Positions 1-64,000 of a stretch of DNA of 64,000 bases are shown here, in pieces. Position 1 is the stretch's first letter. Each line of letters opens with the position of its first letter. The DNA is taken from positions 62,001 to 126,000 of the forward strand of contig JBBHKE010001767.1 in assembly GCA_037447655.1 (NCBI GenBank), read 5' to 3'. Source of the DNA: Zygnema cylindricum (lineage: Eukaryota > Streptophyta > Zygnematophyceae > Zygnematales > Zygnemataceae). The position numbers and the translations under genes are program-made. The notes beneath the pieces were generated by a model. The model worked only from the letters and a program-made list of their open reading frames with translations, was not told where the DNA came from and did no database searches.

Positions 1-1658
1 GAAATAGAGATTTGCTAGATCTCTTCTGCTATATCTGTGGAACTGTTAAACAGTTTCACCGGAGAGGATATAGCATACACAGGGTAGCAACCCAACACCG
101 GAACATATGTCTTCCATCAGTTCCATAAATCCAAAAGAACCAACACTTTGTTTCCTTCGGGATTGTCGGGGTCCGGAACGGTACATTGTTCTTTCCACAC
201 GCTTAAACCCATATTCAGCTGTCTCCAACTTGTCATTCCCAACAGAATTTCAAATTGAGTTCCTTCGACAACTAAGAAGGGAAGCACAATTTTCACCCAT
301 TGGCCTGCGTCATCGGGAAATTCGATTTCCATGGCTTTGATAATTCCATGGACTTGCTGACTGCCGCTGTTGACGGTGCATAGGTAGATGTTACTTGGGC
401 AGATTTCTGGCCGGAGTTCCTCGGGCATTTTGTGCAAAGTGGAGGTTGTGATGAGGTTGGGAAGCGCTCTGATGTCGACCACAGCGTCCTGGTATCCTCC
501 GTACCCTTTGAGTCTGAAGTTCCCCGTTTGGTTCAGTATAAAAGCCACGGATAAGGCTCTGTAGTCCCTATCGACCATAGGGGTTTTCGGATCTGTAGAC
601 AGAAATACTGGGGTCGTTGGAGTTGCCCTGTCAAAGTTTTCCCTTCCCGAGTGGATCTCTTCTCCCAATGCCTGAATGAGGATTTATTCGGGTAGGTTGT
701 GGGAGGATGCTAGAGTCTTGACGTGGGTAAATGCATATGACATGAGGTGTCTGACTAGCATGACAGCCGACTTGGAGGAAGCAAGGGGAGCTTTCGGTGA
801 AGATGTGGGGGAATCTGGTTCCTGCGGATCCTGATCCTTTCCTTCCTTCTCGTCATTCTAGGAGTAGGAATCTGGGACTGGTGGAGTATTGGGAGTGTCA
901 TTTTCCGAGAGTTCTGCCATGTATCTCTCAAACCAGTCCTGATTGTCTTTTTTCTCTCTTTCCATTGACTCTTTTTCCCGTTTTTGTTTCTCGCTCTGGT
1001 AGTTTTTGAAACCGGGAGGCAGTTTAGGTTTGGTACGTAGAGATGGCGGATGAGCCGGTTTGATCCCGAGGCCGAAGTCGCTGTTAAGGATCACCGCCTG
1101 AGGAGTAAATGACAAAGGCCCGATAACCTTCCTGTTGTGGTCCCTCTGACCCATTTTCTACTTGTCTCTCCTTTTCTCCGAGGTGAAATTGCGGAGTTGT
1201 CGACGTTTATCTCCCACCCCTACATTCTAGGCTCCGAACAGGAAAGTTCGTGCATAGTGGGCGCTTGGGGGTTCCAAATCCCAGCCCATTAAATTGTCAT
1301 TGTTAGCATCCGCTGTGCTTTGAAGGTCAAGCTCCGCGAGTTTTTGTAACAACTCCTATTTATGTTTTTGGAGTCATTGTGCTGTCGTGAGAGGAGTAGG
1401 CCATGAAGGAGATCCCAAGCGGAGGGCAATTAACTTTGCAGCCATTGCGGCTAGTTGCTGACTCTGCTGCTGGATGATGATCTCCGGTGTAAGTCTGGTC
1501 GAGGCCATCGGGGCTTGTTTTAGTTCTTCTTGGGTAAGAAAAATTCTGCGTCCCAAATGATAGAGAAGTTGAAGTGGGAGAAGGTTGAGGACAGTTTCTC
1601 CTTCTCCAGTAAACAGGGCGAACTACATCATTTCTTTGGAGACCCCATTCTTTCAAAA

Positions 1659-1700
1659 ACATTGCGTTTCCTTATGCCCGATGAAACCACAAGCCTCACA
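1659..1700 (-). other. CCHC zinc knuckle 2 of Ty3-like Gag
   Basis: The minus strand encodes CEACGFIGHKETQC, a perfect CX2CX4HX4C nucleic-acid-binding knuckle. It lies about 90 codons downstream of a first knuckle, which is wide spacing for a Gag with two knuckles. Confidence 0.75.
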
Positions 1701-1966
1701 TTTTGTTCCTTCGGAGGTGTATTTGCTGCAGATTTCATATGATATCTGGGCGTCATCAAATTTGGGAAGTTTGATTTGTCGCAGCTAGGATTATGAAATT
1801 TTGGAGGTTTCTCCTCGGGGAGTCGGACAGTAGGTGTCCTTGGTTACTAGAGTCTTCTCCCCCCCCCTTCCCCTTTGAGCCTTTCTTGCAGCTTTCGGGT
1901 CCTTTCTGCACATTCCTTCTCCCATTCCTTTAACTTTAAGACTAGCTCCGATTTAAGTTTTCGGGT

Positions 1967-2008
1967 GCAGTGCTTCCACCGATGACCCGTTTGCTAACAA
2001 TTTAGGCA
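1967..2008 (-). other. CCHC zinc knuckle 1 of Ty3-like Gag, stop inside
   Basis: The minus strand encodes C-L-N-C-stop-Q-T-G-H-R-W-K-H-C. All four zinc ligands of CX2CX4HX4C are in place, but a TAG replaces the residue after the second cysteine. This shows decay after the element was functional. Confidence 0.7.
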
Positions 2009-2638
2009 ATTATAAACAAACACTCGGCCATCTGCTCCCATTGCCGGTTCTTACCCTATGTCACCCACTTGCTTCCCTTTAAGCTTCCGCAAAGCTTAAA
2101 GTTCAGCGTGTTCCTCCTCACTCAAGGAGGTATCACAGGCGAATCTTGCAAAATTTGCTCGGGCCTTGCCGGTCACGGCCTTCTCCTTTGCCTCACTGTG
2201 GACAAAGTGGTCGTACAACTTCATCGCCACCAGCAAAATGTCTTTTGCGGAGGGATTGATGTCCTAAATTGCCTGTCCGGCAATCGAATTATCCAGGGCA
2301 GTCTGCTCTAACAACCCAAAGGAATTACGGACGGCGATGAAATATTTTGTTGCCATCCTCGGAAGGTTAATAATTGACAGCTTCGTTTTCTGACAAAGGT
2401 TGGATTGTCGGTTGAAGAGAGTCTGTGGAGTCTCGTTCTTCAAACAACGGAATTCCGTGAATTCCTTGATCGCAGATTCATTCCTCTCCGTGTAGAGGAG
2501 CCTCCAGATGTTCAACAAAGTAATACAAGGGTTGGGATTGGCAACCATGTGAGTTGCCGTTTGGGCGGTCTGGATGGCTTGCAGCTGGTTTACATAGGCT
2601 CTTCCTTGGGCCTTTAGTTTCATGTCATCTGTGAAGGT

Positions 2639-2773
2639 TGTTGAAATTAGTAGATTTCTATAGTATTTTCTAGGTTTAAATATGCTAGTATAAAACAAAA
2701 AGAAAAGAACGGGAAGCATGCTTCCACCTCCTCTCTCTATCCCCCATACTTGTTCAAGTCACTGAAGGATAGT
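2639..2773 (+). mobile_element. copia LTR fragment, first 135 bp
   Basis: The segment starts TGTTGAAATTAGTAGATTTC and follows the beginning of the LTR at 11303 closely through the CACTGAAGGATAG block, then stops matching. It abuts the Ty3-like Gag at its left edge, so it marks an insertion or rearrangement breakpoint in that older element. Confidence 0.8.
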
Positions 2774-3530
2774 GTAAATCACGCGCTAGACGACTCAACG
2801 CTTTAGTGGACAGTTAGTAGTGGAATTTGTAGTTTTGGTTTGTATCCAGTACAAATTTTTTTATGTACGGTTGTTTAGTTGTTTTGTTAGTTGTTCGTAC
2901 TTTTGTTTTGTGCGGTCGGCGCCGCTTGATTAGCGCACCTGTTGAGCGACCATAGTACTTGTGTATCTACTTGTCGGACTCATAATTCTATATGAGATGG
3001 ATTGGCGAACGCCATAAAATCATACGCGATATAAAAGATCAATACATTGATGTGAAAAAATGACTTAAATTTGGGATGATTTCCTTATGTGAGAAAAGTC
3101 CTTGATATAAAAATCACAAAGTGCTAATTATGGTGTCTAAGTGTGCTTTAGTGCATTCTAACATTATTATCCTAATCTTGATTGTAATGAATGTGTTTCA
3201 CATTTTAACGGATTGTTTTACGGAGGCCGTGTACAACGTAAGGGAGACCTAATTTAAAGAAGTAGATTCGGACGACAAGATTGAAAAAAAATGTATGGAG
3301 TCACAACCAAAGATATTAATGAAAGTAAATCAAACATGAATATAAAAGAAAAGTATGACAAAAATTAAAGGACGAACAAACCGGCGTGCAAAAAACTTAT
3401 ATGTAGAACGTCAAGTAAATGGATAGAGGACACCGAGACTTAAATGACCTGTAAGTAAGACGTCAAATAAAAGATAGAGGGGACAAACACTAAAGGACTT
3501 TGTGACACGCCACCTCAAGCGAAAACTAGG
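2774..3530. other. AT-rich intergenic stretch, no gene seen
   Basis: No coding pattern, repeat family or RNA gene is recognised here. The stretch contains several GTAC-containing words (GTACGG, CGTAC), which recur throughout the window. Confidence 0.5.
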
Positions 3531-3672
3531 AATATGGTTCAAATCGAAAGAAAAGGAAAGTTAGGTAGGAGGATGAGGAAGACGAAGGCCAAAGGAGAAG
3601 CCAAGTTGTTCGAAATGAGGCTAATAGAGAGCCTTGGTGAGATAACCGACCACCTCATTCGCGAATTTTACA

Positions 3673-4271
3673 TTAAAAAATCAGAGTGTCATCCTCGACT
3701 TGCTCATAATAATAATGATATTGAATGTCAATGTGCTTTGTTCGCTTATGATAAACGAGATTGTGAATCAATAGAATGGCTGCTTGGGAATCGGAGAAGA
3801 TAGTACTAGGAGTCGAAAGGGGAAAACCGAGTTGGAGAGAAAAACTCGAAGTGAGAAGGTTACTTTGGCAGCGTGACAAACTGCCGTGTACCCGGCCTCA
3901 GTGCTAGAAAAAGCAATGGTGGGTTGCCTTTTGCATGACTAATAAAAAAACCCATTGGCGAAGACAAAACACGAGCTGGTGGAGGAACGGTGAAAAGGCT
4001 CATCTTAGGCCCAATATGAATCAACGAAACCAATTAGAGCAACGGTGAAAAGGCTCATCTTAGGCCCAATGTGAATCAACGAAACCAATTAGAGCACTAA
4101 AAACAGAGGACTATGTGAGTTAAAGGGTAGTGCCTTATAGATAATGAAAGACATGTTTGGCGGTAGCAAAATGATCGGAAAAGGGATGTTGCATAAATCG
4201 ACTAAATTTATGACAATCGTAGCAATGTTTGGGCGAGTGCATTGTATGGCATACATGAGAGCATTGACCAT
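3673..4271 (-). pseudogene. degenerate copia RT/RNase H fragment of a second copia lineage
   Basis: Minus-strand pieces in several frames match copia RNase H. One reads VNALMYAIQCTRPNIA, the (G/N)xLMYA.xCTRPDIA block at 4090-4265. Another reads PTIAFSSTEAGYTAVCHAAK near 3850-3925, the SxQP..A.SSTEAEY.A block. A third reads SDSQAAILLIHNLVYHKRTK near 3710-3790, the DSQ.AI..N.V.H.RTKHID block. Frames shift between the blocks, so this is a pseudogene. Its residues differ from the pol at 9885-11289, so it derives from another copia lineage. The 55-bp tandem duplication at 3986-4095 lies inside it. Confidence 0.75.
3986..4095. repeat. 55-bp tandem duplication, two copies
   Basis: Two head-to-tail copies, 3986-4040 and 4041-4095, begin AACGGTGAAAAGGCTCATCT and differ at one position (ATATGAA versus ATGTGAA). 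The duplication sits inside a decayed copia RNase H region and looks recent. Confidence 0.95.
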
Positions 4272-4359
4272 GGAGTGGTAAGTAGCATGAAGGGAGGGTG
4301 AGAGAAGAGAGTCATTTGCACGGAGAAGAGGAGCATTGACATCTAACTAAGTGGGAAGA

Positions 4360-4896
4360 GGAGAGCGCCCATTACGCGATCTCGGCACCCATCGTGGCCG
4401 TTCGACCAAATCTGACACTCAATTCTACCCGTCAAAAATATGTGCGCGGTATTTGTTTCGTCGTCGAAACAAATGCGCGGTGTTCGTTTCGCGAAGTACC
4501 GTAAACCGTACTATTCTAAACTGTATCTATGTACTAAGAATCTATTCGCGCCGTTAAATGAAATATCCTAATTCTAACTGTTTAAATAATTATGAAACCT
4601 CGTGTACACTAGCATAGTTCCTAGACTATAGGATAACGCTACTGGCTACCGGTAATTCTGACGGACAATAGGTAGGGTACCAGGATCAAATCCTGGGTCC
4701 GTCAATATCCTTTTGGTAAATCTACTAGAAACTACTCCTGTCTCTCTAGAAAGCCTAGGCAGCCATGGCTCTAGCTCCCTCTCTAGCCTTCAGTGGCAAC
4801 AACAAGTGTGGGGGCTTGGAGAAGGGAGTTAAAGGCAGACTGCCTGTACCTTTTTCCTATCCTAATATAGACCTAGAAAATACACAAATCTCAACA
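4360..4896 (-). mobile_element. truncated 3' LTR of minus-strand copia copy 1
   Basis: On the minus strand the LTR begins TGTTGAGATTTGTGTATTTT at 4896 and matches the full LTR at 7325-8511 down to about 4360. There the match ends beside the older copia fragment. It carries the LTR palindrome around TTTCGTCGTCGAAA (4456-4475) flanked by GCGCGGTATT-like direct repeats, and the nested hairpin at 4659-4704. Confidence 0.85.
4659..4704 (+). other. tRNA-like nested hairpin in copia LTR (copy 1)
   Basis: The outer stem TGACGGAC (4659-4666) pairs with GTCCGTCA (4697-4704). The inner arm CCAGG-ATCAAAT-CCTGG (4680-4696) has a 5-bp stem and a 7-nt loop, and it abuts the 3' strand of the outer stem directly. 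This geometry matches a tRNA T-arm followed by the acceptor 3' strand. A TTTT follows shortly after. No full tRNA (D-arm or anticodon arm inside the acceptor) is present. Confidence 0.7.
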
Positions 4897-4913
4897 CTCC
4901 CCTTATTTTCTAG
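4897..4913 (-). promoter_or_regulatory. polypurine tract of copia copy 1
   Basis: The minus strand reads CTAGAAAATAAGGGGAG directly before the 3' LTR start. The same tract precedes the LTR starts at 8511 and 11303. It is the expected primer site for plus-strand DNA synthesis. Confidence 0.85.
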
Positions 4914-6868
4914 TCTATTCTCTTTTCAACTCCCACACACAAAAAAAACAACGAACCGCTCCCCATTTTTCTTTCTTTTTCTTTTCCTTTCATAAAACTT
5001 TAAGAAAATACCCTCATATTTCAAAAGGTTTACTAGATGAGCTGAAATAAACATTCCATCTTGCTGATCACACATTTTATTTAGCATCCCACTTTTCATA
5101 AATCCGAGCAAAGATTTTATCCACCTCATCTCTTTTCCATCCACACAAAAATCGATTTCCCTCTTGCAGTTCAAACAGCCAGCCCTATCTCCAATCCGCA
5201 ACACACACCCAGATGGTATCCCTTTTACAGGCACACCTTCATAAATGGCATCACTCCCATTAGTGATGTCAAAGCCATTACCCCCCAAACTTATCCTTAA
5301 ATCAAGAGTCCCCACTAAGTTTCTCATAAAACCTACATCTTCTTTACTTATATTTTTATCCATGATACTCACCCCATTTTCTGGACTTTCCTCACTCTCT
5401 CCCATGGAATTCTTTCCACTATCGCTTTCTGACTTTATTCCCAAAATATATTTCTCCTCCCCTAAACCTTCCATTAAATATTTTCCTTCTCCCCTATCCT
5501 TTACAACCTCCTCTAGTTTACTTCTCACCTTTCCTCGGAACCCGTTGAAGTCTCTCTTTTCTACCAGTTTTCTGTTTCCAAATTATCTATGAAATTACCC
5601 TCATTATTTTTATATTTCCCTTTTTCAATTATGGATCCTAGATCTGACTTTCTCATTTCTCAGTCATACACTCTACACTCATTGACATCCTCAAGTACCT
5701 TCTCTTTCTTCACTTCCCTTATACCTCCAAAAGTACATTGTTGCTTTCGTGGAATTTCTGTGTGTTTTTCTCTCTTCTCCATTCTACCAATGTGTAGAAG
5801 CTCCAAAATTTCTTCATCCTTTTTCTCCTCTTCCCCTTCTTCCTCCTCATTCACATACCAACTTCTAAGTTCTTCCAAACAAAGACACTCCTCCATATAG
5901 TGACCCGGTTTCCTATAAGCGAAGCAAACCCCTTTTTTCAAAGCTCCGCTTTCTTTTCCTCTCCCTCTTTTTCCACCAAAGTTCTGATAAGGTTTACCTT
6001 TGTCTTTCTTACTTTGTTCACGTTTTTGTTTGTCACCGCCGTTCTTCTCATCACGCTTCCGCCAGTCACCACCAGGTGTAAATGCATTCACCCTGTTACT
6101 TCCCCAACGAAGCTCCAAAGTGCTTTCCCTCACAAGAATTATCCCCATGGTAATGCTCCGAGTCCATGAGGAGCCATCCATTCCCTGCATGCTGTAAATG
6201 ATGTCTTCGTACTCATATGGGAGTTTCATGATTAGTGTATTAATCTTTCTCTCCTATGATTCTACATATCCCGCACTAGCAAGCTCAACATATAACGCAG
6301 CAATATCATTGCAAAACTCTATCATATTATCGCCTTTATAAACATAGGTCTTTATTTCCTATTTTACTAACTGCTGCCTCTGTATAGTCTCACTCTTATA
6401 AATCTGAATTAGTGTTTCCCAGATTTCTGAATACTTGGTTAGATTTAAAAGAGTGATAGCTATGGACTTAGACACATATCTAAGTATGAGATGTTTTGCT
6501 ATAGTGTTTTTATATTCCCAAATTTTTTTGTCGTTTTCTTCAGTTTTTGGTTCAGTTATAACCTCCACAAGTTGAACCATAGCCGAGAGCCTAGCTCCCC
6601 TCACCATCGGTGTCCCTTTATCCTTCTCCTTTTTTCCCCCATCCATGGTAATGATTTTCCCGTCACCTTTCGTTGCATCCTTACTCCGGTTGGTTTTCTG
6701 GAAAGCCCCAGATGATTCTCCATAGTGAGTTTCTCCAAAGCCTGGTGGCGGACACCTCACTTGTCTCGAAACAATTCCTTATAAGTGCGTTTCGAAAAGC
6801 AATCTCTCCATCGTAAAACTCCTAGTAAGTGAAGTCTGTTCCATCAAACATAGTCACCATAGATGTAA

Positions 6869-6878
6869 GCCCATAACC
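6869..6878 (-). promoter_or_regulatory. primer binding site matching plant initiator tRNA-Met anticodon stem-loop
   Basis: Directly after the 5' LTR end the minus strand reads GGTTATGGGC. This is complementary to GCCCAUAACC in the anticodon arm of plant initiator tRNA-Met. Copia and Ty5 are known to prime from an internal cleavage point of this tRNA (half-tRNA priming), unlike most plant copia elements, which use its 3' end (TGGTATCAGAGC). The match is 10 nt and then diverges. Confidence 0.65.
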
Positions 6879-7324
6879 TAAAATTCTATGGGCTCCATTG
6901 CCACACAGAATTCGCATATCCAAAGAAGTTAATCTAGATAGTGTCTACTTTAACTTTATATAAACTCAAATGATTGACCCCTTGAAAATCAGAACCCCAT
7001 TACAACTTCACCCTTGTGAAATAAGACTTTCTATGTGCTCAGTTCCACCACAAATTGCAAAGTTAGAATATGAGTTTTGGATAACATTTCCCACTTTGAC
7101 TTTCCCTTAGAAACGTTGCCACCTTGGCAGGCAAAAACTCTAAAAGACTATACCCCAGTGTAGCGTGGACTCCCTTGAGTCCGCAGCAAAAAGAATCATT
7201 GAAAATGGTCAACTGAGTTAATAGATATGGTTAGCCAAAGTTAGCCTTTTATACGGATGCTCCCTGAGAGAGAGGTGGCTACCTACCAAAATATTCTAAG
7301 TCCTAAACCCCTCTCTAAACCCCC
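6879..7324 (-). mobile_element. truncated 5' LTR of copia copy 1
   Basis: These are the last 445 bp or so of the LTR on the minus strand, ending GAGCCCATAGAATTTTA before the PBS. They match the corresponding part of 7325-8511 closely. The first two thirds of the LTR are missing. The element abuts the full LTR at 7325. Confidence 0.85.
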
Positions 7325-8511
7325 TGTATTCTATGGGCTCTATTGCCACACAGAATTCGCAGGTCCAAAGGAAACTAATCTAGATATTACCGACTCGAAG
7401 TTAATATAAACCCAAATGATTAACCCCTTTACAATCAAAACCTCATTACAACTTCATCCTTGTGAAATAAGACTATGTGCTCAGTTCCACCACAGAATGC
7501 AAAGTTAGAATATGAGTTTTGGATAACATTTCCCACTTTGACTTTCCCTTAAAAATGCAGCCACCTTGGCAGGCAACCACTCTGACCGACTACACCCTTG
7601 TGTAGCCTAGACTCCCCTGAGTCCGCAGCAAAAATAATCACTGAAAATGGTCAGCTGAGTTGATAATTATGGCTGGCCAAAGTTTGCCTTTTATACAAGA
7701 TGCTATCTGGGAGAGGCCCAAAAATTCTAAGTCCTTCTCCCTCTCTAAACCCCTTCTACTGAAGTACAGCGCCAATCAAAGGAGTGTACCGTACATAAAA
7801 GTAGAGGTGTCGGAGTGCTTTTTTTACGGCAACTGTACGACAAGACCATACAGGTGACAACTGTCACATCCAAACTTGTTATCTTGCGTTCCTAAGATTT
7901 CGCAATCCTCGATTGCATTTCCACGTGTCATCCGGAGTGGCAGCGCAAAAAAACGCCAAGGCGGCCATTCTGCAATCCCGGCTCGTACCACGGCCGTCGA
8001 TTAAATCTGGCATTCAATTCTACCGGTTGAAAATATGTGCGCAGTATTTGTTTCACCGTCACACAAATGCGCGGTATTAGTTTCGCGAGGTACCGTAAAC
8101 CGTACTATTCTAAATTGTATCTTTGTACTAAGAATCTATTCGCGGCGTTAAATGAATTCCTCTACGAGTAGATGTTTAGATAATTATCAAACTCTACATA
8201 TCCTAGCACTAGTCCTAGACAAAACGGGCAAAGCTAACGGCTACGGGTTGTTTGACGGACGGTAGGTACCAAGATCAAATCCTCGGTCTGTCAAATACCT
8301 TTTTAGTAAACCTACCATTATCTACTCTTTTCTCTGTGGAGAGCTTAGGCAGCCATGGCTCTAGTTCCCTCGGCAGCCTTCGCTCTAACTCCCTCTCCAG
8401 CCTTCAGTGACTACAACAAGGGTGGGGGCTTAGAGAAGGGAGTCAGAGGCAGACTGCTTCTGCTCTTTTCTTATCCTAAATAAAGACCTAGAAAATACTC
8501 AAATATCAACA
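7325..8511 (-). mobile_element. full-length copia LTR (copy 2)
   Basis: The LTR starts TGTTGATATTTGAGTATTTT at 8511 and ends GAATACA at 7325, about 1187 bp with TG..CA ends. A TATA-like TTGTATAAAAGG lies in its distal part near 7690-7700 (minus sense), a plausible retrotransposon promoter. The nested hairpin is at 8251-8295. It is preceded by the polypurine tract at 8512-8528, so it is the 3' LTR of a minus-strand element whose internal part is mostly lost. Confidence 0.9.
8251..8295 (+). other. tRNA-like nested hairpin in copia LTR (copy 2)
   Basis: The outer stem TTTGACGGAC (8251-8260) pairs with GTCTGTCAAA (8286-8295), with one G-T wobble. The inner arm begins CCAAG, has loop ATCAAAT and closes with one mismatch. 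TTTT follows. Same location in the LTR as 4659-4704. Confidence 0.65.
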
Positions 8512-8835
8512 CTCCCCTTATTTTCTAGTCTATTTCCTTTCAAATATTACAAACAAATAAACAAACATTCCTTTCCCTTTTTCCTTTTTCTTTTCTTTTT
8601 CCTTTCATAAAACTTTAAGACAACACCCTCATATTTAATAAGGTCCATTAAATAAGCTGAAGTAAACATTCCATCTAGCTGATCATACATTTTATTTATC
8701 ATCCCACTTTTCATAAATCCGAGCAAAGATATTATCCACCTCATCTCTTTTCCATCCACACAAAAACCGATTTTTCTTTTGCAATTCAAATAGCCAGCCC
8801 CTTCTCGAATCTGTAACACACACCCAAATGCTATC
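8512..8835 (-). mobile_element. copia copy 2 internal tail, same fused pol remnant as copy 1
   Basis: The polypurine tract AAATAAGGGGAG is followed upstream by an open frame (8547-8835) with GCVLQIREGAGYLNCKRKIG and GKEMRWIISLLGFMKSG. These align without gaps to copy 1 (GCVLRIGDRAGCLNCKREID, GKEMRWIKSLLGFMKSG). The frame stays open through this stretch in both copies. It is cut at 8835 by the next LTR. Confidence 0.8.
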
Positions 8836-9878
8836 TGAAACTCTGAGACCTCCATAAGTCCTCAGAGTGGACAGCTTCCAAGAAGCCTCTAGGATAATCC
8901 TGACCCCTTTGTGTTTAAGCAAAAAAAATTGCCACCCTGGCAGACAAAAACTCTGACCACTTGCACCCCTGTGAAGGCAAGACTCCCCTGAGTCGATAGC
9001 AAAAATAATCTCTGAATTTTCTCCCTTGAGCAGTAAGTTATGGAGGGTCAAAGTTGACCTTTTGTACAGAGGCTCTCTAGGAGAGAGGGTCCAATCTCCT
9101 AATTTTTCTAAGTCCTATCTCTCTCACAGACTCTATCTACTGATGTACAGAACCAATCAGAATACAGTTCCGTACGCAAAAGTACAGCTGTCGATGTACT
9201 TTATGTACGGACATTGTACAACATGGCCTAAATGTCGACACATGTCATATCCAGATTCGGTGCCATAATCTCCGAAGATTCCACGATCCAATGTAATTTT
9301 GCCACGCGTCATCTGATGTGGCGATGGCCACAAATCGCCGAAATCTTCTTCCGCGATCTCGGTGCTAATTCCGGCCGTGCGATTAGAATCGAATTTAATC
9401 GTAGCCGTAATAAATACATGCGCGGTATCCGTTTCACTTACGAAATAAATGCGCGGTATTGATTTCTTGCATGTACCGTATTCCGTACTTATACATTACC
9501 GGATCTATGTATACCGTAAACGGTTATAGTTAAATGATTTATCCTACGTATCAATGTTTAAATTATTATCAAACTACATATTACGTAATGTTATTCCTAA
9601 AGTTAACGGCTAAGGCTACCGGCTACTCCTTGTGTGCCGGCCGGTAGGTACAAGGATCAATTCCTGTCGCCGGCACAATCCTTTTAAACAAATAAACCCT
9701 AACTAATATAAATTTCCCGTAAACCTCTGGATAGCCTAGGTAGCCATGGCTCTAGCTCCCTCTCCAATTTCTCAGTGTCTGCAACAAGTTTGAGAGTAGG
9801 AGAGAGAAGTTAGAGGTAGATTGCCTCAGCTTCTTTCTATATTTCTATTTAGACCTAGAAAATACTAAAAATGTACCA
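8836..9878 (-). mobile_element. diverged copia LTR (copy 3)
   Basis: On the minus strand it starts TGGTACATTTTTAGTATTTT at 9878 and ends GGTCTCAGAGTTTCA at 8836. The end matches the solo LTR at 26955-28136 better than copies 1 and 2. It is about 1043 bp. Flanking 5-mers (CTATC at left, TTAAT at right) do not match, so no target duplication is visible. Plus-strand copia RT begins almost directly to its right. Confidence 0.8.
9633..9677 (+). other. tRNA-like nested hairpin in copia LTR (copy 3, compensated stem)
   Basis: The outer stem is TGTGCCGGC (9633-9641) with GCCGGCACA (9669-9677), nine perfect pairs although both strands differ from copies 1 and 2. The inner arm retains loop ATCAATT with one bulged A in the stem. 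The paired changes suggest selection for structure. Confidence 0.65.
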
Positions 9879-9884
9879 TTAATT

Positions 9885-11289
9885 TCTACATAAGGCTCTA
9901 TTGGTAGCGAAGGGATTCACCCAAAAGAAGGGGATTGAGTATGAGGAGACCTTTGCTCCTGTTGTTCGGTTCCCATCAGTAAGGATTCTCCTCAGTCTTG
10001 CAGCAGCGGAAGACATGGAAATTCACCAGATGGACATTAAGATTGCTTTACTTAATGGTGAGTTAGAGGAAGAAATTCTCATGCGACAACCCGAGGGGTT
10101 CATGGAAGAAGGAGAAGAGAGCAAAGTTTGCAGACTCATAAAGTCTTTATATGCACTGAAGCAGACTCCCCGACAATGGAATAAGAAACTAGATGAGTTT
10201 CTCACCGATCTGGGATATATCTGTATCAGCTCTGACCATTCTATCTATATGTTTGAAGATGAGAATGGTGTCATTTTTATTGCAATTCATGTGGATGATC
10301 TGTTTGTGTTAAGTAAGTCTTTGGAGAAGATCTATAGGCTAAAGAAAAATCTTAGGGGCAGATTTGATATGAAGGATTTAGGGGAGGCTAAATATATTTT
10401 GGGGATTCAAATGGAGAGAGATAGGGGGAAGAAGATTATCAAACTTACTCAGAAAAAAACAATAGGAAATATGTTTGAGAAATTCCAGATAGATAATGCT
10501 AACAGTTGTACCACTCCCATGGACTTGAAAAAAGTAAGTGATGGGAGTGTAGAAGGAGGAGTGATGATCTTAGACGATCAGATAAGTCTAGAGGAGAGAG
10601 TGTTTATGAAGTCTATCCCTTATAGACAGGTCGTAGGACGCTTAATCTATTTTATGAACTGTACCAGGCCGGACATAGCGGCAGCAGTTGGAGTACTCAG
10701 TAGGAGTCTTAATGATCCTAGGAAGAGAGATTGGGAGGCAGCCAAGAGAGTCATGAGATATCTGGTTGGAACCAGAGAATTATGGTTGCATTTGGGAGGG
10801 GAGGACACTGATATCACCACTTGGACTGATGCCAGTTGTGGGGATGCACCTATGTGAAGATGCACTTCTGGATATGTTTTGTATGTGGGGGAAGGTGCTT
10901 GTTGTTGGAGCAGTAAGCTGCAAAAGGTGGTTGCTCAGTCTACTATGGAGGTTGAGTATATGGCATCTTGTTCTGCTGTAAAAGAACTAATGTGGGTGAA
11001 GTCATTGTTGCAAGAACTGGGATATATGAAAGAGGGAGTGCATAAAATCTTTTACGATAATCAAGCTGCAATCGCAATTGCAGCCAATCCAAAACACTAT
11101 TTCAAAGCAAAACATATGGACATAAGATTAAGCTTCGTAAGAGAAAAAGTTGTAAATAAAATTTTAAATCTTGTGTATAGACTTGATGAAAAAATGGTGG
11201 TTGACATGATGACCAAACCTGTGCCCTCTCCTAAATTAAAATATTGTCGAGAAAAATATGGGTTGAAAGAAAAGTTAAAATTAGACTAG
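9885..11289 (+). pseudogene. copia pol, reverse transcriptase and RNase H, 5'-truncated, one in-frame stop
   Basis: The frame opens with the RT entry block (LVAKGFTQKKGIEYEETFAP). It then has IHQMDIKIALLNGELEEEI, the catalytic box HVDD (IAIHVDDLFVL, where copia usually has YVDD), DLGEAKYILGIQMERD, and MNCTRPDIAAAVGVLSR. RNase H follows with TSGYVLYVGEGACCWSSKLQ, VAQSTMEVEYMA and YDNQAAIAIAANPKHYFKAK. The frame is continuous from 9901 to 11289 except for one TGA at 10855-10857 between TDASCGDAPM and RCTSGY. Gag, protease and integrase are missing. A polypurine tract and 3' LTR follow at once. It is the best preserved coding part of the family here, but it is not autonomous. Confidence 0.9.
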
Positions 11290-11302
11290 AAAATAAGGGG
11301 AG
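11289..11302 (+). promoter_or_regulatory. polypurine tract before plus-strand copia 3' LTR
   Basis: GAAAATAAGGGGAG ends immediately before the LTR start TGTTGAAAC at 11303. It is identical in core to the tracts at 4897 and 8512 on the other strand. Confidence 0.85.
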
Positions 11303-12337
11303 TGTTGAAACTAGTAGATTTCTATAGTATTTTCTAGGTTTAAATATGTTAGTATAAAACAAAAAGAAAAGATCGGGCAGCCTGCCTCCACCTCCTCTCT
11401 CTAGCCCCCATACTTGTTGTAGTCACTGAAGGATAGAGAGGGTGGTTGATCCATGGTTGCCTTGGTTCAACATGCAGTTAATTTTTAGTAGGTTATTAAA
11501 AATAGACCAGAAAGAACCGGGATTCGATCCCGGTACCTTCGGTTCGTCAAGTTGGCCGATAGCGGTCAGCTTTATCCTATAAGACTATGACCAGTGCTAC
11601 ATGCTATAGTATGTGATAGATATATATTTATTTAGGAAAGAACAAATCCATTTAACTAAAACTGTATACGGCACGCATAGATAGAGTTTTATGAAAGTAC
11701 CAAGTACGATTCTATTTCAAAACGGATACCACGCACTTTCGACAGCGAAACAAATATGGCGCAAGTATTTATAACGCTTAATATTGCGTCTCGCTGCAAA
11801 TCCAACTGCGCACATCATCGCCGAAATTCCGGAGTGGTATCTTTGGCGTTTTGTGACGTGGCATGACCTAGAGCCACGTGGAGAGATGACATTCAGTCAT
11901 AGGAATTTTGAGGAATGTACGGACGAGTGGAAAGTAGACACGCGTCCGCTTAATAGCCTTGTCGTACATAGGTCGTACAAAAGGTACACTGGCAGTAGTA
12001 CTTTTTCGTACTGTATAGTAATCTGATTGGTCCGTACTTTAGTAGATAGAAGTTATTAGAGGGAATCACGACTTGGAAAATTTTGGGAGGCGGTCAACTC
12101 TCCCTTTGAGAGTTTGTACAAATGGCCATTTTTACTGCCTCATAACTTATCGGCTGGTTGGCCGTCTTTTGTGATTCTTTTTCCTATAGACTCAGAGGAG
12201 TCCAAGCTGCACAGGGGTGAAGTCAAACTGTCATTTTCCCTTCTTGGACATCAGTGGTTGTTGCTTAAAGTGTGTTAGTTTAATACTATCTTGAGGCTTC
12301 CTGTATTTTGTGATCCAATGGAGGACACAAAATTGCA
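11303..12337 (+). mobile_element. copia 3' LTR of the plus-strand copy
   Basis: It starts TGTTGAAACTAGTAGATTTC and ends near 12337 (ACACAAAATTGCA), about 1035 bp. It shares the LTR landmarks: the CACTGAAGGATAG block, an inner hairpin CCGGGAT-TCG-ATCCCGG (11517-11533), palindromic GTAC words, and the CAGAGGAGTCCAAGCTGCAC block near the end. It is more diverged than the minus-strand copies. The outer stem of the nested hairpin is weak in this copy. Confidence 0.85.
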
Positions 12338-12387
12338 AAGGTAGCAGTCACACGTGTTGCAGCCGCTGCAGTCAAGTTGGCTTTTGC

Positions 12388-14760
12388 TTATAAAACAACC
12401 GCATCAAGAACTTGATCTGAGATCTTGATGCTAGGAGCCATCAAGAGTGGTCGCAGCTCCTTGTAATCCGCCAACGCCCCTCCAAAAAGGTAGTTGACCA
12501 TCATGGGGAAAAGGGTTGTCTCGAAGTCATTCCCAATGGCTCCTCCCTTGTATTTGTTGATTTCATATTGTGTGAAAGATTCCCACGGCAACTCAAAATC
12601 CAAAAATGCGATCCCTGAGCTATCTCCTGTAAAGATCAGGATGTCCCCTATTTCGTTTACTTCCTCTTCATTATTGGTGAAATTGGAAGATGACGCCCAG
12701 GTGGGACTGACAAACTGAGCCGAAGAGATGACTCGTGTATCTCTTTCCTCGGGACGGGAATCGTCTCCTCCTCCGGTAGAAGGTGTCGCCGTGAGAGGTG
12801 TGGATCCCCCTCCCACCGAAGAAGTACCAGCGCCTGAAAATATTGTTGGATGAAGGATTTTTCGCATTGCTCCTCTATATCCAAGAGAGTATTGTTCTTT
12901 CTTGAGAACTTGCTCCACCGATAGAATGTGGAGGGGAGGTCGATTCAAAAGAGGTCCTTGGGGAATGAATGGTGGCGGAAACGGGGACGACTAGAGGCTT
13001 TGAGGAAAATGGGTATGTTTCCTGGGGCGCCTTCGAGAAGTCCCGGAAGGAGGAGTTCTTGAACTGGAGGATAGGGAACGCCCCTAAGGAGGTGAGTAGG
13101 CGAGGACGTGTTTATAGGGTAAGACAGACGGATCCGGTGGCCCACGGACTGCCGCAGCGGGAGAAAGGGATGGCGAAAGGGAGTCCCGGGGCTTTGTGGT
13201 AGGGCCCGAGGAGTGAGAGGAAGGAGGAGGAGGAGAAGATGGAAGATCTAGAGATGCTCTAGGAGATGGCGAAGGAGGTGTTGACGACCTCAAGGGAATG
13301 TGAATCCAATCGTCTGGTCGTAACTCCACCAAAGCCTTTACGGTAGAAGACACCTCCACCGAGACCAATGTTGGCTCTTCCCTTGAACAGCAGTAGACTC
13401 AGTAGGTAAATCTGCACCCAAACCCTTCATGTTAGGTTCGATGTTGTTCCCCCCCTTCCCGTTGAAGAGGAGACTTTCTGTTGGTTCCCGAGGAAAGAAC
13501 TTCAGGTTGAGTGCGAGCAAGAGGAGAGGTTCCGTGAGTTGGCGCTTCGAGAGGCAGTCCCGTCTCGGTGTAGGAGGAATCTGCCCGCTAAGAATCCCAG
13601 TCGACCTACGCCGAGCTTCTCGGATGAGTTTCAATTCCTGTTCCCATACCTTTCGCCTTTCTACCTCTAAGGCCTTCAATCTACCGTGACGCGTCCGACC
13701 CTCTCAGTAGCCTTGCCGTGGGATTTTAGAGTTCCACTAGTTCCTGGGCTATTTCGACTACTTGGTAAGATTTGCTATCCCAATCCCTAAAATTTCGGGA
13801 TCAGAAGGTCTGGTCCGCCACCGTCCTTCAGATAAATCTTTTGGACCAGTACCCGGAACCTCTGCATTAAAAGGTTCGGATTTATAAAGCCCTCCAGAAA
13901 GGCGGACACGAGGTGTTGTAGGAGAAGTTCTCTCGGTGGAGGCTGACACTGGAGTTAGGGAAGCCTCTTCTATGGGAAGAGGTGCAAACCTCCCCTTGTT
14001 GTCCCTGTGGTCAAACCTCTTCCCTCTCAAGGGATCTCGCGCCTCCCTTTTGCTACCCACTTTTCCTCTACGAGACCACGAAGTGGTGCACCTTTGGGAA
14101 GGTTTGTTGGCTGCGCTGTCCTTAGAGGAAGATGGAGGAGGCAAGAATAGGGAGCCCTCCGGGACCGCTGCTGCACCGCAATGAAGAGCAACTATCCGAA
14201 GAGCTACTCAAGAACTCTACCACCCCTCCCACAGGTCTAACCACCCTGACTTGATCCGTCCGAGCCACTCTTCGCACAAACTCCTTCTTCACCTTCATCT
14301 CATAGAGGTGGTGAAGGGCAAAGACTTCCTTCAAACGAGGGCAACGTGGATCCGCCAAAACAGCGGGGTCAATTTGAATCTCGGCCCAGGGTAGCTTGGA
14401 TTTGGTATGAAGCCAAACCTCCGCAAGAGGACCTAAATGGGGCTCCCTCTGAGCTTGCCTTTGTTCTTGGCTGGGACTTGGGTGACACTCGGTTCCTTTC
14501 CTGAACCTGTGCCTTGGCCTCCCTCTTTTCCTCGGCAAAGGCCCTGGCGGCCTTCGCCAAGGGGGGGAAATGTTTGGGAGTTAGAATAAGAGGAGATGGG
14601 GCCTAAGCAGGTTCCTTGGCCAGAGAATCAAAGACAGTCTCCATGGGTACAGACTCCTCTGACATCTGAGGCCTTTCCTCTTGCCTAGATTTCTCCTGCC
14701 TACCCTGCTCTCGAGATCCATTATCCGGAATCTCTCCTCCCCCCATGATGACAGAGGTAA
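12388..14760 (-). pseudogene. eroded minus-strand coding block of unknown identity
   Basis: A run of minus-strand frames suggests one decayed protein. A start with MGGGEIPDNGSREQ lies near 14745. A basic and proline-rich segment (14369-14560, AFAEEKREAKAQVQERN) follows. Then come LAEVWLHTKSKLPWAEIQID with RLKEVFALHHLYEMKVKKEF (about 14255-14440), serine and proline-rich linkers (13084-14144), and an acidic C-terminal part at 12388-12948 (LDFELPWESFTQYEINKYKG). Stops and frame changes separate the pieces. I do not recognise a family. It could be the Gag-like part of a large retroelement or a host gene remnant. It abuts the copia 3' LTR. Confidence 0.35.
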
Positions 14761-14769
14761 CGAGAGAAT

Positions 14770-16085
14770 AAGTATTAAATGTAACCAGAGCTTACTTCTA
14801 AAAAGAGAGCTTCTAAAGTAAAAGCTCCTATCCCCTCTAATCCGAGCGGACACGTTGCTTTTTCAGTACTATGCTTTATCCACCGGCAGTCTTTAACACT
14901 TGTCTCGTCAAAGCCCACTGTTCTGATCAAGGGGTTTGCAGTTTGCTCCGAAAGGTCACGCCAAATCAAAAAGGGAACTACAAATGAAGACAAAAATGCA
15001 CTACCACGTGGAAAAATAGAAATAATAGGATTGGTTGTTTCAGATTTAACAATACCACCTTGCCCTATAAAAGAAAATAAAATATGGAATATGTAAAATA
15101 TAGTGAAGCAAGCTAAACATACCCCGGAAATTAACGAAGACAATGAGAAAAAGGCGACCCCTCTCCCGATGGTATCGCAATTTGGTATGGTACTCCTTCA
15201 CCCTTTGTTGTCCGCAGCTCGGAACCGACCAATCTCTTCTCGGCTTCAAACAGCAAAAAGTCCAAAAATCACCTAAAAGGGAAGATAGTGCGAACTACCC
15301 ACCCGAACTATGATTCCACACACAAGACAAATCCCAAAACCAAGATGGCAATAGAGTCAAAAACAAACAAAGATTCCCCAAAGAAGGTTTGTTGGAATTA
15401 ATGAGGGATTTCACAAGAGATAGTACTGAAAAGCAATGTCTCCTTCGGCCCCAAGTGCCTTATACATCAAAGTTTGTCACATCGTAGGTCCAAAAGTGAA
15501 AGTTATACTACTAGCTAATGAGCGGCAAACAAGTATAATGGAATTGACATGAGATAAATTAATCCGTACTACGCTTAGGGCAAAAAGTTATGCACCGGAC
15601 TGCGGCTAGATCCGCAACCGGAAGTTATAATTTGTTCTACCACTATAAGACAAAGTACTAAAAAGGACACAAAAGTGCTAGACTTTGACCTAAGGTAATT
15701 AATGAACCAAAAGTCAGCTAAACTTGAACTGAATTCCTACTGATAGCTAACAGCATAATCTATACGACAATTCGAAAAATTACGTGGCAATTCACAATGT
15801 ACCCCCCACGAGGGTTGGTGTAAACTGGTCCCATGAAACGGAATTGCAATCTGTGAGACGGAATAACTTGGTCTTCCTGCCTCCGTTAGGCGCGAAAGAA
15901 AGTGCGTTCCGCTTAGTGTAGAAACTACGAGAATCTCGTCCGGCTGGGTGCACTCTTTCCTCCGTACTCCGATGACCGTACAGGGGAGAAAGGGCCCGGA
16001 ATTCCTTGGTGATATTAAGGCCTGCTTGTAAAGCACACGAGCTTGACAACACTGCCGACTTTATTTCACAATTTTTTAAATGAAA
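14770..16085. other. unassigned stretch, no gene recognised
   Basis: Minus-strand frames at 14775-15143 and 15737-16088 are open but show no domain I recognise and no splice context. The segment near 15890-16010 has a higher-GC coding-like texture. The rest is ordinary AT-rich intergenic sequence. Confidence 0.4.
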
Positions 16086-16089
16086 CACG

Positions 16090-17447
16090 AAAATACTGGT
16101 ATAAAATGAAAGAGTTATGAAAAAATATTATTTTGACTACATTTTGGCATATTTTGATGGTAAATCGAGTGATAAAAGTATAAAAATCGAAATCGAGAAG
16201 GTATGGCAGAAAGTTTTTGAACCTATGACGTCGACGTTGTCATAAGTGAGCATGACGTCACAATGTCAAAAACCCCTAAACATCTACATGTCACAAAAAA
16301 TTAGGCGTCTACAACCGTCGTTGTTTTTGTAAACGTCACCAATTGTCAGTAGTTTCGTAGACGTCTTCAATCGTCACAAGTTGTACCCACATCTACAACC
16401 GTCACCTTTCAAAGTTCCGATTTCATTTTCACACATTTGAACGCCATATAGAGTAGTACAAAGAGTCTTCATTAAAATCCAAATTAATAGTTCAAAGTAC
16501 TTGTTAAATGGGCACATATCTTTAAAGTAAGGATCTTCTTTCGTCGTTTTCATAAAAAATGGGACTTGCAACGAAAAAATCTTACGCCGTCCTAAAAATG
16601 TGTGAGAACTCAAATACATCTTGCGTCATCTTAAAACTAATGAATGCACTCGAATTTGGCGTTTTTATGTTTCCGACCCACTGCCACGTCATGCCAACTC
16701 ATCTTTAAACTTTATTAATATCGACTCGCAAGGTGATTTTATTTAAAGTAATAGTTGATTGACGAATTGTAAAACGTTAATAGCGCGCGTCACATGTCTT
16801 CAATTTTTTTTGCACGAAGGAGAGTACATGCTATTTTTCCCCTGCTCGTCACACGCATGTACGTACAAAAATGACTAGTATGTACTTAAAAAAATCGCAA
16901 ATGTCGCGGACCTCCACTTTTCATTCATGGGTCGTTTGCAAAAGTTTAATTGGTCCTCGTCTCTCCCCTTCCTTCTCACTCGGCCGCTCATCTCCCTCGC
17001 TTTTCTGAATGACATACAACAATAATGGTATGGAATGAAAGATTTGTTTTTTGTTTGAATATCTTTGGTTGTAGTTTGACGGCATATCGAGTGATAAAAG
17101 ATAAAAAAAAGAAAATTTGGGAAACCTTTGCGGAAAGTTGTGGTACTAGTGACGCCACAAGTGAGCATGACTTCGCAATGTCACAAAACCCGAAACATCT
17201 ACAATGTCACAAAAAACTTGACGTCTACGACCGTCGATGTTTTTGTAGAAATCACCAATTTTCGTAAGTTTCGTAGTCGCCGTCAATCGTCACCGGTTGT
17301 ACCCACGTCTACAACCGTCACATTTCAAAGTTACGATTTCGTTCTCGCACATGGGAACACTTTGAAAAGTACAGTCTTGTAATAGGGAGAATCTTCGCTA
17401 AAATCCAAATTTTCATTCAAGAGTTTCGGTTAAATGGGCACACCACC
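16090..17447. mobile_element. two degenerate Harbinger-like MITE copies
   Basis: Segments 16100-16480 and 17020-17400 are related direct copies. Shared landmarks are the ATCGAGTGATAAAAG block, GTGAGCATGAC, repeated GTCTACAACCGTC motifs, and a closing GGTTAAATGGGCACA end. The second copy ends GGGCACACCACC at 17447, directly beside the TTA that also borders the next element. Left termini are not clear. Confidence 0.6.
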
Positions 17448-17450
17448 TTA

Positions 17451-18158
17451 AGGTGTGTCCCCATGTAACCGATATTTTGAAACGCTATTTTGGAATTTAG
17501 CGCTGATTTTACGGTGTACTTTTCAAAGTGTGCCTATGTCAATCGTTACTTGCGCTTTCATTATTTTGAATATGTGGCAGTTGTACTCGTCGCCAATACT
17601 TGCGACACCTGCAGACGCCAACAAACTGCTGACATTTGTAGACGCCAACGATCTCGGAACAAACTGCGGACATTTGTACGCCGCAAAGAGCTCCTGACAT
17701 ACTGGGACAATTGTCGACGCCTACTGTCATTTGTTGACGCCCACAAGTGAACGACATAAGCAATCGCCTACGTCTACAAAATGACATTTGTAGACTCCCA
17801 CAAGTGGACAACATAAGCAAACGGACAAACAATTTTTTTTTCGTGTATTCTCCCAACTGCAAAAAAACAAATGAAAACTTTTGACGCGTGCAACCCAGGC
17901 TTTCTATTCGTCAATAGGGTAGTATTATGATTAAAAGCAGGTAGCGATTTGATTCCAGTGCAAGTGTGAAGATGAGCTGGAAGTGGGTCGCGATGATAAT
18001 ACTGCCAAATCGCCGTACATTTCAAGTTCCAAGATGACGCAAAATGTATTTGAGTTTTTGCACATTTTTCGTACGGCGTAATATTTTCAAATAGGAAGTC
18101 CCATTTTCTGTGTAAACGACGGAAAAAAACCCTTACTTGAACACATGGGGACACGCCC
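17451..18158. mobile_element. Harbinger-like MITE with TTA target duplication
   Basis: The left terminus AGGTGTGTCCCCATGT (17451) and right terminus ACATGGGGACACGCCC (ending 18158) are inverted repeats with 14 of 16 matches. TTA flanks both sides (17448-17450 and 18159-18161). The interior carries several copies of a GACATTTGTAGACGCC motif. No transposase is encoded, so it is non-autonomous. TTA duplication and G-rich termini fit the PIF/Harbinger superfamily. Confidence 0.75.
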
Positions 18159-18169
18159 TTACACGTGCT

Positions 18170-20186
18170 TTATTTTTTTTTGTAAGGGTTTCAAATTTTT
18201 ACGTCTCTAATTTTGTCGACCCGTCCAATAAAAATGAGCGGCAACCACGTGAAACTCTACAGTTCGACAGGTGCATTTCTGTCGGTTTGTCGTTTTGTAC
18301 CCACGTGATCACCTTGACATCTGTTTTTACATGTAAATTCTTCGCAGATGACGAAAATTCGAGCGTTAATGCGTCGATTTTTTTTTTTTTTTGTTAATGC
18401 CTTCAAATGGCGAATACTACAGTACTTTTACGCATTTTGACGTACGATCTGATTGGTAGTTAATGGATGTACTGTACGAAGTCGTCTGTCGTATTGCAAA
18501 AAATTATGTGATAAAACCATTCCCCTTTTAGCAGATTCACCTCTGTCAATATATATTTCCCCGTACAAAATATACATTTATAAAGTTTTAACTTTGAAAA
18601 AATTACGTGGTTTTTCGAGTGATTACATTGGCTGGGTAGAGGTCAAATGATTGCCATGGTTCAAAATAACCGGGCAGAAGTATTTGCTTCGAAAATGAGC
18701 AAAGTCCGTACAGCAGACGTCCCCACGCTTAGAGAGTCCGACAGTTGGACTCCAACTAACGGCTGGACCAATTTCAAACACCTGTCCGCGTCGGATGGTA
18801 CGGCAACAGTGCTCGTTACATAACGTTACAAGGATTTTTGGATATTTCTTGACCTTGTTCCCATTTCTTCTGTTTTTCGTAAATAAGGTGTGACCAATGA
18901 GCTGCGCATATAGGACAAACCGGTAAATCTGGACCATAAGGTGTGTCTCCATATGAGAATGCTTGCAAGTCACGCTCGAGCTGAAAGTACAATGTTCCAA
19001 GTTGAAAGTACTCGATAAGCTAGAAGCGACAAAACCCTTTGGCCAGGGTCTCCCGAACAGTTGCCCAAACCTAAATCCTTTACGGCATTGGACGTCTGAA
19101 TGTGACATAAGTAGTCACTGGTATTATGACAGTGTGTCTAGCGTGACAAATGGACAGAACAGGTACGCAACAATACAGTCGCCATCGCTTTAGCTGATAA
19201 GTATTTTGCGGGCATGAAAATGTCTTGACTGTACTTCAAACCGTTGGATTATGTTAAAGAGAGAAATCAAAAGGTAACGGTCTCACCTTGCGTTTTTCGA
19301 TCCTGCTGTCAACATTAAAAATATATATTGAAATCCGAAAAGTCTGTGATGTATTTTTCCCCACTTAGATCGCCTATTCTCCGTGCACACTATTCTCGAT
19401 TTCCATTTGGAGACTCGCCAATTGCATGGTAAGCATCTTTTCTTTCTACCGCAACCGTCGATTGTAAATCCGGCAAGTGTGCACTGGTTTAAAGGCTGAA
19501 ATATTCATGAAGCTCGCTAAATAGCGTCATAGGATGTGTTGTACTGTACGATAGCACGTTTCCCAAAACAGTAAAACCATTAACGCATGCCGATCAAATG
19601 GATTCTATCTGAAGCGTTCATAAACGCCATCCATGTTGAATGAACGCTCCAGATGCTGCATTGAGCCGAGAATACGCGCGAGTGTTTGTTCTTCTCCGTT
19701 GTCATCATTAGCTTGACTTGCCGGTCGGTTTCATTGTTGTTAGCCGGCTGAATATTGCAGTCAAGTCCCAATGTTGGGTTTCCTTTTTATCCGATTTGCA
19801 GTTTTTGTTTCACGGTTCAAACCTCGTAGTTGTTTCGATTTCCAGCATGGCGTTTCCATCTTTGAAAAGGTGGTTTCCTGCGAATTGTAGTTCTGGTTTA
19901 AATCCGTGGCCTTCTTGTGCAAAGCTTTTTCTGGCAGTCATGGTGTCTGCTCTCACCCCTTAACCTTTTCAAATTATGAGTCTGAATTGCAGATCATATC
20001 CTAAACCCGAACTTCTGGCTTGTAACTATATCTCTAAGCAATTGAGAATTGAGGACATTTCAAGGGATAGCAAGATCATTCATACTTAATTAGAGGAACA
20101 TAATTCCAAGGGTTTAGGGATACTTTTTGGATGATGGATCCTGAATGTGTAGTTTCTGAGGGGGATTTAATCAATAGGAACTAAGT
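18170..20186. other. upstream region of the TBC gene, no gene seen
   Basis: It holds a T16-type homopolymer near 18380, a lone TAAGGTGTGTCTCCATATG terminus-like motif at 18937-18955, and GTAC-rich AT-rich DNA. The last 400 bp or so before 20187 may be 5' UTR or contain an untranslated exon. I see no clear TATA box. Confidence 0.4.
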
Positions 20187-23153
20187 ATGTCGACGAAGCT
20201 AGCCGGTGGGCTGCTTTCTGAAACTCGCAGTAGCCCTTCCCCTTGGGCACTGAATTGTAGACTTGCTTACAGCCTGGCACACCCTGCCACGTGTCATTTC
20301 TGCTTCAGTGAGCAAATGTCAAGGGGTTCTGGCTTCCATGGGCACAGAAATGGTGTTACAGCGCAAGATGATTCCGATTCTGTCTCCAAAGAATTGTGTT
20401 CAGGTGTGTGATGACTTTCTAAAGCCAATTGTGCTTAATTATTATATGCTTGCCAATAATTGCCGAAATTGGTCTAATTGTGGGTGCAGCAGGTTGTCCC
20501 TTCGGACAGTACAGCTACTGTATGTTAAATAGACCTTTTTTGTTGTTGTTACGATGAACTTTTTTGCTGTGTTGTAACATTTGTTCGGTTCTCTGTGCCA
20601 ACAGAGCCCATCCATTTGTCAGCCGATTCAAACGGATTCAGTGATAGTCGAACTGTAAGTTCAGAGGGTTCGGACAGATTATCTGTACGATCTTTACTTG
20701 CATCTAAAACTGTGGAAGAGGAAGAGGATGCGGAAACTTTAGCCGACTTTGAGGAAATTTTAGCTTCAGAAGTAGATGTAGAGGTTGAGCGGCTACGAGA
20801 AATGACTAGAAATGGAGCCCCTTCTCAGCTCCGCGGCCAAGTGTGGATGTTTTTGCTCGGGGTGACAAAGCCTGACCGATGTGAGTACCATGCTTTGCCT
20901 TGTTGTAGCTGCATTAGTCGTTGGCAGATAGCTAGTTAAGCCTGAACAATTTTCTGTCAAACCCTCTGTCTAGCTTGTATTCCAAAGGTTTTCCTGGTTG
21001 TAAGCTGGACCTAGTTTATCCCTAGTAAATAGCCGGCATTGCTGGTTTCCAAGAAAGTACGTTATGTGGTTCATGAATGCCAAGGAGGTTAGTCACTTTG
21101 TTCTGGAGCAAGGCATGCACGTCAATAACTTGGCATGTTTTGCATTATATGTCACAGCTGATGAAGCCGGCTTGGAACGGAGAATATCAGGAGACTACAG
21201 TGAATTTAGCAAGTCGAATTCGGATGTCATGAAACGTGTCAGGGTGAGATTGCGATCCTTGAGATGTGAATTGTAGTAAATTCTCCAACAAGTATGTTTT
21301 TGGTTCATGAAATTAACGGTTTAGGACTATTTCAAAGATTAAAATTTAGATTGTTGCAAGATGAAAGTGGTGGAGTGTTGCATAGCGTGGCCTCAATTTG
21401 CACTGACATTTTTCAATTTCATGGTGTCTGCTGTGCTGCAATTGCTGGCTGTTACTTCTCTCTGTTCTTTTATCTGGCTCTCTGTGGTAGATTCGCAGGG
21501 CGAAGTAAAGCGATATCGACCTGAGATCTCACTATTTCATGAACCTGGGATTCGCGGAGTTTTTGAAAGAACGTTAAGTGCTTACTTATGTAGCCACAGT
21601 CATTTAGATTATAGGTGAGCTCCATTCATTTTATTTAAGTTGCTGTTTGGCATGCAGTTTTATTTGGTTTGTTTCCATATTTCTGGTATGGTGCAAGGGA
21701 CTAATCTCTCAGGACAAGCAGGGCTCAAGCAATTGCATCTGTTCTTCCTGGAGGGACTTAACAAGCTAAGTCTACCTCAGCTCGAAGGGATCTAGTTAAT
21801 ATTCACTTGTGCGTTCACAGCTGACATGTCCGTTGAATTGTTTGTTGCAGCCCAGATATGGTGCATCTGCTGGGCCCTTTGGTGTATTGTATAGGCAACG
21901 AACGGGACATTTATTCTTGTTTTGAAGCTTTAATGGCGAGACATCGTAAGGCCTTTAATATACCCAAACTTCAATGTTGAGCTCCTTTAAGGTTGATGAT
22001 AGTGCAGGCATCCGTTTCTGGCTCCATCCAATTAACTAGCTTGGTTACAACTTTTTATGTACATTTTCCTGATGTTCCTGTTGTTGGCATCTCTATCTGC
22101 TTGTCCTCTCTTATCGCTTTTTTTTTGGATATGAATCTGATCTTTGTCAGTTGACACTTGGTGCAGAAAACTCGTTCGCTGGCGATCGTATGTCACATAC
22201 ACTTGCTAAATTTATGACCCTTTTCAGAAACCTTCAACCTGCATTATATGAAACCTTCGAGGAGGAAGAGGTTGAACCTTCATCATGGGCAGCTCCTTGG
22301 TTACACGTAAGAAGACATATGACCCTCGTTAATTATGTCCTGGCTTTTACAGTGCGTGGCAAATGTTATAGCATAAACCAACCTTCTTTCTTGAGTATTG
22401 CTGCACTTCAATGATCCTGGTTACAACCTGGTAACTAGGGGGTGTTGACCCGAGCTTTTGACGTTTTGCTATGCAGTCTCTTCTATGCCGTGAGCTTCCT
22501 TTCCCTTGCGTCCTTCGCCTTTGGGACACCTATTTTTCCAGCGACGAGGGATTTGATCTCCATCCTTACGTTTGCTTGTGTGAGTGCCTCTGTCATCATC
22601 TTGTCCCTGTCCTGTGGTTTGTGTTGTCATTTCTTGCATATAGAGCAAGGTCTACTTTGTGTACTTTTCTTGGCTATTTGTACTTTTCTTAACTATTTCT
22701 GGTTGGTGGACTTTATGGACTTGTCTTTTGTGCAGCAATACTGGAGATGTGTAGTGAGCAGCTTTTAGAGATGGACAGCACGGAGCTTCTGGGCTTCATT
22801 CAACATCTTCCCTCCCAGGATATGAATCAAGTATGGTCCATATTACTTTGTTTAAGATCTCCTTGCTTTCTTAAGTTGAAAGTGCAATTATTTCACCTCG
22901 TCGTTTTACGAAAAGGTTTGAAATATGACTTTTGAGTGAACATAATGAAGTACTGTTGCATTGAGGTGTTATGATATGTTTTAAGGTTCACCTCTTGTCA
23001 TGACTACTTTCTGAAAGGCTGCCTCTTTAAATGAAGGGGAGATAACGCTTTATGTTCTTCCTAATTTTGCCTTCACCTGTTTTATTTGATTTGCAGATTA
23101 TTTCTCTTGCCTACAATATGCAAGAAAAAGTCCTCGCACGAAATCTGATTTGA
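20187..23153 (+). CDS. TBC (Rab-GAP-like) domain protein, nine exons, both catalytic fingers apparently absent
   Basis: Exons: 20187-20403, 20605-20880, 21158-21243, 21499-21614, 21851-21945, 22167-22306, 22477-22579, 22736-22830 and 23097-23153. All introns are GT..AG and phases agree, giving 394 residues. The N-terminal 120 residues are Ser-rich, with an acidic stretch (VEEEEDAETLADFEEI). The TBC domain runs from about 125 to the end: APSQLRGQVWMFLLG (motif A R..W), DMVHLLGPLVYCI, RELPFPCVLRLWDTYFS, and LGFIQHLPSQDMNQ. TBC proteins stimulate GTP hydrolysis by Rab GTPases in membrane traffic using an Arg in IxxDxxR and a Gln in YxQ. Here those positions read VKRYRPEI and YSP, so the protein may be a pseudo-GAP or Rab-binding scaffold. 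The first exon was accepted because its one-nucleotide overhang joins exon 2 in frame. An upstream non-coding exon is possible. Confidence 0.85.
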
Positions 23154-23159
23154 AACCGA

Positions 23160-24250
23160 GTCAACTCTTGTCACAAGTTAATGTCGTCAAATAGTTATGA
23201 CAAAAGTGATCAAAAATGTGTTTTTAAAAGTTCTCTTTGGCAATCTTTTGCGAAGCACTCCACACCAATACCCGATTGCAAAAGGACGATGGGTGTTGTT
23301 TGTGACTTGGTTTTTTCACACAGTCACTTCTAGAGTAATCAATCCATTCGAGGCACATTGGTGCCAGTATATATTGGGAGGTACTGCTCCCTTGTTGTTT
23401 TCGATGTAAGGTAGTGTGCACGGAGCTCGTGCCCTTTTTTTTTCATTGCAACACAAAATGCAAGCAGCATTGGCATGTGTCTGTTTCACCTGTGCCTGTG
23501 TCTGGGTGACGTGACATGTCACTTTCAGGTTACCCTGTTTCTGATAGACGTAACATGAGTCTCCGTCAGATGACTGTGTTTCTGGGTGACGTGACTTGTC
23601 TCTTTCAGATGACCCTGTTTCTGTGCGGTGTGACATTGGCTATGGAATGGATCATGTCTTTTGGATCAGTCTCTGTGTTTACAACACTTATTATTTGTGG
23701 ATGGTTTCTTATGTTGTGACTGTTTGAGATCTGTTCTGCAGTGGTGCTCTATGTGAGGCTCACTTTTGGAAGACTTTTCCTGCACATTTTCTCCCCTCGT
23801 ATTTTATTGTCTCACGTGAAATTGTTAGTCCCTAAAACATTTTGTAATTCAGCTTCACCTGCTCCTGGTGAATACAAGACAAGAGTCAATTGGATGAATG
23901 AGGTGTCACTGGATGGTTTCTTGGTAAACAACATACAGCTTGCTTTCATTCCTATTTTCCTGTTTATTAAAATAAATGCTCCTCGAAGTTTGTTTATAGA
24001 TACGCAGCACATATTACAGATATGTAATAAAGTGGCGAATTGGCCTCTCTATATAACTCCATCGCCGTGTTGTATAGTTTAATGCATCATGAATGCGACT
24101 GGGACTTACTTTTGAATCATGGCACACTTGCAAGAATAGACAGGTGTGTCTTTGTTTCCACGTAGTGTAATCAGAGATTGGTTTTAAATCTCTCTGTACT
24201 TTCTTAGTAACTAGAATGGGCAAATTACATTCAATAATTACTGATCTTCG
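23160..24250. other. 3' flank of TBC gene with a 39-bp minisatellite
   Basis: No gene is recognised. About 3.5 units of a 39-bp repeat lie at 23497-23640 (TGTTTCTGGGTGACGTGACT and variants, second unit 41 bp). The remainder is AT-rich with open frames that lack splice or domain support. Confidence 0.5.
23497..23640. repeat. 39-bp minisatellite, about 3.5 degenerate units
   Basis: Units start TGTGTCTGGGTGACGTGACA, TGTTTCTGATAGACGTAACA, TGTTTCTGGGTGACGTGACT and TGTTTCTGTGCGG. It lies about 340 bp downstream of the TBC stop codon. Confidence 0.8.
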
Positions 24251-26954
24251 GTGTAATTTGCGTAGGCACCTGAAGTTGGGTATTGAAGAAAAAAGGGCCG
24301 ACTTTATTAAAAAGCGCGATGGTAAACCATGTGAGTCCATGAGAACAAAAGGAAGTAGCATGGCAAAACCTGAAAAGCTACATGCCGGAAAAGAAACAAA
24401 GACGATAAGCAAGGCAAAAGCAACCAAAAGACAAAAAGATGGCCAATAAACGGGAAACACCCAAAGAGGCGAAGAACAACAAACGAAAAATCAAAGGAAA
24501 AAGCCAACATATATCAACAAAATCCCAACATAACTAAAAATCTATGAAAAGAAACCACGTAAGTCCCCGAACCCTGGAGGAGCACGAGGAGGGAGTTTCG
24601 GGACACTTCGACAATCCATAGCCGCAATAGACGATCCAAGGAGGATAGATGCCTGCACTCGTTGTAAGGCCACCGATAAACGTTGACGGTAAAAAGAAGT
24701 AAGTACACAAACAGAAGGGCTCCCAAGTCCCCGCCGCTCGAACGAGCGCCGCCCACAAGTACGGAGGAACTCGTCCAAAGCCCCAACCAAACAACCAAAT
24801 ATCTTGACCGCCATAGGAATGAATCCATCCATAGCATCGCGATGGGCATAATCACGCTCCTTCCTCCAAGCCGCGTCACGTGCGGCCACACCCCCATGTC
24901 GAGTTGCCCGATTAACGACTGTATCAGAGGTGGGGTTCGCCAAAACAACGTCACTAATTGTACGACGTGCACCATCAAGTAATACAATGTCAATGCGACG
25001 GGAAGGAATAATGTGGGAAACTTCTCGACGTACAGATACCCCGCCTCGGAAGCGATAGTAGCAATGGTGTCTCAAATCGTGTCATGCGCCTGAATCAACT
25101 CGCCTGCGTGGGAGCAACGAAGCAAATGAACGTCGTCGGGCTCAAGAACGTGGTCACGTGCGCAAACAAGAGAGCCAAGCAAAGGTGGGTGAGGGAGGCC
25201 AAGCCGAAACCTAAAGGCCGTGGTGAACTAAGCCGGTGTGAATCGGGGGGTAGATAGGATAAGGATACCCAATAGCCATGCTCCAAAACCAGGTCCGCTA
25301 CGGAAAAAAATCGTGCACGCGAAGAGTTAGAAGGAAGTGCCTCGAGAAGCTCGGTCTTAATAACGGCGACAACCTTATCAGAAATGGATTCCTGAACAAG
25401 TGCAATTGATGTCGAAACAAGAGTGGAAAGAACTGGCATATCCGCGATAGCAACAGGAGGAAGAGAACGAGATGCATCAAGAAGGGACCGCTAGAAGGCG
25501 AGCACACCGTCCGAAACTCGGGTTACAACGGTAGCCATAATAGGAGTGTCCCCAGCCAAAAAACGAGAGACAACAGTAGAGGCAACAAGGCAACAACTTC
25601 CCAAATAGGCAGCGTTAGCAACACGAGTCGTCGATAGTAAACACAAACCGCCTAAAAAGACAGAAAGAGAGGCCTGGATACGGGTAGGCCCAAACTCGCG
25701 ATCAAAAGCCCCGCGACCTAACAACGTGTCAAGAACGTCCATGAGGCGATCGTCAAATGCACAAAGGGACGACACGAAAGTAGGAGTGGGAGGGGAAGTA
25801 CGAGTAAGGTAAGAGGGGCGATGGGGGAAACACCGTGTTAAAAGTGCAAAAGCCACTTGGGGATTCGAAAGTTTAGGTAGGTCATCCACATGAGACAAAT
25901 ATGTCTGAAAAGCAAAATTAAGAAATTCCGTGATTTATGGATCAGAACCGAGCGGGTAACCTAACACACGAATGCCTTCGGATGGATGAGGAGTTTGGAA
26001 ACCAGGAGGGGGAGTGAAAAAAAGAAGAATAGGACGTGGGGACCAAACAACGCACTTAGTGGGTTGGACAGAAAGATTGAGTTCGGCCAAACAATCCTTG
26101 AAAAAGTTATAAGTTGATATAACTTGGTTCGAAGGACCAATAATGTGTGTGTCGTCCACAACTGAAGGGAAGACGCAAGATGGAAAAGTGGCCGCGGAAG
26201 CTCGGACGGCCCGGTAATGCGCAAGGGCAAACAGAGGGCCCCTCAGTTGTGGAGGAAAGTGGGACCAAATCACCATCAGTGGAAAAAGAAAGGTTGTTGC
26301 TCAAAGAATAAAAGGCCCCCACAAAAGGAAATATCAGGACAATCGGAGAAGGTGCAACCATAAGCTTGGAAAAAATGGCATTACGATCCACTATATTGAA
26401 AGCATTAGAAACATCAACCTTAAGGACTGCATAATCCATATGGGCATCTAACAACCCTCGAATCCCGTGGACCACAGCTTCGGAACCCCCCCGAGTTGCC
26501 ACTCCGAACTAATGAGGAGAGAAATAATCATAGAAGGCGGGCTGGAGCTGGATACAGATGGCACGTGACACCAATCGGTACAACACCTCGCACACCGCAA
26601 TAAGACAAATTCCCCCATTTTGCTTGGTGACAGCTACAAGGCGGGAGGCCGTGAGGAGAACACAAATACGAAAGGGGACCACCGACAATAAGAGAACAAA
26701 CTCGAAAAAACATATCAATACCTCGGGCGCCTGATTTCGGAGGCAAAATAACTCATATACTGTCGCGAAATAACTCATATACTGTACCCGATGGGGAACC
26801 CCTGCTGAAAGATGTGGAGAAGTCGTAAGTGCGTTAATGAAAGCATCCCGATATAGGATCAAAGGTGTGAATAGAGGGGGATTGAGGGGTGGGAACTGGT
26901 GGATGGAGAGCTCGTAGAATCTCGATAGTCTAGGAAGACCGTGGAGCAGGATTA

Positions 26955-28136
26955 TGTTGATATTTGTGTTTTTTTCTAGGTCTGTAATACGATAGAAAAA
27001 GGCAGAGGCAGTCTGCCTCTAACTCCCCTCTCCAAGCCCCCACACTTGTTGTAGTCACTGAAGGCTGGATAGGGAGCTAGAGCCATGGCTGCCTAAGCTC
27101 TCTAGTGAAGACAGGAGGTAAATAAGGTAGACTTACCGAAAGTTAGTTGACGGACCCAGGATTGATCCTGGTACCTACCGTCCATCAATCACAAACAGTC
27201 GGTTGCTTTAACCGTTTAGTCTAGCGCTAGTGTTAAGATATATAGGGTTTGACAATTATTTAATTAGTTACACGTAGACTTGTTCATTTAACTAGGAAAT
27301 AAATACGTAGTGCATAGATGCAGTTATAAATAGTACGGAGTACGGTTTAATGTATATGAAACGGATACCGGCATTTGTTTCGAACGCGAAACAAATACCG
27401 CGCACGTATTTATGACGGCTACGATCGAAAACTTGTTTTAATCGGACGGCCGAAAAAGGATGCCGAGATCGCGGAAGAAGATTTCGGCGGTTTGCGGTCA
27501 TCGCCACATAGGATGACACGTGGCAAAATGACATTGGATCGCGGCATCTCCGAGGATTACGTGAACAAATCTAGAGATGACATGTGTCGACTTTTTGGCC
27601 ATGTCGTACGATGGTCGTACAGAAAGTACAACGGCATCTGTACTTTTCTGTACGACACAGTATTTTGATTGGTGTCGTACGTCAATTGATAGAGTCTTAG
27701 AGGAGAGATAGGACTTAGAAAATTTCTGGTAGGTAGTCGGCTCTATGAGAGAGCACCTTGTATAAATGGCTTACTTTGGGCAGCCATAACTATCAATTTA
27801 CTTGACCATTTTCAGTGATTCTTTTTGCTGCGGACTCAGGGGAGTCCAGGCTACACACGGGTGTAGTCGGTTAGAGTTTTTTTCCGCCAGGATGGCTGCA
27901 TTTCTAAGGGAAAGTCAAAGTGGGTGAATGTGTCCAAATCTCATACTCTAACTTTGCATTCTGTGGTGGAACTGAGCACACATAAAGTGTTACTTCACAG
28001 GGGTGAAGCTGTATTGGGTTTGTGACTGTCAAGGGGTCAGTCATTTGGGTTTATATCAAGTTGGAGTCGGCACTACCTAGATTAGCTTCTTTTGGATCTG
28101 CCTACTCTGAGGGCCAATGGAGGTCTCAAAGTTTCA
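26955..28136 (+). mobile_element. solo copia LTR with perfect 5-bp target duplication
   Basis: The LTR starts TGTTGATATTTGTGTTTTTT and ends GGTCTCAAAGTTTCA, about 1182 bp. GATTA occurs directly before (26950-26954) and after (28137-28141). The LTR belongs to the family at 4-12 kb. The intact duplication shows a complete element inserted here and was later reduced by LTR-LTR recombination. Flanking LINE sequence is continuous once the LTR and one GATTA are removed. Confidence 0.95.
27147..27188 (-). other. tRNA-like nested hairpin in the solo LTR
   Basis: The plus strand reads TTGACGGAC (27147-27155), the inner hairpin CCAGGAT-TG-ATCCTGG (27156-27171), a short spacer, then GTCCATCAA (27180-27188). 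The outer stem has one wobble. It is the same element as at 4659-4704 in the opposite orientation. Confidence 0.65.
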
Positions 28137-28809
28137 GATTAAATGGCTGGAGGGCCCGAACCGCTTAGGAAAGCTCACCAACTCGGCCCAAATGAACCGC
28201 ACGACGATAATAGGATGGGACGTCTGAAGTCCTAGATCTACCACGTGGTGTGAAAGAAGCACTCGCAACGCAATCCTCGTGCTCAGCATGAAGGGCCTTC
28301 CAATCACCTCGAATGAATCGTCGGCATCGAGCCATAGTTTCTCGTTCCCTGCTACCACCTCCATGGCTTGGTAAGACTAGAACCCAAAGAGAAAACATAA
28401 AAAGGAGGTGCCAAGGTCCAGCATCTGTGGGATCGGAATAAATATAGGTTAAAGGGAGGTGGAGGGCGTCTTGTACTATAATCTGCACAGCCATAGGGAT
28501 CCGCGTGTATAATCGTGGACAGGGGGATCCCAAATCATACGCTCCAAGGACGTCCAAATCCCGTACAAATGCCCAATCTTCGCTTGTAGGTCCGGACTGG
28601 AGTGTGGTGGGAGGAAGGGTACTAGAGGATGGGCCGCCTTGGGCTAAGAATCGTGGACAACTCTTTGTATGCTGGGCAATACTTGCACCCGCCGCGAAAT
28701 GGTTATGGCACCCAATACATTCTATTCGTGTTGAGGCTTGTGTGCGAGGTTTAGGTGGAGGAGGTGGGAGAGGGAGAAAGGGCGAGGATGTTTGGCTGGA
28801 CATCGCTAT

Positions 28810-29447
28810 TAAATGAGAGGGAGATGCATGAGAATTGTAAGAGGGAGAGAAAGGGGAAAATGGGAAGGGAGAAAAGAAACCATGGTAAATAGATGGTGAA
28901 AAGAGTAGTGGGACGGAACCATAGGAAGGGTGGGAGAAAGGATGCGACGGAGAGAAAAGGGAGATATGTAAAAAGGGACCAAAAGGGGGGCGTGGGAAAG
29001 GGAATATGATTGAAATAGTGGTGTCTAAGGAGGGGGTATTGGGGGGTAAATGGCCAATGGGGAAGAAGAGGGGAGGGTAAATAAGTTGATTCCAAAGGAA
29101 AATTGGGGGGAAGGGGAGGGGGGGGAGGGGGGAGGAAAAAGAGGGTTAACGTGTCGAGTTTTGGTAAAGGGGAAGTGGCGGAGGAAATCGAAAAAATGGG
29201 GGGGGGGAGGGGAGGGGTGGGGAAGCTAAAGAAGTTGATGTTAAAAGGAAAAAGGATGGGGGGTGAGGGGCTGAAGGGAGAGGTGGGAGGAATTGTGTTT
29301 AAGTATCAGTTTTTGGTTGGACGGGAGAGGAGGACAAAATCAATGTCGAAAAAGGGGGTGGAGATGTGGAAAGCGTATGTTTCAGGGAAAAAATGGGGAG
29401 GAATCGCTGCTCGAGGGGGGGAGGGATGAGACAATGGTAGTGAAGGT

Positions 29448-29486
<39 letters not shown>

Positions 29487-29630
29487 AGGTTTTGATGTGT
29501 ATATAATTTAAATGGGGGGGATGGGGTTTTAGGCAATAAATGGAAAAGGGGGAAAGATTGAAGGATTTCTGAAAGGGGGCTGCACCTATGATTTCGCTCG
29601 TGGGCGTGCGGTTGGCAACAGTCGCAGGCC
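28810..29630 (+). repeat. purine-rich tract with a 38-bp poly(G) run
   Basis: The plus strand is strongly purine-rich from about 28830 to 29580, with GGGG runs throughout and an uninterrupted run of 38 G at 29448-29485. It lies immediately upstream (in minus sense) of the LINE start. Open frames here are low-complexity artefacts. Confidence 0.9.
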
Positions 29631-30195
29631 AGATCCGTAGCAACTTAGTGACGAGGAGTACCTAATCTCGCCTAGGGAGGAAGAAGACGACAAAGCTCAA
29701 ATCCGTAGGAACATAGTGACGAGGAGTACGTACTGTCGCCTAGGGAGGAAGAAGATGACAGAACTCAGATCCGTAGGAACATAGTGACGAGGAGACTCAG
29801 ATCCGTAGAAACATAGTGACGAGAATTACGTACTGTCGCCTGGGGAGGAATTTGACGACAAAGCTCAGATCCGTGGGAACATGGAGACGAGTAGTACGTA
29901 CTATCGCCTAGGGAGGATAGGGAGGAAGAAGACGATAGACCTCATATCCGTAAGAACATAGTGACGAGTAGTAGGTATTGTCTCCTAGGGATGAAGATGA
30001 CGACAGAGCTCAAATCCGTAGGAACATAGTGACGTGTAGTACGTACTGTCACCTAGGGAGGAAAAAGACGACAGAGCTCACATGCGTAGGAACATAGTGA
30101 CGAGTACTACGTACTGTCGCCTAGGGAGGAAGAAGACGGCTGAGCTTAGATCCGTAGGAATGTAGCGACGAGTAGTACGTTCTGTCGCCTAGGGA
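29631..30195 (+). repeat. 68-bp minisatellite, about eight units
   Basis: The unit consensus begins AGATCCGTAGGAACATAGTG, contains ACGAGTAGTACGTACTGTCG and CCTAGGGAGGAAGAAGACGA, and ends CAGAGCTC. One unit (29769-29803) is truncated to about half, and another has an 8-10 bp internal duplication (GGATAGGGAG). It adjoins the poly(G) tract. Confidence 0.9.
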
Positions 30196-30419
30196 TAATG
30201 GTAGGGAATGATAAGGGAGGGATTTGAAACAAGAGAGTAGGAGCCACTAGCTTGGCTTTTTATGCGCTTCTTCTTAAAATGTTATTTTGGGCTCTGTTGA
30301 TTGCTTACACTCTATTGATATTCTACTCTGAAGTTCTCAACGTCATTTTGCTCTTCCTTATGTACTTTGATGGGTTGCCATCATGCTTTGCTAATTAAAT
30401 GCTATCAAAAAAATTGTAA

Positions 30420-31085
30420 GATTTTATGTGCGATGCTAAACAATCTGAAGAGACGAAAAACCAACTAAGGGAAAACTAACAAAATACATGAAAAAACCAG
30501 AAACACAAAACTTGAATCAAGATAAAAACACTAACAAATATTATCTAAACAGCCCCAAAAATCTCTTAATCCCACTAAAATCAACTTCAAAAATCCCCCA
30601 AGCTTGGGGGATGACCCTCAGGGAGATGTGGAACACGTCGGCAGTCAATAACTGCAAGAATAGCAAAACGAAAAATAATAGAAACATTCACTGACTATAA
30701 ATCCACATAAAAACCTTGACATTTAAAAAGATGTGAGGACAAAAAGAGGAGGACTCCGAAGGCCCTCCTTGTCCAAAAAGAGGCGACTAGGAGAAATTGT
30801 TCCAAAGCTGTTCCCAATTAACTGAAAAATCTCTACCGTCACTAAAATGAAGTCATCCTGATGCGCTTTATCATGCGTCTTCTTTCTAGCAATGTCGTAA
30901 TTGGCCGCCCCAACTTGCTGAGCCGCCTTAGCGACAACTGTTATCGAGACAGAGTTTGTCCAAACAGTGTGCTTTGCAGTGTAACCAAAAACATCACGGA
31001 CACCATCGCGCAAGACAATTTCAATACATCGCGAAGGAATAATATGTGAAAGTGAGCATTTGCGGAAGTGGCGCAATAGTCTTAC
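30420..31085 (-). mobile_element. second LINE fragment, 5'-truncated
   Basis: The minus-strand frame at 30723-31076 aligns with the C-terminal domain of the LINE at 24542-25075: LSHIIPSRCIEIVLRDG versus VSHIIPSRRIDIVLLDG, and DDFILVTVEIF versus DGFIPMAVKIF. The RT is absent. 5' truncation is typical of LINE insertion. The breakpoint lies against the 27-bp repeat array. Confidence 0.75.
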
Positions 31086-31109
31086 TTAAGGTTCAGTCTC
31101 ATAGTCTAT

Positions 31110-31810
31110 TTTTTGGATGAGTTCTTTGTAATCACGAGCTTACATAACTGTTGTAATCCATGTGCTTACATGAATTGATGTAATTCACGCACTTACAATA
31201 ACTATGATAATTCATGAGCTTACAATAACTTTTATGAGTCACGAACTTACAATAACTATTATAATTTCACAAGCTCGCGATAACTCTTATAATCCATGAA
31301 GTTACAACAGCTGTTGTGATTCGCGAGTTTACAAAAGCTGTTATGATCTAAGAGCTTACAAAAAGTAATCCACGAGCTTACAATAACTGTTACGATTCAC
31401 GAGCTTGTTATAACTGTAGTGATTCACAGGCTTATAAGAACTATTATAATTCATTAGCTCACAAGAAGTTTTATGATTCACGAGCTTACAAGAATTATTA
31501 TAATTCATGCGTTAGAACAGTTGTGGTAATTCGCGAGCTTACAATAATTGTTCCACTTCATGTGCTTATAAGAATCGCTATGATCCACGAGCTTACAAGG
31601 AATAATTAAGAGCTTACAAGAACAATTATAATTTCCGAACTTATAAGAACTGTTATGATTCACGAGCTTACAAAAATTATTGTAATTGATGAGAGCTCAC
31701 AAGAACTGTTATGATTTGTGAGTAAGCAAGAAGTATTGTAGTTCACGAGCTTACGATAACTTTTGTAATCCATGAGCTTACAATAAATGTTACAATTCAT
31801 GAGTTTACTA
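31110..31810 (+). repeat. 27-bp minisatellite, about 25 degenerate units
   Basis: The unit consensus is CACGAGCTTACAATAACTGT followed by TATGATT. The core ATAACTGTTAT is an odd-length palindrome. Units vary by point changes and short deletions. It begins at the truncated LINE fragment and ends near 31810. Confidence 0.9.
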
Positions 31811-31819
31811 GTGCTATTT

Positions 31820-32570
31820 GTTTGTGGTTATTGGTTAATCCGTCTTCCGGTTTGGTGACCATTCTTTTTACTTCTCGGCATAATAAACAAGATTGTGTGT
31901 GTATACACTTCTTCAACATATTGTAACCCTCTTACAAACTACTGCCATTTGATAACAATAATAAGGAATGTCGATGTCATGGAAAAAATAGAGCCTCAAG
32001 TATTGTTCAATTGATAGAATTTGTGACATGTAGACATTGGCTTACGTCTACAGACATTGGACATCTTTGTTCTCACACCGTGGTTCACTTGAAAAAAAAT
32101 ATCAAATACAATTACTCTATACTTATATGCATGCATGCATATGAAGCTTACAGTATGCGAGAACCACATATAACGTTTCTATTTGTTTTTGCACATTTGA
32201 AATATGATCGATACAGTCATTTTCCAATACAACACCCTCGACCTTGTTCGTCTTACTGCAACGTGACCATTCAAAACTAAGCAAGGTCAATCAAATATAG
32301 GTTAAGAAAAATTAACACCATTTTAGGTTGCACTTTAAGACCCTCGCCCTCTCTAAAGTATAATGGAAGAGAGACTAGGGGAACCCTAACAAGGTTTCTA
32401 CCGTAGTCTAGTAGTTTTTAGTTCAGCATTGGCAAAGGGGCGAATGTATCGCACCACTTTTTATATATTCAGTTATCTCGCAGCAGATAGGACAAACAAG
32501 CTTTAAACTTTGAAAACGAATAGGCAACCAAAACACTTCCCAAAAATTCAAATTTGAATCGGTTGATATG
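31820..32570. other. AT-rich spacer, no gene seen
   Basis: No coding, repeat or RNA feature is recognised, apart from a short alternating ATGCATGCAT stretch near 32130. Confidence 0.4.
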
Positions 32571-32578
32571 CGTTGATA

Positions 32579-33509
32579 TTCATAGAGGTTTCATTCGTTA
32601 AAATTTTGAAAATTTTACGATTATGCATTATTTTTAGGGTTTTTTTAACTTTTCGTAAATTTCGTTTACTTTTCGTGTACGGATGGAGTGTACGGATTTA
32701 ATGTACGGATTCTTTTTTTTAAAGTTAAAAGTACACCGTGAATCGCTGTTAGAGTTGAGAAATCGATACAGTTTCCCATGCTTATAGGGTAGCCGCGAAA
32801 GTCTGTGTTCACATATTCGACGCCTGAACACGTTCTCGCGATTTTCTCTCGTCTTTTATGACTTGCAATCAAACTTGAGTACTCTTTTCCATGCGACGCA
32901 CTCAATTTCCCCTAACGACGCCTTTATCTGACACTAATTTTGTACGTCTGTACAGAATAATGAGCAGTTCTAGTACGGACCGACACATTTTGCCTCGTCT
33001 TTTTGACTTGGAATCAAATCTGAGTATGCTTTTCCGTGCGACGCACTCAATTATCCCTTTCGACGCTATTCTCTGACAATTATTTTGTACGTCTGTACGA
33101 AATAATTATAATTAGCAGTTCTAGTACGGACTGACACATTTTTACATTGCATATCTATAAATATTCGACATTAGAACAATTAACGCTAGTTAAAAAGTAC
33201 CAATGTTGATGTAAACTTTTTTTTGAGTTAAATTTGATTAACTGCAATTTTTTTACATGCGCGTGATGGGCAATGAAAAAAATAGGGATTACTCTCCTTC
33301 GTGCTAATAAAAAAACCGTTACTTTAATACATGGGCACATACTCTAAGTTGTAGTAGTACTTTTGATGAAGTTTTACGTATTTTTATTTTATAATTAAGT
33401 CAAAGTCGGTCAACGCATTTTAAAAAATGTGAAATTTTGAATAATGCGCATATGCATTCTTTTTCAAAGTTTTTTACCGTGCGCATACTACGAATGAAAC
33501 CTCTATGAA
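32579..33509. mobile_element. 931-bp element bounded by a perfect 20-bp inverted repeat
   Basis: The left end TTCATAGAGGTTTCATTCGT (32579-32598) recurs as its exact reverse complement at 33490-33509. No matching target duplication is visible. The interior holds a 147-bp tandem duplication (32844-33142) and an embedded TIR-like end near 33313-33340. It may be a non-autonomous DNA transposon of undetermined superfamily. Confidence 0.6.
32844..33142. repeat. tandem duplication of about 147 bp
   Basis: The two copies run about 32844-32990 and 32991-33142. Both contain CGACGCACTCAATT and TTTTGTACGTCTGTAC, and both end with CAGTTCTAGTACGGAC then ACACATTTT. They are diverged by scattered changes, so the duplication is not recent. 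Confidence 0.8.
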
Positions 33510-33816
33510 AAAACCCTTACTTGAACACATGGGGACACGCCCATAGGCATACTTTGAAAAGTACACCGTAAAATCTGCGCTAAAATCCAGAGTAAAGTTT
33601 CAAAGTTTCGGTTGCATGGGGAAACTCCCTAAAAAATCCTTCAGTACCCTAAAAACCAGGGAGTTTCAAAAAGTCGGCGCGGATTTGGCGAAGAATGGCG
33701 ATCGCATCCCATGGCAATTTTAGGGTTTCGTCCTTTTTGCAGGGTACGACGAGGAATTGTTTTTTTTTGCATCGTAATTTATAGTAGGTTTCGACTTTCG
33801 ACTTTCGAATAAATTA

Positions 33817-34542
33817 GGGTTTGTCTCCATGTGCCTAAGTAAGGGCTTTTTTCTGTCGTTTTCCTCTAAAACTTAGCGCCGTACCGCGTAAGTGTCAACC
33901 GTACAAAAAAATCGAAAATGGAGAAGTTCATTTTGCGTCATCATCGAATTTAAAGCGTACTACATGTCGTCGTCTTGTGTTCTTCGACCCACGGCCACGC
34001 CAAAAAACGTCATCTTCAAACTTTTCTTTAAAAAACATGCGCAATGTTTTGGAAAACAAAGTATTTCTGGTAAAGAAATAATAACACGTATTCACACGTG
34101 TTGAAATTTTTATAAAAAAAATCAAATGAATTTAAGTGACGACGAAAAATACACAATTCGGTGAGTTTTGTCCGTTTGCGTCCATGAAAGTACAGAATTT
34201 GTTTCGTTTTGTCAGGTTTCGTTCAATACGGATTTTTTTCCATTTCAGGGGATCTGAAGATTCCGATGCCATTTCACGAAAACGTGAGAAATCTCTGAGG
34301 GCGCCACATCAACTCGCACTCGCCGCCTCTCACCGTACAATTATGCGACATCACGAACAATTTGTAAAATCACAGATTGTAGACGCTGGCAGCCGTCACG
34401 GGCATGTCAGCGTATACAATCGTCACACTCTTAAGTTTTAATTCCGTTTTTACACATAGGGACACTTGAAATCCGGGTTCGCCGGATCTGCGCTAAAAAA
34501 CAAAGTAATTTCTCTAAGTTACAAGTACATGGAGACGCACCC
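33817..34542. mobile_element. Harbinger-like MITE, TTA flanks
   Basis: The left terminus GGGTTTGTCTCCATGT (33817) and right terminus ACATGGAGACGCACCC (ending 34542) match at 14 of 16 positions when inverted. TTA lies at 33814-33816 and 34543-34545. Interior landmarks CGACCCACGGCCACG and TCTACAATC are shared with other copies. No open transposase is present. Confidence 0.75.
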
Positions 34543-34545
34543 TTA

Positions 34546-35326
34546 GGGTATTTTCGCATGTGCTAAAGTTACAGTTATTTTCTGTCGTTTTCTTCCATAA
34601 CTTAGAAAAAAACGAGAAATTTCGCAGCCGTACAAAAAAATAGAAATTGCCACCGTACAAGTTGCGTTACCCCAAAACTTTATACGTACAGTGGTTTGTC
34701 GTCTAACGTGATACAATTTGTCGTTTAGCGCATTTCGACCCACTTTCGCGTCCTTTTAACACATGTTCAAACTTTACATCAAATCACCTCGCGAGGTGAT
34801 TATAAATAAAGTCCAATTCGGTAAGCGAATAGGCAGACACTGTCGCACGTGACTGCAGTTTTTTACAATTTTTGTGCGCGGAGCCTGTGCATACTGTTTT
34901 CCGTACGCTGGTTTCCGTACAGGGGACGTCTCTTTCAAAAACACGTGTCTTCACACATACCGCGAATGAATAAAACTGGCCACCTGTCGGCAAGTGGGAA
35001 GACGATAAACGAAACCGCAAATTCTGTGCGACAGCGAAACGTATTTCAGGGTTTCGACACGTCTACAATGTGGCGTACGGACACATGAAGTCACAAAAAT
35101 TGTACAGCGTGCGGAGAAACGCCTCAAATTGAAGGCGAGTGGAAGTTTAGCCTCATTTAATGTACCACTTCCATCTGTCACAATTCTTCGTACACGTCTA
35201 CGTAAGTCACTTTTTTAAGTTACGAGTTATTTGCGTTTACATCCGAATGCTCTGAAATCTGTACGGAGAATTTTCGCTAAAAAACAAAGTAGCAAGACTA
35301 AGTTTCGGTTACATGCGAAAATACCC
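34546..35326. mobile_element. Harbinger-like MITE, perfect 16-bp termini, shares one TTA with its neighbour
   Basis: The left terminus GGGTATTTTCGCATGT and right terminus ACATGCGAAAATACCC are perfect inverted repeats, 781 bp apart end to end. TTA flanks both sides (34543-34545 and 35327-35329). The left TTA also serves as the right flank of the element at 33817-34542, so the two insertions abut. Confidence 0.85.
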
Positions 35327-35460
35327 TTACTGTACGAAATGAATCGAACTAAACGATAAAAGTTTTTACACACAAAGTACACTTTTGTTCTACGGTTAAT
35401 GGGCCAAACGGGCCGGCCAGCAACCTGGGAGGCGTAACAAACATAATACGACAAAATGTC

Positions 35461-35548
35461 CGTTGTAACGGAGAGCCCTTCGTTAAGCTTGTCGCATGCA
35501 ATTAACTGATAATCTATATAGAATAACAGGAAGGCTCTCCGTTACAAA
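35461..35548. repeat. short palindromic element, about 88 bp
   Basis: TTGTAACGGAGAGCC near 35464 is inverted as GGCTCTCCGTTACAA near 35533-35547, with a spacer of about 55 bp. It could fold as one hairpin and may be a miniature TIR element. A related half site (CGCTCTCCGTTAAATG) lies near 40011. Confidence 0.7.
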
Positions 35549-35559
35549 TGGGTATTTTG

Positions 35560-36580
35560 TCTTTAGTCCAACATTTCGTCTTTCGTCAACGAATAGTACA
35601 GTACTTTAACTTGTGAACCATTCGCCACGTCAGCAGAATAGCATCGGACATCGGATACGTCACACCAATGCGCACCTTTTATCGCCACGATGCGATGCGA
35701 TAAGCATCACTACAGTACAGAACCATTTGAAGCTTTTTTGTTTTTACCAAAATGACAGATAAAATGAGATGGTATGGTACTCACGAGCAAAACGTGTCCT
35801 CGTCTTTGAGCCCAGGTTTTCAAAGCTTTTCTGTATCTTATCTGTGACTGGCTTGTTGTACAGCAAACTCCAAAGGCGATTTTGACTTTTTGTCTTTAAT
35901 CATATAGGGTTGAATTTTCATCAATCATTTGGAAGAGAAAACGTCACTGTGCTATGCTCGATTCCCCAATATTTTTGTCGTATCATTGGAAAACCTGTAC
36001 ATGCTGCCGGGCGACAGACGACCAGACGGTGCTCAGTTGTCGCTTTGTGAAAAGCTGAACTTTATAATGAAACATCTTGGAGCGTTAGAGTTTGTCGCTT
36101 AGTGAAGTACCAAAATGTAATAATATAATGTCGTACCAATCAGATAGTTTTCAGTTTAGGCATCCTCAACTTGTAGCGTGACAGTCACTAGAAGGTACTG
36201 TACTGTACGGTCCTTTTTAAACAGGTGAAGAATCTTAGCCTACAGCTGAAAAAAGTCCGATCCTGACAAGAACGATCACATTTTTCGTACATAATCTGAT
36301 ATCCTTTAGATTTGCCACGTAGCACGTGTCAAATGATGTATAGTAACTTTACAAACATTGTACGGACCCGCGAAATATTTTTCCAAAAAAGGCCGTATCC
36401 TGGACATTCTCAAATCCAGAAATTATCTTTCACTTTGCGTAAACTATTTCCTGACAAAAACGTAGAAGATCCTAAAATCCAAACGTAACCAAGTCTTTGT
36501 AGCAGTTAGAAAATCCAGACCAATTAACTGCCACCGACACCCGTTATACTACTGTACCGGCCACCACCGTCCACACGTTC
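35560..36580. other. upstream region of the GDSL gene
   Basis: No gene is recognised. It is AT-rich with many GTAC words. The proximal 200 bp is presumably the GDSL promoter. Confidence 0.45.
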
Positions 36581-36582
36581 CC

Positions 36583-36590
36583 TATATAAA
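36583..36590 (+). promoter_or_regulatory. TATA box of the GDSL gene
   Basis: TATATAAA lies 82 bp before the ATG at 36672. It is a canonical plant TATA box and leaves room for a short 5' UTR. Confidence 0.7.
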
Positions 36591-36671
36591 TTGCGCTCCT
36601 ACACTCCTGTTCTCCATTCTCCATTCCCGTCAATCTGAATTTCACCTGTCTTGCGTTCAAGTTCTCGCAAA

Positions 36672-38188
36672 ATGAATCCTCCAGCTATCCTCCTCCTCTT
36701 ACCGGCCGTCACTTTGATAGGCGCATTTCTCTCACCTGCCGCTGCCGGCCGTCCTTTTGCCGGCAAATTTGGAGTTCCTGCAGTATTCGTTTTCGGCGAC
36801 TCCACGACGGACGCCGGCAACAACAACTACATCGCGAATCCGATCTACTCTGCCAACATGCCTCCCAACGGCCAGGATTTCATCCCGGCTAGCGGACGGT
36901 TCACAAACGGCAAACTGATCGTCGACTACTTATGTAATGATTACTTATGTTTCCGCACATTTTTAACCCCCCCACGCGTAAAGAACGCACAGTTACAAAT
37001 TTTTAACGCTAAAAATATGCAACATATTTATGTACAGTTCCTGCATGTAGGCCATTCGTACTTAAATATTTCAAACCGTACATTAAACTTATTTTGTTAT
37101 AAACTTTTTTTTTTTTTTCGTCCAGAAAGACTTACGCTCTGCCTTGTGACTGGTGCGCCACGTGTCTCCAGGCGATTATTTGGGGCTGCCCTCGGCTCCC
37201 CCTTTTTTGCAGCCCGGCGCCGATTTCAGAAACGGAATAAATTTTGCCTCGGGAGGCGCCGGAGTGCTGAACGCCACACGTGCGGGCCGTACGATTCCAT
37301 TTGAAGTACAGCAGGACAATTTCAACAAAGTGTACAACAACCCGTCCGCGTACGGCCTCACTTCCGAGGTTATTTTCCCCCTGCCCGCGCCTCTCTCTCC
37401 TTCTCCCTCGCCTCTCTTCCTCGCCCTCTACCTCGCGCTCTCTCAACAATTTTAGAAACGTGTATTTTATATTTTATTTTGCAGACTATCGAAAACGCGC
37501 TATACTATATTTCTATTTCTGCCAATGACTACATTGTGTACATTACGTCGCCGGAAATTCAGGCTGTTGTCCCTTTCGAAGAATACAAAATGCAAGTCGT
37601 TCGAAATATCACCAAAGCCGTAAAGGTAACCCTAAATCATGTCTTCGCGTTTCTATTTTTTTTAGTTGTTTTTTTTTCCGTTTTTTTTTTTTAAGCCAAA
37701 TTTTGTTTTTTATTGCTATTCCTTTAAAGTCCTCAACATTAATAAGGGTTTTCGACATAGAAAACCTAGAAGAAAAGATAACCTTAATGCTCAGTTGCGT
37801 CAAATTTTTCAAGCAGCCGTCGTCAATTTATCAAATTTTAAACCTTTCTTTTGTGCCCGTCGTCGTTTTTCAGAACATGTACGAGAAAGGTGTACGGAAA
37901 TTTGTCGTACAGGGAATCCCCGCCCTGGGATGCGCTCCGGCGATTTCTTTGGCGTTTAATGCGCAACCGACGGGAATCTGCAATCCGTACGTTCAGGGAA
38001 TCATGGAATCTCACAACGCGGCTCTCCAGCCCGCGCTAGCGAAAATTTCGGCGACGTTGCCGCAGATTCGTTTGTCGTTTTCGCTCGCATTTTTTCAAAT
38101 TCAGCTGGGAGCCGCGGAAGATCCTAAGCAATACGGTGCGTACGGAAAAACAATCCTTGCCACAGTACTAGATGTGCCTGAGACATAG
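36672..38188 (+). CDS. GDSL-type esterase/lipase, four visible exons, C-terminal catalytic block missing
   Basis: Exons 36672-36933, 37172-37368, 37485-37625 and 37874-38188 join in phase to 304 residues. Residues 1-25 form a signal peptide (hydrophobic ILLLLPAVTLIGAFL, SPAAA before the cut), so the product is probably secreted. Block I is FVFGDSTTDAGNN with nucleophile Ser44 (GDST rather than GDSL). Block II is GRFTNGKLIVDYL. Block III reads ISISANDY, keeping the Asn (about 167) but with Ser where the oxyanion Gly usually sits. Families of this type hydrolyse esters of lipids, cutin or cell-wall acetyl groups. The family norm is about 350-380 residues ending in block V with the catalytic DxxH. 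Here the frame ends AYGKTILATVLDVPET, and no block V exon is seen before 41 kb. The start ATG fits the signal peptide and TATA position. Confidence 0.8.
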
Positions 38189-38199
38189 TTTTGTAATTT

Positions 38200-41010
38200 T
38201 TGTAGGCGGGGAAAATAGCGTGGACTTGGTTCAATTGGGTGATAAAAATGTGGTAGTTTAAGCGGTAGCCATTATGGGAATACCGTTATTAGTGTTGCCT
38301 TCGCCCGGTTGAATCAAATAAAAAAGTTTAAACGATTAAATATGATGTTAATGAATCGTTTGGACGCTTAAAATTTTCGGGAATTTTAATGATATATTGT
38401 GATTATTATTATTATTTTTATTTGTTTTTCTTTATTATCTTTAATTCTTTACACAAGAATGGAAAAATCAATGCATCCACTAGGAGTTAAAAATAAAACT
38501 TGAATTTCTGGTGATTATATCAAATATGAGATAGGTTTCTCAAATAGGCAAAGCGCGTGGAAATTGCCAAAAAGGCAGTCCTATAGGGAAGGCATCATCG
38601 GCCATGGACATCATTCATGGACAAATGGTTGAAAAGGTAAATGTCTACAAATGTCATATAAAATTATGCGACGTCATTGACAATTTTTGAACAATCGAGT
38701 GCGTCATCACAAATTGTAGACGTTGACAACTGTCATCGGCATTGTCTACGCATACAACCGTCACACACTTAAGTAACATATTTTTTTGTTACACATAGGG
38801 ACACTTGATATCCGAGTCCGCCGGATATGCGCTAAAATACAAAGTAATTCCCATAAGTTTCAAGTAAATGGAGACGCACCCTTATAGCAATACACGGTTG
38901 TACCGCGGACCTTGGTTTGGCGTAAGTTCGTAGGACGTCATTTCAGATTATACATTGACTAACAAACCTTAAAATCGATGGTGCAAACTGAGCTTGAAAC
39001 AGTTGACTTAAACTCACACCAAGTTCGTGCCAGGTGTGTACGAATTTTGTACATCTTTTACCAAGCTTTAGCCTTCACGCTAATTAAAAGTATTGTAGCT
39101 TCCGTCCTTTTCCTTTCTTCTTTAAAGTCGGATATTAAAAACAACAAATTTCATGGAGAAACAATGTAGCATGGTTGACCGGGGTACTTTAAACGAAGAG
39201 TTGTTATTAGTGTTTTGTATCGTAAAATTTCACGCTAAGTTGTTATCACGCTAAATTGTTATCGCGCCAAATTCGATTTTCAATATATTGAACGGTCAGC
39301 GGTCCCGATCTATAGTTTCAGGATATACAAAAATGATTGTGATATATTGCGTGGGAGGTGGTGGTCCCTAAATCTGTATTACGTAAATAATGTACTACAT
39401 TTCGTACGGAAAATACCCCCTTTCCCCGCCTGAAGAGCCGCGCGGCGCGGGGGGTGTCTGGGAGCCTTTTGAAATTTGTTGGGCACACCCAACTTACGGA
39501 GGTATGATAGTTATCAACCCGATAACTGATGGCGATATATGGCATTTTCATTGCGATATTAGCTTTGTCTAGCCTTAGATTAGCCAGACGATATATCGGT
39601 TATTGGTGCGTCAAAAAGGTACCTATCGAATATCAGAAAAAGGCTCTTGATAGACAACTCTACTGTACTGTACTTGTTTTGTACAGTTTGTTTGACCTTT
39701 TACTTTTCTTACCATGCCCGAACCTCGTCTTTCGTGGCATGGCATCACGGGTCAAACTCTTCGAGCGGCAAAACCCACACCTTGGATCAAAAGTGCGAAA
39801 ACGCATGCAAACCCTATACGGCAAAATCCATACCATAGTTCAAAACCATAGTTGTTCAAAACGTATTCTACGCACGATTCGAACACGCGTACAATACGTA
39901 GAAACTGGAGAGGTCGTTTTGAAAAAATCGTAAAAAATGTTAATGTTTTTTTTCCGTACAAATTCGTACATGTTAAAAAAAATTGAATTGAACATGTACC
40001 GCAGTTTGTACGCTCTCCGTTAAATGAGTAGTAAAAATAAATATGCATTGATATTACTAACACACCTCATGCGTGCTTGGAAAATCTACATCAACTGGTT
40101 AAGGACAAGTTCATCAGTGAATAATCGTCCACGTGTACAAGCGCAGGTTTAAATCTTTTAAATGTTTGCTTTTTGTCATAATCATTTTGCTGTGGCGTCG
40201 GTAATGGCGTCTTCCTTGAATTTTCGCATTCAACTGTTGAAGTATTTATGGCGGTTTCTTTTCGAAAATTTGAAGAAGACGCCCGTATACACTTTGAACT
40301 TACGGCGCTCAAATAGTGTGACGCCGCAACGTCTCTATTTGGAAATGTCCGTAGACGTCACGATATTTTCCCTTACATTCCGTGTACATTCTCTTCAGTT
40401 TACTGAACAGAAAGTACAGGAAAATGCTTCGAATCTTTTCCGTACAGCTGCCGTAAATATTCGTACAGTTACCGTAATATGTCTATTGGTTTCCGTAAAC
40501 TTCCAGTTTCAGTTTACAGTAGACTTTTTTTGCGATTTTTTGTAAGTCACGTACAATACGTAGAAACTGGAAAAAAGGAAAAAAACGCGCGTATTGAACA
40601 ACTAGGGTGTGATCCAATCCTCTTGAGATTGTACGCTTTAGAAAAACATGCAAGACTATTGGAGAAAAAAAAAAACATTTTTTTTTTTGAAGTCCTCACA
40701 ACGCATTCCAAAATTCGTTTAAATGAGAAATTTCTTTCATAGAATAGAAAAGCAAAACACCAGGGAGTTAGAGGAGGTGGCAAAAAAGTTGTCAGATTTT
40801 TAATTTCTAGACCGACAATTCATTGTTAGTTGACAAACTATCTAACTGGCAACAAATGATTATTACCCTGATGTTGGTTAAACTTCAAACTGAATATCAT
40901 TTCTTAAGACTTAAAACTACCTTGTATTTACAAAACTGTTTTCTGTTTCTGTTTCCGTTTCCGTTTCCGTTTCCGTAGCAGGAGCAATAAAAACCACTCA
41001 CAACTTTTGG
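38200..41010. other. intergenic stretch with MITE fragment and simple repeats
   Basis: It holds a right-end fragment of a Harbinger-like MITE (about 38640-38881, ending ATGGAGACGCACCC then TTA), a GTTTCC hexamer run (40941-40977), and a repeated ACGTACAATACGTAGAAACT near 39890 and 40548. Many GTAC words occur. Open frames on both strands have no recognised domain. Confidence 0.5.
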
Positions 41011-41148
41011 TTTTTTTTTTTTTTATTAATTATTGTGAGAGTGCAGAGTCTGACGTTGTAAGCTAACTGCCGTTTTAAAACTTTAATCATTTGTTTTTCA
41101 AAAAACTAAGTCTTAATTTTCTCTCAAAAACGAATCCAATTTTTTTTA

Positions 41149-44100
41149 TCAACTTGTCTCTTGTGCTTTATAAGCTAATTCATCGGCTCGACGAATCAAC
41201 TCAGAAATTTTCGGATGTGTCGGTGAATACGGATGTAGTAGTCTGAGTGTTGCCCCGGCATGAGCAAGTTCCTTTATTTCAATCCCAGTTTCTCCCTTTT
41301 TCCAGTCCAAATTCTCTCTCCTCCTGTACAAAACTGGTAGGGCGGTGCCCGAAGGATTCGGTGACGACGCTTGCAAGTATATCCCATTTTTGAGAAGAAG
41401 GTAGTTATTGACTCGAGCATTTACAGCCCCGTTTTGTTTAAACTGAAACAACCTGACATAAGTTGCTTTTATGGACTCCGTGAGTTTTACTACCGCACCA
41501 AGGACTTCTGCCGCTTCCCTCAAAGCATCTTCCTCACCAGCTTGAAAAAAACCATCCCTTTGTATAAGAAGAACATCACCTTCTTTAACTTGTCCTTGTC
41601 GAAAAGATTCCACAAGAAACTTGTGACTGAGTGTTTCTCCCTCCATGCTTTGTATCCGGCTTACATCCGCATCAATTAGTGTCCCATCCGCATTTGAAAA
41701 CTGGATGTATGCCGCCATATTTGTGGTGCCTCTCCCACTTACCTTCTGGCCTCGATGGACGTCAAGTCCCACAATCTTGGTCACATAAGGAAGGCTTGGG
41801 TCAAGAGTGACCACCGTTTTACCCAATTCCGAGAGGAGTTTATGCGAGAGGACTTGCAATATAAGAGGGTTTGATCTCGTGACTGTTGATTCCATGACAA
41901 AGAGGGTCTTCGCTCTCTCGTTATTGGCGGCCATATTGAAAAGAGTCCAGACCTCTGTGATTCCTTTGGGAAATGTGGAAATAGCTATCACGACTCTACC
42001 CCTCTCCTTCGCATTTTTTACGTAATTATTCATGTCCATATGGAACTTGGTCCAGGTGGCATCTACGCCCAATGAAATTACATGACTATCTACAATCTCT
42101 ACTGACTCTATGTCCCCTTTGTAACGCTCTAGTTCTTTCACAAAGCTTTTCGCCATTGGCATCGCAGACCTTTCAAGTCCTTCCTCTTCGAAACGTTTGC
42201 AGAGGTATAGGATGGAAAGCTTGAGGTTGAAAGGTTTGTCACTTCCTCGATCATATACTCCCTTCAGAACTGCTTCGTTCCTGGCTGACCAAGGCTTCTC
42301 AGCACTCACTTTACTGCCATTGCCATACACCAAATACTGATTTGACAGATCAACATATCCAAAACAGTCTTTGTCCCACGAAGAATTCAATGGAAAAGCC
42401 CGAACAATCTTTTTCTTAGATATGTATTCTGCAAGTTTTGCAGTCAGTTGATACCGATTATTTGCAGACAGTTTTGCCTTGGACTGCGAATGTCCATAGG
42501 GCACTTGCATTCGCTCGAAAAAAAGGGAATTTTTGGACGAAACGGAAATGAACAACGACCGTGCCGGATAGTTGTATGGAGCGCTCTTGCCACGGTGCCG
42601 AACTCGGACAACATAGTCATCACCCTTTTTCGACATTTGCCAAGCTTGTTTTAAAGCCGGTGTTGTAGCCTGCTTAAATCCCTGTTTTATGCTTTGTTCC
42701 GTCATGGTAACAGGATTGCCCGCTATCTCACCTGATAACCAATCGAGATTCCAACAACCAACTTGCAACCCATCCATGTCAAAAGTCTTATTACCCCTTT
42801 CTTTTATAAACTCCTGTAAGGACTTTCTGAACAAAATTTTAGAATGCGTTCCGATGACAATCCCGGGTCGATTCCTATAATCCACTATTCCTTGAAGAGC
42901 AGCATAACGAGCCACTGTTAAATCAATTTGCTTCTGATCTTTCATCACCAAAACTTGTGTAACATGATCTTTCCAACCTGGCAACTGTTCTATAAAAATG
43001 GCAGTCAACATTGCCTTAACATTTGGACATGGCAAGACCTCGATTCCTGGCCTTTGTTCGCAGAATCGGATGCTCTCCACTAACCGTAGAAGTAAAGCTG
43101 TTGCACTGTCTCCCTCAGAATAACTATCTAAAATAGCCAGGACTGTTGCTTCTGGGAGAGGCTCTTCTGAGGACATATAGACAAGCTTCCTATGAAACCG
43201 ATCAAACAACCAGGAAAGATTGGTTCGTTGTCTTAGAATAAATGCGGCAGGATTTGCCAACTCGACAACCCCGCCTGATATTCCCGAGGGGTTCACAATC
43301 ACATCGTAGTAGTGGTACCGCATAGGTTCGAAAAACTCTGTCAAAAAAAAAAGGATGCATACATAAGTATCATTGGCCTCGCCTGCTAAACTGCCAAGGT
43401 CACACACTTATATGTAAGAATTGAGTGAAATTTGGTGACCATAAATGTTTTCAGCAGCACCGTTCAACGGAAAGAAAGCTTGAAATGTAAGTCTTGCGAA
43501 TGAAAATTTCATGGTTGGACTGGAAAGTCGCCTCTGAAAAATTTGACCCAAGGGCATAGTGAAATAAAATCGTTCCTGTTCCTCTCCTCCACCAACGAAT
43601 AATTGTGGGAGTGAATGCTGAAACGCTAAAAAAAAACTGCTTTATTTCAAGAGGAGCTTGGAGCAATTTCACACCACCAGCCATCAAAGTCGAGGATCAG
43701 TGTGATTCCTTAATACTCAGCAACTGTGGACAATTTGGACACATATTTCATGACATATTCGCGTTATTCAATAGCAACAATGAGGAAACCTTTGATTTGC
43801 ATTTTTTATAAAATTGAACTCCTCAACTACAAAAAAGTTAAATGGTTCACAAGATGCACACCGCCAAGAAAGGGCAAAGCAATCAGGACACCGGGGGCAC
43901 AAATTTTCCACTGAAGCATGTTTATGGTAGCAACTTATTGAATTTAAGAGCAGTAAACAAATAGTCTTAGCGATGCAAGAAAGTTTAAAATCAACATTTG
44001 GAGATATTGTGTAGTACAATTAACAAGTCAAGTTTAACTTCTGATCTGACTTACTCTCCTCGATGGGATAGACATTTGTTCCGACAGTGGACGTCACTTG

Positions 44101-44177
44101 AGTGGTTAACATCCTCGTGTTTTTTGCTTCAAGAATCACTTCATGAAAAGACCTGAATGCACCATGACAGTGGTTCC
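41149..44177 (-). CDS. Argonaute/PIWI-family protein resembling long prokaryotic-type Argonautes, 5' end incomplete
   Basis: The main exon (43337 to 41149) encodes N, PAZ-like, MID and PIWI regions. It is preceded by an exon at 44177-44055 (acceptor TGTAG, donor GTAAGT). The one-base overhang joins the main exon after its T-rich tract and ACAG acceptor. The junction gives TNVYPIEEK then FFEPMRYHYYDV, fitting the Argonaute N domain (TN.F.v .. YHYDV). In the open frame that begins at 43407, PIWI starts near residue 541 with IVGLDVHRG (Asp549). Glutamates follow in SMEGE (589/591), then QRDGFF (Asp618), GTALPVLYRRR, and RRADELAY (Asp742). This gives a D-E-D-D set, so slicing may be retained. Canonical plant AGOs end with a catalytic His and an AFRARYY-type tail, which is absent. 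Argonautes bind guide nucleic acids and cut matching targets. Further 5' exons are not resolved. Prokaryotic affinity is inference from motifs. Confidence 0.8.
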
Positions 44178-46258
44178 CTACATGAGAAAATGACAAAGTT
44201 ACGGCAACATTTGACTTTCCAATCACCACTAGTGTGAGTATCCTTCAACTGCAATCTACACCGTGAATCCCTATTAGAGTAAAGAAATTGCTCGCGTGGG
44301 GTTTACATTTGTCTTAGTGATTCTAATTCAGTTCCAATTGGCGTGGCTGATTTAAAACCGTTAAAAGAATTAGCGTTATATAAAAAAAAACAATTAGTGT
44401 TATTAACACTCTTTTGTGGTCAGAGGGCCGAAAAACGGCATCATGTTAGTGTTATTAATGTCGATAGCGATTCACGGTGCACCGCACACATCTCTGGGGG
44501 GACACAAAGAATTCAGTTAATACCAGCCGCATAAACCCTGGAAGATGACTTAACCCAACACTCCCAAACCAGTTGGAATAATTAAGAGTGTGTATTCTTA
44601 ACGAATCACACTACTTGAAACTCGGGATGAAAACAAGACAGTTATGGAGAAAACTTGAGATCAACTTTGTTCTTGAGCCCTTGAAGGTTTAAGGTTACAG
44701 AGTATTCCCACAGGTGATGCAAGCATACTGCCCATTGCTATTAGTGTGAAGGACATATTAATGTACAAGCGGAATGATAAGTAAAATACTCATTTAGTGT
44801 AGGGAGATGTGGCGATTTTTACTCCACTCCCTTACATATAGAGTTATTAATAGTATTTTGAGATTCGTGGCCACAAAAAGTCGCCACCGAATTAGTGTTA
44901 TTAACACTAATGACGATGGACAGTGTCCTTTTTTAAGAGTTTGGGTGTACCATTTTTTACGGTTCCTCATTGTCATACTGGAGAGGGAATAATGCTCAGA
45001 GAGGATATAATGCCACTTTATTCATTATCCACGTGCTTAGAGCACACAATTTACAAATAGCAATTGATGTAATGTCAATGGTTCAAAATTTCGACACATT
45101 TTTACATCTTTCCATCAGTACAGCAAATTCCTGACAAGGAAAACAATGAACACGGCCGAGAATGACATCATTTTAACCACAATTTTCTGATTAAATGGGC
45201 GAGGTCTGTAATTTTGTGAAGGATAAAAAAATAAATTTAATTTCATGTGCATATAATCTCTTAAATCCCAAAGCATAAAGAGTTGTAAGTAACGACAACA
45301 ATACCGTATTCTTTGTCAAAAAGTTCCGGCCTTGTAAAACATGTTGATTTAAAAATCCAAAAAAAAAGGATGTACCTTTGATATATTTTTCTTACCATAT
45401 TGCGTCTGAAGGGGGGAGGGAAACATAAACAAACATTTTCCAAACAACGGTTTAGGGTACAAGTGAAATCTTCAAAGTATCCACACCAAGAGACAAAATC
45501 CACCATTTCCAGGTAGGTGACAAAAAAAAAACAGCTAAAACTGCAGCAAATTTAAACTCGTAAAAGGAACAACAGGAAAAACTGCAACTTACTGCTCAAA
45601 AAGATTTAAAACAGCCAAATGCAATGGTATTATTACCTTCCAGATGAAGGAAAACGGGGAGAAGACATCAGCGTTCTACTACAGTGAATGAAAGAAGCCA
45701 CTTTTTCCGTCCTCTTCTTCGACTGTGGCCATAGGTTTGGCAATAATACTGCCTGCAGTAATCTGCCATATTGCTGTACAGCAGAGCGCCTGAATAACAT
45801 CTACAAGACTCCAGCTGCAAAAAGGACTTGAATTGGATTACTGTGCTTCCGCACATCACTTTATGCTTTTCTATTTCCGTACAGTTATAAGGGTACGAAT
45901 CAGTTCAAAAGTAGGTGAAAGTAGGCCCATACAATATGCCTACTGTACGCAAAACATACAATATGGCCTTAAGAGTTAAGACCCATATTGTATTGGTCGC
46001 AAAATGAAAAATAATCATAGTTGTTCACGGCGATTAGTGCGAACGTACCGTACGTGACGAATTATACGTAACAAACGCATTGAACCTTTTGATCAAATCG
46101 CAAAAAATCGTTAATGAATTTCCTTCCGTACTATTCCGTAGAGCGGAACCGAAAGTCCGAAACGTAGCCAATGAGGATCATCCTTAAGAGAGTTTGCACT
46201 TGTGGAAGGCAGTGCAGCAGTAAATAGGGTTTCTAGGGTTAGGAATTTAGGATCATTT

Positions 46259-46291
<33 letters not shown>

Positions 46292-46980
46292 GGTTTTTTT
46301 CGCAAGGTTCAGTGCTGAATCTTGCAACTTTTTGGCCCCCCGGGGTGCCGAAGACGTCCGCGACCGCTCGTCTAGGGTTTATTTTTTCTGTTTTTGTTTT
46401 TTTTTTATTAAAAAAACAACCCAAAACCCTATTTCTTGTACCCGATCCCAAGAGGTGCCGAATGTCGGCGCGAGGTGCCGAAGGTCCCACACTTGTATGG
46501 GGGTTTGTTCGATACCTATACTAAACCTTGCGATTTTCGGCCTCCGGAGGCAGTGTGGCCGTGTGGGACTATCCACCAGAAGCGGCCACGTCGCCTCCCT
46601 TTCATTTTGTTCTACGACGCGCGCCGCGCGGACGTTTTCTCTCCCCAAACTGACGGCCCGACGAAACGCAAAACATTTAGTGCCCATGGTTGTCGAATCA
46701 AAATTTTCAACCGTGTAACCGTGCAACGGATTAAGCTTCGAAAATTTTCAACCTTGGATTAAATGTTTTTTCATTCCTCTATTATTGGCTTTCAAAACCT
46801 AAGAACCGTTTAACAGTTCATATCTTCTACTCTTTCCCTCACACGCGTTGTCCCCCATCTTTCTATCATCCCATTTCTTCTTTGTTTTGCCCTCTACTGC
46901 CTTTTTCGCTTGTTTTCATCGTTAACACCCACAAAAAAAAACTTGTTTTGTGTGTTAGATTACAGTTGTTAATCATCGTG
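44178..46980. other. upstream region of the Argonaute gene, with MITE and poly(T) tract
   Basis: First exons of the Argonaute gene are expected here but could not be fixed. A minus-strand ATGGCCACAGTCGAAGAAGA near 45736 opens a short acidic peptide with a possible donor, but its phase does not join the exon at 44177. A MITE lies at 44259-44479. A 28-T run lies near 46261-46289. Open frames at 46257-46762 surround low-complexity sequence and are not convincing. Confidence 0.4.
44259..44479. mobile_element. 221-bp MITE with CACCGTGAATC termini
   Basis: The left end CACCGTGAATCCCTAT and right end ATAGCGATTCACGGTG are inverted repeats. The termini belong to the same family as 54188-54399 (CACTGTACCGTTATTAGCG). 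No clean target duplication is seen. It lies just upstream of the first visible Argonaute exon, so probably within an intron or promoter. Confidence 0.65.
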
Positions 46981-46984
46981 TTCT

Positions 46985-47340
46985 ATGGGGGACCTTGCAA
47001 GTAGGGCCCTTAGAAGTAGGGTCGGAAAAAAACGCGTTCATATACTTCACAAAGGAACCAATGCAAATAGTGAAAACGTTGGTACTTCACAGCCTAAGAG
47101 GAGAAAAGGACGAAAAAATGTTGCGTCTGGATATGAGGGGAGGGAAAGGGAAGACGATGCAGGATCAAGTAGGGGCACTCAAGGGGGGGTAGGGAAGATG
47201 AAGACGATGCGGGACCAAGTAGGGGCACTCGGGGGGGGTTAGGGAAGATGAAGACGAAGCGGGACCAAGTAGGGGCACTCAAAGGAGTACAATGGAACCA
47301 GTCTCTTTTACGCCGGACACCGAAGAAACCAGACGAGAGG
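46985..47340 (+). pseudogene. possible first exon of the recombinase gene, with 50-bp tandem repeats
   Basis: An open frame from ATG at 46985 is basic (KRRKGRKNVASGYEG) and runs into three direct 50-bp units (47151-47290: GACGATGCAGGATCAAGTAG and relatives). Fifty is not a multiple of three, so each unit shifts the frame. The link to the downstream recombinase exons is by proximity only. Confidence 0.3.
47151..47290 (+). repeat. 50-bp direct repeat, three units
   Basis: Units start at 47151, 47201 and 47251 (AAGACGATGC, AAGACGATGC, AAGACGAAGC), each followed by AGTAGGGGCACTC and a G-run. The period is exactly 50 bp. Confidence 0.9.
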
Positions 47341-47503
47341 TAATTACTCGGGACACATGCGACAGTGAAAAATCCTAACGAAAATGTACTTTTGTTTCTA
47401 ATGTTTTTGGTGGATATTGAGCAATTTTGAACAAATTTTTATCTCACGAATGTGCCATTATTTAATTTTGTTGTCTTGTTTTCATTTTTTTGGGCCAAAC
47501 AAG

Positions 47504-49198
47504 AAGCTGGGTTACGTAAAAAAAATGAGGATTTTCCTGACTACATCCAAATAATTGAAGGGACAAATTTGGGAGATAATGGGCCGAACTTGGACGTACC
47601 TGAGGAAGACACTTTAGTAATTCGAGTGCTCTCGGTAGATGCATTTTATAAGGCTGATAAAGAACAGGTACGTTGGGCCATGGTTTTTTTTTTTTACAAC
47701 AATGAACAAATGCATTGTTGTGTAAAACATGTTGAGATGAAAAAGGGTGTAGGGATATTGACGGAAATAGTTGGAGAGAGGAAGGAAAACATGAGGAGTT
47801 ATAGTTTTGTGTAAGAATAAATTTTAACATTGCGTAATATATGTGTCTATTATGTTTGTTATTTATTACTTGCAGAAAAAGGGTTTTTTACAAGCAGTGT
47901 TGAAAGCCCTAAAATTTTGTCATAAATATCAATGTAGAATTTGAAAGATTCCAGAAGAAGATATCGCAAATGGACCTGAAACAAAAGTCATAATGAAAGG
48001 AAAGATTCGACAAATTGGCGTAAGGTGTAAAAAGGAGTATTTGACTCGACAATCAGGAGTTGTCACTGATGGTTACAATGGGAAACAATTTAAGGAGATG
48101 AGCCGAAAATGGCTTGATTCATGTTCGACAATGGGCTTTATTCACGAGAACATACTTGCTCGTAGTGTGACACTTCTGACGCATTTTGCAGCTAGAAGAG
48201 GAAACAGCGCAAGGGCTGTGAACCTACGTGATTTGTTTTCGATGGAAGTGGAGAGTGTAGGTCCCACACCGTGTTACATGTTGGGATTTTTAGACATGAA
48301 CGGCAAGACTAACAAGGTGCTTTACCTTCTATTCTTTGAATATATTAAAATGCTTACACAACGTCATTTTTTAAGGATTGTATCCACTAATTGACGTTGT
48401 TATTTATATTGCAAAATGGTCGGAAGGAGCATTTCGTTGTTATCCGAAATAAGGAATGGGACGTTTGTCCTGTCGGCGGGATCGCTATGTGGTTGTTGTA
48501 CCTATTCCACATGAAAAGAGGCACGGGATTGGGGGTGCCTCGACTTTTCGTCGAGAGAGTCATGGTAACACTTGAGAAATTTACTTTTAAAGTTAATTGT
48601 TTTGTAAACTTGAATGCGTACTTGTAATTCGAATTTCAATGATAATAACCTTTTCTATATGATATACATTTGTATATCATATACATTTGTGATACACCGA
48701 CAGGTATGATCTTTTTCTATTCCTAAAGGCTTCCGACAACGAAAATCCTTTAGACTACCATTCCCACCTTAAGTTAATACAGACGATGTATTTGTGTTTG
48801 GACATTGTCTCAAACTAAAAGACACACCCAATGCGAGGGTCAGGCGCAAGGGCAGCCGAGAGCAAAGGGTGAGCACTTCCCTGTTCTTTTGACTTGCATT
48901 AAATTAGAGAATATGAAAAAAAAAATTGTCGATGTTTTGCTGTTTATAACTTTGCGTAACAAAAGTTTATTGTGAATAGGGCTTCTGAAGCCATATTGCC
49001 CGCCTTGGGAGATGGGTGAACTCCCATATGTATCTATCTTACCTCACATCGATCCCTTTCGAGGTCTTATTAGTACAAGTCAGATTCGAGGACGGCAAAA
49101 ACACTTATCTTGTACTCCGAGATCGTGTTGAAGTCCCGACATGCCTTCTTCGACGTACATTTCCGTGGGCGGACGAATCCCTCAAGGATATAAAAGAG
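47504..49198 (+). pseudogene. Crypton-like (Ndc10/DUF3504-type) tyrosine recombinase, intron-containing, decayed
   Basis: Likely exons are 47504-47667, 47876-48316, about 48413-48564, 48729-48868 and 48980-49198. Key blocks in order: SVTLLTHFAARRGNSARAVN then LRDLFSMEV (candidate catalytic Arg region); MNGKTNK then NGRKEHFVVIRNKEWDVCPV and GGIAMWLL; KTHPMRGSGARAAESKG (HxxR pair); MYLSYLTSIPFEVL (nucleophile Tyr region); and VEVPTCLLRRTFPWADESL. This order is that of Crypton recombinases, DNA transposons that move by site-specific strand exchange through a circular intermediate. Damage includes a TGA after HKYQCRI in exon 2, loss of the AG acceptor before NGRKEH (TTGCAA), and a frameshift near 49010. 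Inactive in this copy. I do not see termini, so either a mobile element or a former host gene is possible. Confidence 0.7.
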
Positions 49199-49199
49199 G

Positions 49200-49412
49200 T
49201 ATGTAGTATGTTTTCAAGGTAAAAAATGGGGACAAAACATAGAAAGAGTATATATAATGTAAGAGAATAAAAAATATGGACTGCAGGTAAGCGTCAATTT
49301 TAATTAGAATAATGGTATTGTAGGGTTAGGGTCAAAGTGTGAGAAAGGTGGGCAACCGGCAACAGCGGCGGCAAAGTGGCGGCGGTGGAGAGGTGGCGGC
49401 GGTGGTGATATG
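49200..49412. repeat. GGC/GGT-rich trinucleotide stretch
   Basis: 49360-49409 is a GGCGGC/GGTGGT-type run (GGCGGCGGTGGAGAGGTGGC). It abuts the LTR end at 49413. Confidence 0.7.
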
Positions 49413-49930
49413 TGAAATTCTATGGGCTCCATTGCCACACAGAATTCGCATATCAAAAGAAGCTAATCTAGATAGTGCCGACTCCAAGTTCATATAAACC
49501 CAAATGATTGACCCCTTGACAATCAGAACCCCATGACAGCTTCACCCCTGTGAAATAAGACTTTATGTGTGTTCAGTTCCACCACAAAATGCAAAGTTAG
49601 TATATGAGATTTGGACACATTCACCCACTTTGACATTCCCTTATAAATGTAGCCAACCAGGCAAAGTCAAAACTCTGACCGACTACACCCCTGTGTAGCC
49701 GGGACTCCCCTGAGTCCGAGCAACAAGAATCACTGAAAATGGTCAACTGAATTGATAATTATGGATGGCCAAAGTTTGCCTTTTATACAAGATGCTCTCT
49801 GGGAGAGGCGACTACCTACCAAAAATATTCTAAGTCCTAAAACCTACTCATAACCCCTCTAGACCAATCATATTGCAACACACTACATAATGTACATAGA
49901 AAGTACGGCAGCTGCCGTACTTTATGTACG
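49413..49930 (-). mobile_element. copia LTR fragment, distal part
   Basis: On the minus strand it ends GAGCCCATAGAATTTCA at 49413 and matches the 3' portion of the LTR at 7325-8511, including the TTTTATACAAGATGCTCTC and CACCCCTGTGTAGCC blocks. Similarity fades near 49930. The TTTCA end supports TG..CA boundaries for this family. Confidence 0.85.
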
Positions 49931-49939
49931 GAAATATTC

Positions 49940-52900
49940 GGCACCACTCTAGGTATGCCACGTGGCTAAAAAGTTGTCGTCGTTCTGTCCTTTTCTTCCT
50001 CCCGGTATCCAATCGGATGATGCCACGTGTCAGTTTGACTTGCCAAATTGATTTTTGTTGACCGTTAAATTTCAACGGTCGTCATTCCTTGTTGACCGTT
50101 GAAAAAACGTCAACATGGAACCAGTTGAAGTACGAACCAGTCACATGTTTGTACCGTACAGCAAGTACAGGTGCCGGAGTACTTAATGTTTGACTGCGAC
50201 AATGTTACTAGTGGGCGTATTATAAAACAAAGATTCATTAAAATTAATAAGTTTAACAACTAGGAAATAAAGGTGCAGCTTGTATGAACAATTTTTTCCA
50301 ACGAAGTTATGATATAATATTTGTAATTAAACATGTCCTTGGAATGCCACCGTTAACCCTACTAAGAGCGTTGGTAAATAAGGTTTGTTTTCATAATACA
50401 AATTCGTGTCAAGATGGAGAAAAATTACAAGAAATAACACACTCCAACTAAATTATTTAGGGATGTCCACACTTTTATTTATTGTTAACAACATTATCCA
50501 TCAAAAAGTCATAAACATGGGTTTGCATTCGACACTCGTTACGAAGGGAAACCCTATATTAATGAAAACGCGAAATTATAATAGTTTGGTGTAAGGAGAC
50601 GTGGAAAACTGCAATCGACTATCTAAAATTCATTTTATTTGATTAATTAATGCCAACTGGGCGGCGAGCGATTCAGTTTATGATCACGGGACCAACTGAA
50701 CAGCGTTCGAATGTGTTATTAACGATAACACTTATAGACGAAGTATTATGAAATACGAACAGTTACGCTCTGGTCGACAAAAGGACTTAATTAGTTATTA
50801 TGGGAAATGGTAAGAGTTAACGAACTAATATTTAACGCAAAATAAAAATCAGTATACATCTCCCGGTTAGTTTTAACGTCCAATTTTTATTTTGTTTTAA
50901 ATGACAAGGTACCTGGTAGGTATCTTGCGAAGTGTGGGACTAATGCCTTTTTTGGGTGAGTGTCACTATGTCCACACGGTCCACACCGCCTGCCAAAATT
51001 TAACGAACCTAGTCTGTACCGTAAAAGCAGTGTTTGATTTAAACACTGACACGAAAAGCTTTAAACGAAAAAACTTCGATTAAACGTTTAGTACTCCTTT
51101 AACTGCGTTAACCTACGATTTTTTATTTTGTTTTGCAAGTTATAGCTTGTTTTATCTCAAATAGAACATAATTGGAAAAAAAAAAAAAAAAACCCAAACA
51201 AAAAAACTCCTTTTTCATTTTTTTATTGATTTTTTCACCTTTTCATTTTTTTATCTATATTTTGCCATCCATACAAAGCATCTCACGTGTGGTAAAAAAA
51301 TAATACAACTTAAATGCAATTCTTACGTAAACATCAAGTCCGACACCGCTCATAGTTATTAGCGTCAAATATTTATTAGTGTTAATGCGAAATTAGAATT
51401 AATAATACTAATTTAGTGCAAGGAGACGTGGCTGATTGTAGTCCACTTCCTTAAATAATGTTGTCAACTCTATTTTGTGATATTGGCCAAAAAAAGGCGC
51501 GACCGAAATAGAGCATTCATTGCTTTCTTATGGAGACAGAAAAAATCATCACTGTGATGTCGGCACCCACAAGTTCAACAGCTTGTAAAGAAAACGTTGA
51601 TTGGTAGCCGGCAGAATTTGCAGAATAACTGGCCAGCTCAATTAAATAGTTTGATCAATATTTTAACTGGATGCGATTGAGAGGTAAGATTCTCAGCTTC
51701 CGATTAGCGGTCTCAAACTAATTATAGAACAAATGTGTACAGAGAAAAGATGTTTTAACTGGTGAAAAAATTATCAACACTAATAGCGATACACTGTGTA
51801 GTGTCACGTGCAAAAAAAAAAAACATTATCCTCGTTAAGCAACTTCGAAAATAAAACACGTACAGAGTTGATCGAGGATATAGAATTTGTTTTGCAATTA
51901 AAACCACAAGTTTGAATGCATGTTTTCCTTTGCAGATATGCGTACCTACATGTACCTTAACATACCGTATAGTACGCGTACTGTACAGGGTAACAAGTAC
52001 AAAATAGCATTTCCAGTTGCTCTCGCACATTAAACTACGGTTAAAACCTCATCTACCCAAAACTGTTGAAGCGAACAGTTCAAAACGGTACACACGACAT
52101 GGAAATCGGCCACGTGTGTCTCAAAGCTCTGAAAGAGTGTGTGGTGGGGAGAGGAGAACTATGTCGATAAGTTGAAAAGAAATGATAATGTGGCCGTTCT
52201 TCTACCATAATCTAAACACAAAAGCATTACAACATGTCAATAAATTACACAAAGTTAATTCTACAACACAGTTTTGGAATGTGTTCATCTGCACCCCAAA
52301 TTGGCTTTTGACAATAACCACACATCTCACAAAATATAACGCTTTCAACCCCGATTTTTCGTCTCAATTGAAAAATGAGGGACAGATTCATGAGATAATT
52401 AATTTGCTAAATACACAGTAACAACAAAATTATACAAAAATCGTTTGAATCTTGTGCGCCGTTTTTTACACCTTATTGACAGCTTAAGACTCCCCAATTT
52501 TTCAACTTCACTATAAAATATACACACATTTCCTTTTCTTGTTGATAATCATCATCCTGATGCTCAATTACTACCTCCGTTGTTCTCTAATTAGTGTGGA
52601 TTCTTTGAGGTTTCCGATAGCGTGGCCTCAGCCTCTCGTCTTCGCAAAAAAGTGGAACTCATTTTTTCAGCGCTGCTGACTATTCCCACAAGATCGATCA
52701 CAATGACCTGTCGCCATTTGCCACAAAAAAGCTTTTGTTTTTTTATCGAATAGAATCAATCGATGTATAACTTTATCAGGCTAGCTAAAGACTAGATCGC
52801 AGTATATAATATAGTGGACATGCAACAAGTTGTAAACGTCCACCCTCACTTTCACAAGAGAAGCAAAATTACCATTTAGATACAAAAAATTGTATGGCAC

Positions 52901-54180
52901 ACCAGAATCGCTGTTAGTGTTAATAACAAGTCAATTCTGGTTTTGTTTTGCCCACTTAACTATGGGCAGAGCCCATAATACTAATTATTTTCTTCTTAGT
53001 AAGCGGTTGAATAATGTCCACATATCTCAAACCTAAATTAGAATTACCAACACTAACATAACCATTTATTTTATTTATCAAGTAGAATGAAGTGAATTGA
53101 ATTATTACCAGGCTAACTCCAAAACTAGGTTGCAATATACGCAACAAGTCAAAAACGTCGACCTCATTTCCACAAAGAATTTTGATATAGGAGAAGCAAA
53201 ATCGGCACTTATTAAGTTGTATGGTACATATTCTTTACAATATCTCAGCATAAGTTCGCAGAAAAACAGGGCTTGAAGTCAAACCTCAAGTTGGGACAGG
53301 CCTCTTTCTGCTCTCTTTTGATTCACAGCTTTCCCACCTTTTTCTGTTTCAGTACTGCACGAATCACGAGTCGAAGAGGCAGGAATGAGACAAAAACAGT
53401 GGCAACATACAACAAAAGAAAACAAGGTAAGCAATATATACAGCCGAAGATTTTACAAGGTGAACATAAATATTTGTTTCAAGACACTATCGATACATAC
53501 GAATTTCAGCTTTTACCCGAACTATAGCCCAACAAGGATCATAGTATTTACACCAACGGATAACTTAAACCGCATTTAAACCCCAAATACATGATTTACC
53601 AATAACATTTGGCGATTAGAGAATCAGACATGCCTTACAACAATGGCAGTTAATCCAGAATCAACAATCGATGGTCCAAAAGCGTCCTCGATTGGTTCTG
53701 TTTGCACCACTAAATTGGGTTTAACTGACTGCCAAAAAGATGATAAACCCAACTATATGAGGAACTAATGCAACTTACCTGACTTTCTTGTAACTCGTCA
53801 TCATCATCAACATTATCTTAAGAGTTTATATTCAATCAGTTAACTTTATGGGACATAAATAGAATGGAAGAGAAATTCAAAAGATGTAATCATCGGCAAC
53901 ATTTCCCATACATATCCCCTCCACGCCATTTTGAGTCCATGAAATAGAACAGAAGAAAAACAGGAAAAGGAAACGGATTTCCAGCTCACCTTGATGAAAC
54001 TTTCTACCGCCTTTTGCCGAAACTCCAACGGTTGAATCAGTTCTTTGTACTGAAAAAATGTCAGTACAACTATCACAGAAGATAAGCTCCAAATAAGTGT
54101 ACATAGCCATTGAAATAACATTCCAAAAGTCATAAATATCTAGTCCAACAAAGTTGTGGATGGAATGCTTAGGGGATCTA
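49940..54180. other. AT-rich intergenic region with MITE remains
   Basis: No gene is recognised. 51342-51797 is a likely MITE: its right end AACACTAATAGCGATACACTGTG is followed by TA, and its left end CACCGCTCATAGTTATTAGC is diverged. A further terminus, CACACCAGAATCGCTGTTAG, lies near 52896. An A16-type run lies near 51177-51192. Open frames lack splice or domain support. Confidence 0.5.
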
Positions 54181-54187
54181 ATCACTA

Positions 54188-54399
54188 CACTGTACCGTTA
54201 TTAGCGTTCATGTTTTTCTTCACCACTAAATTTTTCTCCCTGCACACGTGCCTGATTTCCGTTTGGAGACTGCCAATGGGAAGGCAAGGATCTTAACTTC
54301 CCATCGCAACCGGCGGAATAATACCCGACAAAGTGCCAATGGAGAAACGTTAAATTGAAGTGGTGAATAAAACATTAACACTAATCGCAATACATGGTG
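54188..54399. mobile_element. 212-bp MITE with long imperfect TIRs and TA target duplication
   Basis: The left end CACTGTACCGTTATTAGCG and the inverted right end CACCATGTATTGCGATTAGTG extend into about 40 bp of imperfect inverted repeat ending TTCACCACT. TA flanks both sides (54186-54187 and 54400-54401). TA duplication suggests a Tc1/mariner-type source. It is non-autonomous. Confidence 0.75.
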
Positions 54400-54458
54400 T
54401 AGTAAGCATCTTAACATTCCACTAACTTAGTTTGCAAGTAAACAATCCATGACAAGCA

Positions 54459-54612
54459 TTTTCAATTCTCAAATTTAATTTTCAATTCTAAATTTCCAGC
54501 TTTCAATTTTCAATTTTCAGTTTTCTATTTTCAGTTTTCAATTTTCAGTTTTCAGTTTTCAATTTTCAATTCTCAATTTTCAATTTTCAATTCCCAATTT
54601 TCAATTTTCAAT
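54459..54612 (+). repeat. heptamer-type ATTTTCA repeat
   Basis: Variants of TTTTCAA, TTTTCAG and TTCTCAA repeat for about 150 bp. Similar imperfect short-period repeats occur in the transporter intron at 62790-63030. Confidence 0.85.
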
Positions 54613-57360
54613 AAACAAGTTCCATAACGATATCCCGTAATAGAAACCAACTGATGTAATTTTCCCCCACATTCTCCACAAATTACAATACCTCGAAAGG
54701 AGGACAGAGATTATAGTGTGGATCCCATAAACCAGTGATAAACAAGACAGTCCTTCGATTAACATCGGGCTGTTACAGAGAACATGTATATACGTAGTCT
54801 TGGTATAGTCTTGGTCTTATTTCTAACAATAGATTTGAAGTCTTTCGATTAACATAAAACTACTAAAACAAACCTGTATGTAGACAGTCTTGTGTATTAT
54901 CTTTATTATCTAACAGTAGAATTGAAGTTTTTCGATTAACAGTGAAACTGTTACAAAGAAGCTGTACAGACATAGTCTTGGATCTATTGTACATAATTCA
55001 TTATTATGTAAGAGTAGAATAATAGTTGCATGGTTGCCACGTGTCACCTCCTTATTTGCCAGCATCGAGCCTGTGCTGATGCCCACCACCACTCTCTCTG
55101 TTGCTATTTCGGCTGCCGCCTGTAAATCCCCAAACATAAAACCCCCAATAAAAAATCCTGAAAAGAAAAACCGCAAAAAAAACCACCAAAAAGAAAACCC
55201 CAAAAAGAAAACCCTAAAATGAAACCTGAAAAGGAAAACCCCAAAGCTAAAACCTGACTGTAACACGAGTGACTTCCGGCAATTGAAAGAAGATTCAGAA
55301 ATGAGATCAATATCATCATCAAGAGGACACACAAATAGGAGACAAATGCATATAAATAACTAACCAAATGTCCAGAGAAAACATGTTTGGAGCTATCCTA
55401 GAGTGTACTGGATCAATATCATTAAAAAAAAAATACTAAAATGAAAAAAAATAACATAGGAACACCTACGTGAAACATGATTATCTAGTTTTTCAGAAAA
55501 TAGATAATTTAAAGATAGAAACATTTGATAAACACAATAAAACAAAAAAATCAACTAATCAAAAGTGTTGTATCGTGTTGTATTGTATTGTATTGTAATT
55601 GTATTGAATTGTTTTATATTGTAATTGTATTGTAATTATATTGTATTGTATTGTGTCGTATGGTATTTGTTGTATTGAAAACAACAACTTTGAAAACAGA
55701 AGTTCGTACGGAAAACAAGAACAATAACCGCTGTCAAGGGGGTAAGTTTCACATGTTTCAAGAATTTTTGTAATTTTCAATCATTAATAATGATTATAAT
55801 ATATAATAATTTTAAACAATTTAAAGTTGACATCCATCCGTGGAAGAAAGAATCGGCGTCATCCAAACCTAACTCAAGATATTTTGAAGACTCAAAGAGA
55901 TAAATTAAATGGATAATTAACTAGATTGATGATTGATTCTAACTTACAACCATTTCCATGTCACATTTTTAATAATTGAGTGAAAGATCACTAAAGAGGA
56001 AAATAAACGGCTTACTGAAAACTTAAAAACTTAAAAAAAAATCCTATTCAAATATATGACTTGAATGTTGAGAAGCAGGAGAGATATATTCTTAAAAAAA
56101 TGAAGAAGCCATGTATGAAAACATTTTATTAAGTGTTTGGAAAACAGTAGAATTTGTAATAGGAGCTTTTTTACCATTATCTTTGTGAGTTTTATCCTCT
56201 AAAGACATTGGTGGAAGCCTTTTTTCTTTTGCTTTTTTTTTTTATAATAAAGTTAAGCCAAGACTTCACTGAAGCCAAGTATTAATTAGTTTTTATTATG
56301 GACACTAATTTTTTTTTTTAAGGGTTTTATAACATGTTTTACATGTTTTACCCTTAGTAAAGCTCGATGCCCATCGTGCAGACGGTCAAAAGTGCCGCCT
56401 AACACAACCGCCGGATGTTGTCGGCCCATTTTTGTACGACTTACGAGGTACGAATTATTCCGTACGGATCCGATCCGTACGGTCGGGTTGCAAAGAGTAC
56501 AGCAAAAGTTTGAATCCGCGAGAACAATTTTGAAGGTGAAGAAGTGTGAAGTGTGGAAAAGTCAAGTCAAGTCTGTTGTGTGTTTGTTTCAAACTTAATT
56601 ATTTCAAACTTTTGGTTCGTATTCCATTCAAAATGTTTGGATCAAAAATATTTCTAATGCCATTTTTTGTTTGTTTCTGTTTTGCGTGCTTTGAGTTTTG
56701 GCATCGAAAGATTTATCTCGCCATTGATACATGAAACTTGAAAATTTGTAAAAAGGTGTCGATGGAGATTTTGTCACGTGGCTTCTTGGTGGAAAAGTAC
56801 GATTTGTTGGATCAGATTATCTACGTGGATGAACTTTACAAACAGCATTGGATATGCGTACAGGTCAGCAGTAAATGCCAAGCCGAATTGGATCCCATGC
56901 AGTACGGCTGAACTGCTCTCCGTACAGTACTAGACGGCTCCAAACTCCTAAAAGTCCACATGGTGAAAAATTGAAGAAACGTCAGATCCAGCAGATTGTA
57001 CATTAGAAGTACGTCAAAGGTACAATCATTCGTACTAAAAAATGTACTTAACATGCGTCCTTTATGTACGGTCTCAGATACATGAACGTCATATCGTAGT
57101 TTAAACGTGCGAAAACAGTACAGAACAGACGCGTGTAGTATGGGGGTCATATTATAAACATGCTTTCGCACATTTGGATTACGCGTCACAAACTCCCACG
57201 ACGCTTCTTTACCGTCAATGAGTGGCCGTTCATTGGTCCCGCGGTTTTCGGTTATGGAAACATAAAAAAGTACAGTACAGAACCATTTCTGTACGAAAGC
57301 GACGTGTTCGGATCCTGACCTCCATTCTGTTGGCAGCATCTGATTCCTTTGAAGGTCCGC
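54613..57360. other. intergenic region upstream of the transporter gene
   Basis: No gene is recognised. It contains an A-rich hexamer-like run at 55135-55255 and a TATTG pentamer-rich stretch at 55568-55675. A GTAC-rich segment at 56430-57300 is presumably the transporter promoter and 5' UTR region. I see no decisive TATA box. Confidence 0.45.
55568..55675 (+). repeat. TATTG pentamer microsatellite, imperfect
   Basis: GTATT and TTGTA variants repeat from GTGTTGTATCGTGTTGTATT to the end of the block. Confidence 0.85.
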
Positions 57361-57361
57361 C

Positions 57362-60300
57362 ATGGCTTGTTCTTCCGCTCTCGTTTCTCCCTATTGCTGC
57401 TCGCAGCTGTCCAGTTCTACCTTTCGAACTTCGGAATATCATTACGCTAATAAGTGCTCCAGATATAGACTGAAAGCTAATAAGGATTATAATTTTCCTT
57501 ACTCTGGTAGTTCTCAGAAAGGATTTCAAGGTCGTGTTACTAAATTCAAAGGTCTTTTGCCAGAAAAGACAGCTTATAGTTGGAAAAGATCAAAATTTTT
57601 AGGGTCTGAAGAGAATCAGGTACATTAGTATTTGATGTTAGTATTTTTTTGTGTCAAATTTATTTTCGTTTTCTTGCAGGAATTAGCTCTGTGCCAGTGA
57701 CCATTGAAAAAACTCACAGTACTCGTTTTAATGTCGTTTAAGTTCCAAAATGAATTTAAAATTTTATTTTATTTATCTTTTCTGTTTCTCTGACTAGAGT
57801 AATCTTCAAGTATAATAGTTTATCCAGGATTGATGAAAGTGCCTTTCAAATGCTTTTTGGCATCAACTTTTTCAAAGAAGTTTGCATGGAATGATGCTCT
57901 CTGTTCCTACCTCCTTTTTTTATTTTGTTGCTGTTATTTATCAATTTTTGTTTTCTTGAGGTGGAAAAGCAGTCAAGTCTATCTACAATGTCAACCGAAA
58001 AGACTCCCCTCCTTTCTTCCAAAAATGAAAATGTTGAAAACGGAGAAATCGCCGAAAGTGCCCTTTCAAGTTTTGATTGGAAAGCTGTTTTTTTTCCGTA
58101 AGTGAGCAAATCCCATGAATTGCAATGGTTCTGTTTTGTAATCTCAATAATGAGTCTGAAGTCTCTTGAAACAATTGTGACGAGTACTTTTCAAGACCGT
58201 CAAAAAATAATTTTCAGGAAATTTGGCGCTTATGATTACAGCTATGATTACGATTTTGAAAAGTTTGTTGAGGATTAAAATATGTTGCCACACCGCTTTT
58301 CTTAAACAGGGCGAGGAATGGTAGAACAGTATGTTCCATACTATTTCTGTAAGGAAAAAAGGGCCTGTATGGAGAAGCGAAAAACATAGTTTATTCTTTT
58401 TTTTTACTGGTTCTTTTTTTTTTAGTTTTATTTGCCTACCCAGACAGAATAATTTCAAGGAATTAATAATATGGCGGCTGTTGTTGTTGTGATCGGCATT
58501 AATAACGGTGACAGGTGTGGTTTAGAGCTGTGAGAGTCAATATCTCTAATTCGAATGCGTGTTTTATTTACTGAATATCATACATTAGTGTTTATCACAC
58601 TGTATTGATGATAGCCATAATGAGCCACCGGGCAAAACGTAATTTGCGTACTTAATACTAAATCCGTGTTAATGCTATTAATTCACTAACTCTAATACCG
58701 ATGTAAGGAATGGTGCCTCCTCCAGTTGTCCTATATAAACTCGAAGATTGCTTTTTTTTAAGAGAACCTTTTCATATTCTTTTATTTTGCTTCCTTACTC
58801 CCCCCTCATTTAAACTTGACAATTGCTTATATGAAAGGATATATAGTTTTTTATTTTTTCTAATATGGCTAGTTTTGCTATTACTCTACCTTCGTATATT
58901 CTTCTTAGAAATGTCTGCTCTTCAGAGCTGGTTAATCTTAATTACAGGTCAAAAAACTTTCTCTCTGCTATTTTCTACACTGTGTATTGTTATTAGCGTA
59001 AATGTTTTTTTCGCCACTTAAAACCATTTTTTCTCTGTGCTTCGTGATGGAAAGGTAAGATCCTTGCTAGCCTCCAAATAGAAATCGGACACGTGTGTAC
59101 AGGGAGAAGTTAATTTTAGTGGCAAAAAGACAATATTGGTAACAACTATGCTTCCGATAACAACAATTCCGGTGATTTTGTTTTTTTCAATGGATTTTTC
59201 TGTAAAAACTAAGAATATTTAACTGGTAAAACAATTCTTTGGTCCATTGGATTCTCCCTCTTTTTGTAAATACTATAATCTCCTTTCACTATTCCTAATT
59301 TTTTTTTCCAATATTTTTTATATGATCTAACCTATTCTGTAATCCCTATATAATATATCTCTCTATATATATCTATATCTCTCTATATATATCTAAATAA
59401 TATAAAAAACATGTAAAAAAAAATACATGTATAAAAATAAATAATAATATTCAAATAATATAGACTGATTCTTTTTGGAATGCAATGAATGTTTGTAATG
59501 TGCGCTTCTGAAATACATCTCGGTGCTCTGTTGCTTAATCTCTCTCATGTCTCTCTCTCTCATCATCATCTCTTCTCTCTCCTCTGCCTCTCTCGCCTCC
59601 CTGTCACTCTACTCCCTCTTTCCCTCTCCCTTTCCCTCTCCTTCTTCACCTTCCGTCCTCCCCTCACTCTTCTTTTCGCTTTACCCCACCGTTCTCCTCA
59701 GCCAACCGTGAATGCTTTCCTTCTAGATTTTATTTCGTTTACCCTTGTGCTTCAGAGTTTTTCTCTTCGTGTCACTCCTGTAATGAGGTTTACTTCTTAA
59801 CTGAAGGTCTATTCCTTAAAATTTGCAAAGTTACTTGCTATCCTTTTTGTTTGTTATGGACTAATTTTCCGTATTTGCAGGTTTTTCTTCCCAGCTGTGG
59901 GAGGCATGTTGTTTGGCTATGATATTGGAGCAACTTCTGGGGCTTTAGTTTCTCTGAAGGTAGGGCTTATAATTTTGTTTCGTCAGCTGTAGTGTTTTCT
60001 ATGAAATATTTGTTTCTAGAACCTTCTGTTTCGCCTAGGTGCAGTTCATTTGGACTTTTCTGCAAATTATAGCACTAGAATCATACATTTATGATCATAA
60101 AATGAAATATTATCATATAGCCATGTATTGCAGTATGATAACATGATTATGCAGTTCGAATATGATGAGAAATGTAGGATAATGATATGTAATGACTGTT
60201 GTAATGAAATGTCATAATGACACGACAATATAGTGTAGTGATATAGTGTTCTCATGATAAATTATTTAATGATATAATGTTATTAAAATACAATGATTTA

Positions 60301-63300
60301 ACAATATAATATTCTCATGTCAAGTACCCAAATAGTGGAGCAATCATGTGATTATATGATTTATGAAATCATACAAATCATCTACTCTTCGAGTCATTTA
60401 TCTGTGTTACTATGTAAAATTCAAATCACTCGTTCATCTAGCTACAGTTACATACCTTTTTATCTTATATCCATAATCACAAGGATATAAATGCGATATG
60501 GTATGCATGACAGCTGTAACTTGATAACAGCCTTCAGGAAACTGAATTAAAGAAATATAAATGAAGTTGAATAAACGACTAATTCGTTTCATTCAATGAA
60601 AAGATGAATACTGTGGATGGGTTGTGGATGGGTAGGCAACTTGACTGTTTTAAAAAATTGGTATGACTTTGTACAGTCATTTTTTATTTATTTATCTTTT
60701 TTGCATATCAATCTTTTGCTGGTTTTGAGAACAGGATTCTGTTCTTTCTGGGACGGATTGGTATAATTTGTCACCGGCAGCTGTTGGCCTTGTGGTGAGC
60801 TTCTCTACCTTCTCATTCCCTCCTTCCTCTCTCCTCCCTCTCTTGACAAACTCGCTCTCTCTCTTTTTCCTCTCTCCTCTCCCACTTTTTCTCTCCCTCC
60901 CTCCCCCCTCCCTCCCTCACTCTCTCTTTTCTGTCCATTAATTTTCACGTTCAACAATTTCTCTTATATCGGTTCATGGGGTCCCTCCTAATGTTACTGT
61001 TTTTTATGCATTTAAATTTTGGGTTCCGATTTTTCAGTTATTTGACATTCTTATAAAGCCTGTTATGATTCTACCACTCAATTTGCCACTTTATTGTGAT
61101 TGTCAATTGTTAGAAGAATTGGAAAAGAGTTTGTGGCTTAAAATTTGTGGAATTGTTAAAAAAAAGTCAAAAGTTCCTTCTTTTTGTAAAAAAATTTGAA
61201 AAGGATGGATGAATTTTCTGGCCAGGTCAGCGGATCTCTTGGAGGAGCTCTCGCGGGTTCCATTTTGGCTTTCGGAATTGCGGATATTTTGGGTTTTTTC
61301 CTCTCCTTTTAATAATATTTCCCCTTAACTTCCATCTTTATTATGGATTAAACATCTTAATGGAAACATGAGGCTATATTCCACAATTTAAAATAATCAA
61401 TATTATTTGTGCTTCAGACCGGAGTTTTGCTTAGTTTTCGAATGTAAAATGCTTAATATGGCATCATTTTTTGCACTTGAGCAAAATTATTTAATATTTA
61501 ATTATTAATTAATTGTTGATATTTTTTATTTAATTAAAAAGTTAAGTAGCAGGCTTAATTTTCTAATTTGACATTCTGCTCATTAAATGGCAGTTAGATG
61601 ACAACAGGCTATCGTAAAGAAAAAAATAAATAAGGAAAAACGAACAAGAAAGACAAAAAAAAAGGACTTCTGAACAAGGACATTCAAGAAAAATTATTCT
61701 AAGTGTATGATTGGGAATAGGCACTCAGTACATCACTATTCGAGTTTAATAAACTGTTAGTGTTAACATTTTAATAGAATTAACTATACTTAATTATGTT
61801 TTGTCATGTGGCTCATTATCTACAATTAACTAAATAATCTATGGTTTTGGGTGAAAAGAACATGCCCTCAAATTAGAGTTATAAACTGAAATAGTGAAGG
61901 GCAATTCTTCGTTTTTGTACTTCTTTTGTTTTCAACATCCCAACCATGACAATTCCTGAGCTTTAATCCATGATAAAAAAAAATCTGACTTATTTATGCC
62001 AGTTTCCGACTTATTAGGCCAATTTTGCCATATTTTTGTAAGCTTCTGACGTATTTATGCCAGTTCACAACAGTTTCTGACCTATTTATGCCATTTTTTT
62101 GCAGGGAGAAGGAGAGAACTTATGGTAGCGGCTGCTCTCTATCTCATGGGAGCGGCAGCCATGGCCGGAGCTCCCACTCTCTCAGTCCTTATTTTGGGAC
62201 GTTTGCTTTTCGGTCTCGGTATCGGTCTTGTAAGTAGAGTGAAAAGGATTTACTCCTTTTTTGGGAGATAACTTACCGTATAAGAGTTTTGTGAAAAAAT
62301 AGACTGGTGTAGGAGTTGGGGAAGGAAATAATTATTTAAAGTGGATTGGTTGTGTAGATTTGATATAATTTAGGTCAAGTTTGATGCTTGGTTGGATTGG
62401 TTTAACCAAAATTTGTTCAGTTTTAGTGCATCTTCACTCTCTCCCTCTCTCTCTCTCCCCCTCTCTCTCTCTCCGTCTCTCTCACTTGCTCTTAGTGAGA
62501 ACTAAATTGGAATTTGATTTTGTTTGATTGAAATTTTGATTTTAAAATGAGTTGGTCTTTTTGGATGAAATTGGTTTTTGGTTCTGGATTGAATTGGTTT
62601 TCAATATTTTGTCTTAATTTTAGATTTCATCAATTTCTGGTTTTAGATTAAATTAAATTTGGTTTGTATTGATTTTTGGTCTTGGATTGAATTTGGTGTT
62701 AGGTGAATTGATTTTTAGTTTTTGGTGAAACTGACTTCTGGATTTAGATCAAAGATTGAGTTGAATCTTGATTTGAAATTAAATTGAATTGAATTGTATT
62801 GAATTGTATTGAATTGAATTTTGATTTTGCGATTTTTGATTTTTGATTTCCAGTTTTCCATTTTCTATTTCAGATGTTCAATCTCCGATTATAGATTCTT
62901 TCTTTTCGATCCATCCATTATTTCCGATTTTTGATTTCGATGTCTGATTTTGGATTTCCAATTTCTGGTTTCCGGTTTCCGATTTCTGATTTTTGATTTC
63001 CGACTTTTGATTTTTGCTTTTTGCTTTTATTTTCATTTCAGGCGATGCATGCGGCTCCAATGTACATTGCTGAATGTTCTCCTTCAAATATTCGAGGAAC
63101 TCTCATATCCTTAAAAGAGGCATTTATTGTGGGAGGAATTTTGGTAAGACTTTATATTTTATCGCTAATCACATTTGATTTTTGTGATGGAGCTTTTTTT
63201 TTTACTTTTTGTTTCCCCTCCCAGAAAAACTCACTTCTTATTTTCCCATCTTTGGAAAATACTTCATTTATCTGTTACTGCTCAAATTGTCAGTTTTATC

Positions 63301-64000
63301 TAGTCTTCCCCTTTTATCTTTGGTCAGGAAAGGAAGATGTTTATTGAATGGTAATTCTTTTACTTTGATAATAATTAATGAAATGATCATTTTTTTACTT
63401 TTTATATTTGTTGATGGCATGAATGTTACTCTACATTTGTAAATAAAATTTCTTATGAGGTTATTTCTACCTTTCAGCTAAACTGCTATTTTGTTCTCTT
63501 TCACTTTCTCTTCTTCCTCTCTTCTCCCCCTTCTCCCTTCCCTCCCCTTTCCTAACTTCCCCTCTCTCACTTCACTTGCTTCTACCTTCCCTCCCTTCCT
63601 TCCTTCTCTCCCTCCCCTCCTTCCTCTCCCTTCTCTACTCTCCCTTCCTCTCCCTTTTCTCCCTCCTCCCCTCCCCTCCTCCTCTTCCTCCTCTTCCTTT
63701 CTCTCCCTTCTCTCTTTCCTTTCAGTTGGGTTACCTTACTGGTAACCTCTGGATCACAACAGAGGGAGGTTGGCGTTTCATGTACGGAGTAGGAATTCCG
63801 TTAGCCACAATTATGGGGGCTGGGATGTTTTTCCTCCCTCCCTCCCCTCGATGGCTTATTTTAAAAGCAGAAAAATGCAAAGACGATGTAGAGAAGTCTT
63901 TATTTTTAATTAGGGCAGAGGCTTCTCTGACGAGACTAAGAGGAACTTCCACGTCTTTAAGTACGGTAAAGGAGGAGGTAGAGGAGATGATGATTGCGCA
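57362..64000 (+). CDS. plastid-type sugar/H+ symporter (D-xylose-proton symporter-like 3 family), 3' end outside the window
   Basis: Exons: 57362-57619, 57961-58097 (57973 also possible), 59881-59959, 60735-60794, 61226-61292, 62105-62229, 63042-63143 and 63726 onward. All phases agree, giving about 367 visible residues. Residues 1-86 are Ser/Lys-rich without acidic clusters (MACSSALVSPYCCSQLSSST), typical of a plastid transit peptide. The major-facilitator core follows: AVGGMLFGYDIGATSGALVS (TM1), VSGSLGGALAGSILAFGIAD (TM2), the loop motif GRRRELM, GRLLFGLGIGL, MYIAECSPSNIRGTLISLKE (PETPR-like), GGWRFMYGVG, and LPPSPRWLILKAE after TM6. It would move a sugar with protons across the plastid envelope; the substrate is not defined by sequence. 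The second half of the protein lies outside the window. Start context CGCCATGGCT is good. Introns carry long pyrimidine-rich tracts. Confidence 0.85.
58978..59150. mobile_element. MITE remnant in transporter intron 2
   Basis: CACTGTGTATTGTTATTAGC preceded by TA matches the terminus at 54188 and runs into TTTTCGCCACT. The right end (AGTGGCAAAAAGACAATATT) is diverged. A related fragment lies near 58585-58700. Confidence 0.55.
59542..59700 (+). repeat. CT-rich pyrimidine tract, transporter intron 2
   Basis: The sense strand is almost purely pyrimidine, of CTCTCTC and CCCTCTCC type. Sister tracts lie at 60800-60930, 62438-62482 and 63481-63722 in later introns of the same gene. Confidence 0.85.
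62760..63035 (+). repeat. short-period TTTTGATTTCC repeat, transporter intron 6
   Basis: Degenerate units such as GATTTTTGATTTCC and GATTTCTGATTTTTG fill the 3' end of the intron up to the acceptor of exon 7. Confidence 0.75.
63481..63722 (+). repeat. long CT-rich tract directly before transporter exon 8
   Basis: About 240 bp of near-pure pyrimidine (CCTTCC, CTCCTC variants) runs straight into the TTTCAG acceptor at 63725. It acts as an oversized polypyrimidine tract and could form triplex DNA. Confidence 0.85.

Follow-up and report, generated by a model that had tools for sequence, protein, structure and literature searches.

A 752-aa open frame at 43407-41149 on the minus strand of a 64-kb stretch of DNA (hereafter the window; positions 62001-126000 of contig C1323, in a genome of 352,776,454 bases and 2689 contigs) raises the question of whether a eukaryote has taken up an Argonaute of the prokaryotic kind and, if so, what such a protein would do there. 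DNA-cutting long-A Argonautes are known as bacterial and archaeal proteins that act as a defense. The Argonautes known from eukaryotes bind small RNAs and recognize RNA, according to part of PMC6299218, and in part of PMC7994812, which surveys the small-RNA genes of 34 green species, the AGO clades described are canonical. Our searches of the open-licence literature turned up no eukaryote described as having a prokaryotic-type Argonaute. The protein family is known; what is new here is the host, the form of the gene and the guide pocket.

Gene structure and a presumed algal relative

We found that the gene runs from 45800 to 41149 on the minus strand and has three exons with GT-AG borders, as placed by tblastn with a related protein, P0001, and by splice sites. 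The spliced coding sequence is 2451 nt, which gives 816 aa and a stop codon, and an in-frame TAG (45803-45801) lies immediately 5' of the ATG (Table 1). Shuffling the window 20 times by mononucleotide gave no stop-to-stop frame longer than 190 aa. An earlier note on this DNA had read GLDVH, SMEGE, QRDGFF and RRADELAY in one long frame, and all of them are found in the 752-aa open frame. The note had also taken this long frame as coding and the gene as 41149-44177; most of the frame is indeed coding and the gene is present there, but the first 23 residues of the frame belong to intron 2 and the proposed span misses the 5' exon. At the second junction, exon 2 ends in GAGGAGA followed by gtaagt, exon 3 starts after gacag with AGTTTTTC, and P0001 is continuous across the join (YPIEEKFLETMRYHYYDV). 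The splice sites and P0001, which reads straight through, therefore bear out the proposed joining of TNVYPIEEK to FFEPMRYHYYDV. That a prokaryotic-type Argonaute gene carries introns here was also correct, and both are GT-AG introns of the spliceosomal type.

Table 1. Positions in the window of the exons, introns and protein regions of the Argonaute gene.
Feature	Position	Strand	Description and evidence
Exon 1	45637..45800	-	ATG 45800-45798; basic N-terminal extension, residues 1-55; P0001 tblastn, splice sites, translation
Intron 1	44153..45636	-	1484 nt, GT..AG
Exon 2	44055..44152	-	98 nt; P0001 tblastn, splice sites
Intron 2	43338..44054	-	717 nt, GT..AG; contains the first 23 codons of the earlier long frame
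Exon 3	41149..43337	-	2189 nt; remaining protein and stop codon; open frame, P0001 alignment
PAZ-like region	42565..42870	-	Residues about 244-345, approximate bounds; start of the hhalign match, best-confidence part of the model
MID region	41800..42099	-	Residues about 501-600, approximate bounds; T565 (41907-41905), E591 (41829-41827)
PIWI domain	41152..41799	-	Residues about 601-816; PADLOC, PDB 9iad, alignment and fold matches
Tetrad codons	D613 41763-41761, E655 41637-41635, D682 41556-41554, D806 41184-41182	-	

P0001 was the single relative found when we searched a database of 5.8 billion proteins, from which 7996 candidates were scored. It is 815 aa long, is 82% identical to the window protein over 97% of the query and comes from three contigs of at most 3095 bases, with an 'lgn' label that we take to denote assembled public reads. 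Because P0001 is unbroken across both introns of the window gene, we take it to be a spliced transcript, presumably from a related alga. Identity between the window protein and P0001 is 106/116 in the PIWI core, 80/100 in MID, 77/102 in the PAZ-like region and 39/54 in the N-terminal extension; the nuclease core is thus the part best kept between the two algal proteins, which suggests that selection maintains it. A protein search with a seven-sequence alignment failed to return even the cyanobacterial proteins, so the protein searches say little about absence. In the 352.8-Mb genome, a protein search returned one place, indicating at least one copy of this Argonaute gene.

The same genome also encodes canonical AGO. 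The PIWI domain of the host AGO gives 326 bits with Arabidopsis AGO10 and 270 bits with human AGO2 and, being nearer to AGO10, points to a plant-lineage host; the prokaryotic-type gene is most likely a nuclear gene of such an organism, a green alga. Canonical AGO PIWI exons are found on contigs C706, C2330 and C1532 (L001-L008 and L051-L053); those on C706 are plant-like, and the matches on C2330 have stops or intron edges.

Relationship to cyanobacterial Argonautes

The earlier note had called the protein a prokaryotic-style Argonaute, and both model and profile matches agree, with long-A pAgos as the type. Four PADLOC pAgo models match the window protein, the best being PDLC02396 (E 6e-32) and the next PDLC02380 (E 3e-26); PDLC02380 is the best model for the cyanobacterial pAgos L009 (Nostoc), L019 (Tychonema) and L042, and PDLC02396 is the best model for L031. 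The best PDB sequence match is 9iad (E 4e-14), an entry that a fold search identifies as Chroococcidiopsis thermalis Argonaute. The model alignments contain cyanobacterial rows, from which the fold matches are not independent. Pfam Piwi has no match to the window protein up to E 1, yet it does detect exons of the canonical AGO of the same genome (E 2e-21). No Pfam PAZ model matched the window protein, and the PAZ, MID and PIWI names given to its regions are our own.

To compare families, we assembled a panel in which 31 pAgos are cyanobacterial and 11 are not. Ten of the cyanobacterial proteins are the Nostoc plasmid pAgo and nine chosen by likeness to it, and 21 were chosen by their match to a profile built from both algal proteins, from 21 of the 386 cyanobacterial genomes searched; the 11 others come from plasmid records and were picked because they resemble 9iad or a haloarchaeal pAgo. 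The algal profile includes all 31 cyanobacterial pAgos and none of the 11 others, in a panel that is not neutral, as 21 of the 31 cyanobacterial rows had been selected by the same match and the genome search was one of cyanobacteria. When we aligned the algal profile with hhalign to 26 cyanobacterial sequences, we found a match with a probability of 98.7 and E 1.7e-16 over 511 columns (residues 244-812). The probability is 96.0 for the group of L031, L045 and L050, 65.7 for haloarchaea with Pontibacillus, 31.5 for Thermus with Hydrogenophilus, 0.9 for one Rhizobium pAgo, 0.2 for one Aminobacter pAgo and 0.1 for the PIWI domain of canonical AGO. In a control with these thin profiles, cyanobacterial pAgos compared with AGO likewise reached no more than 0.3. 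The lack of an AGO match is therefore weak evidence by itself, and it is the positive match to cyanobacteria that counts. By blastp within a set of seven sequences, P0001 also has weak matches to two pAgos of haloarchaea (E 4e-4 and 8e-4).

In a 45-part PIWI tree, from which L034 (a duplicate) and L038 (truncated) were left out, the algal pair has a stem 3.86 changes per column long and groups with cyanobacteria and the Aquifex aeolicus protein AaAgo with support of 97/88. The earlier note had proposed such a tree as a check, and its answer is mixed: cyanobacteria and alga alone receive 47/75, and in an AU test on PIWI only, where long branches are involved, a clade of the alga with canonical AGO is not rejected (p = 0.147). 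The note's view that the protein lies outside the plant AGO clades is supported by sequence, given the silent Pfam model and the hhalign value for AGO, though the AU test does not formally reject an AGO clade.

The nearest relatives found are cyanobacterial pAgos of the SeAgo (Synechococcus elongatus) and CtAgo (C. thermalis, 9iad) kind; these long-A proteins and the algal protein share a colinear PAZ-MID-PIWI match and a D-E-D-D tetrad, although they are only about 20-22% identical and the algal gene differs in having introns and an N-terminal extension. AaAgo (1yvu/2nub) is a far weaker sequence match than the cyanobacterial pAgos. Canonical plant AGO, as represented by the host copy on C706 and by Arabidopsis AGO10, belongs to the same superfamily and has an RNase H-like PIWI domain. 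A donor closer than those found may exist in non-cyanobacterial phyla. Taken together, these data make it very probable that the gene encodes a cyanobacterial-type long-A pAgo in a eukaryote.

Catalytic tetrad and guide pocket

To locate the catalytic residues and the guide pocket, we used an alignment with 30 cyanobacterial sequences, from which L034 was omitted. All 30 cyanobacterial rows have D, E and D at the positions of D613, E655 and D682; at D806, 27 rows have D, two have H and one, which is truncated, has a gap. Both algal proteins keep all four positions. The earlier note had proposed D549, Glu589/591, D618 and D742, which in spliced numbering are D613, E655, D682 and D806, except that E589 (E653) is not the aligned catalytic Glu: the Glu in 'GET', E655, is E in 30/30 rows, while the E653 column is E in 22, D in four and P in four. 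The D-E-D-D set that the note had named is, at the level of sequence, complete. Canonical eukaryotic AGO proteins typically have a His as their fourth catalytic residue and finish in a RARCY-type end. The host canonical AGO follows the pattern FRDG..HYHV..AARARCY, whereas the algal pAgo ends in RRADELAYKAQETS with Asp at the fourth position. Judging from the kept tetrad, the protein is probably, though not assuredly, an active nuclease.

In contrast to the tetrad, the guide pocket differs between the algal proteins and the cyanobacterial pAgos. The C-terminal end of pAgos takes part in holding the 5' phosphate of the guide. In both algal proteins, the tail after D806 has 10 residues as compared to 23 or 24 in the 29 untruncated cyanobacterial rows, which leaves it 13-14 residues shorter; the MID Gln, which is Q in 30/30 cyanobacterial rows, is T565, and the MID Lys, which is K in 30/30, is E591 (spliced numbering). 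According to part of PMC6299218, known pAgos use this Gln and Lys to anchor the guide 5' phosphate, the 5'-phosphate MID motif is kept in about 80% of long pAgos and altered in about a fifth, and some of those with an altered pocket bind 5'-OH guides. With the MID Gln, the Lys and the C-terminal tail lost, guide loading may be gone in the algal proteins. Their likeness to pAgos with a changed pocket (MID* and MID-OH, for example MpAgo of Marinitoga) lies in the replaced 5'-phosphate residues. In our alignment, the Natrinema and Halocatena pAgos are also without the MID Lys. Two plasmid-borne pAgos, L057 of Rhizobium and L059 of Deinococcus, have all tetrad positions aligned and are missing both the MID Gln and the MID Lys.

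The structure models were poor, with a pLDDT of 38.2 at full length and 42.9 for MID-PIWI, and useful confidence was found only in the PAZ-like region (best part about 260-350) and the RNase H core.

N-terminal extension and neighborhood of the gene

The first 50 residues contain nine basic residues and one acidic residue in the window protein and eight and none in P0001. This N-terminal extension, basic in both algal proteins, is absent from the nine aligned cyanobacterial rows. As a presequence, however, it does not stand out within its own protein: among the other 18-residue windows, 12% reach its best helical moment, and other 50-residue windows carry as high a net charge (+8). From composition and alignment, a plastid or mitochondrial presequence is possible, and we put an organelle location at slightly under an even chance.

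A PD-(D/E)XK nuclease gene lies just upstream of the pAgo gene in 9/9 cyanobacterial loci (L014-L022), as a tight two-gene unit whose nucleases are 65-86% identical to the Nostoc one. In contrast, we found no PD-(D/E)XK nuclease gene in the 64-kb window (best E 0.34). In S. elongatus, a Cas4-like nuclease is among the proteins besides SeAgo that lower transfer or maintenance of the plasmid RSF1010, as part of PMC10653904 describes. A PD-(D/E)XK nuclease gene stands upstream of the Rhizobium pAgo L057 too.

Around the algal gene, we observed a GDSL-lipase-like exon at 36639-37304 on the plus strand (E 5e-4; 20.8 bits, below the Pfam cut-off of 23.6), perhaps with a second exon at 37529-38188 (+), which together look like an intron-containing gene about 4 kb from the Argonaute gene. 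A Copia-type reverse transcriptase lies at 9883-10857 (+; RVT_2, E 9e-64), and the frames adjacent to it resemble pieces of retroelements. A TTTCCG tandem array of 6.2 copies (40940-40976) is found just 3' of the Argonaute stop codon. No Rfam family matched in the window. Pattern-limited scans of viral contigs, with queries that were the algal protein or led by cyanobacterial pAgos, found no relative; plasmids gave no match with the algal protein as query, phages queried with only the Nostoc protein gave one weak record, and a scan of genome contigs with a Nostoc-algal alignment found nothing.

Proposed origin and possible function

We propose that the gene would have had a prokaryotic donor, in all likelihood a cyanobacterium or a source common to cyanobacteria. 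Once captured, it would have acquired two introns and, at the N terminus, a basic extension, and it would be expressed and under selection. The protein would be carried into the plastid or the mitochondrion, where its PIWI domain would cut single-stranded or replicating organelle DNA in the manner of SeAgo in bacteria. With the altered pocket and tail, the guide would be anchored differently (by a 5'-OH, or mainly by its 3' end via PAZ), or the enzyme would be less dependent on guides. Organelles hold bacterial-type DNA. Kinship with SeAgo together with the kept tetrad leads us to expect a DNA nuclease, the presequence leads us to expect an organelle, and the change in the pocket leads us to expect unusual or fewer guides; we infer in this way the donor, the organelle, the DNA target and the use of guides. 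According to part of PMC10653904, SeAgo works with DNA guides that it draws from the genome, acts preferentially on single-stranded DNA, also has an activity on double strands that needs no guide, and limits foreign plasmids. In E. coli, SeAgo is loaded from sites where replication ends and helps under gyrase block, but no such help is seen in its native host, as part of PMC10269773 describes. Read loosely, as a captured pAgo that was kept as a nuclease, the proposal has an even chance of being right. DNA-directed work in an organelle is more doubtful, and we hold only tentatively the full version, in which a nuclear-encoded, organelle-imported and active pAgo with a rebuilt guide-end pocket cuts organelle DNA as a defense or as an aid to replication.

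The same changes in the pocket could instead mark a guide-independent descendant, in which the PIWI nuclease was kept, 5'-phosphorylated guides are not loaded and the enzyme acts, in the metabolism of DNA or RNA, as a nuclease selective for structures or for single strands. Replacement of the MID Gln by Thr and of the Lys by Glu, along with the shortened tail, in both algal proteins is what such a descendant would have; however, the PAZ-like region (77/102) and MID (80/100) are still kept between the two proteins as if they were used, and altered pockets are found in other long pAgos, among them those that bind 5'-OH guides (PMC6299218, in part). We regard guide independence as a possible outcome and not a probable one. 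Somewhat unlikely in our judgment is a cytosolic or nuclear factor that would use DNA or RNA guides in defense or silencing against viruses, transposons or transcripts. The weak evidence for a presequence would agree with such a location, and the Copia elements of the genome could be targets, but both algal proteins have the basic N-terminal extension that the nine cyanobacterial rows lack.

Two further explanations concern what the gene is rather than what it does. A divergent eukaryotic AGO or PIWI protein that has grown to look prokaryotic would be compatible with the AU result for a clade with canonical AGO (p = 0.147), and the low control value makes the missing hhalign match to AGO a weak objection. 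Against it stand the 511-column match to cyanobacterial pAgos, the silence of Pfam Piwi on a protein from a genome whose own AGO exons match that model at 2e-21, the Asp in place of His at the fourth position and the missing RARCY-type end. By sequence, through Pfam Piwi and hhalign, we ruled out a canonical AGO or PIWI identity, although the AU test on PIWI alone falls short of significance, and such a divergent AGO is highly improbable. That the closest known relatives are bacterial might also suggest contamination, or an insertion that has decayed and lost its function. However, the gene has two GT-AG introns whose joins match P0001, it shares the window with a Copia reverse transcriptase and a GDSL-lipase-like exon, it has 816 codons without a stop, and the tetrad is kept in both algal proteins. 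A contaminant or dead gene is ruled out by the introns, P0001, the neighbors and the open frame, and we give this explanation almost no weight.

The reading that we prefer remains a captured pAgo kept as a nuclease. If the gene is transcribed and selected, a cyanobacterial-type defense enzyme can enter eukaryotes and persist there, in this case in a relative of land plants. The algal protein would, if our proposal is true, be a natural example of an Argonaute whose guide pocket has been altered, and the policing of organelle DNA by an Argonaute would become testable.
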